The notes beneath the pieces are model-generated. The model was not told the DNA's origin and did not search any database. It saw only the letters and a program-made list of their open reading frames with translations. Position numbers and translations under genes: made by a program. From NCBI RefSeq assembly GCF_900101015.1, contig NZ_FNFZ01000001.1, positions 1 to 64,000 of the forward strand: a stretch of DNA of 64,000 nt, given 5' to 3'. Positions within the stretch are counted from its first letter, which is position 1. The number at the start of each line of letters is the position of its first letter. Source of the DNA: Sarcina sp. DSM 11001 (GTDB taxonomy: Bacteria > Bacillota > Clostridia > Lachnospirales > Lachnospiraceae). Shown here piece after piece: positions 1-64,000 of this stretch.

Positions 1-395
1 CGGTCTGTTCTCCGATAATTGCAAACCTGTACATGCACTACGTGCTGATATGGTGGTTCAAGGAGAGGATACAGCCATTACTGAAAGGATACAGCGGGCT
101 CGTGGTGTACGCTGATGACTTTGTGGCGACATTCCAGCACAAGAATGAAGCGGAGTGGTTCTATGAGCAACTGAAACGTAGGATGGGAAACTTTGGACTG
201 AGTCTTGAGGAAGAGAAGAGCCGTCTGATAGAGTTCGGGAGATTTGCGGAGCAGAACTGCGCGAAGAGAGGAACAAGACCGGAGACATTCTCCTTTCTCG
301 GATTTACACACTACTGTTCCAAGAGCAGGAAGATACACTTGGCGAAAGCATCCTCAATGTTTATGCTGCGACAGGAGAAACATTCATTATTTTGA
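1..395 (+). pseudogene. Group II intron reverse transcriptase remnant (5' end outside window)
   Basis: The reading frame is already open at position 3 and reads through to a stop at 393-395. It contains the reverse-transcriptase catalytic motif YADD (in VVYADDFV) preceded by a SPIIANLYMHYV segment and followed by the typical SFLGFTHYCSKS segment. These are palm-domain signatures of group II intron-encoded LtrA-like proteins. Homology stops abruptly at about position 335, directly after CSKSRK. From there the DNA matches a different gene family in another frame. The maturase and HNH endonuclease domains are missing, so the protein is truncated and the intron is probably dead. The first AUG in view (33) is internal and should not be taken as a start. 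Confidence 0.8.
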
Positions 396-1184
396 TCGAT
401 GAATATGATGTGCTTGTAAGAGAAGAAGCCGCCGCTCCTCTGTTTGAAGAATATTTATCTTTATTAAACGGTCTGAAGCCATATCTGACAGGATCCGGCA
501 GAATTTTGCCGGGACAAAAGATGCCGTAATATCAATGCTGGCAGGGGAAGGTGTAGAAGTGAATGTGACACGTTTTCTGAATACGATGTCTTCATTTCAT
601 ACAAAGGATGATCTTTTCACCTTCCTGATCCATCTCGGATATCTCGCCTACGACATGAAGGACAGCACCTGCCGGATTCCGAACCGGGAAGTTCGCGGGG
701 AGTGGTCTAATGCAATTGAGACGGAAGCCGAATACGCTGTAACATCAGATATTATCCAGTCCTCCAGACAGCTGTTGTCCGATACGCTGAACATGGATGA
801 AGAAGCTGTAGTGTAGCAAGGGCGCTGGACATCTCTCACATACATGTAACAAGCAACAGGAGCTATAATAACGAGGACGCACTGCAGAGCGCTGTTTATC
901 TTGCTTACATCTATGCCCTGAACCGCTATACTGTGATCAGGGAAATGACTTCCGGAAAAGGCTTTGCCGATGTCGTTCTTATCCCTTTTTATACTGGAGA
1001 TCCGGCACTGATCATTGAACTGAAACGAAATGACAGTGCCGGGAGCGCACTTCGGCAGATAAGGGACAGGTAGTATTACGATTCTCTCAAGCATTATCAG
1101 GGCAATCTCCTGTTTGTCGGGATTTCCTACGATGAAAAGATGAAGACACACACTTGCCGGATTGAAAAATTTATAAAACAGTAA
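338..1184 (+). pseudogene. Decayed AAA-ATPase-like / PD-(D/E)XK nuclease-domain gene
   Basis: Three pieces of one protein survive in different frames. Positions 338-about 480 encode LGESILNVYAATG and the Walker B stretch FIILIDEYDVLV. Positions 502-813 encode the middle region (FAGTKDAVISMLAGEG, then LLIHLGY-type sequence, then IPNREV). From about 811 to 1184 the C-terminal PD-(D/E)XK domain is readable (GKGFADVVLIP, then LIIELKR). Relative to the intact copy at 47634-49283, the N-terminal P-loop region and about 200 central residues are gone. There is a frameshift near 812 and an in-frame TAG at 1072-1074, where a Gln codon would be one base away. The family is the AAA-ATPase-like plus PD-(D/E)XK group that is expanded in gut Clostridia and Bacteroidetes; its function is not established. 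The break with the intron remnant at about 335 suggests the intron inserted into or recombined with this gene. Confidence 0.8.
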
Positions 1185-1287
1185 AAATACAGGTCAGGAC
1201 GGAATTGTCACCCGATTATTTGGGATTCGTCAAAGAACAACCCTCAAATTACAAATGGAAAAAGCAGGTGTGAAAGCATCTGCTTTT

Positions 1288-1296
1288 TGCTATAAT
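1288..1296 (+). promoter_or_regulatory. Extended -10 promoter for the AAA/PD-(D/E)XK gene
   Basis: TGC followed by TATAAT (1291-1296) forms an extended -10 element. The -35 region at 17 bp spacing (1268-1273, GTGTGA) is poor, as is usual for extended -10 promoters. It lies about 60 bp upstream of the start codon at 1355. Confidence 0.55.
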
Positions 1297-1354
1297 CAGA
1301 AAAGATTAAAGCGGATGTGATAACACCGGGAAGCTGGGAGCAGGGGGATATTGC

Positions 1355-2947
1355 TTGAAAACATTTAATACGACAGCGGTATGCATACCGGAAAAGCATT
1401 ATATGGTCGATCTCTCCGAAAGAGTGACTGAGATCAAAAAACTTGTCGATTCCGGCAAGTATTTTACCATTAACCGCGCCAGACAGTACGGGAAGACAAC
1501 AACGATTGATGCCCTCTGTCGAGTACTCCGGGGGCAGTATATTGTTATCAGTCTTGACTTCCAGGATATTGAGTACGGCAGTTTTATAAATGGCGGGGAG
1601 TTCTCTAAAGCTTTTGCCAGGATTTTGCTGGACGCCTCTGAGTTTGATGATCTGGTGCTGCCGGAGAATATCAAGGAGAAACTTCAGGCTTTAAATGAGA
1701 AAAAAACCACGGAAGTCAAAATGGATGATCTGTTCCGGGTTTTTCGAAGTTGGTTTAAAGAGGAAGAAAAATCGATCGTACTTATCATTGACGAGGTAGA
1801 TACCGCCGCCAATAATCAGGTTTTTCTTGATTTTCTCGCGCAGCTTCGTTCTCTGTATCTTAAGAGGGAAAAGAATCCAAGAACAAAGACTTTTCAGTCT
1901 GTTATTCTGGCCGGAGTGACAGATGTGAAACATCTGAAAGGAAAGATCAGAGAGGAAGACCGGCATAAGGTCAACAGCCCTTGGAACATCGCGGCAGACT
2001 TTGATATTGATATGAGCCTCTCGGAGTCCGGCATCAAAGGTATGCTGGACGAATACGAAGCAGACCATCATTCCGGGATGAACATGGCAGCCATCGCGCA
2101 GCTTATTCGGGAATACACGAATGGATATCCTTTCCTGGTAAGCAGGATCTGCCAGCTGATTGATGAGCAGGTCAGCCGCAAACTCGGGATGGATGCCGCA
2201 TGGTCCGGAATCGGCTTTGATGAAGCGATCAAACTTCTCCTGGCGGAAAACAATACACTGTTCCAATCATTGACAAAGAATCTGAACAACTGCCCTGAAT
2301 TAAAAACCGCTATTCGCAGTATCCTGATGGAGGGAACAAAACTTGCATACAATGCCCAGCAGGATGAAATACTCCGGATGCAAATGTACGGACTGATCAG
2401 GAACGACCATAACACGGTTCGTGTGGCCAACAGAATCTTTGAGACGATGCTGTACAACCTCTTCCTGTCAGAAGAAGAACTGAAAAACAATGTTTTTTCC
2501 AGGGAAGGTGATTTGGCAAAGAATCTGTTTGTGCAGGATGGAAAACTCAATATGCGGCTGATCATGGAGCATTTCATTGCCACATTTACAGAGATTTTTG
2601 GACCACTGGAGGAAAGATTCAAGGAGAAAGACGGAAGAGAGCATTTCCTGCTCTATCTGAAGCCAATCATTAATGGCACAGGTAATTATTATATTGAAGC
2701 CCAAACCAGAGATCAGACCAGAACGGATGTTATTGTCGATTATCTGGGGCAGCAGTATATTATAGAACTGAAGATATGGCGCGGGCCGCGCTATAATGCC
2801 GAAGGAGAGAAACAGATCAGTGAGTATCTTGATTATTTCGGCCTTTCTACAGGTTATATGCTAAGCTTCAATTTCAACAAAAACAAGCAGCCGGGCGTTC
2901 ACCCGGTACACATTGGAGAAAAGCTGCTGTATGAGGGGGTCGTTTGA
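1355..2947 (+). CDS. AAA-like ATPase with C-terminal PD-(D/E)XK nuclease-like domain
   Basis: This 530-residue protein begins MKTFNTTAVCIP and has a P-loop-like NRARQYGKTTT (Lys47) and a Walker B LIIDEVD (Asp146, Glu147). The middle is helical. The C-terminus carries a PD-(D/E)XK arrangement: RTDVIVD (Asp458), then IIELKIW (Glu471, Lys473). The start is TTG at 1355, preceded by a GGGAG/AGGGGG ribosome binding site; the paralogue at 36118 starts at the same residue, which supports the choice. The two proteins share long near-identical blocks, such as around NGTGNYYIEAQTRD. The family (AAA_35-like ATPase fused to a Rpn/PD-(D/E)XK-like domain) is common in multiple copies in Clostridia. Defence, mobile-element or cell-envelope roles have all been considered; none is shown here. 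Confidence 0.85.
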   Translation: MKTFNTTAVCIPEKHYMVDLSERVTEIKKLVDSGKYFTINRARQYGKTTTIDALCRVLRGQYIVISLDFQDIEYGSFINGGEFSKAFARILLDASEFDDLVLPENIKEKLQALNEKKTTEVKMDDLFRVFRSWFKEEEKSIVLIIDEVDTAANNQVFLDFLAQLRSLYLKREKNPRTKTFQSVILAGVTDVKHLKGKIREEDRHKVNSPWNIAADFDIDMSLSESGIKGMLDEYEADHHSGMNMAAIAQLIREYTNGYPFLVSRICQLIDEQVSRKLGMDAAWSGIGFDEAIKLLLAENNTLFQSLTKNLNNCPELKTAIRSILMEGTKLAYNAQQDEILRMQMYGLIRNDHNTVRVANRIFETMLYNLFLSEEELKNNVFSREGDLAKNLFVQDGKLNMRLIMEHFIATFTEIFGPLEERFKEKDGREHFLLYLKPIINGTGNYYIEAQTRDQTRTDVIVDYLGQQYIIELKIWRGPRYNAEGEKQISEYLDYFGLSTGYMLSFNFNKNKQPGVHPVHIGEKLLYEGVV

Positions 2948-3083
2948 ACTAAGCCAGCCTTGTATGTCAGAATAATTGTCAGGAGAGACGGTGCGGGCGT
3001 ATTTCCTGATGATTGTAGTGGGAGCAGAATATTACTCTTTATTTGTTAGAAAAATGAAAAGCCTTGCCGGAAGGTAGTTGACA

Positions 3084-4916
3084 ATGACAGATGAGAACAA
3101 AAATATGGCTTTCCGTGAAGAAAAAAGTACTGTAAGACCTTTGGTATCAGTCTGTATTTCAGTCTATAATGGAGAAGACCACTTGAGAAAATGCCTTGAT
3201 TCGGTCCTTTCTCAGGATATTAGTTCTATGGAAATCGTTCTTGTGAATGATGGATCTACAGACGGTACATCAGAGATCATGCATGAATACCAGAACAGAT
3301 TTCCGGAAATCAGGATCATTGAGCAGGAAAACAGAGGGCTTGCACAGGGCAGATGGACGGGAGTAAAGAATTCCACTGGAAGTTACATCACCTTTCTGGA
3401 TGCGGATGATTATCTTCTTGAAGGTGCTTATAAAACAATACTTCAGTTTATGGAGAACAATGAAGCTGATATTTACGAGTTTCAGACGATCCGGGAAGGT
3501 TATTATTCCAAATCGCCCTATTCCGGGATTATGGAGGCCGGACAAGTCCTGGCAGATTATTTTAACGGTGTAAAAATACCAGTGAACTACTGGCTCCGGT
3601 GGTTTAAACGTGAGCTGTTTTCAGAATCCGTTTTCCCTGTTGGCATTTCTCTCCATGAGGATGTATATGGTTTTCCCTGTCTTCTCAACAGAGCGGATAC
3701 AATAGCATATATAGGGAAGCCCCTCCATGTCCATATAAAGACTCCTGTCTCTATAATGAATACCCTTTATGAGAAGAAAAACACCAGAGAATATTTTGAA
3801 AAACAGAAGATATTACTGCTGTCGATTCCACACATTGTTTCAAACATTGGGCAGAATGTGATCGACACAGAATATAAAGAATCATTCTCTCATTATATCA
3901 CCCGAACATATCTGAAGATCGTTTTCATGGATGTTAAAGGTATTTCTTACAATGAGAAGCTGGATGCAATAATTGAAACGCTCGGGCTGAAGATGTCAAG
4001 GAGAGAACTGGAAAGGTACATCTCTCAGAATGTAGGGCAGCAATCCAGGCTTAACTGTGTCATCCACCTCTTGGGGCTGCATGAGGGTTACCGGCTGTAT
4101 GATTTGAGAAAGAGGCTTTCTCACTCTCCACTGTGGGGATTGCGTAACAGGACAAGACGTTTATCCCGGAGAATGCGATATAAAGTGGATATGGTATCTC
4201 ATCCTGAGCAGACAAAATGTTTCTGTCCATGTTGTGGCATGAAATTCCGTGAGTTTAAGGAGGGCCCCTTTTTAAACCGGCCGGATAGATATGATCCCAA
4301 AAGATATATAAACATTGATCAATCTGTCCTGTGCCCGTTTTGCGGTTCTATGCCAAGACACCGGATTCTTGCGGCCTGGTGTGAAAAACATACTGAACTC
4401 CTCCGATCATCGACGATTCTATACTTTGCTCCGGAACCAAATATGATGCTGTGGATGAAAAGAAACAGAGTAAAGTGCACCACAGCAGATCTGTTTCAAA
4501 AAGCGGATCTTACCCTGGATATTCAGAAGACAGGGCTGCCGGACGAATCCTATGATCTGATTATCGCGAACCATGTCCTGGAGCACGTGGATGATTTCAG
4601 AAAAGCCTTGAAAGAGATACACCGCATCCTGAGACCAGACGGCCTTTTCATCTGTTCCTTCCCGATGGACCCGAAAGTAGAAACTCTGGACGAAGATGAA
4701 GGCATTAAGACCGATGAGATGCGCCTTTCCCGTTACGGACAAAATGACCATAAGAGGCTTTTCGGTCTGAAGGCAGATCACCTGCTGGCTGATGCCGGTT
4801 TCTCTGTTACGGTGATTAAAGGCGAGGACTACCCTGATGAAATCCTGCCTGTTATTGGACCTGCAGACTATGATATGAATCGACTCTTCTGCTGCAGGAA
4901 ATTCAGGATAGAATAG
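3084..4916 (+). CDS. Family 2 glycosyltransferase fused to a SAM-dependent methyltransferase
   Basis: The N-terminal half is a GT-A glycosyltransferase of family 2: LVSVCISVYNGEDHL, then IVLVNDGSTDGT, then the DXD-type FLDADDY. The C-terminal half has two cysteine clusters (CFCPCCG at residues 379-385 and CPFCG at 417-421), suggesting a zinc-binding module. A class I methyltransferase domain follows, with YDLIIANHVLEHVDD and ILRPDG typical of the Methyltransf_11 group. An AUG at 3084 is chosen over the in-frame TTG at 3078 because the GGAAGG ribosome binding site (3069-3074) is then spaced 9 nt. The protein probably transfers and methylates a sugar on a surface glycan. It is separated from the main polysaccharide locus by the RADAR operon, so it may be an orphaned cluster gene. 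Confidence 0.85.
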   Translation: MTDENKNMAFREEKSTVRPLVSVCISVYNGEDHLRKCLDSVLSQDISSMEIVLVNDGSTDGTSEIMHEYQNRFPEIRIIEQENRGLAQGRWTGVKNSTGSYITFLDADDYLLEGAYKTILQFMENNEADIYEFQTIREGYYSKSPYSGIMEAGQVLADYFNGVKIPVNYWLRWFKRELFSESVFPVGISLHEDVYGFPCLLNRADTIAYIGKPLHVHIKTPVSIMNTLYEKKNTREYFEKQKILLLSIPHIVSNIGQNVIDTEYKESFSHYITRTYLKIVFMDVKGISYNEKLDAIIETLGLKMSRRELERYISQNVGQQSRLNCVIHLLGLHEGYRLYDLRKRLSHSPLWGLRNRTRRLSRRMRYKVDMVSHPEQTKCFCPCCGMKFREFKEGPFLNRPDRYDPKRYINIDQSVLCPFCGSMPRHRILAAWCEKHTELLRSSTILYFAPEPNMMLWMKRNRVKCTTADLFQKADLTLDIQKTGLPDESYDLIIANHVLEHVDDFRKALKEIHRILRPDGLFICSFPMDPKVETLDEDEGIKTDEMRLSRYGQNDHKRLFGLKADHLLADAGFSVTVIKGEDYPDEILPVIGPADYDMNRLFCCRKFRIE

Positions 4917-5025
4917 AAGTGAAAAGAATTGGAAATCTGGCTGGACAGCAAATAAAGACCAGGAAACTATCGCCAACATAGTCCTGATTTTGTGCTTTGC
5001 AGGGTGATGGGAGTATTTAGAATAG

Positions 5026-5292
5026 CACTGGCAATGGTTATTTTTAGTATTTGCCGCCAACTGCCTTCTATGTCCCCGGGTTCTATTCAACCGGTATTTT
5101 AAGAACGGAAAACTGAAGGAATACTGGCTGGATCACATTTCCTATTTGATGACTATGTTACTGACCGCAGGGACAAGCTGGCTGATCTGTGATTTAATAC
5201 TGCCTTTGAGCATGTCCGAAACAAGAGGATGGACCGGCTTCGGGACGTTGGAGCCTGACACCGTTACACCAATGTGTCTGGAATATGAATAA
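5026..5292 (+). pseudogene. Possible remnant of a polysaccharide flippase-like membrane protein (C-terminal piece)
   Basis: An open frame follows a TAG at 5023-5025 and ends at TAA 5290-5292. It reads LFNRYFKNGKLKEYWLDH and then a hydrophobic helix with LTAGTSWLICDL. This basic-patch-plus-helix pattern resembles the C-terminal end of oligosaccharide flippases of the Wzx/MATE-like type. There is no start codon or ribosome binding site and no upstream membrane domain, so it would be a decayed fragment. Recognition rests on pattern only. Confidence 0.4.
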
Positions 5293-5772
5293 AACATGAA
5301 CGCGGTTAAAATTTATATAAATCCCGTCATATAATAAACTATGATTACTTTGGATGAGAACTTTGCATAAAAGTTCCACTAAAAGTTACATTTTTCCCCG
5401 TGTTACTTTAAAAACCCAGTAAATATGCGGGTTACTCGTATTGAAACGACGTATGAGCTCGTTGACTGAAAGAGAACTTTAATAAATAGACAGCATATGG
5501 TACCAGTGAAGATGTGCTTTTGCCATATTTCTGATGGTATTATGTCTGTCAAAAGAGGAAATCGATCAGGGGACTCAGAAAAGAGGGTTTCAGAGTTTTT
5601 CAAAGTAATTGCGGAGGCTGTACCCAAGGGGCAAATATGTGGACCAGGACTATTAAAACGTTAAGTTGATCATACGTTGGAGTGTTGAGGGCTCTATTTG
5701 ATGGCTAAAAAGTTTGGGAATCGAGGGTCATGTGAATCGATTTTTATATCGATGAGCTTCAGCGGATAAAGT
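5293..5772 (+). other. AT-rich gap with no recognisable gene
   Basis: About 480 bases between the possible flippase remnant and the RADAR promoter. Only short frames are open and none has a credible ribosome binding site. I see no tRNA, repeat array or strong hairpin. It probably holds degraded sequence left by insertion of the defence operon. Confidence 0.5.
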
Positions 5773-5801
5773 TTGACGATTTGCATTTAAAAGTGTACAA
5801 T
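5773..5801 (+). promoter_or_regulatory. Near-consensus sigma-A promoter of the RADAR-type operon
   Basis: TTGACG (5773-5778), a 17-bp spacer and TACAAT (5796-5801). Transcription would begin near 5808, giving a leader of about 90 nt before the first gene. It is the best promoter upstream of the three-gene operon and suggests constitutive expression. Confidence 0.7.
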
Positions 5802-5896
5802 TATTTAAATTTTTTTTTATTTCTGATGTTTTAAGATGTATGTCTGAGTGTGATCGTTGATTTGGCGATAAAACGAAGAGTTAAATACGTGAGTAT

Positions 5897-7900
5897 ATGT
5901 TATCGCTCCACGATAACATAATTGAAGGACAGGTTAGTGCGATGCAGTTGAACGATTGGGCTATAAAGTTTTCGGGAGCAGAGTTTGATGGAAACACAGC
6001 CGAAAAACTAAAAACTTTTTTTAACAACATATGGAACAGTCCAGCAGAGTATAAAGTCCTCATGGCAAGAAGGATGTTCAATCTACATTTTGCTATGAAA
6101 AAAAGTATCCAGGCGGAGAATAATGAACAGTATTTGCAGAAAGGGATTATGTCTAATACTGCTTTTTTGTTATCCGGAAAGAATATCGTATATTATTACC
6201 TGCTAAGAGGGGAATTTCCGAGGATCCTCATATGCGATGATATACTTCTTCATGGAAGGAGTATCCTGAGGCTGATTAATTCTCTTGAAGGGATAGTTCT
6301 TTATTATTTATCCAAAACAGAAAGTCAGTTTGAGAAAGAGACTGTTCTTCATGAACTGAGAAAGTCGATTTTGATTTATGTGTTCGCCCAGAATGCGGAA
6401 GGAGTTCTGATTTCTTCAGACTACCAGCTGCTTGCGGCACAGCGTCTGTCGCTAAAGGAGCTGCGAAGCCTCTCTAAGGAGTTTTCTCACTATATTCAGA
6501 GATGCGGAGTAGCCAATACAAGTTATGTCCTTTCCATTACGTTGCCCATTGGCAGTTTATCCTGGGAGAAAGAAATGCCAACGGGTGCAGAAGGATCGTT
6601 TGCATATATGGGCTTTAGGCAGAAGTTGTTTGCGCGCTATGAGAGAGAGAGCATACTAGATACGATACGAATTCGATACTCCAGGGAAAGGTATCCGCAG
6701 AAAGAGATTTGTACGGGGCTAACTTTGTTTGGGGACATTCCTTTTGACAGTTTTGATTCATTATGTCGGGATTTGTCCGATTATTTGGGAACTTTTGCTG
6801 TCTATAAACGTATGACGGAGTTGCTGGCTCTGGAAACTGAAGAAAAGGAGCTGATACGTTCTCGTGGACAGCTTGTGACATTTTTATATTCTACCATTGC
6901 TCTCGCTGATTTTCTTAGGGAGAAGATGCACTTAGATGATAATGACCTGGTAAGGGTACTCCTGTCCAGTGACTATGAAAAGGTGGCAGCCAATTTCGCG
7001 GGAGGCGAGCGCTTCGTGTTTGAAATTGTTGCGTTGATTAATACCATAAGTCAGGATCATCAGTTTGTCAGGTGTTTAAAACAGATGCTTTCACGAGTCT
7101 CCATTGGGAGGCTGATTTTTAATCAGGAGAACAGTACAGTTTCTTTTCAGCCAATTGTTGAGGATGGTCACACAGATGACATGGAAGAGGATTCACTTTC
7201 CTTGCCGTATCGATATGTTCAGGATATATTCTACGATGTCGGAATGGATGGGGAGTATGATGCATATCAATGCAAGACAGGCAGAAAGATATTTGATAGC
7301 AGATCAACAGGGTATGATAACATTACTTTGGGAAAATATCTGCAATTGATCGAGAAATATGGGGTAAAGGATATTCCCGGCATAGGTTATATGTACGGAT
7401 TGATGGATGAGGGACAGCTCACCTTGAATATTGAAGGTAATATGGAGGACTGTACGATTCGTACGATCTTGAAAGCGGGTGAACTGGCCACATATGTCCT
7501 GCCAATGCGTTATTCTGTCTTTATTCCGGCTTTTTCCATGCTTGAGCGAACATGTGGATTAAAAGAACCTTTTCTACAGGGGGAGATTAGTGGTTTTATC
7601 GATTATTTACAGGATCATTGCTTTGCGATAGATAATATACCAAAGAACCAAGACTTGAAATGCTTAAAGAACCTAAAGGAGGATAAACAGCGCCTTCTCC
7701 AGATTTATTCAATTGGTCAGAAGTTCTCCGACTGGGATTTATCCTTGAAACGACCGGAGCAGACAGAGGAAAACAGAGCGGTTTTTTATGAGGAATTATT
7801 AAAGTATGTAGAGGAGTCTTTACGTAGAGCTTATTATATATCTTGCATAAGGGATTATCTTGCATTCAAAAAGACGGGGAGACAGAACGATGAGCAATAA
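5897..7900 (+). CDS. RADAR-operon first gene: phosphoribosyltransferase-like protein of unknown function
   Basis: A 667-residue protein that I do not recognise as a described RADAR subunit. At residues 110-122 it has ILICDDILLHGRS: a hydrophobic strand, two adjacent aspartates and a glycine loop. This is the shape of the PRPP-binding motif of type I phosphoribosyltransferases (hhhhDDhhxTG), with His in place of Thr before the Gly. A second hydrophobic strand (ILIYVFAQN) follows, as expected for a Rossmann-like PRTase core at roughly residues 85-200. The remaining 460 residues are mostly helical, without signal peptide or membrane segment. The start at 5897 has a weak ribosome binding site; an in-frame AUG at 5942 is an alternative. 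The stop codon overlaps the rdrA start by 11 nt, implying translational coupling and a shared role. It may be a sensor or nucleotide-handling accessory; the motif alone does not prove catalysis. Confidence 0.75.
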   Translation: MLSLHDNIIEGQVSAMQLNDWAIKFSGAEFDGNTAEKLKTFFNNIWNSPAEYKVLMARRMFNLHFAMKKSIQAENNEQYLQKGIMSNTAFLLSGKNIVYYYLLRGEFPRILICDDILLHGRSILRLINSLEGIVLYYLSKTESQFEKETVLHELRKSILIYVFAQNAEGVLISSDYQLLAAQRLSLKELRSLSKEFSHYIQRCGVANTSYVLSITLPIGSLSWEKEMPTGAEGSFAYMGFRQKLFARYERESILDTIRIRYSRERYPQKEICTGLTLFGDIPFDSFDSLCRDLSDYLGTFAVYKRMTELLALETEEKELIRSRGQLVTFLYSTIALADFLREKMHLDDNDLVRVLLSSDYEKVAANFAGGERFVFEIVALINTISQDHQFVRCLKQMLSRVSIGRLIFNQENSTVSFQPIVEDGHTDDMEEDSLSLPYRYVQDIFYDVGMDGEYDAYQCKTGRKIFDSRSTGYDNITLGKYLQLIEKYGVKDIPGIGYMYGLMDEGQLTLNIEGNMEDCTIRTILKAGELATYVLPMRYSVFIPAFSMLERTCGLKEPFLQGEISGFIDYLQDHCFAIDNIPKNQDLKCLKNLKEDKQRLLQIYSIGQKFSDWDLSLKRPEQTEENRAVFYEELLKYVEESLRRAYYISCIRDYLAFKKTGRQNDEQ

Positions 7901-10550
7901 TATCGTGCAGGTAAGTTTTATTCATGGACAGGAAATCGAAATAGTCATTGAAGACGTCGGCAGGTCTTTTGCAAAGCATGGCATAATGGAGCAGTGTTAT
8001 CGGAAAGCACTTGATGCTTTGGGTGTATATATCAAACAGACTGGGCCTGTGCGAAGGAAACTGAACAAACCGGAGACAAGTGAATCACAAAAGAATAATA
8101 TTCTCTATCGTTCACCGCAGAATATTTTTGCGTTTTCAGGAAGACGTGGTGCTGGAAAGACCAGCACCATGCTTTCTTTTACGGAATTCCTTTCTGATGC
8201 TGTTTCTGTGTCAAAAGAAGAATCTCTTTCTTCGGCCAGGTTTTTTGTGTTGAATCCAATAGATCCTACTGCCCTGGAGGAAAAGCAGAATATATTGAAT
8301 ACGGTTTTGGCTCGCATTCTATTTGCTACGGAAGAAGAGTGGAACAGTTGTATGGATTTTCACAGGATTCCAAAAGATCGGGAACAGGCGAAGAATGCTC
8401 TTCTTCAGAAAGCCAGTGCCTGTATGAGTGGAATTCGGGCTGTAAAGGGTGACGGAATTGTCAGTTCATTGGCGGAAATACAGAAGATCAGCGACAGCGC
8501 TGTACTCGAGCTGGATTTCTATGAACTTGTAGACATGGCTCTGGAATTTTGCTCCTCAGGCAAAGGCTCCGATTATAAGAAAAATAATCAATTTCTCGTT
8601 ATACCGATTGATGATACTGATTGCCAGATTCAGAAAGCATATGATGTGCTGGAAGACATCCGTAGATATTTAACGATTCCCAATGTCATCATTTTGATGG
8701 CGACAGACCTCGAGATGCTGCGGATAGTGTTTACTCAACATTTTGCAGAAAAGTTTCGATTTGGGATGGAGCGGACATCTATTTCCAGTAATGTGGTGTA
8801 TGAGACTGCAGGAAAGCATTTTTCCAAGCTGGTTCCTGTGAGGCACAGAATCTACCTTCCGGAATTTGAAGACTTCATCAAGCAATCGTTGGTTATTTTG
8901 CTTGGTTACTACGAGGATGAATCAGAAGATCTAGACCTGATTAGCGGGACAACAAAAGGTGAAAGAGAAAAACTACTGCCGGACAAATCATATACATGGG
9001 AGCTTCGAAAAAGTACCTGTCTGGATGTTAACTTTCAGGCAAAGATTCTTACGTATATTTTCAAAAAAACAGGAATATACTATGCAGAACATTCTGCATA
9101 TATCAACCATATGATTCCGACCACTTTGCGGGGAATGGGTTATCTTCTAAATTTCTTGCATTCAATGGAAGAGATAAAAGATCTGGATGTTTCTGTCTTT
9201 AATAATAAGTTGAAGTGTGCGGATGAACTGGAAAAGCAGCTTCGTTCCTATGAGTACAATCTGAACCAGTTTGAAAAGTACTTTATTTCAGAATGGATTC
9301 CGACAAAACTGCCCATTGAAATGGTTGAGCTACTCAAAGGGATTGCTGAGCAAGTGCCGGAAAATATTGTGAACTATACACTGACAGAACTGCTTGCCAA
9401 GTATTACGACAGTCCTTCTGCTTTATATGAATCGTCTGCTCTTATGGTTAGGAATTCACGACAAAGAAGTGGTTCTTATATAGAATTGATGAAGTTGCTG
9501 GCCCAGAACAATGGAAGAGGGAAAAACGGTAGTTCTGAGATTTTAATAGATCCCCATACAAAGTCTGAAGATTATTTCTGTACTTTTGCAGTGCATACGA
9601 TTTTCTCGATTCAGAATACCAGGCATCTGCTTCATGTAAAGGAAAGAATGATTCTAAAATGGATGGAATCTAGGAAGATAGAAAATCCTAAATTCCCCTT
9701 GATCAATTATCTTATTGGTACAGAGAATAGGTCATTTCCTGATGTGTTTACAGAAGACGGGGAAATAGAGGAAGGATGTGTGTTGAGGATTCTCGATGCG
9801 GTGACCGGATCTAAGTATTCTTCGAAAGAATCGGATGATAATGTTTATATTAAATTTCTGACCTCGACGCTTAATGTGATAGGAAATATCCTATCCGGAA
9901 AGGTTACCGAAACTAAACTGGATAATCACACGTTGTTTAGGGTGCAGGAGATTGCCGGGATACTGTTCTGCGATTGGGATGCACAGGAAATCTTCTGTAA
10001 AGTACTTCGTGATTTTATCCAGAAAAAGATGTGGAGAAGATATAAATTGTTTAAAGGAGAGTATCTCTTTGAAGAAATCATGACTGCCATAATTTCCAGA
10101 AATTGTGGGATGCTTGAGAAGAAAACGATTGATCTTAAGAAGGTCTATGCTGCATTTGACTTTGAAAAGGAAAAGAATAGTAGAAAAGTAATAGAGAAAA
10201 ATGTGGCTGTTGCTAAAAGAAATGAAGAGCTCTTAGCTCGATTAACCAGGGATAAAAACGATGTCGAGAATCTTATAGAGACTTTGGACTATTCCTTCAT
10301 TAGTCCAATAGTGGAAGACAAACTGAAGATCTTGTTGGAGAATATAAATTCGGATTTAAATATTATTAATGATTCTCTGGGCAATGCGACAGGGATAGTT
10401 AAAAAATGGACATTACCGCTCTCGATGGAAAAGGCTCGATTGCAGTCATATATTGATAAAGGAGACGCACAGCACGATGTTCAGGAATTAAAAGAGATTT
10501 TGGGCCAAATTCGAGACATACTAATGCATATTACAATAGAGTTAAGATAA
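7890..10550 (+). CDS. rdrA: RdrA-like ATPase of a RADAR anti-phage system
   Basis: This 886-residue P-loop ATPase has Walker A FSGRRGAGKTS (residues 82-92, Lys90) and Walker B FLVIPIDDTD (235-244, Asp241 and Asp242). The Walker B is followed by a sensor-like strand, NVIILMATD. This arrangement resembles KAP/STAND-type ATPases. Known biology: RADAR consists of the ATPase RdrA, which forms ring assemblies, and the adenosine-deaminase-like RdrB. Together they deaminate adenine nucleotides or RNA during phage infection. The size, the position directly before an RdrB-like gene and the motifs support the call. The start is AUG 7890, inside the end of the preceding gene, with a GGGGAGA ribosome binding site. 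The C-terminal third is helical with a likely coiled coil (around residues 770-890). Confidence 0.85.
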   Translation: MSNNIVQVSFIHGQEIEIVIEDVGRSFAKHGIMEQCYRKALDALGVYIKQTGPVRRKLNKPETSESQKNNILYRSPQNIFAFSGRRGAGKTSTMLSFTEFLSDAVSVSKEESLSSARFFVLNPIDPTALEEKQNILNTVLARILFATEEEWNSCMDFHRIPKDREQAKNALLQKASACMSGIRAVKGDGIVSSLAEIQKISDSAVLELDFYELVDMALEFCSSGKGSDYKKNNQFLVIPIDDTDCQIQKAYDVLEDIRRYLTIPNVIILMATDLEMLRIVFTQHFAEKFRFGMERTSISSNVVYETAGKHFSKLVPVRHRIYLPEFEDFIKQSLVILLGYYEDESEDLDLISGTTKGEREKLLPDKSYTWELRKSTCLDVNFQAKILTYIFKKTGIYYAEHSAYINHMIPTTLRGMGYLLNFLHSMEEIKDLDVSVFNNKLKCADELEKQLRSYEYNLNQFEKYFISEWIPTKLPIEMVELLKGIAEQVPENIVNYTLTELLAKYYDSPSALYESSALMVRNSRQRSGSYIELMKLLAQNNGRGKNGSSEILIDPHTKSEDYFCTFAVHTIFSIQNTRHLLHVKERMILKWMESRKIENPKFPLINYLIGTENRSFPDVFTEDGEIEEGCVLRILDAVTGSKYSSKESDDNVYIKFLTSTLNVIGNILSGKVTETKLDNHTLFRVQEIAGILFCDWDAQEIFCKVLRDFIQKKMWRRYKLFKGEYLFEEIMTAIISRNCGMLEKKTIDLKKVYAAFDFEKEKNSRKVIEKNVAVAKRNEELLARLTRDKNDVENLIETLDYSFISPIVEDKLKILLENINSDLNIINDSLGNATGIVKKWTLPLSMEKARLQSYIDKGDAQHDVQELKEILGQIRDILMHITIELR

Positions 10551-10586
10551 TTATGGATTTGGCTTAATCAATGAGGAACAAGAGGC

Positions 10587-13358
10587 ATGCTTACAGATGT
10601 GCGGGTGTTGGACTTATTATACAGGAAGATTGAGCCCGGTAGGATTCTTCGAGAGCTGCTTGATGGATCAATAGATGGTATAGAAAATTCAAAAGCTGGA
10701 GTGTTTAGAGACAATACTCTTTTCCTTGAGTACGCAGAGTCTACTTTATATGGGTTTTCAGAGGATGAACAGAGCTTGTTATATGACTATGTACAACAGG
10801 TGGCAGATGACTGGTGCGGGGGGCTGGAAAGGGTACAGTGTGAGTTCCTTGTTCCGCTTATGGCATTTTCCGGAAGGCATCTTAAGATAGAAGGAGGAGT
10901 ACCTGTGTGCCGAACAGGGATGGCACTAGACTGGAGAGATGCGTACCTGCGGATTGGACAGGATTTGCTTGTCTGTGCGTTTCTTGTCAACCGGGATTAC
11001 AGGAACCTTATTAAAAGGAAAGATTTTACCTGGCCTGTTATTTTGAGAACTGATAACTCTGAGCTTTATACTATATTGGGAGAAGGAATCGCAGAGAATC
11101 ATAACCACTTGAACGGCGGGACACTGTCTTTTCAGATTACCTGGTGCCGGTTGATGAACTATCCGGAACAGATTAGGAAGGAACTGATAAGCTTCAGAGA
11201 CGGGAACCTTACCTATGGGATACATCGTGGCAGCAGAGAGGGAATAATGGATCTCTATGAGATTCTGGAACTTGCTGCTTTGCTCAGGAGTATATTGTTC
11301 AGGTGCTTACACAGGGATGCATTTATTAATGATGACAGTCGGAGGAGATTGACAGATCATAGAAGCACAGGTTTTCTACATGGGAACAGTGCTTTTCATG
11401 AAAGTCTCGCTTTTAGCGGAGAGCAGGCTTTTGGGGAAGAGTACCGCAGCTTTTGGGGGGAAAGGGGAAATAATATCCTTGAGCGTATTGTGGGTTCACT
11501 TCGCATCGATTATGGCGTGAAATTGAATGTGATGGGGCATTCCTCATACTGTCTGGACTATGCTCTTGAACCGGAGTTTGCGCAGCAACATGCGGATTCG
11601 GGTGTTCGCCTCTTGATCGGGGAGCGGGCATTTCTGTATAGATGTATGCAGGAATGTCTGTCTGAAAACGGGTTCACGGCATTTGAGAAAAAGCTGTTTT
11701 ATCTATATATTGTTTTGCAGTGTAAGTTTCGAAGTGAAATGATTCAGAATAATATGCAGGTCGGATTTAAAAACTTCCAACATTATCAGAATCGAAAGGG
11801 AGATACTTGGTACTATACACCTTATTTCAGTGAAGCTGTTCGTCTTGCTCTGAACAACAGGCTCAGTGCAGAGCAGATAATTTCTTTAGAGGGGAGGATG
11901 GTGCCGGATCGCAGTCCCAGGGAAAATATAAGGATCTTGAAGTTGTATGATACAGCAAAGCGGTTTAACGACTGCAGAGAATCATTGGCAATGAATCGTT
12001 CTTTATATGAATTTGATTCTGACACAGAGTGGAGACAATTTTCGAATGCGCCATGGTTTTATGTATTTCATTTTATCAAAAGACGTGATGACCGACCTTT
12101 AAGGGGCCCCTCGTTTTGGATGATACAATGTCGACATGAGAATCTTAGGCAGACTGTTATTGAACAGGCCCGCGCGCTTGCAGATGCATTAAACACTTCT
12201 CCATATTTTCGGAGCAGGGTACGTGGAATTGATGCCGCTTCGAATGAGTTTTTGTGCAGACCGGAAGTATTTGCTGTAGCCTATCGATTTCTGGATGCCA
12301 TGCAAACGGACTGGAATGCCCTTAATGATGGTATGCAGGATTCTGTTCCGATCCGTCTTGGAAAGACTTTTCATGCAGGAGAGGATTTTCTGGATATAGT
12401 GGAAGGACTTCGTGCGATTGACGAGGCAGTGGAATTCCTGCATCTGGATTCCGGGTGCAGGATCGGACATGCACTGGCCTTGGGAGTAGATGTTGAGGTC
12501 CATTATCACAAGAAGCATCTTGTGGTGGTTACCACGCAGCAGGAACGGCTGGATGATTTGGTATGGCTGCTGTTTCGCTCAAAGGAACTTGGAGTGACTA
12601 TACCGTATTCATTGGAAGCTTCCCTGACTGGAGAAGCGAATCATCTGTTTCGAGATATTTATGGAACTGCTGTTAATAGTAATGGATGGGAATGCAACCT
12701 GCAGGATTACAGGTACAGTATGAAGTTGCGGGGAGATGATCCTTCTGTATACCAAACGAGAAGATATGTTCCTCCCCGCATGAGCGGAGATGAAATTGTT
12801 CGTTACTATGTAGATACTACTGACGAGATATTGGAACATTATAGGGTAAACGAGCGAATTGCAGGTATGTGTTATTACTATCAATATGGCATCGAGGAAG
12901 CAATCTGTGGATCCAGGACATACACATTCAAAGTTACAGAGGAATATCGCACATTGATGTATGCCGTGCAGAAGGCAATGATGGAAGAGGTTGGAAGGAA
13001 GCGTATTATAATTGAATGCAATCCTTCTTCCAATGTTTTGATCGGAACATTTGGAGATTACAGACTACATCCTGTTTTCAGATTTAATAACCGGCATCTG
13101 GATCGGTACAAACGGTCTGAATCGAACCCCTCTAATGACTGCCAGCAACCTCAGATGCATGTAAGCATTAATACCGATGATCTCGGTGTATTTGATACGA
13201 CACTTGAGTTTGAATATGCTCTGATTTATGAAGCTTTGACAGATCCGGATAACAATACGGTGTATCCTTTTTCTGGGGATAGAGATGTCATGGAATATAT
13301 TGAGAATCTCAGAAAGATGGGGATTCGGGCGACTTTTCCGCCGGCTGCTCAAAGATGA
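10587..13358 (+). CDS. rdrB: RdrB-like divergent adenosine deaminase of a RADAR anti-phage system
   Basis: A 923-residue protein carrying all the metal-site motifs of the adenosine deaminase superfamily. They are ENHNHLNGG (His172, His174), FHAGED (His596 and the catalytic-type Glu), CRIGHALALG (His628) and SINTDDLG (Asp864, Asp865). ECNPSSNVLIG and LHPVFRF also match the ADA pattern before the final motif. The protein is far longer than metabolic adenosine deaminases (about 340 residues) because of large insertions, which is the RdrB hallmark. In characterised systems RdrB forms a large shell and converts adenine nucleotides or RNA adenosine to inosine. It starts at AUG 10587 with a GAGG ribosome binding site, 36 nt after rdrA. 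No catalytic residue appears lost, so activity is expected. Confidence 0.9.
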   Translation: MLTDVRVLDLLYRKIEPGRILRELLDGSIDGIENSKAGVFRDNTLFLEYAESTLYGFSEDEQSLLYDYVQQVADDWCGGLERVQCEFLVPLMAFSGRHLKIEGGVPVCRTGMALDWRDAYLRIGQDLLVCAFLVNRDYRNLIKRKDFTWPVILRTDNSELYTILGEGIAENHNHLNGGTLSFQITWCRLMNYPEQIRKELISFRDGNLTYGIHRGSREGIMDLYEILELAALLRSILFRCLHRDAFINDDSRRRLTDHRSTGFLHGNSAFHESLAFSGEQAFGEEYRSFWGERGNNILERIVGSLRIDYGVKLNVMGHSSYCLDYALEPEFAQQHADSGVRLLIGERAFLYRCMQECLSENGFTAFEKKLFYLYIVLQCKFRSEMIQNNMQVGFKNFQHYQNRKGDTWYYTPYFSEAVRLALNNRLSAEQIISLEGRMVPDRSPRENIRILKLYDTAKRFNDCRESLAMNRSLYEFDSDTEWRQFSNAPWFYVFHFIKRRDDRPLRGPSFWMIQCRHENLRQTVIEQARALADALNTSPYFRSRVRGIDAASNEFLCRPEVFAVAYRFLDAMQTDWNALNDGMQDSVPIRLGKTFHAGEDFLDIVEGLRAIDEAVEFLHLDSGCRIGHALALGVDVEVHYHKKHLVVVTTQQERLDDLVWLLFRSKELGVTIPYSLEASLTGEANHLFRDIYGTAVNSNGWECNLQDYRYSMKLRGDDPSVYQTRRYVPPRMSGDEIVRYYVDTTDEILEHYRVNERIAGMCYYYQYGIEEAICGSRTYTFKVTEEYRTLMYAVQKAMMEEVGRKRIIIECNPSSNVLIGTFGDYRLHPVFRFNNRHLDRYKRSESNPSNDCQQPQMHVSINTDDLGVFDTTLEFEYALIYEALTDPDNNTVYPFSGDRDVMEYIENLRKMGIRATFPPAAQR

Positions 13359-13619
13359 ATGCCTTAACTTCCTGAGGATTTCCGACTAAACGGAATTCCG
13401 ACTCGAAAAACAATCGTAGAAAAGTAAAGAAAATCGCTATTTGTCAAGGTAGTTACCTGCCTTTGCAATGCCATTTAGCCAGTTGTTCGATTGATATCGA
13501 ACAGCCGGACAAAACCGGCAGATCGTTACTTCCCGGTATGAAACGTCTCCATTCTATCAGATTTTGGACATGGCAAACAGACAGCCGGAGCAGGACTGCC
13601 TTGGAAACAGCGGTATTCG

Positions 13620-13736
13620 GCGGGAGTGTCAGCCTACCAACGTAGTCAGGCAATCGGTAATGTAAATGAGGCAACAATAACAAAATATATAGCAGAGCAA
13701 TACGAGCGGAATCGACTGGAAGGAGAGCCCCGCTGA
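13620..13736 (+). pseudogene. C-terminal remnant of an IS200/IS605-type TnpA transposase
   Basis: The frame reads QRYSAGVSAYQRSQAIGNV, then NEATITKYIAEQYERNR, and ends at TGA 13734-13736. A segment of the form VNEATIxKYIxxQ near the C-terminus is typical of Y1 (HUH) transposases of IS200/IS605 elements. The rest of the transposase, including the HUH and catalytic Tyr regions, is absent upstream. The run of hairpins that follows supports the identification. Confidence 0.5.
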
Positions 13737-13751
13737 GGCAAGCCATGAAAA

Positions 13752-13869
13752 GCCGCTTTTAAGCGGCCACCAGTAACAAATGGAACAGGCTTGCTAAACC
13801 ACCGCCTTTAGGCGGAATCACAACAATGCCCTGGAGGGGCTAACTCAAACCACCAGCGGAGCTGGTGGT
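13752..13869 (+). mobile_element. IS200/IS605-like end with three consecutive hairpins
   Basis: Three imperfect palindromes follow the transposase remnant: GCCGC(TTTTAA)GCGGC-type at 13752-13767, CCGCC(TTTA)GGCGG at 13802-13815, and ACCACCAGC/GCTGGTGGT at 13849-13869. Strings of subterminal hairpins rather than inverted termini are characteristic of IS200/IS605 ends, where TnpA recognises them as single strands. No matching left end is seen in the window, so the element is partial. It sits between the RADAR operon and the polysaccharide genes. Confidence 0.55.
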
Positions 13870-13913
13870 CCTGACTGTGTATTCGGAGAGTTGAAAAGCA
13901 AGGAGAAACCACT

Positions 13914-15734
13914 ATGCAGGCAATTATTTTAGCAGCTGGAATGGGAAAAAGGCTTAAAGAATTAACCAAAAACAACACGAAGTGTATGGTAAAGGTAAAC
14001 GGTGTAACGCTTATTGATCGTATGTTGCATCAGATTGAAAGACATCATTTGTCACGTATTGTTATTGTTGTCGGTTATGAGGGACAGAAACTGATTGATT
14101 ACATCAATACATTGGACATTCAAACACCAATTGTGTATATTAATAACCCAATATACGATAAGACTAACAATATTTATTCTCTCTCCCTTGCTAAAGATTG
14201 GCTCTGCAAAGACGACACTATTCTTTTTGAGTCTGATTTGATTTTCGAAGATTCAGTACTTGATGCAATTGTTTTTGATCCACGGGGTACACTTGCGCTT
14301 GTGGATAGGTATGAATCCTGGATGGATGGAACATGTGTAAAGCTTGGTGACGATGATACTATCGAAGCCTTTGTTCCCGGAAAGAAATTCAAATTTAACG
14401 AAATAAAGGAATATTATAAGACGGTTAACATCTATAAATTTAGCAGGCATTTCTCGAAAACGCATTATGTGCCTTTCTTAGAAGCATATCAGTCCGCTCT
14501 TGGGCAGAATGAATATTATGAACAGGTATTGCGCGTTATTACAATGCTGGACGAACCTGAAATAAAAGCAAAAAGGTTAAGCGGACAGCGCTGGTATGAG
14601 ATTGATGATATCCAGGATCTGGATATTGCAGAATCAATTTTCACTCCGGATGAGGATGAGCGTGTGAAGTTACTTCAAGGTCGGTATGGAGGGTATTGGC
14701 GTTATCCTAAGCTTCTCGATTTTTGCTACCTTGTTAATTCCTATTTCCCGCCAGCAAAAATGAAAGATGAGTTGAGAGCAAATTTCGATACTCTTCTTAC
14801 CGAGTACCCTAGCGGAATGAAGGTTAATAGTCTTCTTGCGGCTAAAAACTTTGGAGTACATCAGGAAAATATCATTGTAGGTAACGGTGCTGCTGAACTT
14901 ATTAAGAGTCTTATGGGATACATAGATGGAAAGGTCGGTTTTATCCGTCCAACATTCGATGAGTATCCGAATCGGTATGACAGGGAAAACTCTGTGGATT
15001 ATATTCCAGACAATGAAGACTATTCCTATACAGCAGACGATATTATTGCCTATTTTAATGAAAAGGATATACAAAATATTATATTAGTTAACCCTGATAA
15101 TCCAAGTGGGAATTACATCCCCAAAAAGGATCTTCTTAGGTTGATATACTGGAGCAGAACAAAAGGCATTCATATTGTTATAGATGAATCCTTTGTGGAT
15201 TTTGCGGATGAGCCGGATAATACACTGATTAACCAAGCTATTCTTAGTGATAACCCCCATTTATTTGTAATGAAAAGCATTTCCAAATCTTATGGTGTTC
15301 CCGGGTTGCGCTTAGGCGTTCTGGCCTCTGGCGATGAAAAAACCATCTCAAAGATGAAAAAGGATGTATCGATTTGGAATATAAACTCCTTTGGTGAGTT
15401 TTATATGCAAATTGAGGAAAAATACAAGAAAGATTATACTGATTCACTTTTAAAATTTAGAGAAGAACGTACAAGATTCCAAAAGGAATTATCAAAGATT
15501 AAAGGTGTTCGGGTGATTCCTTCACAAGCGAATTTTGTAATGGTAGAACTTGAAAAGGGAATTTCTCCGAAAGAGCTGCTTAAATGCCTCCTTATCAAAT
15601 ATGATTTATTGATTAAGGAGCTGACAACGAAAACAAATGGACGTAACTATCTTAGACTGGCTGTACGAGATAAAAAAGATAATGATGTGTTAATTGCTGC
15701 TATGAAAGCAGAATTAGGATCAGCTGATGAATAA
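13914..15734 (+). CDS. LicC-like cytidylyltransferase fused to a class I/II aminotransferase
   Basis: Residues 1 to about 240 form a nucleotidyltransferase of the LicC/NTP_transf_3 type (AIILAAGMGKRLKELT, TKCMVKVNG, DTILFESDLIF). Residues about 260-606 form a PLP-dependent aminotransferase resembling HisC or CobD. They include IIVGNGAAELIK, VNPDNPSGNYIPK, IVIDESFVDF and the Schiff-base region SISKSYGVPGLRLG (likely Lys458). Such a fusion suggests that the amino group is installed or removed on the same small molecule that is then activated as a CDP derivative. Fused 2-aminoethylphosphonate cytidylyltransferase-transaminases are known in Treponema. Here the transaminase is HisC-like and no PEP mutase gene is in view, so the substrate is open. 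An AAGGAG ribosome binding site precedes the start. The product could feed the LicD transferases downstream. Confidence 0.85.
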   Translation: MQAIILAAGMGKRLKELTKNNTKCMVKVNGVTLIDRMLHQIERHHLSRIVIVVGYEGQKLIDYINTLDIQTPIVYINNPIYDKTNNIYSLSLAKDWLCKDDTILFESDLIFEDSVLDAIVFDPRGTLALVDRYESWMDGTCVKLGDDDTIEAFVPGKKFKFNEIKEYYKTVNIYKFSRHFSKTHYVPFLEAYQSALGQNEYYEQVLRVITMLDEPEIKAKRLSGQRWYEIDDIQDLDIAESIFTPDEDERVKLLQGRYGGYWRYPKLLDFCYLVNSYFPPAKMKDELRANFDTLLTEYPSGMKVNSLLAAKNFGVHQENIIVGNGAAELIKSLMGYIDGKVGFIRPTFDEYPNRYDRENSVDYIPDNEDYSYTADDIIAYFNEKDIQNIILVNPDNPSGNYIPKKDLLRLIYWSRTKGIHIVIDESFVDFADEPDNTLINQAILSDNPHLFVMKSISKSYGVPGLRLGVLASGDEKTISKMKKDVSIWNINSFGEFYMQIEEKYKKDYTDSLLKFREERTRFQKELSKIKGVRVIPSQANFVMVELEKGISPKELLKCLLIKYDLLIKELTTKTNGRNYLRLAVRDKKDNDVLIAAMKAELGSADE

Positions 15735-15772
15735 CCACATGTGTATTTTAGTTGAGAGAAAGGATATATGAA

Positions 15773-16738
15773 ATGAAGATTATTAGTTTTGAGGACGTCA
15801 GTTCTCTGAAAATCTCTCCAGTGCACTGCTATGAATGGGTTAGTGAAATGATATCCAATAAGTCAAGTGCATTTCTTCCTCCTAAGACACATATGAATAT
15901 GCCAGGGAATATTTTTTGTAATGTAATGCCATGTTTAGTTCCTAATTCTCAGGGCCTAATTGGCGGCGTAAAAGTTGTTACCCGATATCCACAGAGGAAA
16001 CCTTCGTTAGATAGTAAAATTTTGCTTTTTAATGCAGATACTGGAAATTTTTTAGCATTGATAGATGGAAACTGGATAACGGCAATGCGTACGGGTGCGG
16101 TAGCTGCTCATTCAGTAATTCATCTAGCAAAAAAAGATTGGTGTACTATAGGGATGATAGGTCTTGGGAATGTTGCCAGAGCCACCATGCTTATATTGGC
16201 TTCATTAGTTACAGACAAGCATATTACTGTAAAGTTGTTACGATACAAAGATCAAGCTGAGCTATTTGCTGAGAGATTTAAAGATTTTTCAAACCTAAAT
16301 TTTCAAATTGTTGATACCATCGAAGAGTGTATTAAAAAGTCAGATATTATTATATCTTGCGCGACGTATTTTGAGAATGATATTGCGCCTGATGATTGGT
16401 TTGAAGAAGGTGTCTTAGTTGTTCCTGTACATACACGTGGATTTACCAACTGCGATTTATTCTTTGATAAAGTATTTGCTGATGACACAGGACATGTGGA
16501 TCATTTTAAGAATTTTGCTAAGTTCCGATATTACGCGGAAATAAGTGATGTGATTAGTGGTAATGCTATAGGCCGCGGAAATGATAAAGAGAGAATTCTT
16601 GCGTACAATATCGGCGTCTCTATTCATGATATCAATTATGCTGCTCACATTTATAATATTTTTGAGCAAACACCAGAGGCTTTTAATCATTTGATGGACG
16701 CGAAACTGAAGGATCCTTCAAGTAAATTTTGGGTATGA
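15773..16738 (+). CDS. Ornithine cyclodeaminase / mu-crystallin family protein
   Basis: About 321 residues. The family pattern is clear: NMPGNIFCNVMPC, then GGVKVVTRYP, then WITAMRTGAVAAHSVIHLA, then the NAD(P)-binding loop IGMIGLGNVARATM. Family members are NAD(P)-dependent cyclodeaminases or imine/amino-acid reductases. AUG 15773 is preferred to the upstream in-frame start at 15752 because an AAGGA ribosome binding site lies at the right distance. It follows the cytidylyltransferase-aminotransferase fusion closely and is probably co-transcribed. It could make or reduce the amino compound that the fusion handles. Base composition is clearly AT-rich, like its neighbour, suggesting the pair arrived together. 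Confidence 0.85.
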   Translation: MKIISFEDVSSLKISPVHCYEWVSEMISNKSSAFLPPKTHMNMPGNIFCNVMPCLVPNSQGLIGGVKVVTRYPQRKPSLDSKILLFNADTGNFLALIDGNWITAMRTGAVAAHSVIHLAKKDWCTIGMIGLGNVARATMLILASLVTDKHITVKLLRYKDQAELFAERFKDFSNLNFQIVDTIEECIKKSDIIISCATYFENDIAPDDWFEEGVLVVPVHTRGFTNCDLFFDKVFADDTGHVDHFKNFAKFRYYAEISDVISGNAIGRGNDKERILAYNIGVSIHDINYAAHIYNIFEQTPEAFNHLMDAKLKDPSSKFWV

Positions 16739-17032
16739 AGTGTCCTTTTCTCTACCACTGCATCCGCTTGTTAGAGCATATACTTTCTCATAGTTCTTTG
16801 CAAAACTTTTTGTGGGAAAGAAAGTACGTTATAAAATGGATTATGTAATTTTTGCACTGCCATTTTGTAGGTTTTACAGAGTCTTATGACGACCTGATGG
16901 GGATCGGTAAAACCTTTTGCAAACCACACACCTGCCAAGGCAATCGAACTGTGCAGCGGGGAAGTTTTCCCTGCCCGGAGAGATTTTCGCTGGAGAGATT
17001 TCCTGGCTTTCCTGGAGATTTCTATTTTTTTC

Positions 17033-17061
17033 TTGCATAAAATAGAATCATGTATTAACAT
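17033..17061 (+). promoter_or_regulatory. Candidate promoter of the polysaccharide operon
   Basis: TTGCAT (17033-17038), a 17-bp spacer and TAACAT (17056-17061). It lies about 310 bp upstream of the first sugar-transferase gene, so the transcript would carry a long leader containing terminator-like hairpins. The -10 is only a 4/6 match. Confidence 0.4.
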
Positions 17062-17176
17062 AAAATAGTTTTGTAGGGCAGGCATCATAATACAGGACTA
17101 TCTCAGGGAGTTAAGAGGGCAAGCAGTAGTCAGACACAAGAGTTACGGCGAACCCTTTTGTATTAATTGTAATACA

Positions 17177-17214
17177 GGGGCTTCTTCGTAATAATGGAAG
17201 CTCCTGTTTTGTTT
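17177..17214 (+). terminator. Terminator-like hairpin inside the polysaccharide leader
   Basis: GGGGCTTC pairs with GAAGCTCC (one G-U) around a 12-nt loop and is followed by TGTTTTGTTT. A smaller TGTATTA/TAATACA hairpin immediately precedes it (about 17158-17176). It either ends transcription from the upstream gene pair or acts as an attenuator for the downstream operon. Confidence 0.6.
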
Positions 17215-17220
17215 ATTGAT

Positions 17221-17325
17221 GCGCGATTTTAATCGCGCCTTTTGTCGTTGCCGAAGAGGGGGATTGCCGGGGATGTAGTGTAGTATTTAGCAAGTAGTAA
17301 CTTCCGCCCGGCAGTAGCTGCCCTG
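17221..17325 (+). promoter_or_regulatory. Leader segment with two more hairpins before the sugar-transferase operon
   Basis: GCGCGATT/AATCGCGC (17221-17238) is followed by CTTTT, and a short GGCAG-TAG-CTGCC hairpin lies at 17313-17325, about 45 nt before the start codon. In Clostridia, long polysaccharide operons can be controlled by NusG paralogues (LoaP) that bind leader RNA hairpins. The layout fits such processive antitermination, but no loaP gene is in the window. Confidence 0.35.
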
Positions 17326-17369
17326 TTGTAGCCAGACTAATTTCTTCTATTAATACAAGGAGAAGATAT

Positions 17370-18803
17370 ATGTCTTCTAGAGTTCGTTATCCTATTAAAG
17401 ATAGAGATAAAACCAGGCACAGGCTCTGGCTTCGATTTATCAAGATGATCAATGTTATCCTGATCACTGTCCCTTTTGCGTTTTGTTGGTATTATTATTA
17501 CGCAGAGAGATTATATTCCCCTTTTTATGCAAGAGGCGACAGGATTATTGTCGCTCTGTTTATGGTTCTCTATATCCTGTTTGGCAGGATATACTCCGGG
17601 TTCACTATTTCCTTGAACAGGATTTCAGAGATTGTCTACAGTCAGACACTGGCGATTTTTTTTACAAATGGAATCCTCTATATCGTAACTTTGTTGCTTA
17701 CTAAGCACTTTCCCAATCCTATTCCTTTATTGTTGTCAATGGCGGTGGAGGTTCTTTTGTCCGCCATGTGGGCTGGTGGAGCGCATACACTCTATTTTAG
17801 GAGGCAGGAACCGATTCGGACAGTCATTATCTGGGATATGCGAAAAGGACTTATGGATCTGATTAATTCCTATGGGCTGGACATACGTTTTAATGTTGTC
17901 GCTACTCCGAATATCTGGGATGTTTTTAAGAATCCTGATCAATATCTGGATCAGGCTGAGGCAGTTTTTTTGATAGGAGTACATAGCCATGAGCGAAACC
18001 AGATTATCAAGGTCTGCGTACAAAGGGGGATCCGTGCGTATATTATCCCCCGGGTGGGGGACGTATTAATGGAGAGCGCGCAGCCATTACACTTGTTCCA
18101 CTTGCCTATCCTTATGCTGGAACGTTACAATCCCGCACCGGAGTATCTCTTTATTAAACGTGTGTTTGACATCCTTGCCTCCGGTATTGCTCTAATCATT
18201 CTCTCTCCACTTATGATTATTGTTGCGCTGATGATCCGTCGTGACGGGGGAACCGCATTCTACCGTCAGAAGAGGCTGACAAAAAATGGAAAAGAGTTTT
18301 ACGTATTGAAATTCCGAAGTATGAGGATGGATGCAGAGAAAGACGGCGTAGCCCGTCTTTCAGCGGGAGAGAATGACCCGCGCATTACACGAATTGGCCG
18401 TTTTATACGTGCTTGCCGCATTGATGAACTCCCTCAGCTGATCAATATCTTGAAGGGAGAGATGAGCGTGGTGGGTCCGCGCCCTGAACGGCCGGAGATT
18501 GCAGCTCAGTATGAAGAGAAGTTCCCAGAATTCTCGTTGAGACTCCAGGCGAAAGCCGGGCTTACGGGGTATGCTCAGATATATGGGAAGTATAATACGA
18601 CGCCTAGGGACAAGCTCTTGATGGATCTCCAGTATATTGCAAAACCGAGCATTGCTGAGGACTTGAAGATAATATTTGCTACTGTGAAGATCCTTTTTTT
18701 GCCGGAGAGTACTGAAGGGATTGCAGAAGGACAGACCACTGCGATGGACTATAGAAATGAAGCATTTCGATCAAAAGATGGTGAAAATAGCGAGGATATT
18801 TAG
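17370..18803 (+). CDS. Polyprenyl-phosphate sugar phosphotransferase (WbaP/CpsE type), initiating enzyme
   Basis: 477 residues. The N-terminal half has several membrane helices. The C-terminal half is the bacterial sugar transferase domain: KRVFDILASGIALIILSP (membrane-embedded helix), FYRQKRLTKNGKEF, LKFRSMRMDAE, RIDELPQLINILKGEMS, VGPRPERPE. These are the conserved catalytic blocks. It attaches the first sugar-1-phosphate to undecaprenyl phosphate on the cytoplasmic face and so starts repeat-unit assembly. An AAGGAG ribosome binding site sits 8 nt before AUG 17370. It is the first gene of the long operon running to 32496. Confidence 0.93.
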   Translation: MSSRVRYPIKDRDKTRHRLWLRFIKMINVILITVPFAFCWYYYYAERLYSPFYARGDRIIVALFMVLYILFGRIYSGFTISLNRISEIVYSQTLAIFFTNGILYIVTLLLTKHFPNPIPLLLSMAVEVLLSAMWAGGAHTLYFRRQEPIRTVIIWDMRKGLMDLINSYGLDIRFNVVATPNIWDVFKNPDQYLDQAEAVFLIGVHSHERNQIIKVCVQRGIRAYIIPRVGDVLMESAQPLHLFHLPILMLERYNPAPEYLFIKRVFDILASGIALIILSPLMIIVALMIRRDGGTAFYRQKRLTKNGKEFYVLKFRSMRMDAEKDGVARLSAGENDPRITRIGRFIRACRIDELPQLINILKGEMSVVGPRPERPEIAAQYEEKFPEFSLRLQAKAGLTGYAQIYGKYNTTPRDKLLMDLQYIAKPSIAEDLKIIFATVKILFLPESTEGIAEGQTTAMDYRNEAFRSKDGENSEDI

Positions 18804-19156
18804 ATAAAATAGACAAAACTCAAGGCGGCTTCCGAAGATTTTAAGTATGTGTGCTATAAGTACTCTGCTTATAGAAGAGCAGAGGTTTATGTAGCAAACA
18901 CATACCAACTCATCGGCTTTTGCTATGTGCTTTCGATAGTTCCAGACAGGAACAGGGCGGACAACGATATCGATTCAAGCTGAGAGTGCCTGTGAATGTT
19001 GTCAGAAATGAGTTTCTTAACTTGGTACGAGAAAGTAGAGTGATAACTGCTCCGAAGCGTGGAATTCGTTTCAGAGCGTTTCACTATGTTTAGGGGAAAT
19101 TTGCATTCCTCGACGAATTGGCCGAGTAAGGTCTAATGAGGGGAGAAGATTCTTCA
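18804..19156 (+). other. Gap without a supported gene
   Basis: About 350 bases. A short plus-strand frame (about 18950-19093) is open to a TAG and ends with a GIRFRAFHYV-like segment, but it lacks a ribosome binding site and I cannot assign it. It could be the tail of a lost gene. No strong terminator is visible, so the operon may continue through. Confidence 0.4.
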
Positions 19157-19990
19157 ATGGATGGTGTTGATAACAGCTACTCTGTCTTAATGAGTGTTTA
19201 TGCAAAAGAAAAAGCAGAGTATCTGAAGCAGGCAATGGATAGCATATGGAATCAGACCATGCCGACTGATGATTTTGTGCTTGTTTGTGATGGACCACTG
19301 AATGAAGAACTGGATACTGTGATTTGCGAGATGCAGGTTGCGCATCCGGTCACATTGCATGTAGTGAGACTGGAAACTAACGGCGGGCTGGGAAATGCGC
19401 TGAATGTTGGGATTAAACACTGCAAGCATGAGCTTGTTGCTCGTATGGATTCAGACGATATCAGCAGACCAGACCGGTGTGAGAGACAACTGAAGGTATT
19501 CCAGGCACATCCTGACGTAAGTATTGTCAGCGGAATCGTAGAAGAGTTCACGATGTCTACAGATCAGATAGAAGCCCGCCGTGTACCGCCGGAGACTCAG
19601 CAGGAAATACAGTTCTTCGCTAAGAAACGCAATCCATTTAATCATCCCTGCGTGATGTACAGAAAATCAGATGTTGAAGCAGCGGGAGGATATCTAGATT
19701 TTTATCTATTAGAGGACTACTACTTGTGGATTCGGATGCTGCAGAAAGAGAGCCTTGGATATAACCTGCAGGAGCCGCTGCTTTGGATGCGAGCTGGTTC
19801 AGATATGTATAAGCGACGTGCCGGATGGAAATATGCAAAGAGTCAGAAGGCGTTATTCAAGTACATGAAGAATAGCGGGTTCATAAGCGAGACTCAATAC
19901 TTAAAAAGTGTAGCTGTACGGACTGTGTCGTCAATCACGCCGAACTGGCTGCGGGAATTCATGTTTAAGACAGTAATGCGGAAGAAATAA
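19157..19990 (+). CDS. Family 2 glycosyltransferase
   Basis: 277 residues with a GT-A fold signature: YSVLMSVYAKEKAEYL, then DDFVLVCDGPL, then GLGNALNVGIKHC, then the metal/nucleotide-sugar motif VARMDSDDIS. The pattern SIWNQTMPTDD is common in rhamnosyl- and galactosyltransferases of capsule loci, but the sugar cannot be told. AUG 19157 is preferred over the AUG at 19136 because GGGGAGAAG between them gives correct ribosome binding site spacing. It is cytosolic or peripheral, acting on the undecaprenyl-linked acceptor made by the preceding gene product. Confidence 0.9.
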   Translation: MDGVDNSYSVLMSVYAKEKAEYLKQAMDSIWNQTMPTDDFVLVCDGPLNEELDTVICEMQVAHPVTLHVVRLETNGGLGNALNVGIKHCKHELVARMDSDDISRPDRCERQLKVFQAHPDVSIVSGIVEEFTMSTDQIEARRVPPETQQEIQFFAKKRNPFNHPCVMYRKSDVEAAGGYLDFYLLEDYYLWIRMLQKESLGYNLQEPLLWMRAGSDMYKRRAGWKYAKSQKALFKYMKNSGFISETQYLKSVAVRTVSSITPNWLREFMFKTVMRKK

Positions 19991-20024
19991 ATAATAATAA
20001 TAGAAAATACTCGGAGTTAAAAGG

Positions 20025-20444
20025 ATGGTTATTGGCTATACAACAGGAGTCTACGATATGTTTCATATTGGTCATCTGAATATCATTCAGAGGGCAAAAG
20101 AGCAATGTGATTATCTTATTGTTGGTGTTACAACTGATGAGTTATGTATGAAGAGAAAGAATAAACTCCCTGTTATTCCGGAAGCAGATCGTATCGCCAT
20201 AGTGAGAGCCATCCGCTATGTTGACCAGGTTGTTCCCCAGAATGATATGGATAAGCTGAAAGCTGTGAAGGAATATCATGTCAATAAGGTGTTTGTTGGT
20301 TCCGACTGGAAAGATACTCCCTCATGGAATCAATATGAAAAGGAGTTTGCAGAGGTAGGTTGCAAGGTTGTCTATCTTGATCACACGGATGGAATAAGTT
20401 CAACAATTTTGAGGGAGAGACTGAACAGTGAGAAACACTTATAA
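20025..20444 (+). CDS. tagD: Glycerol-3-phosphate cytidylyltransferase
   Basis: 139 residues, the usual TagD length. The nucleotidyltransferase HXGH motif is at residues 14-17 (GVYDMFHIGH), VFVGSDWKDTP lies in the middle, and the terminal ISSTILRERL motif is present. The enzyme makes CDP-glycerol from CTP and sn-glycerol 3-phosphate. An AAAAGGA ribosome binding site precedes AUG 20025. The 3' end overlaps the next gene, a LicD-type phosphotransferase, by 17 nt. That suggests CDP-glycerol or a similar CDP-alcohol is made for transfer to the polysaccharide. Confidence 0.92.
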   Translation: MVIGYTTGVYDMFHIGHLNIIQRAKEQCDYLIVGVTTDELCMKRKNKLPVIPEADRIAIVRAIRYVDQVVPQNDMDKLKAVKEYHVNKVFVGSDWKDTPSWNQYEKEFAEVGCKVVYLDHTDGISSTILRERLNSEKHL

Positions 20445-21297
20445 ATACGTTCGTAATGAACTTGAAGATACATACGGTTTTCTGAAACTGCAGGACAAGA
20501 TCCTTGAGATCATGGTGGATCTTGATCATTTTTGCCAGGAAAATGGCATCACATATTTTCTTATGGGGGGATCAGCGCTAGGCGCTATGAGGCATGGTGG
20601 CTTTATCCCCTGGGATGATGATCTTGACATTTTTATGCCATATAAGGATTATATGCGATTTATTGAACTGTGCAAGACAAAGCTCGATAAAAAGAAATAC
20701 TATCTTCAAGTTGAGAATACTGAGGAACTACCCTATTTTTATTCAAAGCTTCGTATGAATGGAACTACGTATATCGAGGAAGTTCATCGGAATCGAAAAA
20801 ATATCCATCAAGGTATTTTTGTCGATATCATGTGCTTAAATAATGCTGCGCCAGAAGGATATCGCCGCAAAGCACAATATCAGTATGCAACACTCCTTAG
20901 GGCAAGCGCGATTACACATTTGCCTGAGTATAAGGCTACAGGGAAAAGAGCAGTTGCTTTATGGATTGCAAAAACTTTTGTTAATGGTGGTGTAAAAAAA
21001 CATCTGTTAAAAGTTATCAGAAAATATAACAACGAGTCCACTGTTGATGTTGCCCATGTATTTGGCAGGGCCAAGTTTAAGAATGCGTATTATCCGGCTC
21101 GATTATTTACGAGCCAAAGGTATGTACCTTTCGAGCAGGTTCAATTAGCTGTCCCGAATGGCGTGGAGGAGTACCTGACGCTTCGATATGGCCCTAAGTA
21201 TATGGAAATGCCAAGCGAAGAAACAAAGGCGGAGTATCAGACGCATACATATGTTTGGGATACTGAAAAGGACTATACAGAGTATTTAAAGGACTGA
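20428..21297 (+). CDS. LicD family phosphotransferase
   Basis: 289 residues. The LicD core is clear: LDHFCQENGITYFLMGG, then SALGAMRHGGFIPWDDDLDIF. LicD enzymes move phosphocholine, ribitol-phosphate or glycerol-phosphate groups from CDP donors to glycans. The start is GTG 20428, within the end of tagD, indicating translational coupling. The adjacent TagD makes glycerol-phosphate the most likely group, while the LicC-like fusion upstream leaves phosphocholine-like groups possible. Confidence 0.88.
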   Translation: MRNTYKYVRNELEDTYGFLKLQDKILEIMVDLDHFCQENGITYFLMGGSALGAMRHGGFIPWDDDLDIFMPYKDYMRFIELCKTKLDKKKYYLQVENTEELPYFYSKLRMNGTTYIEEVHRNRKNIHQGIFVDIMCLNNAAPEGYRRKAQYQYATLLRASAITHLPEYKATGKRAVALWIAKTFVNGGVKKHLLKVIRKYNNESTVDVAHVFGRAKFKNAYYPARLFTSQRYVPFEQVQLAVPNGVEEYLTLRYGPKYMEMPSEETKAEYQTHTYVWDTEKDYTEYLKD

Positions 21298-21309
21298 GGA
21301 GAAAAATCG

Positions 21310-22260
21310 ATGGCTATTTCTAGCTATACCAACGGATTGAAAAGGCTAACACATACTTTAGCTCCGATAGCGGAGCATTATGGAAAACCTAAAATGGTTT
21401 TCTGGATAGATTATTTTTGGGCTTATCTTCGATACGGTATTACTCCTAACCAGTATATTGGTTTTCGGATATATGAGAAGAACGGAAGAGAACGTGCAGA
21501 GTTTTACACGCATCGGCAACATAAGGCATTTGAAAAGAAACTGAACGATCCGGCACATTATTGGACATTTTGGAATAAGCAAGAGTTTAATGAGGCTTTC
21601 TCCGAATTTATCCATCGTGATTGGATGTATTGCGAAGGAAAGACTCCGGAAGAAATTCGGGCATTTTTGGATGGACATGCAAAGGTTATGGTCAAGCCGA
21701 CATCGGCGTCTTCAGGTCACGGCATCCATGTGTACAAGGGAGAAGCGATTACTGATCTCATAAATCAAAAGGCTCTTCTGGAAGAGTTCGTAGTTCAGCA
21801 CCACAAAATGTCTGAACTGAATCCTTCGAGTGTTAACACTGTGCGAGTTTATACCATTCTTGACAGAAGCAACACCCCACACATTTTATCCGCCTCTATC
21901 CGGGTAGGGGGGGTAAACAGCGAAGTGGACAACTATCATTCCGGTGGAGTTGGCTATCCACTTGATGTAGAGCACGGTGTGGTAATGGCTGCTGGCAGGA
22001 CAATCACCGGGGAAAACTGTTTGTATCATCCGGGCACAGAAACAAAGGTTATTGGTTTTGAAGTTCCGAATTGGAAAGGACTTGTTAATTATATATATCG
22101 CGCCACTCAAGTTTTCCCTTCGGCTAGAATGATTGCCTGGGATGTTGCAGTTCTTGAAAATGGGTTTGAAATGATTGAAGGAAACTATAATGGGGATCCT
22201 GGCTTTATGCAAACACCGAGTAATACTGGCAAAAAGAGAGAAATACTGAAATATATGTAG
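21310..22260 (+). CDS. Sugar-transfer-associated ATP-grasp protein
   Basis: 316 residues with ATP-grasp features: KVMVKPTSASSGHGI (ATP-binding loop), LLEEFVVQHHKM, SVNTVRVYTI and a metal-binding end MIEGNYNGDPGF. This matches the ATP-grasp group regularly found in capsule and teichoic-acid loci. It probably ligates an amino acid or another carboxylate to an amino sugar or polyol in the repeat unit. AUG 21310 follows an AGGAG ribosome binding site and lies 13 nt after licD. The substrate cannot be deduced. Confidence 0.85.
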   Translation: MAISSYTNGLKRLTHTLAPIAEHYGKPKMVFWIDYFWAYLRYGITPNQYIGFRIYEKNGRERAEFYTHRQHKAFEKKLNDPAHYWTFWNKQEFNEAFSEFIHRDWMYCEGKTPEEIRAFLDGHAKVMVKPTSASSGHGIHVYKGEAITDLINQKALLEEFVVQHHKMSELNPSSVNTVRVYTILDRSNTPHILSASIRVGGVNSEVDNYHSGGVGYPLDVEHGVVMAAGRTITGENCLYHPGTETKVIGFEVPNWKGLVNYIYRATQVFPSARMIAWDVAVLENGFEMIEGNYNGDPGFMQTPSNTGKKREILKYM

Positions 22261-22355
22261 CGTGATGTAGAGGAAGAAGCTAACATTAATAAGTATACAG
22301 GTTCGATTGTGATTTTTAACATGGCTGGCTAAGAATGAGAGGAACTGATAAGAGA

Positions 22356-23462
22356 ATGAGGGATCAAATTAGAGTATTAATGTTACTTCCTAATCTGAGA
22401 GTTTCAAATGGTGTGACCAGTTATGCGATGAACTATTTCAATAGAATTAATCACAATTCTGTTCATATGGATTTTGCTATATATAAAAAGAAAGAAAGCC
22501 CATATGAAGATGAAATTTTAAGCTCAGGGAGCAAGATTTTTTTGCTTCCACCAGTCAAGAATCTTCCTGCACACGTTAAAGCCTGCATTGATATTTTGAA
22601 AAATGAGCATTACGATATAATTCATGATAACAGTATGTTGGTGACCTACCCGATCATGCGGATTGCAAAAAAATATGTCCCTGTACGTATTCTCCACAGC
22701 CATAATTCAAAGCTGGGAGAAACTGCAAAAAAAGAGAAGCGAAATGCCTGTTTTCTCCCGTTCTTACTTAGACAAGCAGATGCTTATGCGTCGTGTTCGA
22801 ATCTTGCAGCTAAAGCCATGTTTGGTGATGCAAGTTATGAATTTATTCCAAATTTCGTTGACGCAGGGAATTATCATTTTGACGAATCTGTGCGCCAACG
22901 CATAAGACGTGATATGAAAGTCGGAAATAAGAAGATTATTGCTACTGTCGGTCGTATGGCTGCGCAAAAGAATCCTTTCTTTGCTCTGGATGTGTTTGAA
23001 GTAGTTGCGGAAAGAGAACCTGATGCAGAGTACTGGTGGATAGGCAGCGGCCCTCTTGATAAAGATGTTTCTGAATTTGTTGGTAAGCTGAAACATAAAG
23101 ACAGAGTGAAGTTACTGGGCAGTAGGAATGATATGAAAGATTTGTATCAGGCAATTGATTTGTTCTTCCTTCCATCTCTTTTTGAAGGACTTCCAGTAAC
23201 GGGAGTTGAAGCTCAAGCAATGGGGTTGCCTTGCATCATATCTGATAGTGTGACAAGAGAAATGGTCTATACAGACTTGGTAGAATTTGTCAGTCTACGC
23301 AGCAGTAAAGAAGACTGGGCAAATGTAGTGTGCCAGAAACTGGAGGAAACTAATATACGTAGAGATAGAGGAAGAGAACTCCTGAATAGTAGGTTTTCAA
23401 GTACAACTGCTGGGAAGTTTTTGGAAGGGTATTATAGAAGACTACTGCAAGACGGGTTATGA
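22356..23462 (+). CDS. GT4-type glycosyltransferase (family 1 superfamily)
   Basis: About 368 residues. The N-terminal Rossmann domain starts IRVLMLLPNLRVSNGVTSYAM, with HSHNSKLG as the acceptor-side histidine region. The C-terminal nucleotide-sugar domain contains IIATVGRMAAQKNPFFALDV, then WIGSGPLDKD, then the EX7E-type motif FLPSLFEGLPVTGVEAQAMG. The start is uncertain: AUG 22356 follows AGAGGA at a somewhat long spacing, while AUG 22335 lacks an obvious ribosome binding site. It is a retaining GT-B enzyme adding one sugar of the repeat unit. Confidence 0.9.
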   Translation: MRDQIRVLMLLPNLRVSNGVTSYAMNYFNRINHNSVHMDFAIYKKKESPYEDEILSSGSKIFLLPPVKNLPAHVKACIDILKNEHYDIIHDNSMLVTYPIMRIAKKYVPVRILHSHNSKLGETAKKEKRNACFLPFLLRQADAYASCSNLAAKAMFGDASYEFIPNFVDAGNYHFDESVRQRIRRDMKVGNKKIIATVGRMAAQKNPFFALDVFEVVAEREPDAEYWWIGSGPLDKDVSEFVGKLKHKDRVKLLGSRNDMKDLYQAIDLFFLPSLFEGLPVTGVEAQAMGLPCIISDSVTREMVYTDLVEFVSLRSSKEDWANVVCQKLEETNIRRDRGRELLNSRFSSTTAGKFLEGYYRRLLQDGL

Positions 23463-23488
23463 CTAAAGAGTAAAGGACGTAAAAAGGA

Positions 23489-24598
23489 ATGACAATTTAC
23501 TTAGTCCAGGTATTTCTGATTCTACTTATGAGCGCAGGGCTCCATCCTGCAAGTAATGAAAAAGGAAAGAGAAGGTTTCTCTTTCTCTCGTTTGCTTTGC
23601 TCACAATTGTTTCGGGAATCAGAGGATATACAGTAGGTGCGGATACAAAAGTTTATGTACGTTGGTATGAGAATATAGACTATATTGCAATCAACAATGG
23701 TCGTTTTGAAGCTGGATTTACCCTCTTTATGAAGGCGTTGCATAAAATTTCATCCAATCCATCATTCTTGCTCTTTATATCGTCAATAGTATGTATTGGA
23801 ACATTCTGTGTTTTCGCTAACAGATATTCAAAAAAACCAACGATTAGTGTCCTTTTATATGTGTTGTTAGGCTCATATTTTTCACAGATGAATATAATGC
23901 GACAATCGCTTGCTCTTTCGATTACAATGTGGAGTTTTATGCTCATCTTGGACGACAGAGAGATTGAGCTGCATAGTTTGCGTAGAGTGGTAATTTCAGC
24001 CCTTCTTATTCTGCTCGCTACAAGTTTCCATACGATTGCAGCAGTCTGTTTTATAGCATGGGTTCTTTTAATTCGACAAGGTCAAATTGAGGATAAGACT
24101 AAACTGACTATGCAATGGGCAGTCATGAGGATGTTACTTATTGCAGGCATATTTTTCGTGGCATATTCGGTTGTTATGCGATTGGTGATAGCTATTCTGC
24201 CATGGTATGCGAATTATTTTTATGGAACCTGGAGTGATTCAAATTATTTTGCCTCACTTTTTAAGATGCTAATCAGCGTTGTGTTTCTGATCGTAGGTTC
24301 TTTCGTCTTGCGAGGTCGGAAGCTCACAAACGCGCAGAGGTTCTCCGTGATTATGCTGGGATTAAATATCGTATTTCAGGTTCTGGCTATGAGAATGGAA
24401 ATATGGGGAAGGATTGCAAGCCTTTTTGGCATTTATACATATTTGCTTTGGGTACCTGAGTTTCTTAACGAGATTCAATTAAGGAATAATAGACGGATTA
24501 TTGAATTCGCCATAACTGGTTTTTCCTTTCTGTACATGCTAATTGTTCTGGTATTCCGCCCTGAGTGGACGTTGGTTGTACCGTATGTTATCAAATAA
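23489..24598 (+). CDS. EpsG/Wzy-like polysaccharide polymerase
   Basis: 369 residues, almost all membrane helices. EpsG-family hallmarks are SGIRGYTVGADTKVYVRWY after the second helix and QMNIMRQSLALSITMWSF in the middle. EpsG/Wzy proteins polymerise undecaprenyl-linked repeat units on the outer face of the membrane. AAAAAGGA precedes AUG 23489 by a short spacing. Its place between the glycosyltransferases and the flippase is typical of a Wzx/Wzy-dependent cluster. Confidence 0.88.
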   Translation: MTIYLVQVFLILLMSAGLHPASNEKGKRRFLFLSFALLTIVSGIRGYTVGADTKVYVRWYENIDYIAINNGRFEAGFTLFMKALHKISSNPSFLLFISSIVCIGTFCVFANRYSKKPTISVLLYVLLGSYFSQMNIMRQSLALSITMWSFMLILDDREIELHSLRRVVISALLILLATSFHTIAAVCFIAWVLLIRQGQIEDKTKLTMQWAVMRMLLIAGIFFVAYSVVMRLVIAILPWYANYFYGTWSDSNYFASLFKMLISVVFLIVGSFVLRGRKLTNAQRFSVIMLGLNIVFQVLAMRMEIWGRIASLFGIYTYLLWVPEFLNEIQLRNNRRIIEFAITGFSFLYMLIVLVFRPEWTLVVPYVIK

Positions 24599-24687
24599 TA
24601 CGGATGTTTTAAGATGATGATTGCAGTCATAGTGATAAAGGTTTTCAAAGGTTTTTATACAATACAGCAGAAAAGTAGGATGGAAGT

Positions 24688-26085
24688 ATGGCGAATAAAT
24701 ATAAGGATCTGGTCAAAGATACAGTAATCTTTGCTGTCGGGAATATTGGTTCAAAATTAATCCTTTTTTTTCTGGTTCCGTTGTACACTGCTTCAATGAC
24801 GAAGGAACAATATGGAACCTCTGATCTGATATTCACTATTGCACAGCTGGTATTACCTTTCGTATCTGTAGTAATATATGATGCGTTAATTCGATTTGGA
24901 TTATCAAAAGATCAGAAATCTGAAGATGTACTATTAGCGGCATATATTGTGCTTGTAACTGGAACGGTGGTCACCTTCGTCATTACACCGTTATTTGGCG
25001 TGTATAAGCTGATCAGTAATTGGAAATGGCAGTTGTCTATTTATATTGTTCTCAGTGCATTTAATGCATCCAATATGAATTACTTAAAGGTAAAGGGAAA
25101 AAATGTTTGTTATGCTGTGATCGGCTTGACACATACTGCATTGATGGCGGTTTTAAATATAATTCTTCTAGCGGTTTACCATCTTGGAATTGATGGATAC
25201 TTGACGGCAAACATTGTTTCCATGGGTGTGTCAGTGCTTCTGTCAATAATCGTTGCAGGAATTCCGACAGATCTTAGAAGAGCAAAATTCCGCAAAGATC
25301 TGTTAATTAATATGACTATGTTTTCCGCTCCGTTAATCTTAAACAACATTTCCTGGTGGGTTGTTCACTCATCGGACAAGGTCATGGTTGAGATGATGCT
25401 GGATGCTGCAGCACTGGGGTTATACACTGTATCTGCGAAAATTCCTGCGCTGATTAATGTATTAATAAACATTTTTTCTCAAGCTTGGGGGATTTCTTCA
25501 GTAAGAGAATTTGAAAACTCGAATGATTCAAAGTTTTATTCATCGGTGTTGGAAGCTTTTTCATTTATCTGCTTTGGCGCAAGTATTGTTCTTATTGCAA
25601 TCATCAAGCCGTTTATGCGGCTGTATGTTTCTGCGTCTTTTTTCGATTCGTGGCGTTATGTGCCGATCTTACTTGCTTCTGCTGCTTTTGCATCAATAGC
25701 GTATTATTACGGTTCATTGTATAGTGCACTGAAAAAATCAGGAAGAAACATGGCCACGACCTTGCTTGCTGCAGTTGTTAATATTTTTGTGAATTATGTG
25801 GGAATCAAACTGGTTGGAATATATGGAGCAGCAATCGGAACATTAGTAGCGTACATTGTTATGGCATTTGCGAGAATGATCGATGTTGGACGATTTATCA
25901 ATATTCGCATCAACAAGAGCCGTTTTGGTCTTATATGTTTCCTGTTATTAGTGCAAGCGACACTTGTTACGTTAGATGTATATGGATATTTGGCGTCTGG
26001 TGTTGTTGTCATAATTTATTTTCTTTTGCAATATCAGATGATAATTTCAATAAGTCGCAGGATTCTTGGAAGAATCAGAAAATAA
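24688..26085 (+). CDS. Wzx-like oligosaccharide flippase
   Basis: 465 residues with about 12-14 membrane helices. The start MANKYKDLVKDTVIFAVGN, with KLILFFLVPLYTASMTKEQYG, is typical of polysaccharide biosynthesis (MATE-fold) exporters. It moves the lipid-linked repeat unit across the membrane for polymerisation by the preceding EpsG-like protein. A GGATGGAAG-type ribosome binding site precedes AUG 24688. Confidence 0.92.
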   Translation: MANKYKDLVKDTVIFAVGNIGSKLILFFLVPLYTASMTKEQYGTSDLIFTIAQLVLPFVSVVIYDALIRFGLSKDQKSEDVLLAAYIVLVTGTVVTFVITPLFGVYKLISNWKWQLSIYIVLSAFNASNMNYLKVKGKNVCYAVIGLTHTALMAVLNIILLAVYHLGIDGYLTANIVSMGVSVLLSIIVAGIPTDLRRAKFRKDLLINMTMFSAPLILNNISWWVVHSSDKVMVEMMLDAAALGLYTVSAKIPALINVLINIFSQAWGISSVREFENSNDSKFYSSVLEAFSFICFGASIVLIAIIKPFMRLYVSASFFDSWRYVPILLASAAFASIAYYYGSLYSALKKSGRNMATTLLAAVVNIFVNYVGIKLVGIYGAAIGTLVAYIVMAFARMIDVGRFINIRINKSRFGLICFLLLVQATLVTLDVYGYLASGVVVIIYFLLQYQMIISISRRILGRIRK

Positions 26086-26116
26086 CTACAACGGGAGATT
26101 GTTTTGGAGCCGGTTT

Positions 26117-26914
26117 ATGAGAAAGCTTTCACTTAAAGAGTATAAAGAGAGAATACTGGGCATACTTGTAAAAGTTGACCGTATTTGTCGAGAAAATAGT
26201 TTTAATTACATGATTTGCTACGGAACTCTTCTTGGTGCAGTAAGGCATAAAGGGTTTATCCCGTGGGATGACGATATCGATATTCTTATGCCCAGGGATG
26301 ATTACTATAAATTAGGAGAGTATATAATCAATCACCCTGAGTTGGATTTGAACTATATAGATATTTCCAACAGGAAAGATACTATATATTATTGTGCTAA
26401 GGTGTGTGATGCCCACACTATCATTACGCAAGCCGCTCATTTTCGTCCATTGGAAGGTTATGGTGCCTTCATCGATATTTTTCCGTTGGACTATCTGCCT
26501 GATGATGAGGAAAAAAGAAAAAATTACAAAGCCAGAGCTTTATACATGCAGAGACTGGTAGAACATTCATCTCATCTGAGACCATATAAGGGAAAAGGAT
26601 TTAAGCAAACATTGCTTATATATATCGGTTTTTACTATGCGCATTTGTTTGATACAAGAAAGATACTTGAAAAAATGCACAGAGACTTTCAAGAGAATGA
26701 CCACATTCAAACGAACTGGGTTGGGGTTCCTTTCGGTACTGCATTTCATGCTGCAAGTTTTACAAGAAGAGCAGAGTATTCATTTGAAGGATATCGTTTT
26801 TTTGGTCCAGCAGATTTTGATAATGTTTTAAAAATGGCTTATGGCGACTATATGACAATTCCACCGGTTGAAAAGCAGATTACACATGCGGTTGAATGCT
26901 ATGCAAAGGAATAA
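26117..26914 (+). CDS. Second LicD family phosphotransferase
   Basis: About 265 residues. The core CRENSFNYMICYGTLLGAV followed by RHKGFIPWDDDIDILMPRDDY is canonical LicD. The start at AUG 26117 is set by the GGAG ribosome binding site 8 nt upstream; the open frame begins earlier, within the flippase end, but lacks a ribosome binding site there. Two LicD proteins in one locus suggest two phospho-substituents or two acceptor positions. Confidence 0.88.
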   Translation: MRKLSLKEYKERILGILVKVDRICRENSFNYMICYGTLLGAVRHKGFIPWDDDIDILMPRDDYYKLGEYIINHPELDLNYIDISNRKDTIYYCAKVCDAHTIITQAAHFRPLEGYGAFIDIFPLDYLPDDEEKRKNYKARALYMQRLVEHSSHLRPYKGKGFKQTLLIYIGFYYAHLFDTRKILEKMHRDFQENDHIQTNWVGVPFGTAFHAASFTRRAEYSFEGYRFFGPADFDNVLKMAYGDYMTIPPVEKQITHAVECYAKE

Positions 26915-27016
26915 TGAGTTATGCTAAGAACATTTACTCGCTAAGGATTAGAAAGTCAGGGAAATATAATCCCCTGGAATGAGTGGATATAGTGAAAACA
27001 GAAAGGTTTGAAGTAT

Positions 27017-27667
27017 ATGACTTATGAAGGGCTGCGTCTAAAGTTGTTAAAAAAATATAGGCTGATATTTGCAAAAGGAAGACGGAAAAAACTTAAGAAC
27101 ACGGATTTTACAATTATTTCTAATAATTGCTGGGGGGGAATGATGTATGAGAGCTATGATCTCCCGAAAGAGTCGCCCACCGTAGGAATGTTCTTTATGG
27201 CAGATGAGTATATTAAGTTTCTTAGCGATATCAAAGGCTATACATTAAAAGAACTTACATTCATTTTACCCGAATCATCCCGTTATGCTGATGAACTTAG
27301 TAAAGATAAACGTTTCGGCTCTTATCCTATTGGTGTAATAGATGACATTGAGATTGCATTTCTACACTACCATTCAGAGCAGGAAGCAAAAGAGAAATGG
27401 AAACGCAGATGTACACGGATCAACTGGGACAGGCTGATTGTGAAATTCAATGATCAAAATGGATGTACCGAAGAACATGCAAAAGCATTTGCAGCGATGC
27501 CATTTAAGAACAAGCTCTTCTTCACAATCCATAACTGGGCAGTACCCAAGTGGGAGGGGTACTGTGTCATCAGGCAGCATACGCACGATGATTGCGTGAC
27601 AGCATCCCATGAGCCATTTGGAAGAAATCGATATGTGAATCTCACAAAATTTATCAATGAGGCTTGA
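27017..27667 (+). CDS. DUF1919 family polysaccharide protein
   Basis: About 216 residues. DUF1919 features are FTIISNNCWGGMMYESYDLPKESP-type sequence near the N-terminus, PIGVIDDIEIAFLHY and, further on, INWDRLIVKFNDQN. Members occur in capsule and exopolysaccharide loci. Their reaction is not established and they are usually described as acyltransferase-like. GAAAGG spaced 10 nt favours AUG 27017 over TTG 27008. Confidence 0.8.
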   Translation: MTYEGLRLKLLKKYRLIFAKGRRKKLKNTDFTIISNNCWGGMMYESYDLPKESPTVGMFFMADEYIKFLSDIKGYTLKELTFILPESSRYADELSKDKRFGSYPIGVIDDIEIAFLHYHSEQEAKEKWKRRCTRINWDRLIVKFNDQNGCTEEHAKAFAAMPFKNKLFFTIHNWAVPKWEGYCVIRQHTHDDCVTASHEPFGRNRYVNLTKFINEA

Positions 27668-27718
27668 GATTGTAGCCTGATTTGTTAGCCGTATACTTGA
27701 AAGAGGGAGCCTTTGGAA

Positions 27719-28279
27719 ATGAGCAAAGCGAATATTGCCATATTGATACGGATTGCTCTATCTGCATTCGCTGTATTTGGCTTTCCTCATCTCCTAAAGG
27801 CAATGCATGTCCGGCTACAGGAAAAATGGAGAAAGAAGATCAACATTGTGTCTTTGCTTGGCTTTTTAATATGTGTTTGGATGTATGCGTTTATCTTTAG
27901 ATCTGAAATCAATGGAACGGGGGTCATTATAGATCCTTTATGGGCTTTTCGCCAGATCTTTAGGAGGATGGCTTCCGGATATAAAGAGGGAGGGATTGCC
28001 GAAGCAGTCAGGAGAATCAGCTGGGTCAGGGACACAGTGGCAAGTTTGCTTCTAAATATATTATTTCTTGTTCCATTTGGCTATTTGGTTCCATGTACTT
28101 TCAGACATGTTCAATCATGGCGGGAAGTGTTGACTTTAGCCATCCTGTTCAGCCTTGGCATTGAAACGATTCAGTATTTTACCCAAAGAGGATGGTTTGA
28201 CATAGCTGATCTGATATACAATAGTGGAGGAGCCTTGATAGGATATTCTCTATATAGAAGACTGCTCCATGAGATATGA
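27719..28279 (+). CDS. VanZ-like membrane protein
   Basis: 186 residues with four or five membrane helices. The segments NILFLVPFGYLVP, LGIETIQYFTQRGWFDIADL and YNSGGALIGY are the VanZ-like family signature. VanZ confers low-level teicoplanin resistance by an unclear route; homologues are frequent in surface-polymer loci. AUG 27719 has GAGGGAG 9 nt upstream and is preferred to TTG 27713. Confidence 0.85.
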   Translation: MSKANIAILIRIALSAFAVFGFPHLLKAMHVRLQEKWRKKINIVSLLGFLICVWMYAFIFRSEINGTGVIIDPLWAFRQIFRRMASGYKEGGIAEAVRRISWVRDTVASLLLNILFLVPFGYLVPCTFRHVQSWREVLTLAILFSLGIETIQYFTQRGWFDIADLIYNSGGALIGYSLYRRLLHEI

Positions 28280-28411
28280 AAAAGATGTCTGGCAGATTCT
28301 GGTTATTATCCGAATTTTGATAAATGCATACAACACCAAAGATTTATTGTTGACTTTTATTCTGAAGACAAGCTCTATGACGGTATTAATATAGAGTGGA
28401 AAAGAGATATA

Positions 28412-29596
28412 ATGACTGATGACCAAAAACAATTGATTCATTTAATCGCTTATCAAATGTTCGCTATAAAGAATGAGTTCACTGACGATGCTGATTGGCA
28501 TTCCATACTGAAAGAAGCGCGACTACAGGCAGTATTTCCATTGGCTTATCAAGCCCTCCAGTCATTTATATCGACAGATAATGAGCCACAATATGCAAAA
28601 GAATATGCTTCAAATCAGGCAACAAATATCCGGAATTTGTATTATCATGCAGAGTTACATCGACTTCTTACAGGCAACGAGATTCCCTATGCCATCCTCA
28701 AAGGGCAAGTGTCTGCTTCTTATTACCCTGATCCTATGCTTCGATCGATGGGTGACGTGGATTTCTTGATTCACAGAGCAGATATAGAAAAGGTAGATTA
28801 TCTGCTGAAAGCTGAAGGATTTAAGAAGTTGGACTATGCGGAAAAACATGAGTATCACTGGGCATATAAGAAAGATAGGGCATCACTTGAACTCCACTGG
28901 GATATTCCGGGAGTACCGCCATCGTTGGTAAATCAATATTCAGCAGATGTGATCAACAATGCAGAGGAGAGGAATATATCGAACAAAGTGATGATGTTCC
29001 CGTCGCCTTTTCACCATGGACTGGTGCTTCTCCTGCATTCTATCAGCCATATGACCGGAGGGGGAATCGGGCTCCGGCATCTTTGCGATTGGCTTGTGTT
29101 CGAGAATTCACTTTCTGAACGAGAGTTCCTAACGCTTTTTGAAAAACCGTTGAAAGATATTGGCCTGTGGACTTTTGCGAAAGTGATGACCAAGATTGGG
29201 GTGTTGTATTTTGGTACTGCTCGGAGCTGGTGCAGAGACGCAGATGATGGATTATGTCTTGCTCTTCTTGAAGATATTTTATCTGGTGGGAACTTTGGGA
29301 CGAAAGATAATACACGTGGCAGTCAAGCAAAGCTGATTCAGAATAAAGTTACAAAAAGCCCTCAGGGAAGTATTTTGAAAAACGGGATGGTAAGCATAAA
29401 TGAGAAGGCAAAACGGGATTATGCTTATTGCAGACAGAAAGTGTTCCTTCGCCCGGTTGGCTGGGCCGCTGTAGTAGGTCAGTATGCGATTCGAGTTATA
29501 AGCGGCAAGCGAAATAATGTATTTGAAAAAAAGATTTTGAACGATGCAATGAATAGACAGAAACTGTACACAAAGTTGAGGCTGTTTGAAAGATAA
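28412..29596 (+). CDS. Nucleotidyltransferase-like protein (NTP_transf_5 family)
   Basis: 394 residues. YAILKGQVSASYYPDPMLRSM followed by GDVDFLI is the signature of the uncharacterised nucleotidyltransferase family found in capsule loci (NTP_transf_5): a GX-type loop and a D-x-D pair in the nucleotidyltransferase fold. The rest is helical, with HHGLVLLLHSISHM and a long C-terminal tail. The function in polysaccharide synthesis is unknown. The ribosome binding site is weak (AAAGAGA). Confidence 0.8.
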   Translation: MTDDQKQLIHLIAYQMFAIKNEFTDDADWHSILKEARLQAVFPLAYQALQSFISTDNEPQYAKEYASNQATNIRNLYYHAELHRLLTGNEIPYAILKGQVSASYYPDPMLRSMGDVDFLIHRADIEKVDYLLKAEGFKKLDYAEKHEYHWAYKKDRASLELHWDIPGVPPSLVNQYSADVINNAEERNISNKVMMFPSPFHHGLVLLLHSISHMTGGGIGLRHLCDWLVFENSLSEREFLTLFEKPLKDIGLWTFAKVMTKIGVLYFGTARSWCRDADDGLCLALLEDILSGGNFGTKDNTRGSQAKLIQNKVTKSPQGSILKNGMVSINEKAKRDYAYCRQKVFLRPVGWAAVVGQYAIRVISGKRNNVFEKKILNDAMNRQKLYTKLRLFER

Positions 29597-29687
29597 TATA
29601 TTTGGAAGCATTATTACATTCATTTAGCCAATAATTGAGCCAATAATTGAGCCATACAGAATAGTAGCAGAAATAATTATCATTTTT

Positions 29688-29696
29688 TGCTATACT
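29688..29696 (+). promoter_or_regulatory. Extended -10 promoter for the repeat protein
   Basis: TGC then TATACT (29691-29696), 47 bp before AUG 29743, with a poor -35. A 13-bp tandem duplication (CCAATAATTGAGC twice) lies just upstream at about 29626-29653. Confidence 0.5.
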
Positions 29697-29742
29697 GTGT
29701 TTAGATCCAAATGGAAGATCATTGCATAACGGAGCATATTTC

Positions 29743-32496
29743 ATGAGTGATAAAAAGACATTTGACCTGATAATGGGAATTATATTGGTCACGGCTGGAG
29801 CCCTTTTAGGAGGTTTTGTTATAGGAAGGGCGACAGCTCCGGCATCCCCTCAGGGTGAAAACGTGATCGTGACTCAGTCGGCACATCCGGATGATGCGGC
29901 AAAGGATTACACCGCTATGAAAGCAGCTGAAGCTTCTGAGGAACCAACGGGATCCGGCAAGGGGTATACTCAAATCGTAGATATCATGGACAACATGCGT
30001 CATGTTGTGGAGGAGCGGTTTGTGGCTTCCAACGGCAGACTTGCCCTTAGTGAAGACGGTTACGCGGTGATCCGCAAGAAATATGATTCCGCCGGGAACA
30101 CCATTAAAGTGTCCTATTTTGACGAGAAGGACAAGCCTGTTATGGTGGAAAGCCTGGGCTATTCCAGTATGGCTATGACTTATGACGAAAACGGTAAGAA
30201 GACCAGTGAGACTTATTTTGATGCCAATGGCGGTGTCGTGGTCAAGGCCGGTCAGGAGTATGCCGGACTCCGATATACCTATGATGAAGCGGGTAATATC
30301 GCCAGCCAGAGCTATTATGACACCCAGGTTAGTCCCATCATTGGCCCGGATGGATATCATCGTGCTGAATATACCTATGATGAGCAGAAACATGTCCTGA
30401 CAGAGCGCTATTATGGGATAGAGGACAACCTGATTGTCGCCAACAAAGGTTATGCTGGTGCAGACCATAAGTATGATGAGAACGGCGACGATATCCGGAC
30501 AGCCTTTTACGGTGCGGATGGCAAGATATCCGAGAACAAGGATGGCACGGCCATTATACTCAGGCAGTACAACGAAAAGCATCAGGTAATCCGGGAGGAG
30601 TATCGAAACCCTACGAATGAAAGGATCATACATAAAGATCGTGGCTATTGTATCGTAAAAAAGGAATATGATGGAAACGGGAACGTGCGCAAGCGGTCTT
30701 TTTTCAATACAGAATCAGAACCTGCCTATGAGAAAGACAGTTATGTCATTGTACGGGATGAATTTGATAACAAGAAGAATGTCATCAGAGAGTCCTATTA
30801 TGATAAGGAGGATAATTTGACAGCATGCTCCAAAGGATATGCCATGATAACCAAGGAGTATGACGATGCAGGCAACGTGACGAAAGAATCCTATTTTGAC
30901 AGGAAAAAGAAAAGTCTGGTCAACAGCGACGGAGTGGCACAGATTGCCCGTACCTATAATGATAAGAAAAAAGTGCTGACGGAAGCTTACTTTGACGGGG
31001 GAGGAAAACCTGTAATCTCCAAAAAAGCGGGATATGCCGCGGTGGAAAACACCTATGATGAAAAGGGGAAACTGCATTCAGAGATGTTTTTTGATGGGGA
31101 CCATAAACCCATGATCGCAGCCAGGGGCTGTGCCGGCGTCCGTTATGAGTATGACGAAAGCGGACACTGTATCAAAGAACTCTACTTGGACGGCGAAGGC
31201 AATATGATGGTTGTAGAAAAGCTGGGGTATGCAGGAATCGCCAGGACCTTTGATGCAAATGGTAAAGAGACCGGGACGACTTATTTGGATACCTCCGGCA
31301 ATTCCATGCAAACGTCGAACGGCTATAATTCTGTTGAAAAGGTCTTTGATGAGAACGGCAGGGCAATTGTTGAGCGTTTCGTGGACGGCGCGGGAAATGC
31401 GGTTATGGCACAGGATAAAGGCTACGCCATTGTGACCCATGAATATAACGAGAAAGGACAGGAGACCCGTACGGCCTGGTATGATAACAACGAGTCCCTG
31501 ATCATGGTCAGCGGTGCCGCAGTTGTGGACAAAGAGTACGACGATGCCGGAAATGTCGTTTTGACTAAGAAATACGACAATCAGGGCAATATAATAATCG
31601 ATCCTAAGGGTTATGCCTATATCCGCAAGGATTACAATGAAAAAAAACAGTCCATCCGGGAGACCTTCTGTAATGCGGATGGCTCTGCCTTCACCGGCTC
31701 GCCGGACGGCTATGTTATTGTGACTAAAAGCTATGACGACACTGGAAATGTAGCCAGCCAGTCTTATTTTGATGCAGAAGGCACCCCCGTTCTCCTCCCT
31801 GCAGGATATCACACTGTGGAGAAGGATTATGACCAGAATAAAAACCCGATAAAGACTGCCTATTTCGATACGGACGGAAAACGTGTACCCGGTACCAGCA
31901 ACGGCTCTGCCGTGATCCGTAATGGGTATGATGACAAGGGCAATGTCACCTACGAGGCCTACTATGACACAGACGACAAGCCGCTCACACTGGCTGCAGG
32001 CTATGCAGGCTTCCGCAAAGCCTACAATGAACAGAACAAGGTGATCCGCACCGAATATCTGGGAGAGAATGGTAACCCCATCGCCCTGGAGAACGGAACA
32101 GCAGTCCTGTGCAATGAATATGATGATGCGGGAAATATGATTTCCGAGACCTATCTGGATCTCTCAGGAAACCGGCATACGATCGAGAGCCCGAACCCCG
32201 ATAAGTACTATGCCTACGCGGAGATTCGCAAGTTCTATAACGAAGACAACAAAGTTGTTGAAACGGAATACTGTACAGTAGATAACATGTTTGCAAACGG
32301 CCCCAGCGGTTTTGCCATACAGACTTTTGAATACGACGATCAGGGCAGACAGATCCGGACCTCCTGGTTCGACCAGTCCAAAACCCCCTACGTCAGCTCA
32401 AAGGGCTATGTGACCATGAGTTCCTCCTATGCTGAGGACGGTACAAAGACAGACACATACTATGATGCCGCAGGGAATGTTGTGGTGATGCAGTAA
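29743..32496 (+). CDS. Membrane-anchored protein of about 25 tandem YD-like repeats
   Basis: 917 residues. An N-terminal membrane segment (residues about 8-28, MGIILVTAGALLGGFVIG) acts as signal anchor, leaving the rest outside the cell. After a short linker the protein consists of about 25 imperfect repeats of 31-34 residues. The consensus is roughly GYAxxxxxYDxxGNxxxxxYFDxxGxPxxxx. The pattern of Y-D-x-x-G-N turns recalls YD/RHS and cell-wall-binding beta-solenoid repeats, but the spacing is not that of classic RHS. No enzymatic domain is seen. GGAG lies 9 nt before AUG 29743. As the last gene of the polysaccharide locus it may bind or scaffold the glycan. The large number of diverged repeats argues against recent expansion. 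Confidence 0.8.
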   Translation: MSDKKTFDLIMGIILVTAGALLGGFVIGRATAPASPQGENVIVTQSAHPDDAAKDYTAMKAAEASEEPTGSGKGYTQIVDIMDNMRHVVEERFVASNGRLALSEDGYAVIRKKYDSAGNTIKVSYFDEKDKPVMVESLGYSSMAMTYDENGKKTSETYFDANGGVVVKAGQEYAGLRYTYDEAGNIASQSYYDTQVSPIIGPDGYHRAEYTYDEQKHVLTERYYGIEDNLIVANKGYAGADHKYDENGDDIRTAFYGADGKISENKDGTAIILRQYNEKHQVIREEYRNPTNERIIHKDRGYCIVKKEYDGNGNVRKRSFFNTESEPAYEKDSYVIVRDEFDNKKNVIRESYYDKEDNLTACSKGYAMITKEYDDAGNVTKESYFDRKKKSLVNSDGVAQIARTYNDKKKVLTEAYFDGGGKPVISKKAGYAAVENTYDEKGKLHSEMFFDGDHKPMIAARGCAGVRYEYDESGHCIKELYLDGEGNMMVVEKLGYAGIARTFDANGKETGTTYLDTSGNSMQTSNGYNSVEKVFDENGRAIVERFVDGAGNAVMAQDKGYAIVTHEYNEKGQETRTAWYDNNESLIMVSGAAVVDKEYDDAGNVVLTKKYDNQGNIIIDPKGYAYIRKDYNEKKQSIRETFCNADGSAFTGSPDGYVIVTKSYDDTGNVASQSYFDAEGTPVLLPAGYHTVEKDYDQNKNPIKTAYFDTDGKRVPGTSNGSAVIRNGYDDKGNVTYEAYYDTDDKPLTLAAGYAGFRKAYNEQNKVIRTEYLGENGNPIALENGTAVLCNEYDDAGNMISETYLDLSGNRHTIESPNPDKYYAYAEIRKFYNEDNKVVETEYCTVDNMFANGPSGFAIQTFEYDDQGRQIRTSWFDQSKTPYVSSKGYVTMSSSYAEDGTKTDTYYDAAGNVVVMQ

Positions 32497-32502
32497 ATGT
32501 GG

Positions 32503-32673
32503 CAGTGTGGCGTTACAGTTCACGCCCTATCGAGGGCGTGAACATGTAACCTGCGAAAATCCCATTCCAAATCGCTTCGCAATGGGATTTTCGCCGTTCC
32601 ACTCGGGTTTTGCGTTGAAAATCACGCAAAAACGCCTCGAATTTCGTGGCGGTCTGTACTGTAACAGTGTGGC
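32503..32673 (+). mobile_element. MITE-like hairpin element flanked by a 9-bp direct repeat
   Basis: CAGTGTGGC occurs at 32503-32511 and again at 32665-32673. Just inside are inverted repeats GTTACAGT (32512-32519) and ACTGTAAC (32658-32665). The interior contains three hairpins: TTCACGCCC/GGGCGTGAA (about 32519-32542), GCGAAAATCCCATT/AATGGGATTTTCGC (about 32553-32594) and TTTTGCGT/ACGCAAAA (about 32609-32632). It sits 6 bp after the stop codon of the repeat protein. There is no transposase. The structure fits a small non-autonomous element or a dispersed palindromic repeat. Confidence 0.6.
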
Positions 32674-32703
32674 TCCTAATTTCTGTTAGAAACATAAAAC
32701 TGC

Positions 32704-32732
32704 TTGAAGATAGTACGGGTTTACTATATAAT
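32704..32732 (+). promoter_or_regulatory. Sigma-A promoter before a short leader or small RNA
   Basis: TTGAAG (32704-32709), exactly 17 bp, then TATAAT (32727-32732). Transcription is expected to start near 32739. Confidence 0.65.
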
Positions 32733-32738
32733 AGTTGA

Positions 32739-32867
32739 GTGAGAGCGGACTTTTAGTGAATCTTACCAATCGAACAGTGCAGTTCGAGATGGGAGAGTTT
32801 ATGAACGATAGGCGATAAAACTTTGGGACGGTTATTCCTGATTCCCTGGAGTTTTGTCGCTTTTTTT
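32739..32867 (+). ncRNA. Candidate small RNA or riboswitch-like leader (about 130 nt)
   Basis: A strong promoter is followed within 130 nt by a strong intrinsic terminator and no plausible coding frame. The body contains CGAACAGTGCAGTTCG (about 32771-32786), which can fold as a stem-loop. The arrangement suits either a free small RNA or a terminating riboswitch that controls the secreted protein gene at 33014. I do not recognise any known riboswitch consensus. Confidence 0.45.
32812..32867 (+). terminator. Strong intrinsic terminator
   Basis: GCGATAAAACT (32812-32822) pairs with AGTTTTGTCGC (32850-32860) over 11 bp with one G-U, followed by seven T residues. Confidence 0.85.
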
Positions 32868-33013
32868 GTTTATTATACTTTATAATATTCTTATACTCCG
32901 TTTCTATTCCGGAACTGGGAAACCACCACCATAGATTAGTTACATAAACAGATTCCCGTCGACCGCGGGTTCACTGTAAATAAAATAAACCAGGAAAGGA
33001 GGGAAATGTCAAT

Positions 33014-33709
33014 ATGTGCATTAAAAGGAAACTGTTGTCTGTTGTACTGACCGTGCTTATGATCTTGAGCATGGGATTGTCTGTCTTCGCAACCGGGGTA
33101 GGAAGTCCTGTAGCACCTCCCGATAACAAGCCGAAAAACCCCGGCTGGGTCAGGTCCAGTAGTTTTGACGTCAATCATCAGGATCACATCCACAATATCG
33201 TCAAGACCAAGATTGGTCAGAAGACAGTCGTTGTCAGGTCTGTCACAGCTCTGAAAGGCGATGCTAAATCTGAGATTCACCTCAGATTCGCCAGAGATAA
33301 AGACAATAATCGTGTGCCGATTACCCATATTGGTAACGGTGAAACTGGTCTTTTCGACAGTAAAACGGGTTCATTTTTGAAGGATGTCGTACTCAAATCT
33401 AAGAAAAGGGTTACTATTCGTGCGAACGCCTTTAAGAATTCCTATGTTGCGAGACTGTATCTGAGCAGTTCTTTCTTCACGCTTAAATCAGGATGCTTTA
33501 CAGGGACAAAGTACAAGGCCCTTACTATCACTCTTGATGATGAGGTAAAATATTCCGGCCGACTCACATTTGAAGACGGTTGCTTTGACGGTCTGAACAG
33601 CAATGCAAAGGTCATCGTACAAAAAAGCTGCGCTGCCCAGGTCACATTCAACAGGATCAAAAAGAAACTCCGTGCAGCAGGCTTCCCGGGCCAGATCATC
33701 TACAAGTGA
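33014..33709 (+). CDS. Small secreted protein with BspA-like leucine-rich-repeat character
   Basis: 231 residues. The signal peptide is residues 1 to about 27 (KRKLLSVVLTVLMILSMGLS, then VFA). The mature part has ITHIGNGETGLFDSKTG, VTIRANAFKNSYVARLYLS and LTFEDGCFDGLNSNAKVIV. The repeated pattern of IxxxAFxxxxxLxxLxL resembles LRR_5/BspA repeats in a diverged form. No sorting signal or membrane anchor is seen, so it is probably released or loosely bound. A very strong AGGAGGG ribosome binding site precedes AUG 33014. The gene lies just downstream of the small RNA/leader terminator and may be controlled by it. Confidence 0.7.
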   Translation: MCIKRKLLSVVLTVLMILSMGLSVFATGVGSPVAPPDNKPKNPGWVRSSSFDVNHQDHIHNIVKTKIGQKTVVVRSVTALKGDAKSEIHLRFARDKDNNRVPITHIGNGETGLFDSKTGSFLKDVVLKSKKRVTIRANAFKNSYVARLYLSSSFFTLKSGCFTGTKYKALTITLDDEVKYSGRLTFEDGCFDGLNSNAKVIVQKSCAAQVTFNRIKKKLRAAGFPGQIIYK

Positions 33710-33746
33710 TCCGAATCGAAGCTGTCCTGACCGGATCTATGACATA

Positions 33747-33796
33747 ACAGGGAAAGAAAATCGAGAATGGAGTCTGACCGGTTTTCTTTTTCCTGT
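33747..33796 (+). terminator. Intrinsic terminator after the secreted protein gene
   Basis: ACAGGGAAAGAAAA and TTTTCTTTTTCCTGT form a long imperfect stem around a 20-nt loop. The descending arm is T-rich, and the structure can work in either direction. Confidence 0.55.
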
Positions 33797-34062
33797 CTGT
33801 GTCATGGATGGACAGGAGTGCTGTATGCGGGAATATGATGGCTGCCGCCCCCTTCCTTTATTATCGGAAGGGGACAGGGACATGCTTGTGAGAGAGAATA
33901 TTGTGCCCGTTGCCTTTCGGGATAATTTGCACAGGGGCCCTGTGCCTTTAGGGATAATTCACAGGGGATGGAGTTGGGGACAGGAACGAGGGAAACCATC
34001 GAGGCCTGTTTTTTTTGCACACGAAATCCATTTATATAGATAATACCATATATGGAGATAAC
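33797..34062. other. Intergenic stretch with short palindromes, no gene
   Basis: Contains GCACAGG-GGC-CCTGTGC (33929-33945) and repeated GGGGACAGG-type words. No credible open frame or ribosome binding site is present. It separates a plus-strand gene from a convergent minus-strand gene. Confidence 0.5.
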
Positions 34063-35193
34063 TCACCACTCTAGTCTATCCCAGTCTATAGAACCAAAGA
34101 TTCTTTCAATATATTCGTCATAGGAATCCTGGTAGAACTGGCCGTGTGTTTTCACATACTCGTGGATTTCATCCATATATTCGTCCATGGATTGGAAGGG
34201 AATCAGGCACTTCAGGTTGGCTTCTGCGATATATCCGTCGTACATCTGCAGGCAGGAGAGTGTGAGCTCATGAAGCTCTTTATTGAATAGAAGGAAATTC
34301 TTGTCCTGGATAGAAGAACGGCTGTTATTAGCTTCTTCTTGCTCACCTTTTTTTGTTTCGCTTCCTTCTTCAGATTCGTGGCGTGTTTCTTTCAGTTCTT
34401 CCTGTTTTTTGTCCAATTTCTCTTGTATTTTATTCAACTCATCTTGAATCTCATCCAATTCATCCTGAATCTCCAGCTCATCTTCCTCATTTACTGAGGA
34501 CAGTTCCAGGCATAATAATGAAAGCATGGATTGACGGTCTTCCCTGTTGCACAAAGCACTGACCCACCATGAGCATAGCCATTCGAGGTACATGTCCGGG
34601 TAGGACATGTAGTAATCTTCTTTAGCGAACATCCTGCAATAATCGTAGATGCTTTTGACGTCCTGAGGCGGCAGAACATTTCTGATGGCTTCCCAGATAA
34701 GCAGGACGAATTGGTGGATTGAAGCAACATCTTTTTCCGCCTGATATTCGTCATAGGGGAAATCGAGATTTTCAAACCAGGCTTTTGAATAGGCGACATC
34801 TGTGATGGAATGCAAGACCTGTGTGTAGTACAACGCCCAGGGATACAGGACCTCTACACTGAAATATAGATTTCCGTTCCCGTAGGCAGCTCTGGCAGCT
34901 TTGATCAGCTCCATTTCGCCTTTGGCTGGTTCAGTGATAATGCCGACCATTCCGGCGATTCGATCAGCATTGTTTTCCATACTTTCAAAGTTGCGGTCTC
35001 CCTGGAAGGCATGCCGGAGATCATAGCACAGACCGAGCAGACATTCGTGACAGTTACCTGCATTCACATTATCTTGATGCGGAAAATAGAATTCGGAAAA
35101 ATTAGAAATCGCCCTGTGTAGCGATTTAAGATCCTGATAGTCACCTTTGATAGTGATTCCTGCCAACTGAGGTGTGTTTTCAATAATGAGCAT
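34063..35193 (-). CDS. Hypothetical protein with acidic coiled-coil insert
   Basis: 376 residues, cytosolic. The start MLIIENTPQLAGITIKGDY and the segment NCHECLLGLCYDLRHAFQGDR are reminiscent of the DUF6904 group, which I can name only tentatively. Residues about 230-290 are a highly charged Glu/Lys/Gln heptad region (IQDELDEIQDELNKIQEKLD and onward), predicted to be a coiled coil. That region interrupts what looks like a continuous domain. An AGGAGGACC ribosome binding site lies upstream of the AUG (complement of 35191-35193). No partner gene indicates its role; it is next to an IS21-like HTH gene on the same strand. Confidence 0.65.
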   Translation of the reverse strand: MLIIENTPQLAGITIKGDYQDLKSLHRAISNFSEFYFPHQDNVNAGNCHECLLGLCYDLRHAFQGDRNFESMENNADRIAGMVGIITEPAKGEMELIKAARAAYGNGNLYFSVEVLYPWALYYTQVLHSITDVAYSKAWFENLDFPYDEYQAEKDVASIHQFVLLIWEAIRNVLPPQDVKSIYDYCRMFAKEDYYMSYPDMYLEWLCSWWVSALCNREDRQSMLSLLCLELSSVNEEDELEIQDELDEIQDELNKIQEKLDKKQEELKETRHESEEGSETKKGEQEEANNSRSSIQDKNFLLFNKELHELTLSCLQMYDGYIAEANLKCLIPFQSMDEYMDEIHEYVKTHGQFYQDSYDEYIERIFGSIDWDRLEW

Positions 35194-35288
35194 GGGAACG
35201 GTCCTCCTCTTGTCTTGTTAAAACCTTTTTATTCGATAAAACCTCTTGCTTTGATACCCCATCTTGTTTCGATAAGGCTATTTTATAG

Positions 35289-35714
35289 TTACTTTATACT
35301 CGCTTTTTCAAACTTTGCCTTTACTCTTGGATGGAGATGCAGATAGTTTCGAAGCGTTCGTTCACTGCCCTTGTAACCACGTTCCTGGAGAACAGGCAGC
35401 AGGAAGCAGCTGAGCTGATAAATTGACCGGATTCCATCCGGCAGCTCCGGAAGCGCTTTTTCCAGAGCATCCTGGATCTCGTCTCTGTACAGGTCAATCT
35501 GTGTGGGAACAGTCTTTTTCCCCAGAGAACTGCTCGGCTTGTTTCTGAGCAGGCAGGATCGGACTGTTCTGGGATCACACATATATTCTTCCGCGAGCTG
35601 CACAAGCGTCTTATTGTGTTCAGAATAGCCGACCCGGAAATCACACCATTTTTCTCTCGGGAGATCAGGCAGGATGAACTTCGCGGCGGATCTGGCCGGG
35701 GATGTTTTTGCCAT
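35289..35714 (-). CDS. Helix-turn-helix protein resembling the IS21 IstA N-terminus
   Basis: 141 residues. LVQLAEEYMCDPRTVRSCLLR is a helix-turn-helix. It is followed by QIDLYRDEIQDALEKALPEL and then a second winged segment ERGYKGSERTLRNYLHLHP. The order HTH, a linker with YRDEIQ, then GYxGSxxTLRxYL closely follows the DNA-binding half of IS21-family IstA transposases. The DDE catalytic domain is absent and there is no sign of it nearby. The gene is either a domesticated regulator or a truncated transposase. AAAGGT is a weak ribosome binding site. Confidence 0.65.
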   Translation of the reverse strand: MAKTSPARSAAKFILPDLPREKWCDFRVGYSEHNKTLVQLAEEYMCDPRTVRSCLLRNKPSSSLGKKTVPTQIDLYRDEIQDALEKALPELPDGIRSIYQLSCFLLPVLQERGYKGSERTLRNYLHLHPRVKAKFEKASIK

Positions 35715-35885
35715 GATTGGTTACCTTTGTGTGTTGGATTACCTTTGTGGAATGGAATAGTCCTTCGGAATGCCTGTGCCAGGTCAGGCTGGTTTCGCTG
35801 GCGTATTGCTGGATTTTATTTTCAGCAGTTGCTGTTTCTGGGTTCAGGATAGCAGATGCATCGGGTATTCACAACGGCAAACATC

Positions 35886-35913
35886 TTGCCGGGAGTTAAA
35901 CAGAAAATATAAT
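35886..35913 (+). promoter_or_regulatory. Candidate promoter for the second AAA/PD-(D/E)XK gene
   Basis: TTGCCG (35886-35891), 16 bp, TATAAT (35908-35913). The leader to the start at 36118 would be about 200 nt. The 400 bases between 35714 and 36118 otherwise hold no supported gene; a 30-codon frame ending at 36045 lacks a ribosome binding site. Confidence 0.5.
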
Positions 35914-36117
35914 GGCCTGGATTTCTTTATTACCAAAGCTCATTTATATGCTAAAATGAGTTTTGAAGATGAACTAAATTGTTTGTCTGGAGGCAGTTGC
36001 CGCCCTTATTACTTTGCGTTAAGAAGCAAAGAAGAAATGCAGTAGTACTTGGCAAATGAGCTTGAAGAACCTTATAGTGAGTTTGTTGATTCGATTTACA
36101 GAGAGGAAAATGAACCG

Positions 36118-37704
36118 GTGAAAGAATTTAATACTACGGCGGTATGCATTCCTTCAAAGCATTATATGGTAGATCTTTCCGGGAGAATGAAAGAAATCAA
36201 AAAACTCATTGATGCCGGCAAATATTTTGCGATTAACCGCGCCAGGCAATATGGCAAAACTACGACCCTCGCAGCGCTGCAGCAATATCTGGTTCCCGAG
36301 TATGAAGTGATCAGCCTGAGCTTTGAGGGGATTGGAGAAGCCGGGTTTGAGACGGAGCAGTCATTTGTAAAAGCCTTCTGTCGTAAACTGAAGCGAGAGT
36401 ATCGTAATGGTCTTAATATACCGGAAAGTGTCAGAGATCAGTTGGAAGACTTTCTTTCCAGAAAAGAGGAAAAAGCAGAACTGGATGAGTTGTTTGATGC
36501 CCTTTTAGACTGGTGTGATGAATCTGAAAAAAAGATTGTTCTGATGATCGATGAAGTGGACAGTGCTTCTAATAATCAGGTTTTCCTGGATTTTCTGGGG
36601 CAGCTGCGCGACAGTTATATCAGCAGAGACACAAAGGGAATCTCGACATTCCAGTCGGTGATCCTGGCTGGTGTGACGGACATAAAACATTTAAAAGCAA
36701 AAATACGTCCGGAAGATAAGCATAAGGAGAATAGTCCCTGGAATATCGCTTCTGATTTTGATGTCGATATGAGTCTGTCTAGAGAAGGTATACAGGGTAT
36801 GCTGGAGGAGTATGAGGAAGATTACCATACCGGGATGGATACGGGTTTAATCTCTGGCCTGATCCATGAGTACACAGACGGCTATCCCTTCCTGGTAAGC
36901 CGGATTTGCCAGCTTATTGATCAGGAAGTCAGTAAGAAAATGGACATGAAGGAAGCGTGGACCAGAAATGGGATTGATGAAGCCGTCAAGATGATCCTTT
37001 CGGAAAATAATACTCTGTTCCAGTCCCAGACCAAAGTTCTCAACAACTGCCCGGAACTGAAAGCTTCCATCCGTAGTATTCTGATGGAAGGCACCAAGAT
37101 GGCATATAATGCGCAGCAGGATGATGTGGTCCAGTTGCAAATGTACGGGCTTATCCGGAACGATCGAGGCAACGTGAGGGTTGCAAATCGTATATTTGAA
37201 ACCATGTTATATAACTTATTCCTGTCGGAAGAGGAATTGAAGCGCAATGTGTTTTCCAGAGAGGGTGATTTTGCAAAGAACCGGTTCGTTTCCGGAGGAA
37301 AGCTCAATATGCGGCTGATCCTGGAGAAATTTATCGAAACCTATATCCAGGTATTCGGTCCACTTAAAGACAGATTTAAAGAAAAGGACGGCAGAGAACA
37401 ATTTTTGCTATATTTGAAGCCAATTATCAACGGAACAGGCAACTATTATATTGAAGCACAGACCAGGGATCAGACCAGGACAGATGTGATCGTAGATTAC
37501 CTGGGTCAGCAATATATTTTCGAGTTGAAGATCTGGAGAGGAGAAAGATACAACGCTGAAGAAGAAAAACAGATCCTTGAGTATCTCGATTATTGGAACC
37601 TTGACACTGGTTACATGTTGAGCTTCAATTTCAACAAAAAAAAGGAAACCGGTGTTAAACGGGTACAGATCGGGGAGAAGGTGCTGTTTGAAGGAACCGT
37701 GTGA
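36118..37704 (+). CDS. AAA-like ATPase with C-terminal PD-(D/E)XK domain (paralogue of 1355-2947)
   Basis: 528 residues from GTG 36118. That start aligns with the start of the paralogue (MKEFNTTAVCIPSKHYMVD) and has GAGAGG upstream; the open frame extends to TTG 36049 but without a good ribosome binding site. It has a P-loop-like INRARQYGKTTT, a Walker B IVLMIDEVDSA and the nuclease-type block RTDVIVDYLGQQYIFELKIW. It is very similar to the gene at 1355 along its whole length and lies in the same orientation 34.7 kb away. Together the two bracket the polysaccharide and RADAR region. Function unknown. Confidence 0.85.
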   Translation: MKEFNTTAVCIPSKHYMVDLSGRMKEIKKLIDAGKYFAINRARQYGKTTTLAALQQYLVPEYEVISLSFEGIGEAGFETEQSFVKAFCRKLKREYRNGLNIPESVRDQLEDFLSRKEEKAELDELFDALLDWCDESEKKIVLMIDEVDSASNNQVFLDFLGQLRDSYISRDTKGISTFQSVILAGVTDIKHLKAKIRPEDKHKENSPWNIASDFDVDMSLSREGIQGMLEEYEEDYHTGMDTGLISGLIHEYTDGYPFLVSRICQLIDQEVSKKMDMKEAWTRNGIDEAVKMILSENNTLFQSQTKVLNNCPELKASIRSILMEGTKMAYNAQQDDVVQLQMYGLIRNDRGNVRVANRIFETMLYNLFLSEEELKRNVFSREGDFAKNRFVSGGKLNMRLILEKFIETYIQVFGPLKDRFKEKDGREQFLLYLKPIINGTGNYYIEAQTRDQTRTDVIVDYLGQQYIFELKIWRGERYNAEEEKQILEYLDYWNLDTGYMLSFNFNKKKETGVKRVQIGEKVLFEGTV

Positions 37705-37745
37705 AATTCGTTCTATAGGACCTGAGAGGATCAGGGAAGAAGACA

Positions 37746-37782
37746 GGAAGGAGACAGAGAACCATCCTCCCTGTCTCCTTCC
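37746..37782. terminator. Bidirectional terminator between convergent genes
   Basis: GGAAGGAGACAG and CTGTCTCCTTCC form a perfect 12-bp stem around a 13-nt loop. It lies between the plus-strand AAA gene and the minus-strand epimerase gene. T-tracts are weak on both sides. Confidence 0.55.
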
Positions 37783-37871
37783 AATCTTCTTAAAGTGATT
37801 TCTTTTAGGGCGAAACCAGTCTGTCCCTTTCATGTTTTCATGGTTCGCATGGTTTCCTCACAAGGTGAGCT

Positions 37872-38942
37872 TCAGGATTTATAATACTCCTTATACCACC
37901 TGGCAAAGTTTCTAAGTCCTTCGCGGATCCCGATGGAGGGGCGGAAGCCGTAGTCTTTTTCGAGACCGGTGCTGTCGGCATAGGTGACCGGGACGTCGCC
38001 GGGCTGCATGCCGACCAGTTCGCGGTGTCCGTCAAAGTCATAGTCCCCGGGGAGGACGCCGGCGCTGACAAGCTCCTCCTGGAGAGTGGAGATATAGTCC
38101 AGGAGGTTCTCGGGAGTGCCGCCGCCGATGTTATAGACGGCGTAGGGCGGCAGGGGGAGCCCGTCTTCTCCGGTGAGTTTTTCGGGGGCGCCCTGCATCA
38201 CGCGGACAACGCCTTCGACGATGTCATCCACGTAGGTGAAGTCGCGCTTACAGTTGCCGTAATTGAAGATTTGGATGGTCTTGCCCGCGGAGAGCTTGTC
38301 CGTCGCAGAGAAATAGAACATGTCCGGCCGGCCGGCGGGACCGTATACGGTGAAGAAACGCAGGCCGGTGGACGGGATGATATACAGCTTGGAATAGCAG
38401 TGGGCCAGGAGCTCATTGCTTTTTTTTGTGGCGGCATAGAGGGACACAGGGTTGTCAACCTTGTCGTCTGTACTGAAGGGAACCTTTTTGTTACCGCCGT
38501 AAACAGAGGAGGAAGAGGCATAGACCAGGTGTTCCACGGGGTGGTGGCGGCAGGCTTCCAGGATGTTGTAGAAGCCGATGAGGTTCGATTCCATGTAGAC
38601 GTCGGGATGATCGATGCTGTAGCGGACGCCGGCCTGGGCGGCCAGGTTGACCACGATGGCAGGTTTGTGTTCTGCAAAAACCCGGTCCAGCAGTTCTTTG
38701 TCTGCGATGGAGCCGCGGATGAAAATGTGGCTGACGGGAGAGCCTTTGGCTGCTTCTTCGATCAGGCCCAGGCGGTATTCTTTTAAGGCAGGATCGTAGT
38801 AATCATTCATGTTGTCCATGGAGATCACGGTTCCGGATGTCATCTCTTTCAGAAGACGCAACACCAGGTTTGCCCCGATAAAGCCGGGAGAGCCGGTGAC
38901 GAGGATGGTTTTGCCGTTCAATTCTATTTTTACTTTTCCCAC
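37872..38942 (-). CDS. NAD-dependent sugar epimerase, UDP-glucuronate 4-epimerase type
   Basis: 356 residues of the extended SDR family. The NAD-binding loop is ILVTGSPGFIGANLVLRLL (Gly-x-x-Gly-x-x-Gly type, with Ser-Pro replacing the more usual Ala-Ala/Gly). The catalytic region is YASSSSVYGGN and SLYAATKKSNEL (Tyr-x-x-x-Lys). The segment DNMNDYYDPALKEYRL is typical of UDP-glucuronate 4-epimerases (CapI/LpsL type), converting UDP-glucuronate to UDP-galacturonate. The start is GTG at 38942 with AGGAGGA upstream. Two UDP-glucose dehydrogenase genes precede it on the same strand and would supply its substrate. Confidence 0.88.
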   Translation of the reverse strand: MGKVKIELNGKTILVTGSPGFIGANLVLRLLKEMTSGTVISMDNMNDYYDPALKEYRLGLIEEAAKGSPVSHIFIRGSIADKELLDRVFAEHKPAIVVNLAAQAGVRYSIDHPDVYMESNLIGFYNILEACRHHPVEHLVYASSSSVYGGNKKVPFSTDDKVDNPVSLYAATKKSNELLAHCYSKLYIIPSTGLRFFTVYGPAGRPDMFYFSATDKLSAGKTIQIFNYGNCKRDFTYVDDIVEGVVRVMQGAPEKLTGEDGLPLPPYAVYNIGGGTPENLLDYISTLQEELVSAGVLPGDYDFDGHRELVGMQPGDVPVTYADSTGLEKDYGFRPSIGIREGLRNFARWYKEYYKS

Positions 38943-39033
38943 GGGTTCAGTTCCTCCTGAAAATTTGTTTTTCCTGCTTAATGATTTTTCGTGAAAAGCA
39001 GCTTTTTATGAAAAGGGGCTGAAGAAAATTCAA

Positions 39034-40257
39034 TTAGTCCCTTCTGAACAGGTCTCTGGTGTAGACCTTGTCAGCGACATCCTCCAGGATATGTGCATCG
39101 AAACGGTTTGCCAGGATCACGTCGCTTTCTTTTTTGAAACGGTCCAGGTCGTTGACGACTTCTGAGCGGAAAAAGGTGCTTCCGTTTTCCAGTGTGGGCT
39201 CATAAATGATGATCGGAATGCCCTTTGCCTTGATGCGCTTCATGACGCCCTGGATGGCGGAGGCGCGGAAGTTGTCGCTGTTGCTCTTCATGGTCAGGCG
39301 GTATACACCGACGGTGTTGGGATTTTTTGCGATGATCTGGTCGGCGATGAAGTCCTTTCTGACAGTGTTGGACTTGACAACAGCCTCGATCATGGTCTGC
39401 GGGACGTCCCTGTAATTGGCCAGAAGCTGTTTGGTGTCCTTGGGCAGGCAGTAGCCGCCGTAGCCGAAGGAAGGATTGTTGTAGTGGCCGCCGATGCGGG
39501 GATCCAGGCAGACGCCGTCGATGATCATCTGGGTGTCGAGTCCCTTGGTCTGGGCGTAGGTATCCAGTTCGTTGAAGTAGGAGACGCGGACGGCGAGGTA
39601 GGTGTTGGCAAAGAGCTTGATGGCTTCCGCTTCGGTCAGGTGGGTCAGCAGAACGGGAATATTCTGGGGGGCCTGTCCCGCTCTCTGTTCTTCAAGTCTG
39701 GCACCTTCCAGCAGAAGGTCAGCAAACATCTGTCCCTGTTCTTTCTGGTCGTCATCGCAGCCGACGACGATGCGGCTGGGATGGAGGTTGTCGTAGAGAG
39801 CCTTGGATTCCCTGAGGAATTCGGGGCTGAAAATGATGTTCCTGACGCCGTATTTGCGGCGGACATTCTCGGTATATCCCACAGGAATGGTCGATTTGAT
39901 GACCATGAGGACGTCGGGGTTGACTTTCAGGGTCCATTCAATGGCATCCTCCACTGCGGAGGTATCAAAGAAATGGTTGACATCATCGTAGTTGGTGGGG
40001 GTGGCGATGATGACCAGGTCGGCGCTGCCGTAAGCGGCTGCCTTGTCTGTGGTCGTGTGGAGGTTCAAAGTCCTCTGTCCGTTCCGTGCTTCCTCAAAAA
40101 ATCTCTCGATCTCATCGTCCTGAATCGGGCTGATAAACTTGTTGAGATTCTCGGCCTTTTTCTCCGTTGTGGTGATGGCTGTGACTTCATGCTTCTGGGC
40201 GAGGAGGACGGCGAGGGAGAGCCCGACATAACCTACACCTGCGACTGTGATCTTCAT
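39034..40257 (-). CDS. ugd: UDP-glucose 6-dehydrogenase
   Basis: 407 residues. The NAD motif [14 protein letters not shown] is at the N-terminus, [21 protein letters not shown] lies in the middle and the catalytic cysteine is in [15 protein letters not shown]. The product is UDP-glucuronate from UDP-glucose and two NAD+. GAGGTAA precedes AUG (complement of 40255-40257). The protein is highly similar to the C-terminal 420 residues of the upstream HTH-fusion gene, so the pair is probably a tandem duplication followed by domain gain or loss. Confidence 0.92.
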
Positions 40258-40289
40258 ATTTTTGTTACCTCGTTCTTTCTTTGGCCTTA

Positions 40290-40390
40290 ATGTCTTTGCA
40301 GACAGTTCTATACAGTTCTTTCTATGCGGTAATTTCTATGCAGTTGTTTCTATGTAGTAATGTCTAAGCACTAATTCTATGCAGGAGTCT
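40290..40390. repeat. Degenerate tandem repeats between the two dehydrogenase genes
   Basis: Five or six imperfect copies of a 15-17 bp unit around TTCTATGCAGT follow one another. No gene or terminator is visible. Confidence 0.55.
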
Positions 40391-40397
40391 CTTTGTA

Positions 40398-41903
40398 TCA
40401 ATCTCGCTGGAACAGATCCCTGGTGTAGACCTTGTCCTTCACGTCATCCAGTACCGAGTCGTAGCGGTTGGCGATGATGCATCCGCACATTTTTTTGAAC
40501 TTTTTAATGTCGTTGATCACTTTACTGCCGAAGAAGGTGGTGCCGTTTTTCAGTGTGGGCTCATAAATTACGACGGTGGCGCCCTTGGCTTTGATGCGCT
40601 TCATGACGCCCTGGATGGAGGACTGACGGAAATTATCGGAGTTGGATTTCATGGTCAGGCGGTACACACCGACGATGACATCTCTCTGCTGGCTTTCTTT
40701 TGCGGCGGAGAAGGATTCGCTGTTTCCGTAGGTGCCGGCGATCTCGAGGACGCGGTCAGCGATGAAATCCTTTCTGGTGCGGTTGCTCTCCACGATGGCC
40801 TGGATCAGGTTTTCCGGGACATCGCGGTAGTTGGCCAGGAGCTGCTTGGTGTCCTTGGGCAGGCAGTAGCCGCCGTAGCCGAAGGAGGGGTTGTTGTAGT
40901 AGTCTCCGACTCGGGGATCCAGGCAGACGCCTTTGATGATCTGCGGGGTTTTGAGGCCTTTGACCTCCGCATAGGTGTCCAGTTCGTTGAAGTAGGAGAC
41001 GCGGAGGGCCAGGTAGGTGTTGACAAAGAGTTTGGTCGCCTCGGCCTCGGTATAGCCCATGAAGAGGGTCTCAACGGGATTCTTGATGGCTCCCTGCTGG
41101 AGGAGGCCGGCGAAGGTCCGGGCGGCTTCCTGTGTCTGTTCGTCGCAGCCGACGATGATCCGGCTGGGATAGAGATTGTCGTAGAGGGCCTTTGACTCTC
41201 TCAGGAATTCCGGACTGAAGAGGATGTTGTCCATGCCGAGCTCTTCCCGGATATGGACAGTGTAACCGACCGGGATCGTGGATTTGATGATGATCGTCGG
41301 TTTTGTTTCCTGATCAGCGGTGGTTTCCTTGATAAGCTGCAGGACACTTTCGACAGCAGAGCAGTCGAAGAAATTCTGTTTGGGGTCGTAGTTTGTGGGC
41401 GCGGCGACGATGATGAAGTCGGCCTTACTGTAGGCCGATGCACCGTCTGTGGTGGCGGAGAGAGTGAGCTGGCGTTTTCCTTTTTTCGCTTCCGCCAGAT
41501 ATTTTTCAATATACTCGTCCTGGATAGGAGAGATAAACTGATTGATCTTTTCAACCTTTTCGGGAAGGATGTCGACTGCCGTGACTTCATTGTGCTGAGC
41601 CAGCAGGACCGCCAGGGAAAGTCCGACATAGCCGGTGCCCGCGACGGCGATCCGGTAGCTGCGTTCTATGGCGATGGGGGCAGTCGATGCCGAGTCCACG
41701 AACAGGTCAGTCGGATCAAAACCCAGTGTTTCTCCCAGAGCCTGGAGCTGGTCGATAGAAGGGGTAAAGTCCTGTGATTCGAGTCTCGAAAGGAGCCCGC
41801 GATGGATTCCGGTGGCTTTTGCGAGCTGCGCCTGCGTCATTTTCAGCGCCTTGCGCCGGGAGACTACAGTGTCCGCAAGCAGCTGCATGGAGAGTTTTTT
41901 CAT
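40398..41903 (-). CDS. HTH (XRE) domain fused to UDP-glucose 6-dehydrogenase
   Basis: 501 residues. Residues about 12-68 are a Cro/C1-type helix-turn-helix: [20 protein letters not shown], then [19 protein letters not shown]. From residue 83 onward a complete UDP-glucose dehydrogenase follows, with [19 protein letters not shown] and the catalytic cysteine in [14 protein letters not shown] single polypeptide therefore couples DNA binding to nucleotide-sugar synthesis, consistent with autoregulation by substrate or NAD state. A palindrome is present in the promoter region. AAGGAGG precedes AUG (complement of 41901-41903). It is the first gene of a minus-strand operon with the second dehydrogenase and the epimerase. 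Confidence 0.88.
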
Positions 41904-41963
41904 ACTGAGGGGAACCTCCTTATTGTTTTTGACTGTTTTTTCTAAATTAGTTTAAACGTGTTT

Positions 41964-41978
41964 GATATTACAAATATC
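41964..41978. promoter_or_regulatory. Candidate operator palindrome upstream of the HTH-dehydrogenase gene
   Basis: GATATT-ACA-AATATC is a perfect 6-bp dyad with a 3-bp centre, about 60 bp upstream of the start codon. Short palindromes of this size are typical binding sites of Cro/C1-type regulators. Confidence 0.45.
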
Positions 41979-42008
41979 GCCTGTTTAGGTTTATTGACCG
42001 TAATGTTA

Positions 42009-42172
42009 TTTTAAATGACATCATTATTTCGCAGTTATATTTTGGAAAACAGAGATATACTAACAGGTACAGGCATACAAATCAAGGTCATAGGTGGGAA
42101 TTTTACAGAAAAATGTGAATATACAGAGAAACAGAAATATAGAAATGGAAATTATGTCTTTTTAAATGACAT
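42009..42172. repeat. Pair of 13-bp direct repeats in the divergent intergenic region
   Basis: TTTTAAATGACAT occurs at 42009-42021 and 42160-42172, about 150 bp apart, within the 490-bp AT-rich gap between the HTH-dehydrogenase gene and the truncated AAA gene. The gap holds no gene. The repeats could be regulator sites or relics of an insertion. Confidence 0.4.
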
Positions 42173-42394
42173 TTCAACATAAGAGGACTGGGACAGGAAA
42201 GGAGACAGAGAGCGGTTTATATTTCGCCGCACTTGGTGTGGAATGTTCTTTGTTTTTATGGTAAGTTAATCATAAAGTGTATTATGAAGTGTATATATAC
42301 GCGAGAAATTCCTTATCGAATGGATCGGGTATAGAATAGTAAGTGCTTTTTGATTTGTTTCCTGATGTTTACAATAAAAAGAGGTGCGACAGAG

Positions 42395-43736
42395 ATGGGA
42401 ACATTCCTGAACCCCGGAAAAAATGCTTTCGAAGAAGCAGTCAGGTCAGAGATTTATGTGGACAAGACAGACATGATTCTGCATTTGAATGCGGTAGTGG
42501 GCACAAAACAGAAATATGTGAGTGTATCACGTCCGCGCAGGTTTGGGAAATCCATGGCAGCAGATATGATTTGTGCCTATTATGACCGGACTGCTGAAAG
42601 CCGGGAAGTTTTCGAAAACTACAAAATTGCGAAACAGGAAAACAATGGAGCAGGAGTCGGTTTTGCTCCCTGGGATGCCTGCCTCGGAAGATTTGATGTG
42701 GTTCGAATCGTCATGACGCGCTTCTTTAAAAAGCGCTCCACTGTGCAGGAAGGGCTGAGCAGGCTGCAGGATCTGGTTATCAGGGAGTTCAGGAAAACAT
42801 ATCCGACAGTAGATTATTATAGTGAACATGACCTGCTTCAGACTGTCGAGGATGTCTATACGTCAGTAGACAGACAGGTCGTTTTTGTAATTGACGAGTG
42901 GGATGCTGTTTTCCGGATCCGCCCCGACGACAGGGACGGTCAAAATGAATATCTGGATTTCCTCAGGGACCTTCTTAAGGATAATGACAGAATCGCACTT
43001 GCATATATGACCGGAATTCTTCCAATCAAAAAATACGGAGAGCACTCGGCATTGAACATGTTTACGGAGTATTCCATGATGGCACCTCGCCAGTTTGCCC
43101 CCTATACAGGCTTTACGGATCAGGAAGTAAGAATGCTGTGTTCCAGATATGATATGAAATATGAGGACATTGCAAAGTGGTATGATGGATATCGTGTAAG
43201 CGACAGGATTCCGGCCGATAAGCGTGAGGCTTACCGATCAGGTACATACAGCGGGCATGTACTGGCACTGTACAGTCCACTTTCTGTAGTAGAATCCATG
43301 ACTACAGGGATGATCAGGAATTACTGGAATAAGACGGAAAGCTATGAGGCTCTGGCAGAGTACATACGAATGGATTATGACGGTTTGAAGAATGCGGTCG
43401 CCTTACTGATGGATGGGGGAAGGATCCGGATCGATACCTCTTCTTACCAGAATGACATGACAACTTTTCATGGAAGGGATGACGTGTTCTCGCTCCTGAT
43501 CCATCTGGGCTATCTTGGGTATGATGACGGCAGTGAAGAAGTATTCATTCCTAACAGGGAAATACTTGATGAATTCAGGACTTCCACAAAATCAAAAGAG
43601 TGGGACAATACATTACCCGGACAGGCTGGAACACTATAAAGGGAATATTCTGCTGGTAGGGGTTAATTACGATAAGGAGGCCAGGAGCGGCAGTATCGCT
43701 TTTAAGCACCATTCATGCACAATCAGGCGGGCATAA
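42395..43736 (+). pseudogene. Truncated AAA-ATPase-like gene with internal deletion of the nuclease domain
   Basis: From AUG 42395 (GAGGTG ribosome binding site) the frame is open for 414 codons to 43639. It has SVSRPRRFGKSMAADM (P-loop-like), VVFVIDEWDAVF (Walker B) and IPNREILDEF. Where the intact relative at 47634 continues for some 130 residues including the PD-(D/E)XK core, this copy shifts frame at about 43610. The new frame reads straight into HYPDRLEHYKGNILLVGVNYD and ends at 43736. About 100 residues have therefore been deleted, including the catalytic ELK motif, and the C-terminal tail is out of frame. The ATPase part could still be made, but the nuclease function is lost. Confidence 0.8.
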
Positions 43737-43808
43737 CGGAATATAAGGAAGGGGACGGTTAATATCCTGACTAATGTCCTGGTTATTGCTCAAGTTGATA
43801 AAGAAGCT

Positions 43809-44771
43809 CTAGTCTTCCTCCCTTGGCCTGCTCTTTTCCAGCAGTCTCTTGTACTGGTCCGCGACGCGGTGGAGCTGCATTTCGAAGTCCTGGCGGTTTT
43901 TCTGGACCATGATCTGGAGCTGCATACCGGCAAAGAAGGATTGGATGGCGGCGATTATGGTAAAGCCGCAGACCACGAGGGTCGGCATCCTGTTGACGAG
44001 GCCGGTCTGGAGGTACTGGGTCATGACGGGGATAAAGAAGGCAGCGGCAACGATCGTGAGGAGGAGGGCAAAGAGGCCAAAGAACCCCATGGGGTTGTAG
44101 GTCCTGTAGAGTCTGGCGATGGTGCGCAGGACTCTCATGCCGTCCGAATAGGTGTTGAGCTTGGATTCGCTGCCCTCAGGGCGGTCCCTGTATTCGATGA
44201 CCACGTTTTCGACATACATGTTTTTGTCGACGGCGTGGATGCTCATTTCCGTCTCGATCTCAAAGCCCTTGGACAGGATAGGGAAGGTCTTGACAAAGCT
44301 GTAGCTGAAAGCCCGGTATCCGGTCATGATGTCCCGGATGTCGTTGTGGAAAAGAACGTTGATGCATTTTCTGACAAGGCTGTTCCCGAAATTGTGGAAG
44401 GGCCTTTTGTTTTCGTGAAAATAGGTGGAGGACAGGCGGTCGCCGACGACCATGTCCACGTTTTTACTGAGGACGAGGTCGACCATCTCCGGGGCGCTTT
44501 CCGCGGGATAGGTGTCATCCCCGTCTGTCATGATGTAGCATTGGGCGTCGATGTCCCTGAACATGCGGCGGATGACGTTGCCCTTGCCCTGCATGTATTC
44601 GTCGCGAACAATAGCCCCTGCCTGGCGGGCGATCTCCGCCGTCCGGTCAGTGGAATTGTTGTTATAAACATAGATGGTCGCATCGGGAAGAGCTCTGCGA
44701 AAGTCTTCGCACACTTTGCCGATCGTCTTTTCTTCATTGTAGCAGGGGATCAAAACCGCAATTTTATCCAT
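43809..44771 (-). CDS. DPM1-like family 2 glycosyltransferase with C-terminal membrane helices
   Basis: 320 residues. The GT2 domain has AVLIPCYNEEKTIGKV, then IYVYNNNSTDRTAEIA, then the DXD-type YIMTDGDDTYP, and MTGYRAFSYSFVKTFP. This is the dolichol/polyprenyl-phosphate hexose synthase pattern. Two membrane helices follow at about residues 230-285. Such enzymes make polyprenyl-phosphate sugars used by membrane glycosyltransferases on the outer face. The upstream gene on the same strand (DUF2142, large membrane protein) is a plausible partner that uses this lipid-linked sugar. Confidence 0.9.
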   Translation of the reverse strand: MDKIAVLIPCYNEEKTIGKVCEDFRRALPDATIYVYNNNSTDRTAEIARQAGAIVRDEYMQGKGNVIRRMFRDIDAQCYIMTDGDDTYPAESAPEMVDLVLSKNVDMVVGDRLSSTYFHENKRPFHNFGNSLVRKCINVLFHNDIRDIMTGYRAFSYSFVKTFPILSKGFEIETEMSIHAVDKNMYVENVVIEYRDRPEGSESKLNTYSDGMRVLRTIARLYRTYNPMGFFGLFALLLTIVAAAFFIPVMTQYLQTGLVNRMPTLVVCGFTIIAAIQSFFAGMQLQIMVQKNRQDFEMQLHRVADQYKRLLEKSRPREED

Positions 44772-44843
44772 GATAGTCTTTTCCTGAAAACTGTGTTTCT
44801 ATTCTTTGTAACCTACACTATATCCGGGCGAGTTTTTTAACGT

Positions 44844-47255
44844 TTACCACATCTGTGCGATAAAAAATTTTGCGATATCGAGTACGGCGATTCCGTTGTA
44901 AAAAAGAACAAGCAGGTGGCAATAGGTCCCATTTTCTCTCATGGAATCGGCGGCAGGGTCGAAGCCCTGCTGTTTTCGTATGTTCTGGCGCATGAAAACG
45001 GTGAAATAGGCCAGTGTGCCCAGGATGGGGGTGAAATATCGTCCCTGGATGCCCAGGATGACCGGGTTCATATAGGGGGTCCATTGTACATACAGGCTGG
45101 ACAGGATGAGGGCGCTGCCCAGGAGGAAAGCCGCGATCAGCAGAACAGGGTCCCATTTGTGGACGTCCGACCTGTTTTCGCAGCAGGTGCTGATCTCATA
45201 GATGAAGAGAAGCGCTGCCGCGATCCAGATGATGGGGGTCATGCCGATGTTCAGTGCGCCCATGTTGGAGCCGATCATGGTGGAGATCCAGGCCCGGAAG
45301 TCGTTGACAAAGGTTCTTGCGCAGACCACGTAGTAGGAAGGAATGTGGGTCAGGACGTAGCGGACCTGGGCCGGCGTGTCGACGCCAGGCTGGAATTCCA
45401 CGAGGAAGCCTGCGGAGATCTTAAGCCAGATGAGGTTGAGCAGGACCGCGAGGCCGGCGGTGCCGCCCTTGAACAGGAGGGCGGTCTGTTTCGAAGAGAA
45501 CCGCCTCGCCGGGATCATGAAGAGCAGCAGGAGCAGGACGACATAGACGATCTTGAGCTGCGCCAGGACCAGGGAAGTGATGCCCAGGACTAACAGGTCC
45601 GGGAAATGGGCTTTTTTTACTCTGTAGGAGAGGCGCAGGATTTGTGCCAGGAAAAAGAGGCAGACTGCGATGGTGAAACCGTCGGGAGTCATGACGACCA
45701 TCTCCTGGATAGTCATCGGGAAGGTCATGATCAGGAACAGGATCCTTTTCCCGAAAGGGGCCGCGTGCAGCGCGAGGACGCAGAGCAGGAAATTGACGAT
45801 GGCGCCGGCCCATCTGCCTCCGTAAAAGAGGGTGGGGACATTGTCCGAAACGACATTGGCGATCCGGATGCCCGCGGCCAGGGGCAGATAGCTGACGGGC
45901 GAGTACAGGGCAGTGTTGCCATAGGCATTTTCCTCTGTCTCATTCCAGTTTATCGGAATCGCAGGCTTTTCCTTATCCCTGTTTGTGACAGTTTCAGGCA
46001 GCGCGGCAGGAGAGGGAGTAGTTTCCACGGCTGTATCAGCGGAGACAGGGGCCGTACCGGAAGTCTGGGAAGAGGCTGCCCCGGATCCCGACGCAGAGCC
46101 GGAGCCGGCCACAGTTCCTGACGCAGAACCTGTCCCGGATCCTGACGCAGAGCCGGAGCCCTGGTTTTCCTCCTCCTCGTCCTTTTCTATGTAGAGTCCA
46201 ACATATTCGTTAATTGCGAGGGGCATAGCGCTGCCCCCGACTCCTGTTTCGCCGATATGGTCGGAGACATAGCCGATCTCCGCTACCTCAAAGGCTCTTT
46301 TGAAATGATTTTCCTCATCAGGAGCCATGAAGGGCGGGCAGATCTGCATAAAAACGAGCATGAGGACGCCCAGAATGACTGCCATGACGGCCGTTTCTCT
46401 CAGGTTCAGGACAATAAGCGCCGTGATCAGGATCCCGATCAGGGCGCCGGTCAGCATAAACCGGGTCTTCAGACCGGTATTCCTGTAGGTCAGCGTATAG
46501 CAGAGGGTGCCGTTGTGGGATACACCGTCGCGCATATAGCCGTCGCCGACTTCCCTGTCCGCCCAGACGCTGACGGTGTTTTCCCCCTCGTATTCCTCCA
46601 CGAACCGGAGGAAGTACTGGGAGTCCCTGTGCATCCGCAGGACGGATTTGAGCTCCAGCGGCCTGTAGACATTGTTATTAAAAATAGAAGAAGGAAGAGT
46701 CCAGGAATCGACTTCGTTTCCGTTCTCATAGAGGCTGACACGGACAGTTCCCTCATTGTCGCGGCCGTAGGTGCCGAACCTGACATTGACCGCGGCCAGC
46801 GCCTCCTCCTCGAATCCGGTGATCTGCTGCTCCAGGATTTCCCCGCTCGCCAGGGCAATCTCCTTGGTGGGCTTCAGGGGATCCGTAGTCAGGTCGAAGC
46901 GGTAGGTCGTGTGTACGCAGAAAAAAGAGATCCCGATCAGGGCCAGAACAATGATGAGGGCTTTTTTCGGCGTAAAAGACCTGCTTCTGCCTCTGCCTTT
47001 ACCCTTGCCAAGAACCGCCAGGGAACTCATCAGCCTCCGCCGCACCCTCCCGTCAGCTGCCAGGGAGACCAGCTCCAGGATGACAAAGAGAAACAAAGTA
47101 AAGGTAAATACATTTTTAAAGGGACTATGCCATGCACTGGAACTCCCTCCGCGGATCAGCAGCAGAATCACGGAAACTGCGATGGAAATGCACAGGATCA
47201 GCAGGTGCCGGACTTGCCCCACAGACGGCTTGAATAATTTTCGATCAGGCTTCAT
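44844..47255 (-). CDS. DUF2142 family polytopic membrane protein
   Basis: 803 residues with about 11-13 membrane helices. The diagnostic segment MQICPPFMAPDEENHFKRAFEVAE (first part conserved as PPDE-x-xHF) marks the DUF2142 family, a relative of GT-C glycosyltransferases. A Gly/Ser/Ala-rich linker (repeats of GSGSASGSG around residues 365-400) lies in the predicted extracellular loop before NWNETEENAYGN. The AUG has AAGGG upstream; a weak TATACT -10 is present on the minus strand at 47314-47319. It probably transfers a sugar from the polyprenyl-phosphate donor made by the next gene, but no activity is proven. Confidence 0.85.
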   Translation of the reverse strand: MKPDRKLFKPSVGQVRHLLILCISIAVSVILLLIRGGSSSAWHSPFKNVFTFTLFLFVILELVSLAADGRVRRRLMSSLAVLGKGKGRGRSRSFTPKKALIIVLALIGISFFCVHTTYRFDLTTDPLKPTKEIALASGEILEQQITGFEEEALAAVNVRFGTYGRDNEGTVRVSLYENGNEVDSWTLPSSIFNNNVYRPLELKSVLRMHRDSQYFLRFVEEYEGENTVSVWADREVGDGYMRDGVSHNGTLCYTLTYRNTGLKTRFMLTGALIGILITALIVLNLRETAVMAVILGVLMLVFMQICPPFMAPDEENHFKRAFEVAEIGYVSDHIGETGVGGSAMPLAINEYVGLYIEKDEEEENQGSGSASGSGTGSASGTVAGSGSASGSGAASSQTSGTAPVSADTAVETTPSPAALPETVTNRDKEKPAIPINWNETEENAYGNTALYSPVSYLPLAAGIRIANVVSDNVPTLFYGGRWAGAIVNFLLCVLALHAAPFGKRILFLIMTFPMTIQEMVVMTPDGFTIAVCLFFLAQILRLSYRVKKAHFPDLLVLGITSLVLAQLKIVYVVLLLLLFMIPARRFSSKQTALLFKGGTAGLAVLLNLIWLKISAGFLVEFQPGVDTPAQVRYVLTHIPSYYVVCARTFVNDFRAWISTMIGSNMGALNIGMTPIIWIAAALLFIYEISTCCENRSDVHKWDPVLLIAAFLLGSALILSSLYVQWTPYMNPVILGIQGRYFTPILGTLAYFTVFMRQNIRKQQGFDPAADSMRENGTYCHLLVLFYNGIAVLDIAKFFIAQMW

Positions 47256-47581
47256 AAAACAACCCTTATTATCCCTTCAGCGGTGATTGAAAAAATGCGT
47301 TAATCGTTTTCATAGTATACTACAGGACTGTTTTTTTCAAGCACCTGCAGGTTCGGGTGCGGCCTGACGGGCGGCTGCGCGGTCAAATGCGGTCGGGTGT
47401 TCGCTTTTGTGCATGCCGGGAACAAAGGGTTTGTCCCGTGTGTCCAAGTGCTGTCGGACGTGCGGCTGCCTGACTACTGTCTGATTGGATCGTTTGAGGA
47501 TCCTTTGAGAGGGTTTGAATGGCCTGCACGATTAACGTCTGCTGCAGAGCTCATCTTCTGGTACTCATATCCTTTTATATT

Positions 47582-47590
47582 TGTTATAAT
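47582..47590 (+). promoter_or_regulatory. Extended -10 promoter for the intact AAA-ATPase-like gene
   Basis: TGT followed by TATAAT (47585-47590), 44 bp before AUG 47634. The rest of the gap from 47256 holds nothing else recognisable. Confidence 0.55.
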
Positions 47591-47633
47591 AACCAGGTGG
47601 ATAAAGAAAAACTTTTACAGTGGAGGTGTACAG

Positions 47634-49283
47634 ATGGGAATCTATCTGAATCCCGGAAAAGATAAATTCCAGTCTATACGGAAGAAAAAATATATTGATA
47701 AATCTGCGCTCATTTCCTGCGTAAACGCAAACCTGGACACTGAGGACCGGCTGTTTCTGGTGAGCCGTCCGCGCCGTTTCGGGAAATCCTATGCTGCCGC
47801 GATGTTGTGCGCATATTACGGGAAGGGAAACCGGGCAAAAAATCTGTTTAAGGATCTTGAAATTGGGAAAAGCCCTGATTTTGAGAAACATTTGGGTAAG
47901 TATGATGTGATTTATGTCGATATGACCAGCCTGCGGGAGGAGATGGAAGAGCGTTTGAATGTCTTAAGAGAAGAGACACTTCGCTCAGGTAAAGATCAGG
48001 TTCCTCAAACGGACTTTATCTCTTTCCTTCAGGAAAGGATTTCGGCTGAGATAAGTGAAGCGTACGGTCCGGAAATCGTCGGAGAACTGTTTCGGGATAC
48101 ATTACTGAACATGGTCCGGCATAACCGGGGAAGAAAGATTTTCTGGATCATGGATGAATGGGATCTCTTTTTCCGCGAGGATGAAGAGGACGAATCTCTC
48201 CACACCCGTTATCTGTCCATGCTCCGGGGATTGTTTAAGACCAGCGATGGATATACAGAAAAAGTGTTTGCAGGGGCTTATCTCACGGGGATAATCCCTA
48301 TGAAAAAGGTAAAAGGGCATTCTGCAGTTTCTTCTTTTCAGGAATACACTATGCTGGATCCCGGAATGATGGGAGATTTTGTCGGATTTACAGAAAAAGA
48401 GGTACAGAACCTCTGTGCAGACCCGGAGATAATAAAACACTTTCCGGAGATCAGCTTTTCATCCTTAAAAGAGTGGTATGACGGGTATTCATTTCCTCAG
48501 ACAGGATCAGTGTATAATCCCCGTGCGGTTATGATGGCTGTCAGCAGGAGAGATTACCGTTCTTATTGGGCTGAGACTGCTTCCTATGAGACCCTGCGGG
48601 AAAGGATTGAGAATCCGGTGGATGGCCTTCGCAGTGCAGTGATCTCTCTGATGGCAGGAAAGAGAATACCTGTCTTCGTGGAATCTTTTTCCAATGAAAT
48701 GCAGATGGCACAAAACCTGGATGATGCGTTCACTTTGCTGATTCACTTGGGATATCTGGCTTATGATGCCGCTGAACGCACCGTACGGATCCCCAACAAG
48801 GAAATCCGTGAGGAATTTGCACTGTCTCTTTCCAAGAGCAGTGATTTGGATAGTGCCAGGATGTTTACCAATGCGAGAAAGTTGTTGCAGAGTACCTGGG
48901 AGGGAGATCAGGAGAAAGTGGCGCAGACCCTGGAACTGGCCCACCTCCTGAATACTAATCCGAAGACATATAACAATGAGGAAGCACTTCGGTCCGTGAT
49001 TAAACTGGCGTATTATACATATGTGGATTACTATATCCGAGTGGAAGAACTTCCTGCCGGCAAAGGATATGCAGACCTGGTGTTCATCCCCAAAAGAGGT
49101 TCGGACAAACCGCTGATGCTGATTGAACTAAAACAGGATAAAGCCCTTCATACCGCGATCGATCAGATTAAAGAGCGGCAGTATCCAAAAGCATTTGAGG
49201 GATTTGGAGGGAAAATACTGTTGGTCGGAGTTACCTATCATTCTGCCAGTAAAAAACATGAATGTATCATTGAGACCTTGTAA
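47634..49283 (+). CDS. AAA-ATPase-like protein with C-terminal PD-(D/E)XK nuclease-like domain
   Basis: 549 residues. It starts MGIYLNPGKDKF with the P-loop-like LVSRPRRFGKSYAAAML (Lys51), and IFWIMDEWDLFF is the Walker B. The middle is ILxTGIxPMKK-type sequence typical of this family. The C-terminal domain GKGYADLVFIPKRGSDKPL followed by MLIELKQDKALHTA is a PD-(D/E)XK fold. AUG 47634 follows GGAGGTG; the frame is open 237 bases further upstream, but only this AUG aligns with the paralogue at 42395. It is the intact reference for the two decayed copies at 338 and 42395. Known as a multi-copy family in gut bacteria; function unresolved. Confidence 0.87.
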   Translation: MGIYLNPGKDKFQSIRKKKYIDKSALISCVNANLDTEDRLFLVSRPRRFGKSYAAAMLCAYYGKGNRAKNLFKDLEIGKSPDFEKHLGKYDVIYVDMTSLREEMEERLNVLREETLRSGKDQVPQTDFISFLQERISAEISEAYGPEIVGELFRDTLLNMVRHNRGRKIFWIMDEWDLFFREDEEDESLHTRYLSMLRGLFKTSDGYTEKVFAGAYLTGIIPMKKVKGHSAVSSFQEYTMLDPGMMGDFVGFTEKEVQNLCADPEIIKHFPEISFSSLKEWYDGYSFPQTGSVYNPRAVMMAVSRRDYRSYWAETASYETLRERIENPVDGLRSAVISLMAGKRIPVFVESFSNEMQMAQNLDDAFTLLIHLGYLAYDAAERTVRIPNKEIREEFALSLSKSSDLDSARMFTNARKLLQSTWEGDQEKVAQTLELAHLLNTNPKTYNNEEALRSVIKLAYYTYVDYYIRVEELPAGKGYADLVFIPKRGSDKPLMLIELKQDKALHTAIDQIKERQYPKAFEGFGGKILLVGVTYHSASKKHECIIETL

Positions 49284-49422
49284 TGTCAGGAATAAGTGCA
49301 TTGTTTATGTCAAAATCACATTTAGAAGCAGGTGCCTTATATAAAAATTTACAAAATGTTTCGTGTAATCTGTCTATAAAGTAAGAATGTAAATAAAGTA
49401 TATAAATATCAGTAACTGTTTT

Positions 49423-50487
49423 ATGTCTCGAAAAAAGAAATTGCGCAGGAAAAAGCTGCGCAGACTGAAAAACCTGATAAAAGCGTTCACGGCTTCGGCA
49501 GTACTCCTGGCGGGCATATTCTTATTTGTGTTTGGAATAAAGTCGATTCTCTTTCCTCAAAAAAAGGGGACAGATTCAGCGGCGTCGGCCTCTGCGGCAG
49601 GAACCGCTTCCACGACTGCAAAAGAAGCTAGTACTGATGCTGCATCGACAGCAGAAGCGGCCACAGCGGAAACTGCCATCCCGGTCGTGCCTGCGGAGCC
49701 GCCCGAAAGGATTCCGGTCGATTTTGAGGAACTCTGGAAAACAGCTCCGGATGCTTATGCCTGGATTCTGATTCCGGAGACTAATATCAATTATCCCGTC
49801 TGTCAGTCCGGGCCGGACCGGGAACTGGATTTTTATCTGAGCCACAGGCCTGACGGGACTGCGGAGTTCGCCGGTTCGATTTACTCGCAATATTACAACA
49901 AAAAGGACTTTTCCGATCCCGATACGATCCTCTATGGACACGACATGTCGGACGGATCCATGTTCCGCACCCTGCACCTGTTTGATGACCAGGACTTTTT
50001 TGACCGGAACAGAGAGGTCCTCGTCTATCTGCCGGACAAAGTACTGCATTACAGGATCTTCGCCGCCTACAACACCAATGATGATCACATCCTCGATGCC
50101 CATGATCATTTCAGGGATCCCGCGGTCTTTATCGAATATCTGCGGGATATCTTTACGGGAGAATCCGTTTACCTCGGGTATGTGGACGAAAGCGTGGAAC
50201 TGACGGCCCAGAGCCGGATCCTCACGCTCTCCACCTGCAACACCAGAGAGGATCAGCGCTTTCTGGTTCAGTGTTATCTCGAGAGAACAGCTGACGGGAA
50301 ATATATACCTGACAGCGCTGACGGCGGCAGGACCGGAGGAACGGGAGAGACCGCACAGGAGGCCGCTGAGTGGGCTGAGGAGGAAGGACCGGAAAGCTCG
50401 GAAGAGACTGAAGAGCTTGAAGAGCTTGAAGGGCTTGAAGGGCCGGAAGAAACTGCTGAAGAGGAAGCGCAGACAGGCGTGTATTAA
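49423..50487 (+). CDS. srtB: Class B sortase
   Basis: 354 residues. A basic N-terminus and one membrane helix (about 21-44) anchor it. A low-complexity Ala/Thr/Glu linker follows, then the sortase domain: AWILIPETNINYPVCQS, ILYGHDMSDGSMF (His173), and LTLSTCNTREDQRFLV (Cys272, Arg279). The YGH and TLSTC motifs identify a class B enzyme. An unusual Glu-rich tail follows the catalytic domain (about 305-354). No good ribosome binding site is visible before AUG 49423. It cleaves a sorting signal and attaches substrates to the wall; no obvious NPQTN-type substrate gene is adjacent. Confidence 0.92.
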   Translation: MSRKKKLRRKKLRRLKNLIKAFTASAVLLAGIFLFVFGIKSILFPQKKGTDSAASASAAGTASTTAKEASTDAASTAEAATAETAIPVVPAEPPERIPVDFEELWKTAPDAYAWILIPETNINYPVCQSGPDRELDFYLSHRPDGTAEFAGSIYSQYYNKKDFSDPDTILYGHDMSDGSMFRTLHLFDDQDFFDRNREVLVYLPDKVLHYRIFAAYNTNDDHILDAHDHFRDPAVFIEYLRDIFTGESVYLGYVDESVELTAQSRILTLSTCNTREDQRFLVQCYLERTADGKYIPDSADGGRTGGTGETAQEAAEWAEEEGPESSEETEELEELEGLEGPEETAEEEAQTGVY

Positions 50488-50651
50488 CAGGCATTAACGA
50501 TTATTAACACTCACAATCGGTTCCATGTCGTCTGTGAAACAGCCTTTATGCAAACCATTATCTGTATTAAACAGGCTCATTTTTTGTATTAAACAGACCT
50601 TCATCTGTAACAAAAAGTATTGTCTGCAGAAGTCTTAAAAACTGCCTTGAT

Positions 50652-53000
50652 ATGAGAAAACCCTTACCATTAATCCCTGCGGTGATGATCGCCGCTTCCT
50701 TCATACTGCTTTTATGCCTGCTGTTTGCTGACCGGGGGTCTGCCCGGTATAAACAGCAGGCTGCTTTAGATTATCAGAAAGAACACTCACTTTTTGAAAA
50801 TATCCTGTTTACAGGGGAAGCATATGCCGGTGCATATAAGAATCAGAATGAAAGTAATAGCAATAATAGTAATGGTAACAATAGTAACAGTAACAATAGC
50901 GAAGGTAATAATATTGGTACTGAGAATGGAGAAAAGGCAGAGGATGAAGATGAGAGAAGTGCTGTACAGATCCCTGAGGCGCAGCAGCAGATCCGCCTGA
51001 TCAAGAGAAGAGAAGGAAAATGGTCACTTTATCTGCCGGCGGATCTGGCCGGAAAAGTCCGCCTGAATTTTGACCATTTTGCAGTTCTGGAACTGAATTC
51101 TTTGCGGAAAGAATCGCAAAAGACCGAAGCTGCGGAGGAATCTTCTGAAGATGGTGAACAGTCTGTTAATAGTGAACAGACAGTCAATAGTGAACAGACA
51201 GTCAATAGTGAACAGTCTGTCGGTGAAGAACGTGATTCAAAAGAAAACAGCTTTATTTTGCGGAGCGGAGATATTTTTCGTTGCAGCGGGTTAGAGAACG
51301 GATCTTTGTGGCAGGCACGCCTGCTGGATAAAGACGGAGTGGTTCTGGAGGAGGCGGAGCTCGCTTTTTATTCCGCGCATGCAGATGTTCCGACCCTGTA
51401 TATCAACACTGAAACGGGGGGACTGGATGCTGTCAACGCCGATAAATCTGTCCGTGAGGAATGCCGGTATGCCTTTTTTACAGAATCCGGGCAGAAGGAC
51501 GCCGCGGGCCGGTGCACGATCCACGGGCGCGGCAACAGCAGCTGGAAGGAGGACAAAAAACAGTACAGCCTCAATCTGGCTTCTTCCCGGAAAGTGTTTG
51601 GCATGGAGGAGGCCCGGAAGTTTGCCCTGATCGCAAATACCTCGGATGATTCCTATCTTCGCAATAAAACCGTTTTTGACCTGTCTGAGCAGCTGAAAAT
51701 GGCGGCTGCGCCCCAGTCTTCTTTTGTCAATGTCTATTTTAACGGCTCCTATCATGGGCTTTATCTGCTCGCCCAGAGGCCCAATGCAAAGGGCGGGAGC
51801 GTGAGAATTGCTGATCTGGAAAAGGAAAATGAAAAGCTGGCCGGTAAAAAGACAGGTCAGGGGCAGGGACAATATTCTCAGGAAGACATTGAACAAAATA
51901 CCAGAAAGAGTAATAACGATAGCAATAGTAATAATGATGACAACAGTAATAGCGATAACAACAGTAATAGCAATAATAATAGTAATAGCGGCGGAAATGC
52001 TGATGATTCCGTACACATCGTGACGGAAACCGATGAGAACGGCCTTGAACTGCATGCTTCTCCGCAGAAGAAAGTGCCGGCCAATATCAGTGGCGGTTAT
52101 CTGCTGGAGATCGATGGCCGCTACGAGGATGAGGATTATTGGTTCTCCACGCAGACCCACCATTTTGTTGTAAAAAGCCCTGAAGCCGTTCCTTTAAAAG
52201 AGGGGCAGTATATTGCCGGTTATCTGCGGGAGGCGGAAGCGGCCCTTTTTGACAAAAATGGGAAAAATGCTGACACCGGGAAAAACTGGGACGATTATCT
52301 GGATATGGAATCTTGGATGAAAATGTATGTTATGCAGGATTTCATGGTCCAGTGGGATGTCGAGAGCTTCAGCTTTTTTGTCTATAAGGATGCCAATGAC
52401 CCGCTGCTGTACTGCGGCCCGGTCTGGGATTTTGACCTCTCCATGGGCGCGACGGGTCTGGGCAGGCTTCCCAATGTCATGATGTACAGCGACTGGCTGC
52501 GCGGCCACAGAGAAGGCTGGCTGACGGAGCTGGACAAATTCCCCGCCTTTACAGAGACTCTGCGGACTTTTGCCCGCGAGGAGTTCATGCCTGCCCTGCA
52601 GAACTATCTGGACGGGGAATTCAGAGACCAGATGGAAACGCTCGCGCCTTCCGCGGCTATGGATGCCCACCGCTGGGGAGAGACAGACTCTTTCTGCCAG
52701 AGCGCACAGAACCTCCTCTCCTGGCTCGAGGGCAGAGTGGCGTTCTGGGAAAGCTTCCGGGAAGACCCTGCCGCCTTCTGCACCGTGACCCTGCGTTACG
52801 GCTTCAACGACATGGAAATCTTCATCCCCCGCGGGGAGCCGGTCGGCTTCGTTCCCGTCGAGGAATACGGGGAGCACCTCTACAGCAGCTTCCGCAAAAA
52901 ATACGGCAATATCGACGGCTGGACCTGCGAGGACGGCTCCAGGCTGACCCCGGAGACTATCATCGACCATGACCAGGTCCTGACCCCATTTGCGGAATAA
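50652..53000 (+). CDS. cotH: CotH-like kinase family secreted protein
   Basis: 782 residues. An N-terminal membrane helix (residues about 7-26) exports or anchors it. The CotH kinase domain is recognised by INTETGGLDAV, CTIHGRGNSSWK, FALIANTSDDSYLRNK, SFVNVYFNGSYHGLYLL, GGYLLEIDGRY and GPVWDFDLSMG. CotH proteins phosphorylate protein or peptide substrates in Bacillus spores, and related proteins bind polysaccharide. Two Asn/Ser runs (about residues 58-82 and 415-450), encoded by repeated AAT/AGT/AAC codons, and a QTVNSE triplet repeat (about 175-195) are probably slippage-grown linkers. The gene follows the sortase directly and is probably co-expressed on the cell surface. Start AUG 50652 has a weak ribosome binding site. 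Confidence 0.85.
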   Translation: MRKPLPLIPAVMIAASFILLLCLLFADRGSARYKQQAALDYQKEHSLFENILFTGEAYAGAYKNQNESNSNNSNGNNSNSNNSEGNNIGTENGEKAEDEDERSAVQIPEAQQQIRLIKRREGKWSLYLPADLAGKVRLNFDHFAVLELNSLRKESQKTEAAEESSEDGEQSVNSEQTVNSEQTVNSEQSVGEERDSKENSFILRSGDIFRCSGLENGSLWQARLLDKDGVVLEEAELAFYSAHADVPTLYINTETGGLDAVNADKSVREECRYAFFTESGQKDAAGRCTIHGRGNSSWKEDKKQYSLNLASSRKVFGMEEARKFALIANTSDDSYLRNKTVFDLSEQLKMAAAPQSSFVNVYFNGSYHGLYLLAQRPNAKGGSVRIADLEKENEKLAGKKTGQGQGQYSQEDIEQNTRKSNNDSNSNNDDNSNSDNNSNSNNNSNSGGNADDSVHIVTETDENGLELHASPQKKVPANISGGYLLEIDGRYEDEDYWFSTQTHHFVVKSPEAVPLKEGQYIAGYLREAEAALFDKNGKNADTGKNWDDYLDMESWMKMYVMQDFMVQWDVESFSFFVYKDANDPLLYCGPVWDFDLSMGATGLGRLPNVMMYSDWLRGHREGWLTELDKFPAFTETLRTFAREEFMPALQNYLDGEFRDQMETLAPSAAMDAHRWGETDSFCQSAQNLLSWLEGRVAFWESFREDPAAFCTVTLRYGFNDMEIFIPRGEPVGFVPVEEYGEHLYSSFRKKYGNIDGWTCEDGSRLTPETIIDHDQVLTPFAE

Positions 53001-53045
53001 TCATTTACGGAATAATCATTTGCGGAATAATCATTTGCGGAATAA
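52988..53045 (+). repeat. Four tandem 15-bp repeats spanning the cotH stop codon
   Basis: The unit CATTTGCGGAATAAT is repeated about four times (one copy has ACGG). The first copy contains the cotH stop codon. The repeat lengthens the open frame upstream of the methyltransferase gene but carries no ribosome binding site. Confidence 0.75.
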
Positions 53046-53085
53046 AAGGGTGACTGCTGACGGTAGAACCAGTTTTGGAGATGAG

Positions 53086-55272
53086 ATGAAAAAAGCAGTA
53101 AAGCAAATAAAAGCAGCAAAACAAAAAACAGCAGAAAAGCAGAGAAAAACAGCGGTCCTGCCTTCGAAAAAGGAACTAAGCAACAGGGAAGGTACAATTC
53201 CTTCGATGGAGTCCGGTCAGACAGAGTCTTCGGGTGAGATTGTTTTACCTGAGGGTTTTTTGACCCGAATGAAAAACCTTCTGGAAGAAAATGAGTATGA
53301 GGCTTTTTTGTCTTCCTATGGGCTGGAACGCCTTTTTTCGCTGCGGGTCAATACCCTGAAGACAGACAGAGAGTTCTTTATGAAGCTTGTGTCTAAAGAA
53401 CGAGCTTCAGACGCACCGAGCCTTGTTCCGGTTCCCTGGGAACAGGACGGCTTTTATTATTCTGAAAAATGGCGACCGGGCCGGCTCCCCTGGCATGAAG
53501 CAGGTATGTATTATATCCAGGAGGCGAGCGCCATGGCTCCGGCAGTGCTCTGCGGGGCGCAGCCGGGAGAAAGGATACTGGATCTGTGCGCAGCTCCCGG
53601 GGGGAAGAGCACAAAGCTGGCCGCGTCGTTGCGGGGCCGGGGGCTTCTGGTGGCGAATGAGATCCATCCTGAACGGGCCAGGGTCCTGTCCGCAAATATT
53701 GAGCGCATGGGTGTCAGAAACGCTGTAGTGACAAATGAGACGCCGCAGCGGCTGGCCTCCCGGTTTCCGGTCTTTTTTGACAGAATCGTCGTGGATGCCC
53801 CCTGTTCCGGTGAGGGAATGTTCCGCAAAGAAGAGGAAGCGCTGCTGAACTGGAGTATGGAAAACGTGTACAGGTGCGCCGCCCGCCAGGAAGAGATTCT
53901 GGAGGAAGCCGCTTCTATGCTGCGTCCCGGCGGGACCCTGATTTATTCGACCTGTACCTTTGCCCCGGAGGAAAATGAGGCGGTGATCTTTCATTTTCTC
54001 GCAGATCATCCGGAATTCGATGTGGAAATCATTTCAGATCTGCCCGGTGTGGATATGGAAAAATGGGGATTTGAATCAGGCAGGGGTGAATGGATTGTCC
54101 GTGGCCCGGCAGGAAGTATTTCAGAAAGATCCGATACGGGAAATGAGCAGCGATCCGGGGCTGGCTGGAAGCCGGAAAGATTTGTTCCTTTGGCAGAAGC
54201 AGGAGCCTTGGCTTTTTTTGACATCCCTGAAGGAACGGTCCGTCTGTGGCCCCACAGGTTAAGAGGAGAAGGCCATTTTGCCGCTGTATTGAAAAAGGAA
54301 TCAAAAAAGGAATCCTCAAAGCCATTTTCAAACGATTCTTCTACACCTTTTTCAGACGGAAAATCTGCAGACCCAGCAGAAAAGGCCGCGGAAAAAACAG
54401 CATGGGCCGCTGCGGAAAAAAATGCCGCGGAAAAAACAGTAGGGGCCGCTGCGGAAATAAAGGCCGCGGAAAAAACAGCAGGGGCTGTTGCGGAAATAGA
54501 GGCCGCAGAAAAAACAGCAGGGGCCGTTGCGGAAAAGCATGTGAAGACAGGAAGAAAAAGACCAGGAAAAAAAGGAAAAAATTCCGGATCTTTCGGGCGC
54601 GGCAGCGAAAACCGGTCCGGCGATACGCCGGTAAAGCGCAGCGAGGCTCTGAAACTATGGAAAGAATTCTGCCGGGATAATCTGCTCCTCCAGGATTCAC
54701 AGGAAACGGACGGAGCTCCATGCGGGGCGGGAGTCTCGCGCTTTTGCAGGGAGGAATGCCTGATCCTGTTTGGAGACGCGCTCTGGGCTCTGCCGGCTCA
54801 TATTTCCGGATCCGACCTGGACGGGCTGAAGGTCATGCGGCCCGGCCTCCACCTGGGCAACGTGGTTCGCGGCCGCTTCGAGCCGGCTCATGCACTTGCT
54901 ATGGCCCTGCGCCGCGAAGAAGCTCTCAGGAGCATTTCCCTTCCGGGGACGAGTCCCCAGGCTTATGCCTGGTTTAGAGGGGAATCTCTTCAGATAGGTG
55001 AGACAGCGGATCTTTGTGACGGCTCGAAATCTGCAGAAACCAATTCTGCCGGCATCTCCCGCAATGAAAATGGAATAGAAGACAATAATGTCTCTGCAGC
55101 TTTTATAGATAACAGTCCGCTGGGCGTTTCCTGTAGTGAAAATGTGAAGAATTTCAAGGGCTGGTGCCTTGTCACGATCGACGGCTGTGCAGCCGGCTGG
55201 GGCAAAGCCGGAGGAAATGTGATTAAAAACCATTATCCCAAGGGCCTGAGAAAGGGGAGCTGGTACCGATAA
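53086..55272 (+). CDS. RsmF/NSUN-type rRNA cytosine-5 methyltransferase
   Basis: 728 residues from AUG 53086 (GGAG ribosome binding site). LPEGFLTRMKNLLEENEYEAF begins the conserved protein. The SAM motif is LDLCAAPGGKST (165-175), and the catalytic pair is DAPCSGEGMFRK (Cys240) and STCTFAPEENE (Cys290). C-terminally, a PUA-like/RsmF accessory region contains LKVMRPGLHLGN. This architecture matches 16S rRNA m5C methyltransferases of the RsmB/RsmF group in Firmicutes. Between the two parts lies an Ala/Glu/Lys-rich insertion (about 410-520) made of diverged tandem repeats of AAEKTAGAVAEI, encoded by roughly 36-bp DNA repeats. The N-terminal 55 residues are basic and disordered. Both extras make it much longer than the usual 450-470 residues. 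Confidence 0.88.
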   Translation: MKKAVKQIKAAKQKTAEKQRKTAVLPSKKELSNREGTIPSMESGQTESSGEIVLPEGFLTRMKNLLEENEYEAFLSSYGLERLFSLRVNTLKTDREFFMKLVSKERASDAPSLVPVPWEQDGFYYSEKWRPGRLPWHEAGMYYIQEASAMAPAVLCGAQPGERILDLCAAPGGKSTKLAASLRGRGLLVANEIHPERARVLSANIERMGVRNAVVTNETPQRLASRFPVFFDRIVVDAPCSGEGMFRKEEEALLNWSMENVYRCAARQEEILEEAASMLRPGGTLIYSTCTFAPEENEAVIFHFLADHPEFDVEIISDLPGVDMEKWGFESGRGEWIVRGPAGSISERSDTGNEQRSGAGWKPERFVPLAEAGALAFFDIPEGTVRLWPHRLRGEGHFAAVLKKESKKESSKPFSNDSSTPFSDGKSADPAEKAAEKTAWAAAEKNAAEKTVGAAAEIKAAEKTAGAVAEIEAAEKTAGAVAEKHVKTGRKRPGKKGKNSGSFGRGSENRSGDTPVKRSEALKLWKEFCRDNLLLQDSQETDGAPCGAGVSRFCREECLILFGDALWALPAHISGSDLDGLKVMRPGLHLGNVVRGRFEPAHALAMALRREEALRSISLPGTSPQAYAWFRGESLQIGETADLCDGSKSAETNSAGISRNENGIEDNNVSAAFIDNSPLGVSCSENVKNFKGWCLVTIDGCAAGWGKAGGNVIKNHYPKGLRKGSWYR

Positions 55273-55314
55273 AAAGAGCAAAAGATAAAAGAATCGTCCG
55301 CCTGTCGGAGTGCA

Positions 55315-55343
55315 TTGACCGTCTATTTTCATTCTGCTATAAT
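55315..55343 (+). promoter_or_regulatory. Strong sigma-A promoter of the phosphofructokinase gene
   Basis: TTGACC (55315-55320), exactly 17 bp, TATAAT (55338-55343), with an extended TG at 55335-55336. Transcription starts near 55350, giving a 200-nt leader of unknown function. It is one of the best promoters in the window, as expected for a glycolytic gene. Confidence 0.8.
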
Positions 55344-55547
55344 CTTGAAAAGTGATTTATCACTGGCGGATACAATTCTATATATGCTGTGAATAGTGTT
55401 TAGGCAGTTCAGTCAGCATGTGCTGTATACGCAGTTCCAGGACATTCCGGCTGTTATTTATTAATAAAATTCTGCCGGGAAATTACTTTTGTTGTTTTAA
55501 ACACAGTAACAACAAGTTTTAAAGTTTTTAAAGAAGGAGAACGAAGA

Positions 55548-56798
55548 ATGGGTAAGGGTAATTGTGTAGTCGGACAGTCCGGCGGCCCGACAGCTGTCAT
55601 CAACGCTTCTATCGGCGGTGTTTATTATGAGGCCAAGAAGCAGGGTTATGACAAGGTTTATGGCATGATTCACGGCATCGAAGGTTTTTTGCAGGGCAGT
55701 ATCGTTGATCTTGACAAATATCTTGCAGATCCCATGGGAATTGAGCTGCTCAAGAGAACGCCCTCCGCGTTCCTCGGCTCCTGCCGTTTCAAAATGCCCA
55801 AGATCGATGCCAGCCCCGAGACCTATCAGAAGGTTCTGGATGTGATGGATGCCAATGACATCAACACTCTGTTTTATGCAGGCGGCAATGATTCCATGGA
55901 TACCGTCAAGATGCTTTCCGATTTTGCGGCTGAGAAGGGCATCAAGGACAAATATTTCATGGGCGTTCCCAAGACGATTGACAACGATCTGCCGATCACT
56001 GACCACTGCCCCGGCTATGCTTCCGCATGCAAATACATCGGAACATCCATCAAGGAGATCATCCGTGACAACGAGTCCTTTGGCGCTGCAAAGCCTACGA
56101 TCGTCATCGTTGAGATCATGGGCCGTCACGCAGGCTGGCTGACCGCTGCTGCAGCTCTGGCAAAGGGCAGTGACTGCTCCGGCTGTGACGCGATCTATCT
56201 GCCTGAGAGGACTTTCGACCTCGACGCTTTCATGGAAAAGGTCAAATATCTGTCTGAGACCAAGCGCTCCGTCGTTATCGCGGTTTCTGAGGGTATCGCG
56301 ACAGCTGACGGCAAGTTCGTCTGCGAAGCCGGCGGTGCGGTTCTTCCCGTCGACGCATTCGGCCACAAACAGCTGGGCGGCACGGCTGCCAACCTTTGCA
56401 GGATCATCGCCAAGGAGACCGGCCTGAAGACTCGCGCGATCGAGTTCTCCACTCTTCAGAGAGCAGGTTCCCACATCGCTTCCCTGACCGACATCAACGA
56501 AGCTTTCGCAGCGGGCCGCGCTTCCGCAAAGGCTGCCGCTGAGGGCAAGACCGCTATGATGCCTGTCTTCAAGAGAGTCAGCCAGGATCCTTATCTGTGC
56601 GCCATTGATCTGCACGATATCCATGACATCGCGAACGTCGAGAAGGCAGTTCCGGAGGAGTTCATCACCGAGGACGGCTGCGGCATCACCGATGCATACC
56701 TCGACTATGCACGTCCGCTGATCATGGGCGAGCTGGAGCCTGTCTTTGTCGATGGTCTGCCCAGACATCTGGTCATGGAGGAACTGGCAGAGTTCTGA
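55548..56798 (+). CDS. pfp: Pyrophosphate-dependent phosphofructokinase type
   Basis: 416 residues. VVGQSGGPTAVINASIGG is the N-terminal nucleotide/phosphate loop, GGNDSMDT (112-119) follows, and then GVPKTIDNDLPITDH. The Asp that follows Asn in GGND replaces the Gly of ATP enzymes (GGDG), and Lys in PKTIDND replaces the Gly of PGTIDND. Both features mark PPi-dependent enzymes in known structures. It phosphorylates fructose 6-phosphate reversibly. An AAGGAG ribosome binding site precedes AUG 55548. Codon choice is strongly biased to C-ending codons, consistent with high expression. Confidence 0.9.
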   Translation: MGKGNCVVGQSGGPTAVINASIGGVYYEAKKQGYDKVYGMIHGIEGFLQGSIVDLDKYLADPMGIELLKRTPSAFLGSCRFKMPKIDASPETYQKVLDVMDANDINTLFYAGGNDSMDTVKMLSDFAAEKGIKDKYFMGVPKTIDNDLPITDHCPGYASACKYIGTSIKEIIRDNESFGAAKPTIVIVEIMGRHAGWLTAAAALAKGSDCSGCDAIYLPERTFDLDAFMEKVKYLSETKRSVVIAVSEGIATADGKFVCEAGGAVLPVDAFGHKQLGGTAANLCRIIAKETGLKTRAIEFSTLQRAGSHIASLTDINEAFAAGRASAKAAAEGKTAMMPVFKRVSQDPYLCAIDLHDIHDIANVEKAVPEEFITEDGCGITDAYLDYARPLIMGELEPVFVDGLPRHLVMEELAEF

Positions 56799-56937
56799 TC
56801 CCTGACAGATACAGCATTGACAGATACAGTATTGACAGATACAGTATTGACAGATACAGCATTGATAGATACGGCATAGACAGATACAGTATTGGCAGAT
56901 GCAGTATTCATAGATGCAGTATTGACAGATGCTGATG
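56799..56937 (+). repeat. Tandem 15-bp repeats downstream of pfp
   Basis: About nine imperfect copies of ACAGATACAGTATTG run from just after the stop codon, diverging toward the end (GCAGATGCAGTATTC). There are no spacers, so it is not CRISPR. Confidence 0.85.
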
Positions 56938-56952
56938 ATTTTTGAGTAAAAC

Positions 56953-56990
56953 AGCACTCTCTTCGCTGAGTATTTGGCGGGGAGAGTGCT
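56953..56990 (+). terminator. Intrinsic terminator of pfp
   Basis: AGCACTCTC (56953-56961) pairs with GAGAGTGCT (56982-56990), followed by a T-rich stretch (CTTCATTCTGGTTTT). Confidence 0.65.
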
Positions 56991-57000
56991 CTTCATTCTG

Positions 57001-57147
57001 GTTTTAACAAGATTGTTTCCACAAGATTTTTTCTATAGAATTATTTTACAGAACCTGTTTTTACAGGATTTATTTTTACAGGATCGTTTTAAGAGTCTTG
57101 TTTTAACAGGATCGCTTTAACTGGATCGTTTTAACAGAATTGAGGAT
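57001..57147 (+). repeat. Degenerate 14-17 bp tandem repeats upstream of rarA
   Basis: Successive copies around ACAGGATCGTTTTA and ACAGGATTTATTTTT fill the gap before rarA. They are not the same unit as the repeats after pfp. No promoter is clearly visible; T-runs could act as weak terminators. Confidence 0.7.
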
Positions 57148-57153
57148 TTTTGC

Positions 57154-58518
57154 ATGGATCTGTTTGAATACATGCGGCAGGAGCAGCAGCAGACGGAGTC
57201 TCCGCTGGCGGCACGCATCCGTCCGACGACGCTGGATGAGGTCGTCGGGCAGGAACATATCATCGGGAAGGGCAGGCTTTTGAGAAGGGCGATTCAGGCG
57301 GACAAGCTGGGATCGCTGATTTTTTACGGTCCTCCCGGGACGGGCAAGACGACGCTGGCCAAGGTCATTGCGAACACGACCAGCGCCGAGTTTGTGCAGC
57401 TCAATGCGACTACTTCCGGGAAAAAAGATATGGAGGAGGCCGTAAAAGCCGCGAAGGACCGTATGGGAATGTACGGTAAAAAGACGATCCTGTTTATCGA
57501 CGAGATCCACCGGTTCAATAAGTCCCAGCAGGATTATCTGCTTCCTTTCGTCGAGGACGGAACGGTGACCCTGATCGGGGCGACAACGGAAAATCCTTAT
57601 TTTGAGGTGAACGGAGCGCTGATTTCGCGTTCTACTGTCTTTGAACTGAAGCCCCTTTCAGCGCAGGATATCCGGGCTCTGATCCTCCGGGCTGTCTATG
57701 ACGGCGAAAAGGGAATGGGGATGTATAATGCCGCGATCGATGAGGATGCGGCGGATTTCCTGGCGGATGTCGCGGGCGGAGATGCCAGGCGGGCGCTGAG
57801 CGCAGTGGAACTGGGCGTGCTGACCACGGCTCCTTCTGAAGACGGAAAGATCCATATCACCCTTGAAATCGCACAGGAGTGCATCCAGAGGCGCGCGCCC
57901 CGCTATGACAAGGGCGGCGACAATCACTACGACACGATCTCAGCCTTTATCAAGAGCATGAGGGGGTCTGATCCGGATGCGGCTGTCTACTACCTGGCCC
58001 GGATGCTGGAAGCCGGCGAGGATCCGAAATTCATAGCCCGCAGGATCATGATCTGCGCTGCCGAGGACGTCGGAAATGCAGATCCCCAGGCCATCCAGGT
58101 CGCTGTTTCCTGTTCACTGGCCTGTGAGCGGATCGGTATGCCCGAGTCCCAGATCCTCCTGGCGCAGGCGGCCGCCTATGTGGCGGGCGCGCCCAAGAGC
58201 AATGCGGCGGTCAACGCGATCTCTGCCGCCAGAGAACTCGTCGGAAAGACGGGCAATCTCCCCGTCCCTCCTTATCTGCAGGATGCCCATTACGGGGGCG
58301 CGGGCAGACTTGGCCGCGGGATCGGGTATCAATATGCGCATCTCTACCAAGAACACTACAGCGGTCAGCCTTATCTGCCTGAAGCCGTCCGCGGGGTTCA
58401 CCTCTATGAACCCTCTGAAAACGGATATGAAAAAGAGATCCGGACCCGGCTTTACCGCCTGACAGGAGATGAGCGTTATACGCAGCCCGAACAGCTTTTG
58501 GAAAGAGAAAATGAATAA
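57154..58518 (+). CDS. rarA: Replication-associated recombination protein A (MgsA/RarA)
   Basis: 454 residues. RPTTLDEVVGQEHIIGKG leads into Walker A YGPPGTGKTTLA (Lys65). ILFIDEIHRFNKSQQDYLLP is Walker B, TLIGATTENPYFEVN is sensor 1, and the C-terminal tetramerisation domain includes HYDTISAFIKSMRGSDPDAA. The AAA+ clamp-loader-like protein acts at stalled replication forks. AUG 57154 lies inside or next to AT-rich repeats and has a weak ribosome binding site (GAGG). It overlaps the DUF4364 gene by 8 nt. Confidence 0.95.
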   Translation: MDLFEYMRQEQQQTESPLAARIRPTTLDEVVGQEHIIGKGRLLRRAIQADKLGSLIFYGPPGTGKTTLAKVIANTTSAEFVQLNATTSGKKDMEEAVKAAKDRMGMYGKKTILFIDEIHRFNKSQQDYLLPFVEDGTVTLIGATTENPYFEVNGALISRSTVFELKPLSAQDIRALILRAVYDGEKGMGMYNAAIDEDAADFLADVAGGDARRALSAVELGVLTTAPSEDGKIHITLEIAQECIQRRAPRYDKGGDNHYDTISAFIKSMRGSDPDAAVYYLARMLEAGEDPKFIARRIMICAAEDVGNADPQAIQVAVSCSLACERIGMPESQILLAQAAAYVAGAPKSNAAVNAISAARELVGKTGNLPVPPYLQDAHYGGAGRLGRGIGYQYAHLYQEHYSGQPYLPEAVRGVHLYEPSENGYEKEIRTRLYRLTGDERYTQPEQLLERENE

Positions 58519-59038
58519 AAACGAAATGGATGAAGTTTTTACCGTTTATAAGCTGATCATTTTATATATGCTCGACCGCGCTGAAGGAGATGTGACACAG
58601 GCTATGCTGTCCACTTTTCTCCTTGAAAGCGGCTATGCGAACTTTGTCTCTCTGGCGGAGAGCTATGCCCAGTTGGAAAAGAGGGATCTGGTCAGGATCC
58701 GTATGGAGGGAGACAAGAAATTTCTGCAGTTGACGGACGCCGGAAAAGAGGCGCTCGGCTTTTTCTGTGCCCAGCTGAACCCGCTGATCAGAAAACAGGT
58801 CGATGAATGGCTGGTAGAACACGGACGGCAGATCCGGGAGGACCGCGAAGTGACCGCTGTTTATGAGCGGATGGTCTCCGGGGTCTATGAAGTGCGCATG
58901 TCTGTCAAGGAAAGAGGGGTCACTCAGCTCGAAGTCAAGCTCTCTGTCCCTGACGCGGCTTCTGCTGAAGCGATCGCGGGCAAATGGAAGGAAAAAAACA
59001 CCGGGATTTATCAATACCTCATTGAAAATCTTTTTTGA
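58511..59038 (+). CDS. DUF4364 family winged-helix protein
   Basis: 175 residues beginning MNKNEMDEVFTVYKLI. ILYMLDRAEGDVTQAMLSTFLL and DLVRIRMEGDKKFLQLTDAG form a winged-helix DNA-binding domain typical of DUF4364, a family limited mostly to Clostridia. The C-terminal half, including YEVRMSVKERGVTQLEVKL, is a family-specific domain. The function is unknown; it is probably a regulator. The start overlaps the rarA stop, with GGAAAGAG upstream. Confidence 0.85.
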   Translation: MNKNEMDEVFTVYKLIILYMLDRAEGDVTQAMLSTFLLESGYANFVSLAESYAQLEKRDLVRIRMEGDKKFLQLTDAGKEALGFFCAQLNPLIRKQVDEWLVEHGRQIREDREVTAVYERMVSGVYEVRMSVKERGVTQLEVKLSVPDAASAEAIAGKWKEKNTGIYQYLIENLF

Positions 59039-59788
59039 CTGTTCTATAATTCATGTGACTCATTGTATCAATACAGATCGGGACGGATGGAACCTCATAA
59101 ATAGTGGCGAAACAGAGGCGGCGCATAAAGTGCTGCTGCCATTCTCAGATCAAGTCATCAACTCACCATGGTTCCGCAGCCGTTTTTTCACCGGATTTTT
59201 AAATTTTTAATCGTTTTCCTGTTTTGGATTTCCCTGTATAGGGCTTAATATTTTTGCGCTCACACTCTGGCTGCTTTTGGCCTGTGGGCATATGTTCCTG
59301 TGCGCACTGTTTCAGACAGGTCTTTCATCCAATTTTAAATAGATTTTCTTTAAAAAATGATTTTTATCTTCTATATAAAATAAAAGCATATTGATGAATA
59401 GAAAATGCTTTGAAGAAAACATATTTTGAAAAAGCCTGCTTGAAGAAAATATATGTAAACAAATTTTTTGATGCAAATAATTTGAAGCAAATGCAGAAAA
59501 TGTCTCTGAAAATATCAATGAGAGGAACTTGCAGGAAGCAGTGCTGATTTTGAAAACGGGACAGATTATACAGGAAAACTGAAAATATACAGAAAATTAG
59601 TATAACGATAATAGATATAAAGGTAATAGAAATACGGTATTAAATGAATATATATTTAATATACGAATCAACAGACAGATAATTTTAGACAGATTAATTA
59701 TTTTAGACAGATTAATTAAGGAAGAGAACCTGCTCCCGTTTTTCTGCATAAGGAAGCAGGATGAAGATATATTTTTGGAGGATAGTAA
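59039..59788 (+). other. AT-rich 750-bp leader region before rho
   Basis: No credible gene. It contains a duplicated TTTTAGACAGATTAATTA at about 59680-59718 and a hairpin of CCTGCT/AGCAGG (about 59731-59761) close to the rho start. Long rho leaders elsewhere act in autoregulation by Rho-dependent termination; that is possible here but not shown. Confidence 0.45.
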
Positions 59789-62113
59789 ATGACCAGAGAG
59801 ATGTATGAGTCGATTTCCTTGCATGATCTGCGTGAGATTGCCAAAAATCGGGGAATGCGGCGCATTTCCGCTTTGAAAAAGGCGGATCTCATTGATGCAA
59901 TGCTCAAAAAAGATGAGGAGGAGGCGAAAGCTTACCGTGAGGAGAGGCAGCAGCGCAGGCAGGAGCTGAAGAGGCAGCAAAAGGAGGCTGAGGAAGCAGC
60001 TGCAGCAGAGAAAATGGCTGCCGGAAGCTCCCGCTCGGGGGCTGATTCTCAGGCAATAGGAAGCGGGAACAGCAGCGGAAACAGTGCGCAGGGCGGCGAT
60101 GCCGGCCTGGCGTCAGGCGGCGCAGAGTCATCCGATTCATTCAGCCGGGACAGAAGGGAGAGCGGAGACAGCAGGAACCCGTACGGACAGTCAGGGCAGA
60201 ATATGCAGTCAAGCCGGAATATGTCCGCAGGGCAGGATAGAAACGTGTCTCGGGACAGGTCTGCGGTACAGGATGCGGGGCAGTCCCAGGGCAGTTCTCA
60301 GTTCCAGAGTAATATGCAGTCCCAGGGCAACGTGCAGCCTCAGGGCAGTCCGCAGTCCCAGGGCAACATGCAGTCTCAGGGCGGTCCGCAGTCCCAGGGC
60401 AACGTGCAGCCTCAGGGCAGTTCGCAGTCTCAGGGCAACGTGCAGTCTCAGGACAATAGTCAGTCCCAGGGCAGGCTCCGGTCTCAGGGGCAGAGGGTAA
60501 AGACAAATACCGGCTCCTATTCCGCAAACGGAAGGAGGCAGAATGGCCGCCCCAGGCAGGTCGTTGTCGCAGGAGGACGTCAGCAGGGAAGGCAGATGCG
60601 CCAGTCCCAGGGAGGCCAGAGGGAAGGAGAAGCTTTCGAATCTGCCGTTCGGGGCGCTGAAAGATCAGAACCCGTTGTCAGAGAGGCGTCCGCGTCTTAT
60701 AATTATACCCAGCAGCCAGTCAGGCAGTCTGACAGCGGGCAGAACGGAATCTGGCAGTCTCAGCAGTCCCAGTCTCAGCAGTCTCAGACTGGACAGGCGG
60801 CATTAGGCCAGACGGCTTCCGGCCAGGCGTTTTCCGGGCAGGCAGCAGGGCAGACACAGGAGCCCCGGAACGGACAGGACATGCAGCAGGATCCGCAGGG
60901 GAACCGGCCGGCCAGGTATTTTCAGTCCGGACGTCAGGACGCCCCGGTCTTTCACAGAGACGAGCTCAATACAGAGCTCGACAGCGGCCAGATGGCAAAC
61001 GGCATTCTGGAGGTCATGCAGGATGGTTTTGGTTTCATCCGCTGTGCCAACTACATGCCGGGAGAAAATGATATTTATGTGGCGCCCAGCCAGATCAGGC
61101 GTTTCGGCCTCAAGACGGGCGATATTATTTCAGGGAATATCCGCGTGAAGACGCAGGGGGAAAAATTCAGCGCCCTGCTCTATGTCAAGAGCGTGAACGG
61201 CTATTCCCCCGATGAAGCCACTAAGCGTTATAATTTCGAGGATATGACTCCGGTATTTCCGGATGAGAGGATTCGTCTCGAGCGCACAGGCGGCAGTATT
61301 TCCATGCGCATTATGGACCTGATGTGCCCCGTCGGCAAGGGACAGAGAGGCATGATCGTTTCCCCTCCCAAGGCGGGCAAGACGACCCTGATCAAGGATG
61401 TGGCGCGTTCTGTCAAGTACAATAATCCGGAGATCCATCTGATCGTCCTTTTGATCGATGAGAGGCCGGAGGAAGTCACGGACATCCGGGAAGCAATCGA
61501 AGGAGACGATGCGGAAGTCATTTATTCTACTTTCGATGAACTGCCGGAGCATCACAAGCGTGTCTCAGAGATGGCGATTGAGCGGGCCAGGCGCCTTGTG
61601 GAGCACAAACGGGACGTCATGATCCTGCTTGACTCTATTACCCGCCTTACAAGGGCGTACAATATTACAGAACCGCCGAGCGGGCGCACGCTGTCCGGAG
61701 GACTGGACCCGGCTGCCCTGCACATGCCGAAACGGTTTTTCGGAGCCGCGAGAAGTATGCGGGAGGGCGGGAGCCTTACGATCCTTGCGACCGCGCTCAT
61801 CGATACGGGCAGCAAGATGGACGACATCGTCTTTGAGGAATTCAAGGGGACCGGCAATATGGAGCTCGTCCTTGACCGGCGCCTTTCCGAACGACGCATT
61901 TTTCCGGCAATCGATATCGTCCGTTCCGGAACCCGCAGGGATGATCTGCTTTTGACCCCCGATGAACTGGCTGCGGTCAACACTATCCGCCGGGCCTTTA
62001 ACGGACTGAGCGCTGAACAGGCGGTGACCCAGGCTTTGGATCTGTTCTCCAGGACACGGACAAATGGCGAATTTGTCAATATGGTCCGCAAGATCCAGTG
62101 GGGAAAGGAATGA
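59789..62113 (+). CDS. rho: Transcription termination factor Rho with long Gln/Ser/Gly-rich insertion
   Basis: 774 residues against about 420 in the minimal protein. Residues 1-45 are the Rho_N domain (LHDLREIAKNRGMRRISALKKADLI), followed by a charged helix. Residues about 75-390 are low-complexity, rich in Gln, Ser, Gly and Asn. They include a tandem 12-residue repeat (QSQGNVQPQGSS-type, about 170-237). From about 398 the canonical protein resumes: the RNA-binding cold-shock domain NGILEVMQDGFGFIR, Walker A SPPKAGKTT (Lys531), Walker B VMILLDSITRLTRAYN, and the R-loop/Q-loop region. A hexameric RNA helicase terminating transcription. GGAGG precedes AUG 59789. Confidence 0.95.
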   Translation: MTREMYESISLHDLREIAKNRGMRRISALKKADLIDAMLKKDEEEAKAYREERQQRRQELKRQQKEAEEAAAAEKMAAGSSRSGADSQAIGSGNSSGNSAQGGDAGLASGGAESSDSFSRDRRESGDSRNPYGQSGQNMQSSRNMSAGQDRNVSRDRSAVQDAGQSQGSSQFQSNMQSQGNVQPQGSPQSQGNMQSQGGPQSQGNVQPQGSSQSQGNVQSQDNSQSQGRLRSQGQRVKTNTGSYSANGRRQNGRPRQVVVAGGRQQGRQMRQSQGGQREGEAFESAVRGAERSEPVVREASASYNYTQQPVRQSDSGQNGIWQSQQSQSQQSQTGQAALGQTASGQAFSGQAAGQTQEPRNGQDMQQDPQGNRPARYFQSGRQDAPVFHRDELNTELDSGQMANGILEVMQDGFGFIRCANYMPGENDIYVAPSQIRRFGLKTGDIISGNIRVKTQGEKFSALLYVKSVNGYSPDEATKRYNFEDMTPVFPDERIRLERTGGSISMRIMDLMCPVGKGQRGMIVSPPKAGKTTLIKDVARSVKYNNPEIHLIVLLIDERPEEVTDIREAIEGDDAEVIYSTFDELPEHHKRVSEMAIERARRLVEHKRDVMILLDSITRLTRAYNITEPPSGRTLSGGLDPAALHMPKRFFGAARSMREGGSLTILATALIDTGSKMDDIVFEEFKGTGNMELVLDRRLSERRIFPAIDIVRSGTRRDDLLLTPDELAAVNTIRRAFNGLSAEQAVTQALDLFSRTRTNGEFVNMVRKIQWGKE

Positions 62114-62225
62114 TTCATTTTAAAATCGAAGAATTTATGAGTTGGAAGAATTTTGGAATTGAAAGAATATAAGAGTTGAAAAATTATAGGAATTGAAAAA
62201 TTTCAGGAATTGACCCTGCCTCGCA
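62114..62225 (+). repeat. Degenerate repeats between rho and malQ
   Basis: Imperfect copies of a 15-18 bp unit around AAGAATTTNGGAATTGAA follow the rho stop codon. Confidence 0.6.
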
Positions 62226-62268
62226 GCGATCACCGGCGTGCCCGTTCACGCCTGAAATGGAGGAAAAT

Positions 62269-63795
62269 ATGAAACGAAGCTGTGGTGTACTGCTTCCGGT
62301 CGCCAGCCTTCCGTCCAAATACGGGATCGGCTGTTTTTCGACCGAGGCGTATCGTTTCGTCGACTTTCTCGTTAAGGCAGGCCAGTCGTATTGGCAGATT
62401 CTGCCCCTCGGGCAGACTGGCTACGGCGATTCACCCTATCAGTCGTTTTCCACATTTGCCGGAAATCCTTACTTCATTGACCTGGAACAGCTGATTGGAG
62501 CGGGTTATTTGTCGAGAGAGGAAACGGAGCAGTTTAATTTTGGCTCCAACCCTTCCTATATCGAATATGACCTGATCTATATGAGCCGGTACCTGCTTTT
62601 ACACCATGCCTATGAAAACAGTCCCTACTCTCTGCATCCTTCGGATGTATGGAAACAGTCTGCTTACAACAGGGACCGTTACGCTTTCGAGACTTTTATC
62701 ACAAATAATAAGGAATGGCTTGAAGATTACGCGCTTTACAGCGCACTCAAGGGTCGTTTCGAAAATGCCGCCTGGACAGAATGGGATGATGATATCCGCC
62801 TCAGGCAGCCGGAGGCCATGAAAAAATGGCACGCCGAGCTGGTGGACGACATCCGTTTCTATTGCTTCCTGCAGTATATGTTTTTCCTGCAGTGGAAGGC
62901 GGTCAAAGATTACGCCAACAAACACGGAATCAGTATAATCGGCGATCTGCCGATCTATGTCGCTATGGACAGCGCGGATACCTGGAGCCATCCGGAGTAC
63001 TTCAAGCTGGACGGCGAAGGGCGTCCTTCTGTAGTCGCCGGATGCCCTCCGGACGCTTTTTCCGCGACGGGACAGCTCTGGGGAAACCCGATCTATGACT
63101 GGGACAGGCACAGGGCGGAGAATTTTTCCTGGTGGAGGTCCCGCATGGAGCGCGCCTTCTTCCTCTACGACGCGGTCAGGATCGACCACTTCCGCGGATT
63201 TGAATCCTATTATGAGATTCCCGCTCAGGAGAATACGGCTATGAACGGGACCTGGGTGCAGGGCCCGGGGATCGAGCTGTTTGACGCATTGCAGGAAACG
63301 ATCGGCGGCCGTCAGGTCATCGCCGAAGATCTGGGTTTCCTCACTCCGGAAGTACATAAACTGCTGGAGGAAACGGGATATCCCGGCATGAAGGTCCTGC
63401 AGTTTGCTTTTGATGCCAAGAGTGACAGCGAATATCAGCCGCACAATTATAACCGCAACTGCGTCGTTTACACGGGAACACACGATAATGACACCACTCG
63501 GGGGTGGTTTGAGAACACGGACCCGGAAGTCAGGGACTACGCTTATAAGTATCTGGGGATCACCGGGAAAGAAACAGCGGTTGATGCCATGATCCGGACT
63601 GCCATGATGAGCGTGGCAGATATCTGCATCATTCCCATTCAGGATTATCTGGGACTGGGCAATGAGGCGCGAATCAATACGCCCTCCACTCTGGGGAGCA
63701 ACTGGAAATGGCGGGCCCTTCCGGGAACATTCACCGATAAGCTGGCAGAGCACCTGCTGGGTCTCGCAAGGATCTACGCCAGGCTGAACCAGTAA
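62269..63795 (+). CDS. malQ: 4-alpha-glucanotransferase (amylomaltase, GH77)
   Basis: 508 residues. SCGVLLPVASLPSKYGIGCF, YWQILPLGQTGYGDSPYQSFS, IIGDLPIYVAMDSADTW, DAVRIDHFRGFESYY (nucleophile Asp), VIAEDLGFLTPEV (acid/base Glu) and YTGTHDNDTTRGWF are all GH77 signatures. It transfers maltooligosaccharide chains in glycogen or maltodextrin metabolism. AUG 62269 is preferred to 62257 because GGAGG lies 5 nt before it. Confidence 0.95.
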   Translation: MKRSCGVLLPVASLPSKYGIGCFSTEAYRFVDFLVKAGQSYWQILPLGQTGYGDSPYQSFSTFAGNPYFIDLEQLIGAGYLSREETEQFNFGSNPSYIEYDLIYMSRYLLLHHAYENSPYSLHPSDVWKQSAYNRDRYAFETFITNNKEWLEDYALYSALKGRFENAAWTEWDDDIRLRQPEAMKKWHAELVDDIRFYCFLQYMFFLQWKAVKDYANKHGISIIGDLPIYVAMDSADTWSHPEYFKLDGEGRPSVVAGCPPDAFSATGQLWGNPIYDWDRHRAENFSWWRSRMERAFFLYDAVRIDHFRGFESYYEIPAQENTAMNGTWVQGPGIELFDALQETIGGRQVIAEDLGFLTPEVHKLLEETGYPGMKVLQFAFDAKSDSEYQPHNYNRNCVVYTGTHDNDTTRGWFENTDPEVRDYAYKYLGITGKETAVDAMIRTAMMSVADICIIPIQDYLGLGNEARINTPSTLGSNWKWRALPGTFTDKLAEHLLGLARIYARLNQ

Positions 63796-63846
63796 AACCG
63801 GGGCCGGAAAGAATCCTTCCGGGAAAACTGAACTGGAAAAAAACAG

Positions 63847-63890
63847 GGAGCATGAAAAGTGAACAGGTCATTTTTCATGCTCCTTTTTTT
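63847..63890 (+). terminator. Strong intrinsic terminator after malQ
   Basis: GGAGCATGAAAA (63847-63858) pairs with TTTTTCATGCTCC (63871-63883), followed by seven T residues. The stem is also A-rich on its 5' side, so it may serve the convergent gene at the window end as well. Confidence 0.88.
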
Positions 63891-63922
63891 GTCCGGTATT
63901 TGCCCGTAATACTGTTTCCGGG

Positions 63923-64000
63923 TCAATAATAAATGATGTTTTCTCCGAGGGCGCGGGCTTTATCTTCTCCGAGATAGTGGGCGACGATGGCGAGACCGAA
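63923..64000 (-). CDS. C-terminal end of a minus-strand gene (rest outside the window)
   Basis: Reading from 64000 down, 25 codons (FGLAIVAHYLGEDKARALGE, then NIIYY) end in TGA at 63925-63923. The segment is similar in shape to the C-terminal helix of DJ-1/PfpI-like proteins, but with this little sequence the assignment is only a suggestion. Codon use matches neighbouring genes. Confidence 0.55.
   Translation of the reverse strand, partial: FGLAIVAHYLGEDKARALGENIIYY

Follow-up and report, generated by a model that had tools for sequence, protein, structure and literature searches.

The window analysed here, a 64,000-nucleotide stretch of DNA from Sarcina sp. DSM 11001, contains a divergent RADAR operon on its forward strand. 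The rdrA gene (7890..10550, +) is identified by NCBIfam and PADLOC matches and by a Walker A motif; its longest frame opens with a TTG at 7860, and an ATG lies at 7890. Separated from it by 36 nt is rdrB (10587..13358, +), which encodes a divergent adenosine deaminase identified by NCBIfam, PADLOC, and its motifs. The NCBIfam matches give E 1.3e-29 and 103 bits for RdrA (cut-off 600) and E 3.3e-51 and 175 bits for RdrB (cut-off 800), and the PADLOC matches give E 4.1e-17 and 1.8e-36, respectively. RdrA has the Walker A sequence GRRGAGKT at residue 84, while RdrB has the deaminase motifs HNH (172), HAGE (596), and TDD (863), whose residues are invariant across 8 aligned RdrB proteins. Thus an ATPase-domain rdrA adjoins a deaminase-domain rdrB, the arrangement of a RADAR operon, at scores under the curated NCBIfam cut-offs. 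In the sections of PMC9994260 used here, RdrB is described as converting ATP to ITP, and RdrA as enhancing RdrB, with the further statement that RdrA "may control sensing".

Immediately before rdrA lies a third gene, here called C (5897..7900, +), an open reading frame with an ATG start that encodes a protein of 667 aa (P0001). The identification of C as a third RADAR gene, whose product has a phosphoribosyltransferase (PRTase)-like domain and a winged helix, draws on the frame, the loci of its relatives, an AlphaFold model, VIA-align comparisons, and an RdrB tree. Given the rdrA ATG at 7890, C and rdrA share nucleotides 7890-7900, the 11-nt overlap reported in an earlier note on this DNA. C opens the operon and is preceded by about 980 nt of DNA. 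A promoter-like site (TTGACG, 17 nt, TACAAT; 5773..5801, +) is present in this DNA by consensus match alone (10/12); 32 such sites occur in the region, where 22.2 (sd 5.1) are expected by shuffling. A perfect 10-bp inverted repeat with a 5-nt spacer (5896..5920), found by a sequence pattern search, spans the first ATG of C. It is the single match in the window, against 0.05 expected, and the window holds 11 repeats of the same class; the relatives examined showed no such repeat at their C genes, and the repeat is no basis for conclusions on C. The true start of C may be the ATG at 5942 (Met16) rather than that at 5897, because an AAGGA sequence lies at 5925-5929, the inverted repeat covers the first ATG, and residues 1-28 have a pLDDT <50 in the AlphaFold model.

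Neither PADLOC nor NCBIfam gives a match to P0001 at E <= 1; Pfam gives just two weak ones, which score far short of their cut-offs, and the PDB gives one weak match. Used alone as a query, it found no relative in the plasmids, phages, viral_contigs, or genome_contigs collections and none beyond its own in 60 kin genomes; in 17 RADAR-bearing genomes it found itself and one weak match with internal stops (E 0.01). Since P0001 found no relatives by itself, relatives of RdrB were collected. Within the same order, 17 of 392 genomes have an RdrB match, the window's own included, and 14 of the 16 others were taken at length, the two with short matches (G382 and G090) being left out. An RdrB alignment search of the genome collection gave 252 relatives, of which the best 80 were used, for a set of 94 loci in which two contigs occur twice (L031/L084 and L036/L123). 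C-like proteins are present in 24 of the 94 loci (23 by blastp, 24 by profile), and in all 24 the C gene lies directly upstream of rdrA on the same strand; when every reading-frame fragment in these loci was searched, the same 24 came back and no other. Genome scans placed C on another contig in three further RdrB genomes. In two of these (L058 and L086) the C contig also holds a piece of rdrA; in the third (L125) the C frame is broken and its contig ends without rdrA. (It should be noted that the linkage between C and rdrA is partly by construction, because the relatives were reached via RdrB.) Searches from the C side, by profile or protein, of overlapping sets of 61, 385, 391, and 358 genomes gave the window's own C as the only full-length copy. 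In G885 they also turned up a decayed C, collinear with a frame in which the beginning of RdrA is joined to the end of RdrB, and in G293 an N-terminal C fragment at a contig end where no rdrA is visible. A match in G355 was rejected as false, its frame being read as DnaX.

The distribution of C was then placed on a quick tree of 92 RdrB proteins, of which 27 have C, 55 lack it, and 10 come with too little upstream DNA; L031 and L036, on the same contigs as L084 and L123, were omitted, and the C labels of L058, L086, and L125 rest on contigs elsewhere in those genomes. One branch of 32 rows (SH-aLRT 97) holds every one of the 27 C rows. Four rows of this branch are of unknown state, and 27 of the remaining 28 have C. 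The sole exception, L059, may be decayed, because its RdrA match is shortened (positions 91-562 of 865). Along the tree the C label requires 2 changes when the unknowns are set aside and 6 if they are counted as lacking C; shuffled labels require a mean of 23.6, and a value as low as 6 was reached in 0 of 500 shuffles. A further locus, L057, has C, rdrA, and rdrB in order and is absent from the tree and from the distance comparison, the ORF filter having kept a longer antisense frame. In 23 systems (L054, a near copy of L063, was omitted), the correlation of tree distances is r 0.879 between C and RdrA and r 0.883 between C and RdrB, values that are inflated by relatedness; RdrA and RdrB correlate at 0.928, and the best of 2000 permutations gives 0.46 for C with RdrA and 0.35 for C with RdrB. 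Taken together, these results show that C has stayed with its operon and that C, rdrA, and rdrB are a conserved, co-inherited set. This shared history is the strongest evidence that C belongs to RADAR, and C is very probably a genuine component of the system. The earlier note had considered such membership likely, a view borne out by the position of C upstream of rdrA and by its confinement to one RdrB branch, and the survey that it proposed, of how often the family precedes rdrA, yields 24 of 94 other loci.

The predicted structure of C contains a type I PRTase-like domain at residues 29-228 (5981..6580, +), an assignment based on AlphaFold, VIA-align, profile comparison, and an intermediate homologue. 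A PRTase-like core is seen in 50 of the 50 VIA-align rows listed, and with high confidence C is predicted to have one. Within this domain, residues 110-122 (6224..6262, +) read ILICDDILLHGRS, exactly as the earlier note had given them, and resemble a PRPP loop; profile comparison aligns this segment in register with the PRPP loop of 21 PRTases. The Pfam model Pribosyltran does not match P0001 at E <= 1 and reaches E 0.26 with one of 25 members, but it matches the distant homologue L177 with E 7.6e-6 and 25.8 bits (cut-off 26.3). PRTase-CE, a domain of conflict systems, is not among the Pfam matches (E <= 0.5) of the 25 C members, the presence of its model in the library being assumed. A SAVED-domain reading, raised by a weak A2 profile match to PDB 7rwm_A (E 0.0052), was rejected: the matched stretch is without DDxxxxGR, and the evidence for a PRTase is broader. 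The earlier note had named two results that would refute its proposal, a predicted structure lacking a PRTase core and absence of the gene beside rdrA in all other genomes. Neither was obtained: the core fold is predicted, and the gene is found before rdrA in 24 of the 94 loci. There is thus good support for C as a new RADAR component that has a PRTase-like loop.

Conservation was counted in 27 RADAR-linked C proteins, the window's included, among which two row pairs are near copies. Residues G120, N207, R258, and E529 are invariant (27/27). Position 114 is Asp in 25 and position 115 is Asp or Glu in all 27, while Arg is found at 121 in 24 and at 58 in 24, and Trp at 613 in 26. This conservation of the loop residues argues that the motif is more than chance, and some of the conserved residues outside the PRTase core may complete one pocket with it. 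The acidic pair and the Gly of a classical PRPP loop are kept, but its Thr is His in 19 of the 27, and the first loop of C has Arg-Arg and is without a conserved Gly, at a site where PRTase enzymes usually have Gly or Ser. Consequently, ordinary PRTase catalysis by C is not assured. These substitutions bear on the idea that C is an active phosphoribosyltransferase effector, which would consume PRPP or move phosphoribose to a base, a nucleic acid, or a protein. The PRPP loop is largely retained, and PRTase effectors have been proposed, in the parts of the reports used here, for type III retrons (PMC12548924) and for the DprA-PRTase anti-phage system (PMC9122126). However, the altered loops argue against such an activity, and RADAR already has an effector in RdrB; that C is an enzyme of this kind seems unlikely, as does the corollary that it adds a second nucleotide-poisoning arm to RADAR.

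The earlier note missed a winged-helix-like fold in the C-terminal half of the protein (residues 431-527; 7187..7477, +), which is seen as a helix, a strand, two helices, and two strands in the secondary structure and by VIA-align of residues 428-650. In 15 sequences the would-be recognition segment (492-506) has a mean of 0.8 basic and 1.3 acidic residues, and because this segment is net acidic, we infer that the winged helix would serve for docking rather than for reading DNA. This property weighs against C being a transcriptional autoregulator of the PurR type, with its winged helix on an operator and its PRTase domain reading PRPP or an alarmone. Such a role would suit the first gene of an operon that has about 980 nt of DNA before it, and there is a precedent in PurR (PMC8789054, in the part used here); the inverted repeat at 5896-5920 could be an operator, but its absence at C of the relatives examined joins the acidic segment in making autoregulation distinctly improbable.

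The position that C occupies is filled by other proteins elsewhere. Of 82 rdrA loci, 52 have an ORF of 150 aa or more immediately before rdrA and on its strand; in 24 of the 52 this ORF is C. A different RdrB branch has 11 rows, and in 10 of its loci (L032 at 4042-5418, L033, L101, L107, L109, L110, L112, L113, L119, and L122) an rdrA, in L101 a second one, is immediately preceded by a member of an unrelated family of 412-483 aa; all 3 members scanned have TPR matches in Pfam, one of them above the cut-off. The presence of an unrelated family in the same slot suggests that the slot before rdrA holds trigger modules. It also means that recognition or assembly, and not nucleotide binding, may be what the slot is for; in that case C could serve RdrA as a structural subunit or adaptor and have a PRTase-like pocket that is out of use. 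The loop residues are among the best conserved in C, which argues instead for a ligand, and the adaptor role is the least probable of those considered. Two other loci are of note for their gene content. In a Pedobacter locus (L121:6249-7484), a PD-(D/E)XK nuclease-family protein (PDDEXK_4, E 2.8e-19) is encoded directly upstream of rdrA, and the single L092 contig encodes RdrB twice, in a divergent gene at 871-3606 (score 221) and within a C-rdrA-rdrB set at 5233-12664.

C is not exclusively tied to RADAR, since distant homologues, L177 (5374-9166) and the frame-broken L176 (2685-6529), belong to other operons, where a protein with hydrophobic segments precedes them and one of about 350 aa follows. 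No rdrA or rdrB match occurs in those 14-15 kb, and both genomes carry RdrB elsewhere; these operons may represent a different defence system built on the same module. L177 itself gave one weak match in 295 genomes (E 6.8e-4) and none in plasmids or viral_contigs. A full-length, stand-alone homologue of 611 aa is encoded on a linear IMG/VR contig of 35,932 bases that is classified as viral (L181:7995-9830). The frame that follows it is not rdrA; RdrA and RdrB searches of this record were empty, a result of little weight as there was no positive control. The neighbouring proteins include matches to phage families (NAD-dependent DNA ligase and DNA methyltransferase, for example), and there is no capsid or terminase among the 20 proteins scanned. 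In this viral protein position 115, which is acidic in all 27 RADAR-linked copies and in both bacterial orphans, is Tyr, and Gln stands at position 58, a residue shared with one RADAR-linked copy. As judged from these residues, the viral C is possibly an anti-RADAR decoy with a spoiled pocket. It is also possible that the altered loop is a sequencing error, since it comes from a single metagenomic contig in which the methyltransferase is split over short frames. Separately, in L179 (2054-2692) a 212-aa protein with hydrophobic segments and a weak PADLOC match to PDC-M48A (E 3.5e-4) lies beside C, so that a small accessory and C may co-occur.

Because the phosphate-binding loop is kept and because gene order and history tie C to RdrA, C is most plausibly a regulator that reads a ligand: a third RADAR component, specific to one clade, that would act as a sensor or gate. 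We assign this reading a probability of about 0.5. The earlier note's further suggestion, that C senses or processes purine products such as IMP/ITP-type signals, is conjectural. The working model is the PurR of Firmicutes, whose PRT domain is catalytically silent and serves to read PRPP and (p)ppGpp. By analogy, infection would alter the level of a phosphorylated ligand (PRPP, (p)ppGpp, or a purine nucleotide) that binds in the pocket of C, the half of the protein with the helices and the winged helix would relay the ligand state to RdrA by protein contact, and RdrA, so informed, would pass this state to the RdrB deaminase. A broader version can be imagined, in which the PRTase/winged-helix protein is a portable infection sensor with plug-in effectors, RdrA-RdrB in one clade and a membrane protein plus another protein elsewhere. 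In this version it would read PRPP or an alarmone-type signal and switch on ATP deamination, and the stand-alone phage copies would be dominant-negative decoys; this extension is speculative and quite unlikely. If C is a ligand-sensing regulator, it addresses a step about which the consulted sections of PMC9994260 say merely that RdrA may control it. As a protein that marks a whole RdrB branch and has a PRPP-loop-like pocket, C is a concrete candidate for the sensor of infection, and the stand-alone C on the viral contig, provided that it is real, would offer a natural means of probing the sensing step.

Several known systems invite comparison. Like the type I PRTases HGPRT, UPRT, and PyrR, C has the same predicted core fold and PRPP-loop register, but it differs from them in the His for Thr in 19 of 27 copies, the Arg-Arg first loop, and more than 400 added residues that include the winged helix. 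C and the Firmicutes PurR both combine a PRT domain with a winged helix, and in the part of PMC8789054 used here the PurR domain lacks catalysis and is regulatory, reading PRPP and (p)ppGpp. In C, however, the domain order is reversed and the winged-helix segment is net acidic. Membership of C in the PurR family was rejected on the reversed order and because PF09182, the winged helix that precedes the PRT domain in PurR, is not named in the Pfam lists of the 25 members (assuming that the model is in the library). The PRTase/winged-helix genes of type III retrons (PMC12548924) and DprA-PRTase (PMC9122126) are, as far as the consulted parts of these papers go, PRTase-like anti-phage proteins as C would be, the retron genes also having a winged helix, but the C operon contains no reverse transcriptase or DprA. 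PADLOC gives only four weak, unrelated matches for the 25 C members (best E 0.018). A type III retron was rejected for the window itself: the neighbours of C are rdrA and the frame 3078-4916, the sole reverse transcriptase match is an RVT_1 piece at 33-395, and no Rfam match occurs in the window. (This 120-aa piece, E 2.2e-7, appears by eye to be of the group II intron kind; a further frame, 1355-2947, encodes an AAA-ATPase-like protein whose end weakly matches PD-(D/E)XK.) A search of the open-licence literature in PMC found no report of RADAR with a phosphoribosyltransferase. In the parts of the RADAR descriptions used here (PMC9994260, PMC11676413, PMC12948488), the system consists of two genes, to which some variants add the small membrane proteins SLATT or Csx27 (PMC11676413), and C is not an accessory of that type, as the earlier note had correctly held. 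The operon in this window thus shares with RADAR, as presented in those sections of PMC9994260, an rdrA adjoining an rdrB with ATPase and deaminase motifs, but where two genes are described there, a third large gene stands here before rdrA, making C-rdrA-rdrB a RADAR variant with a third gene beyond the described two and their SLATT and Csx27 accessories.
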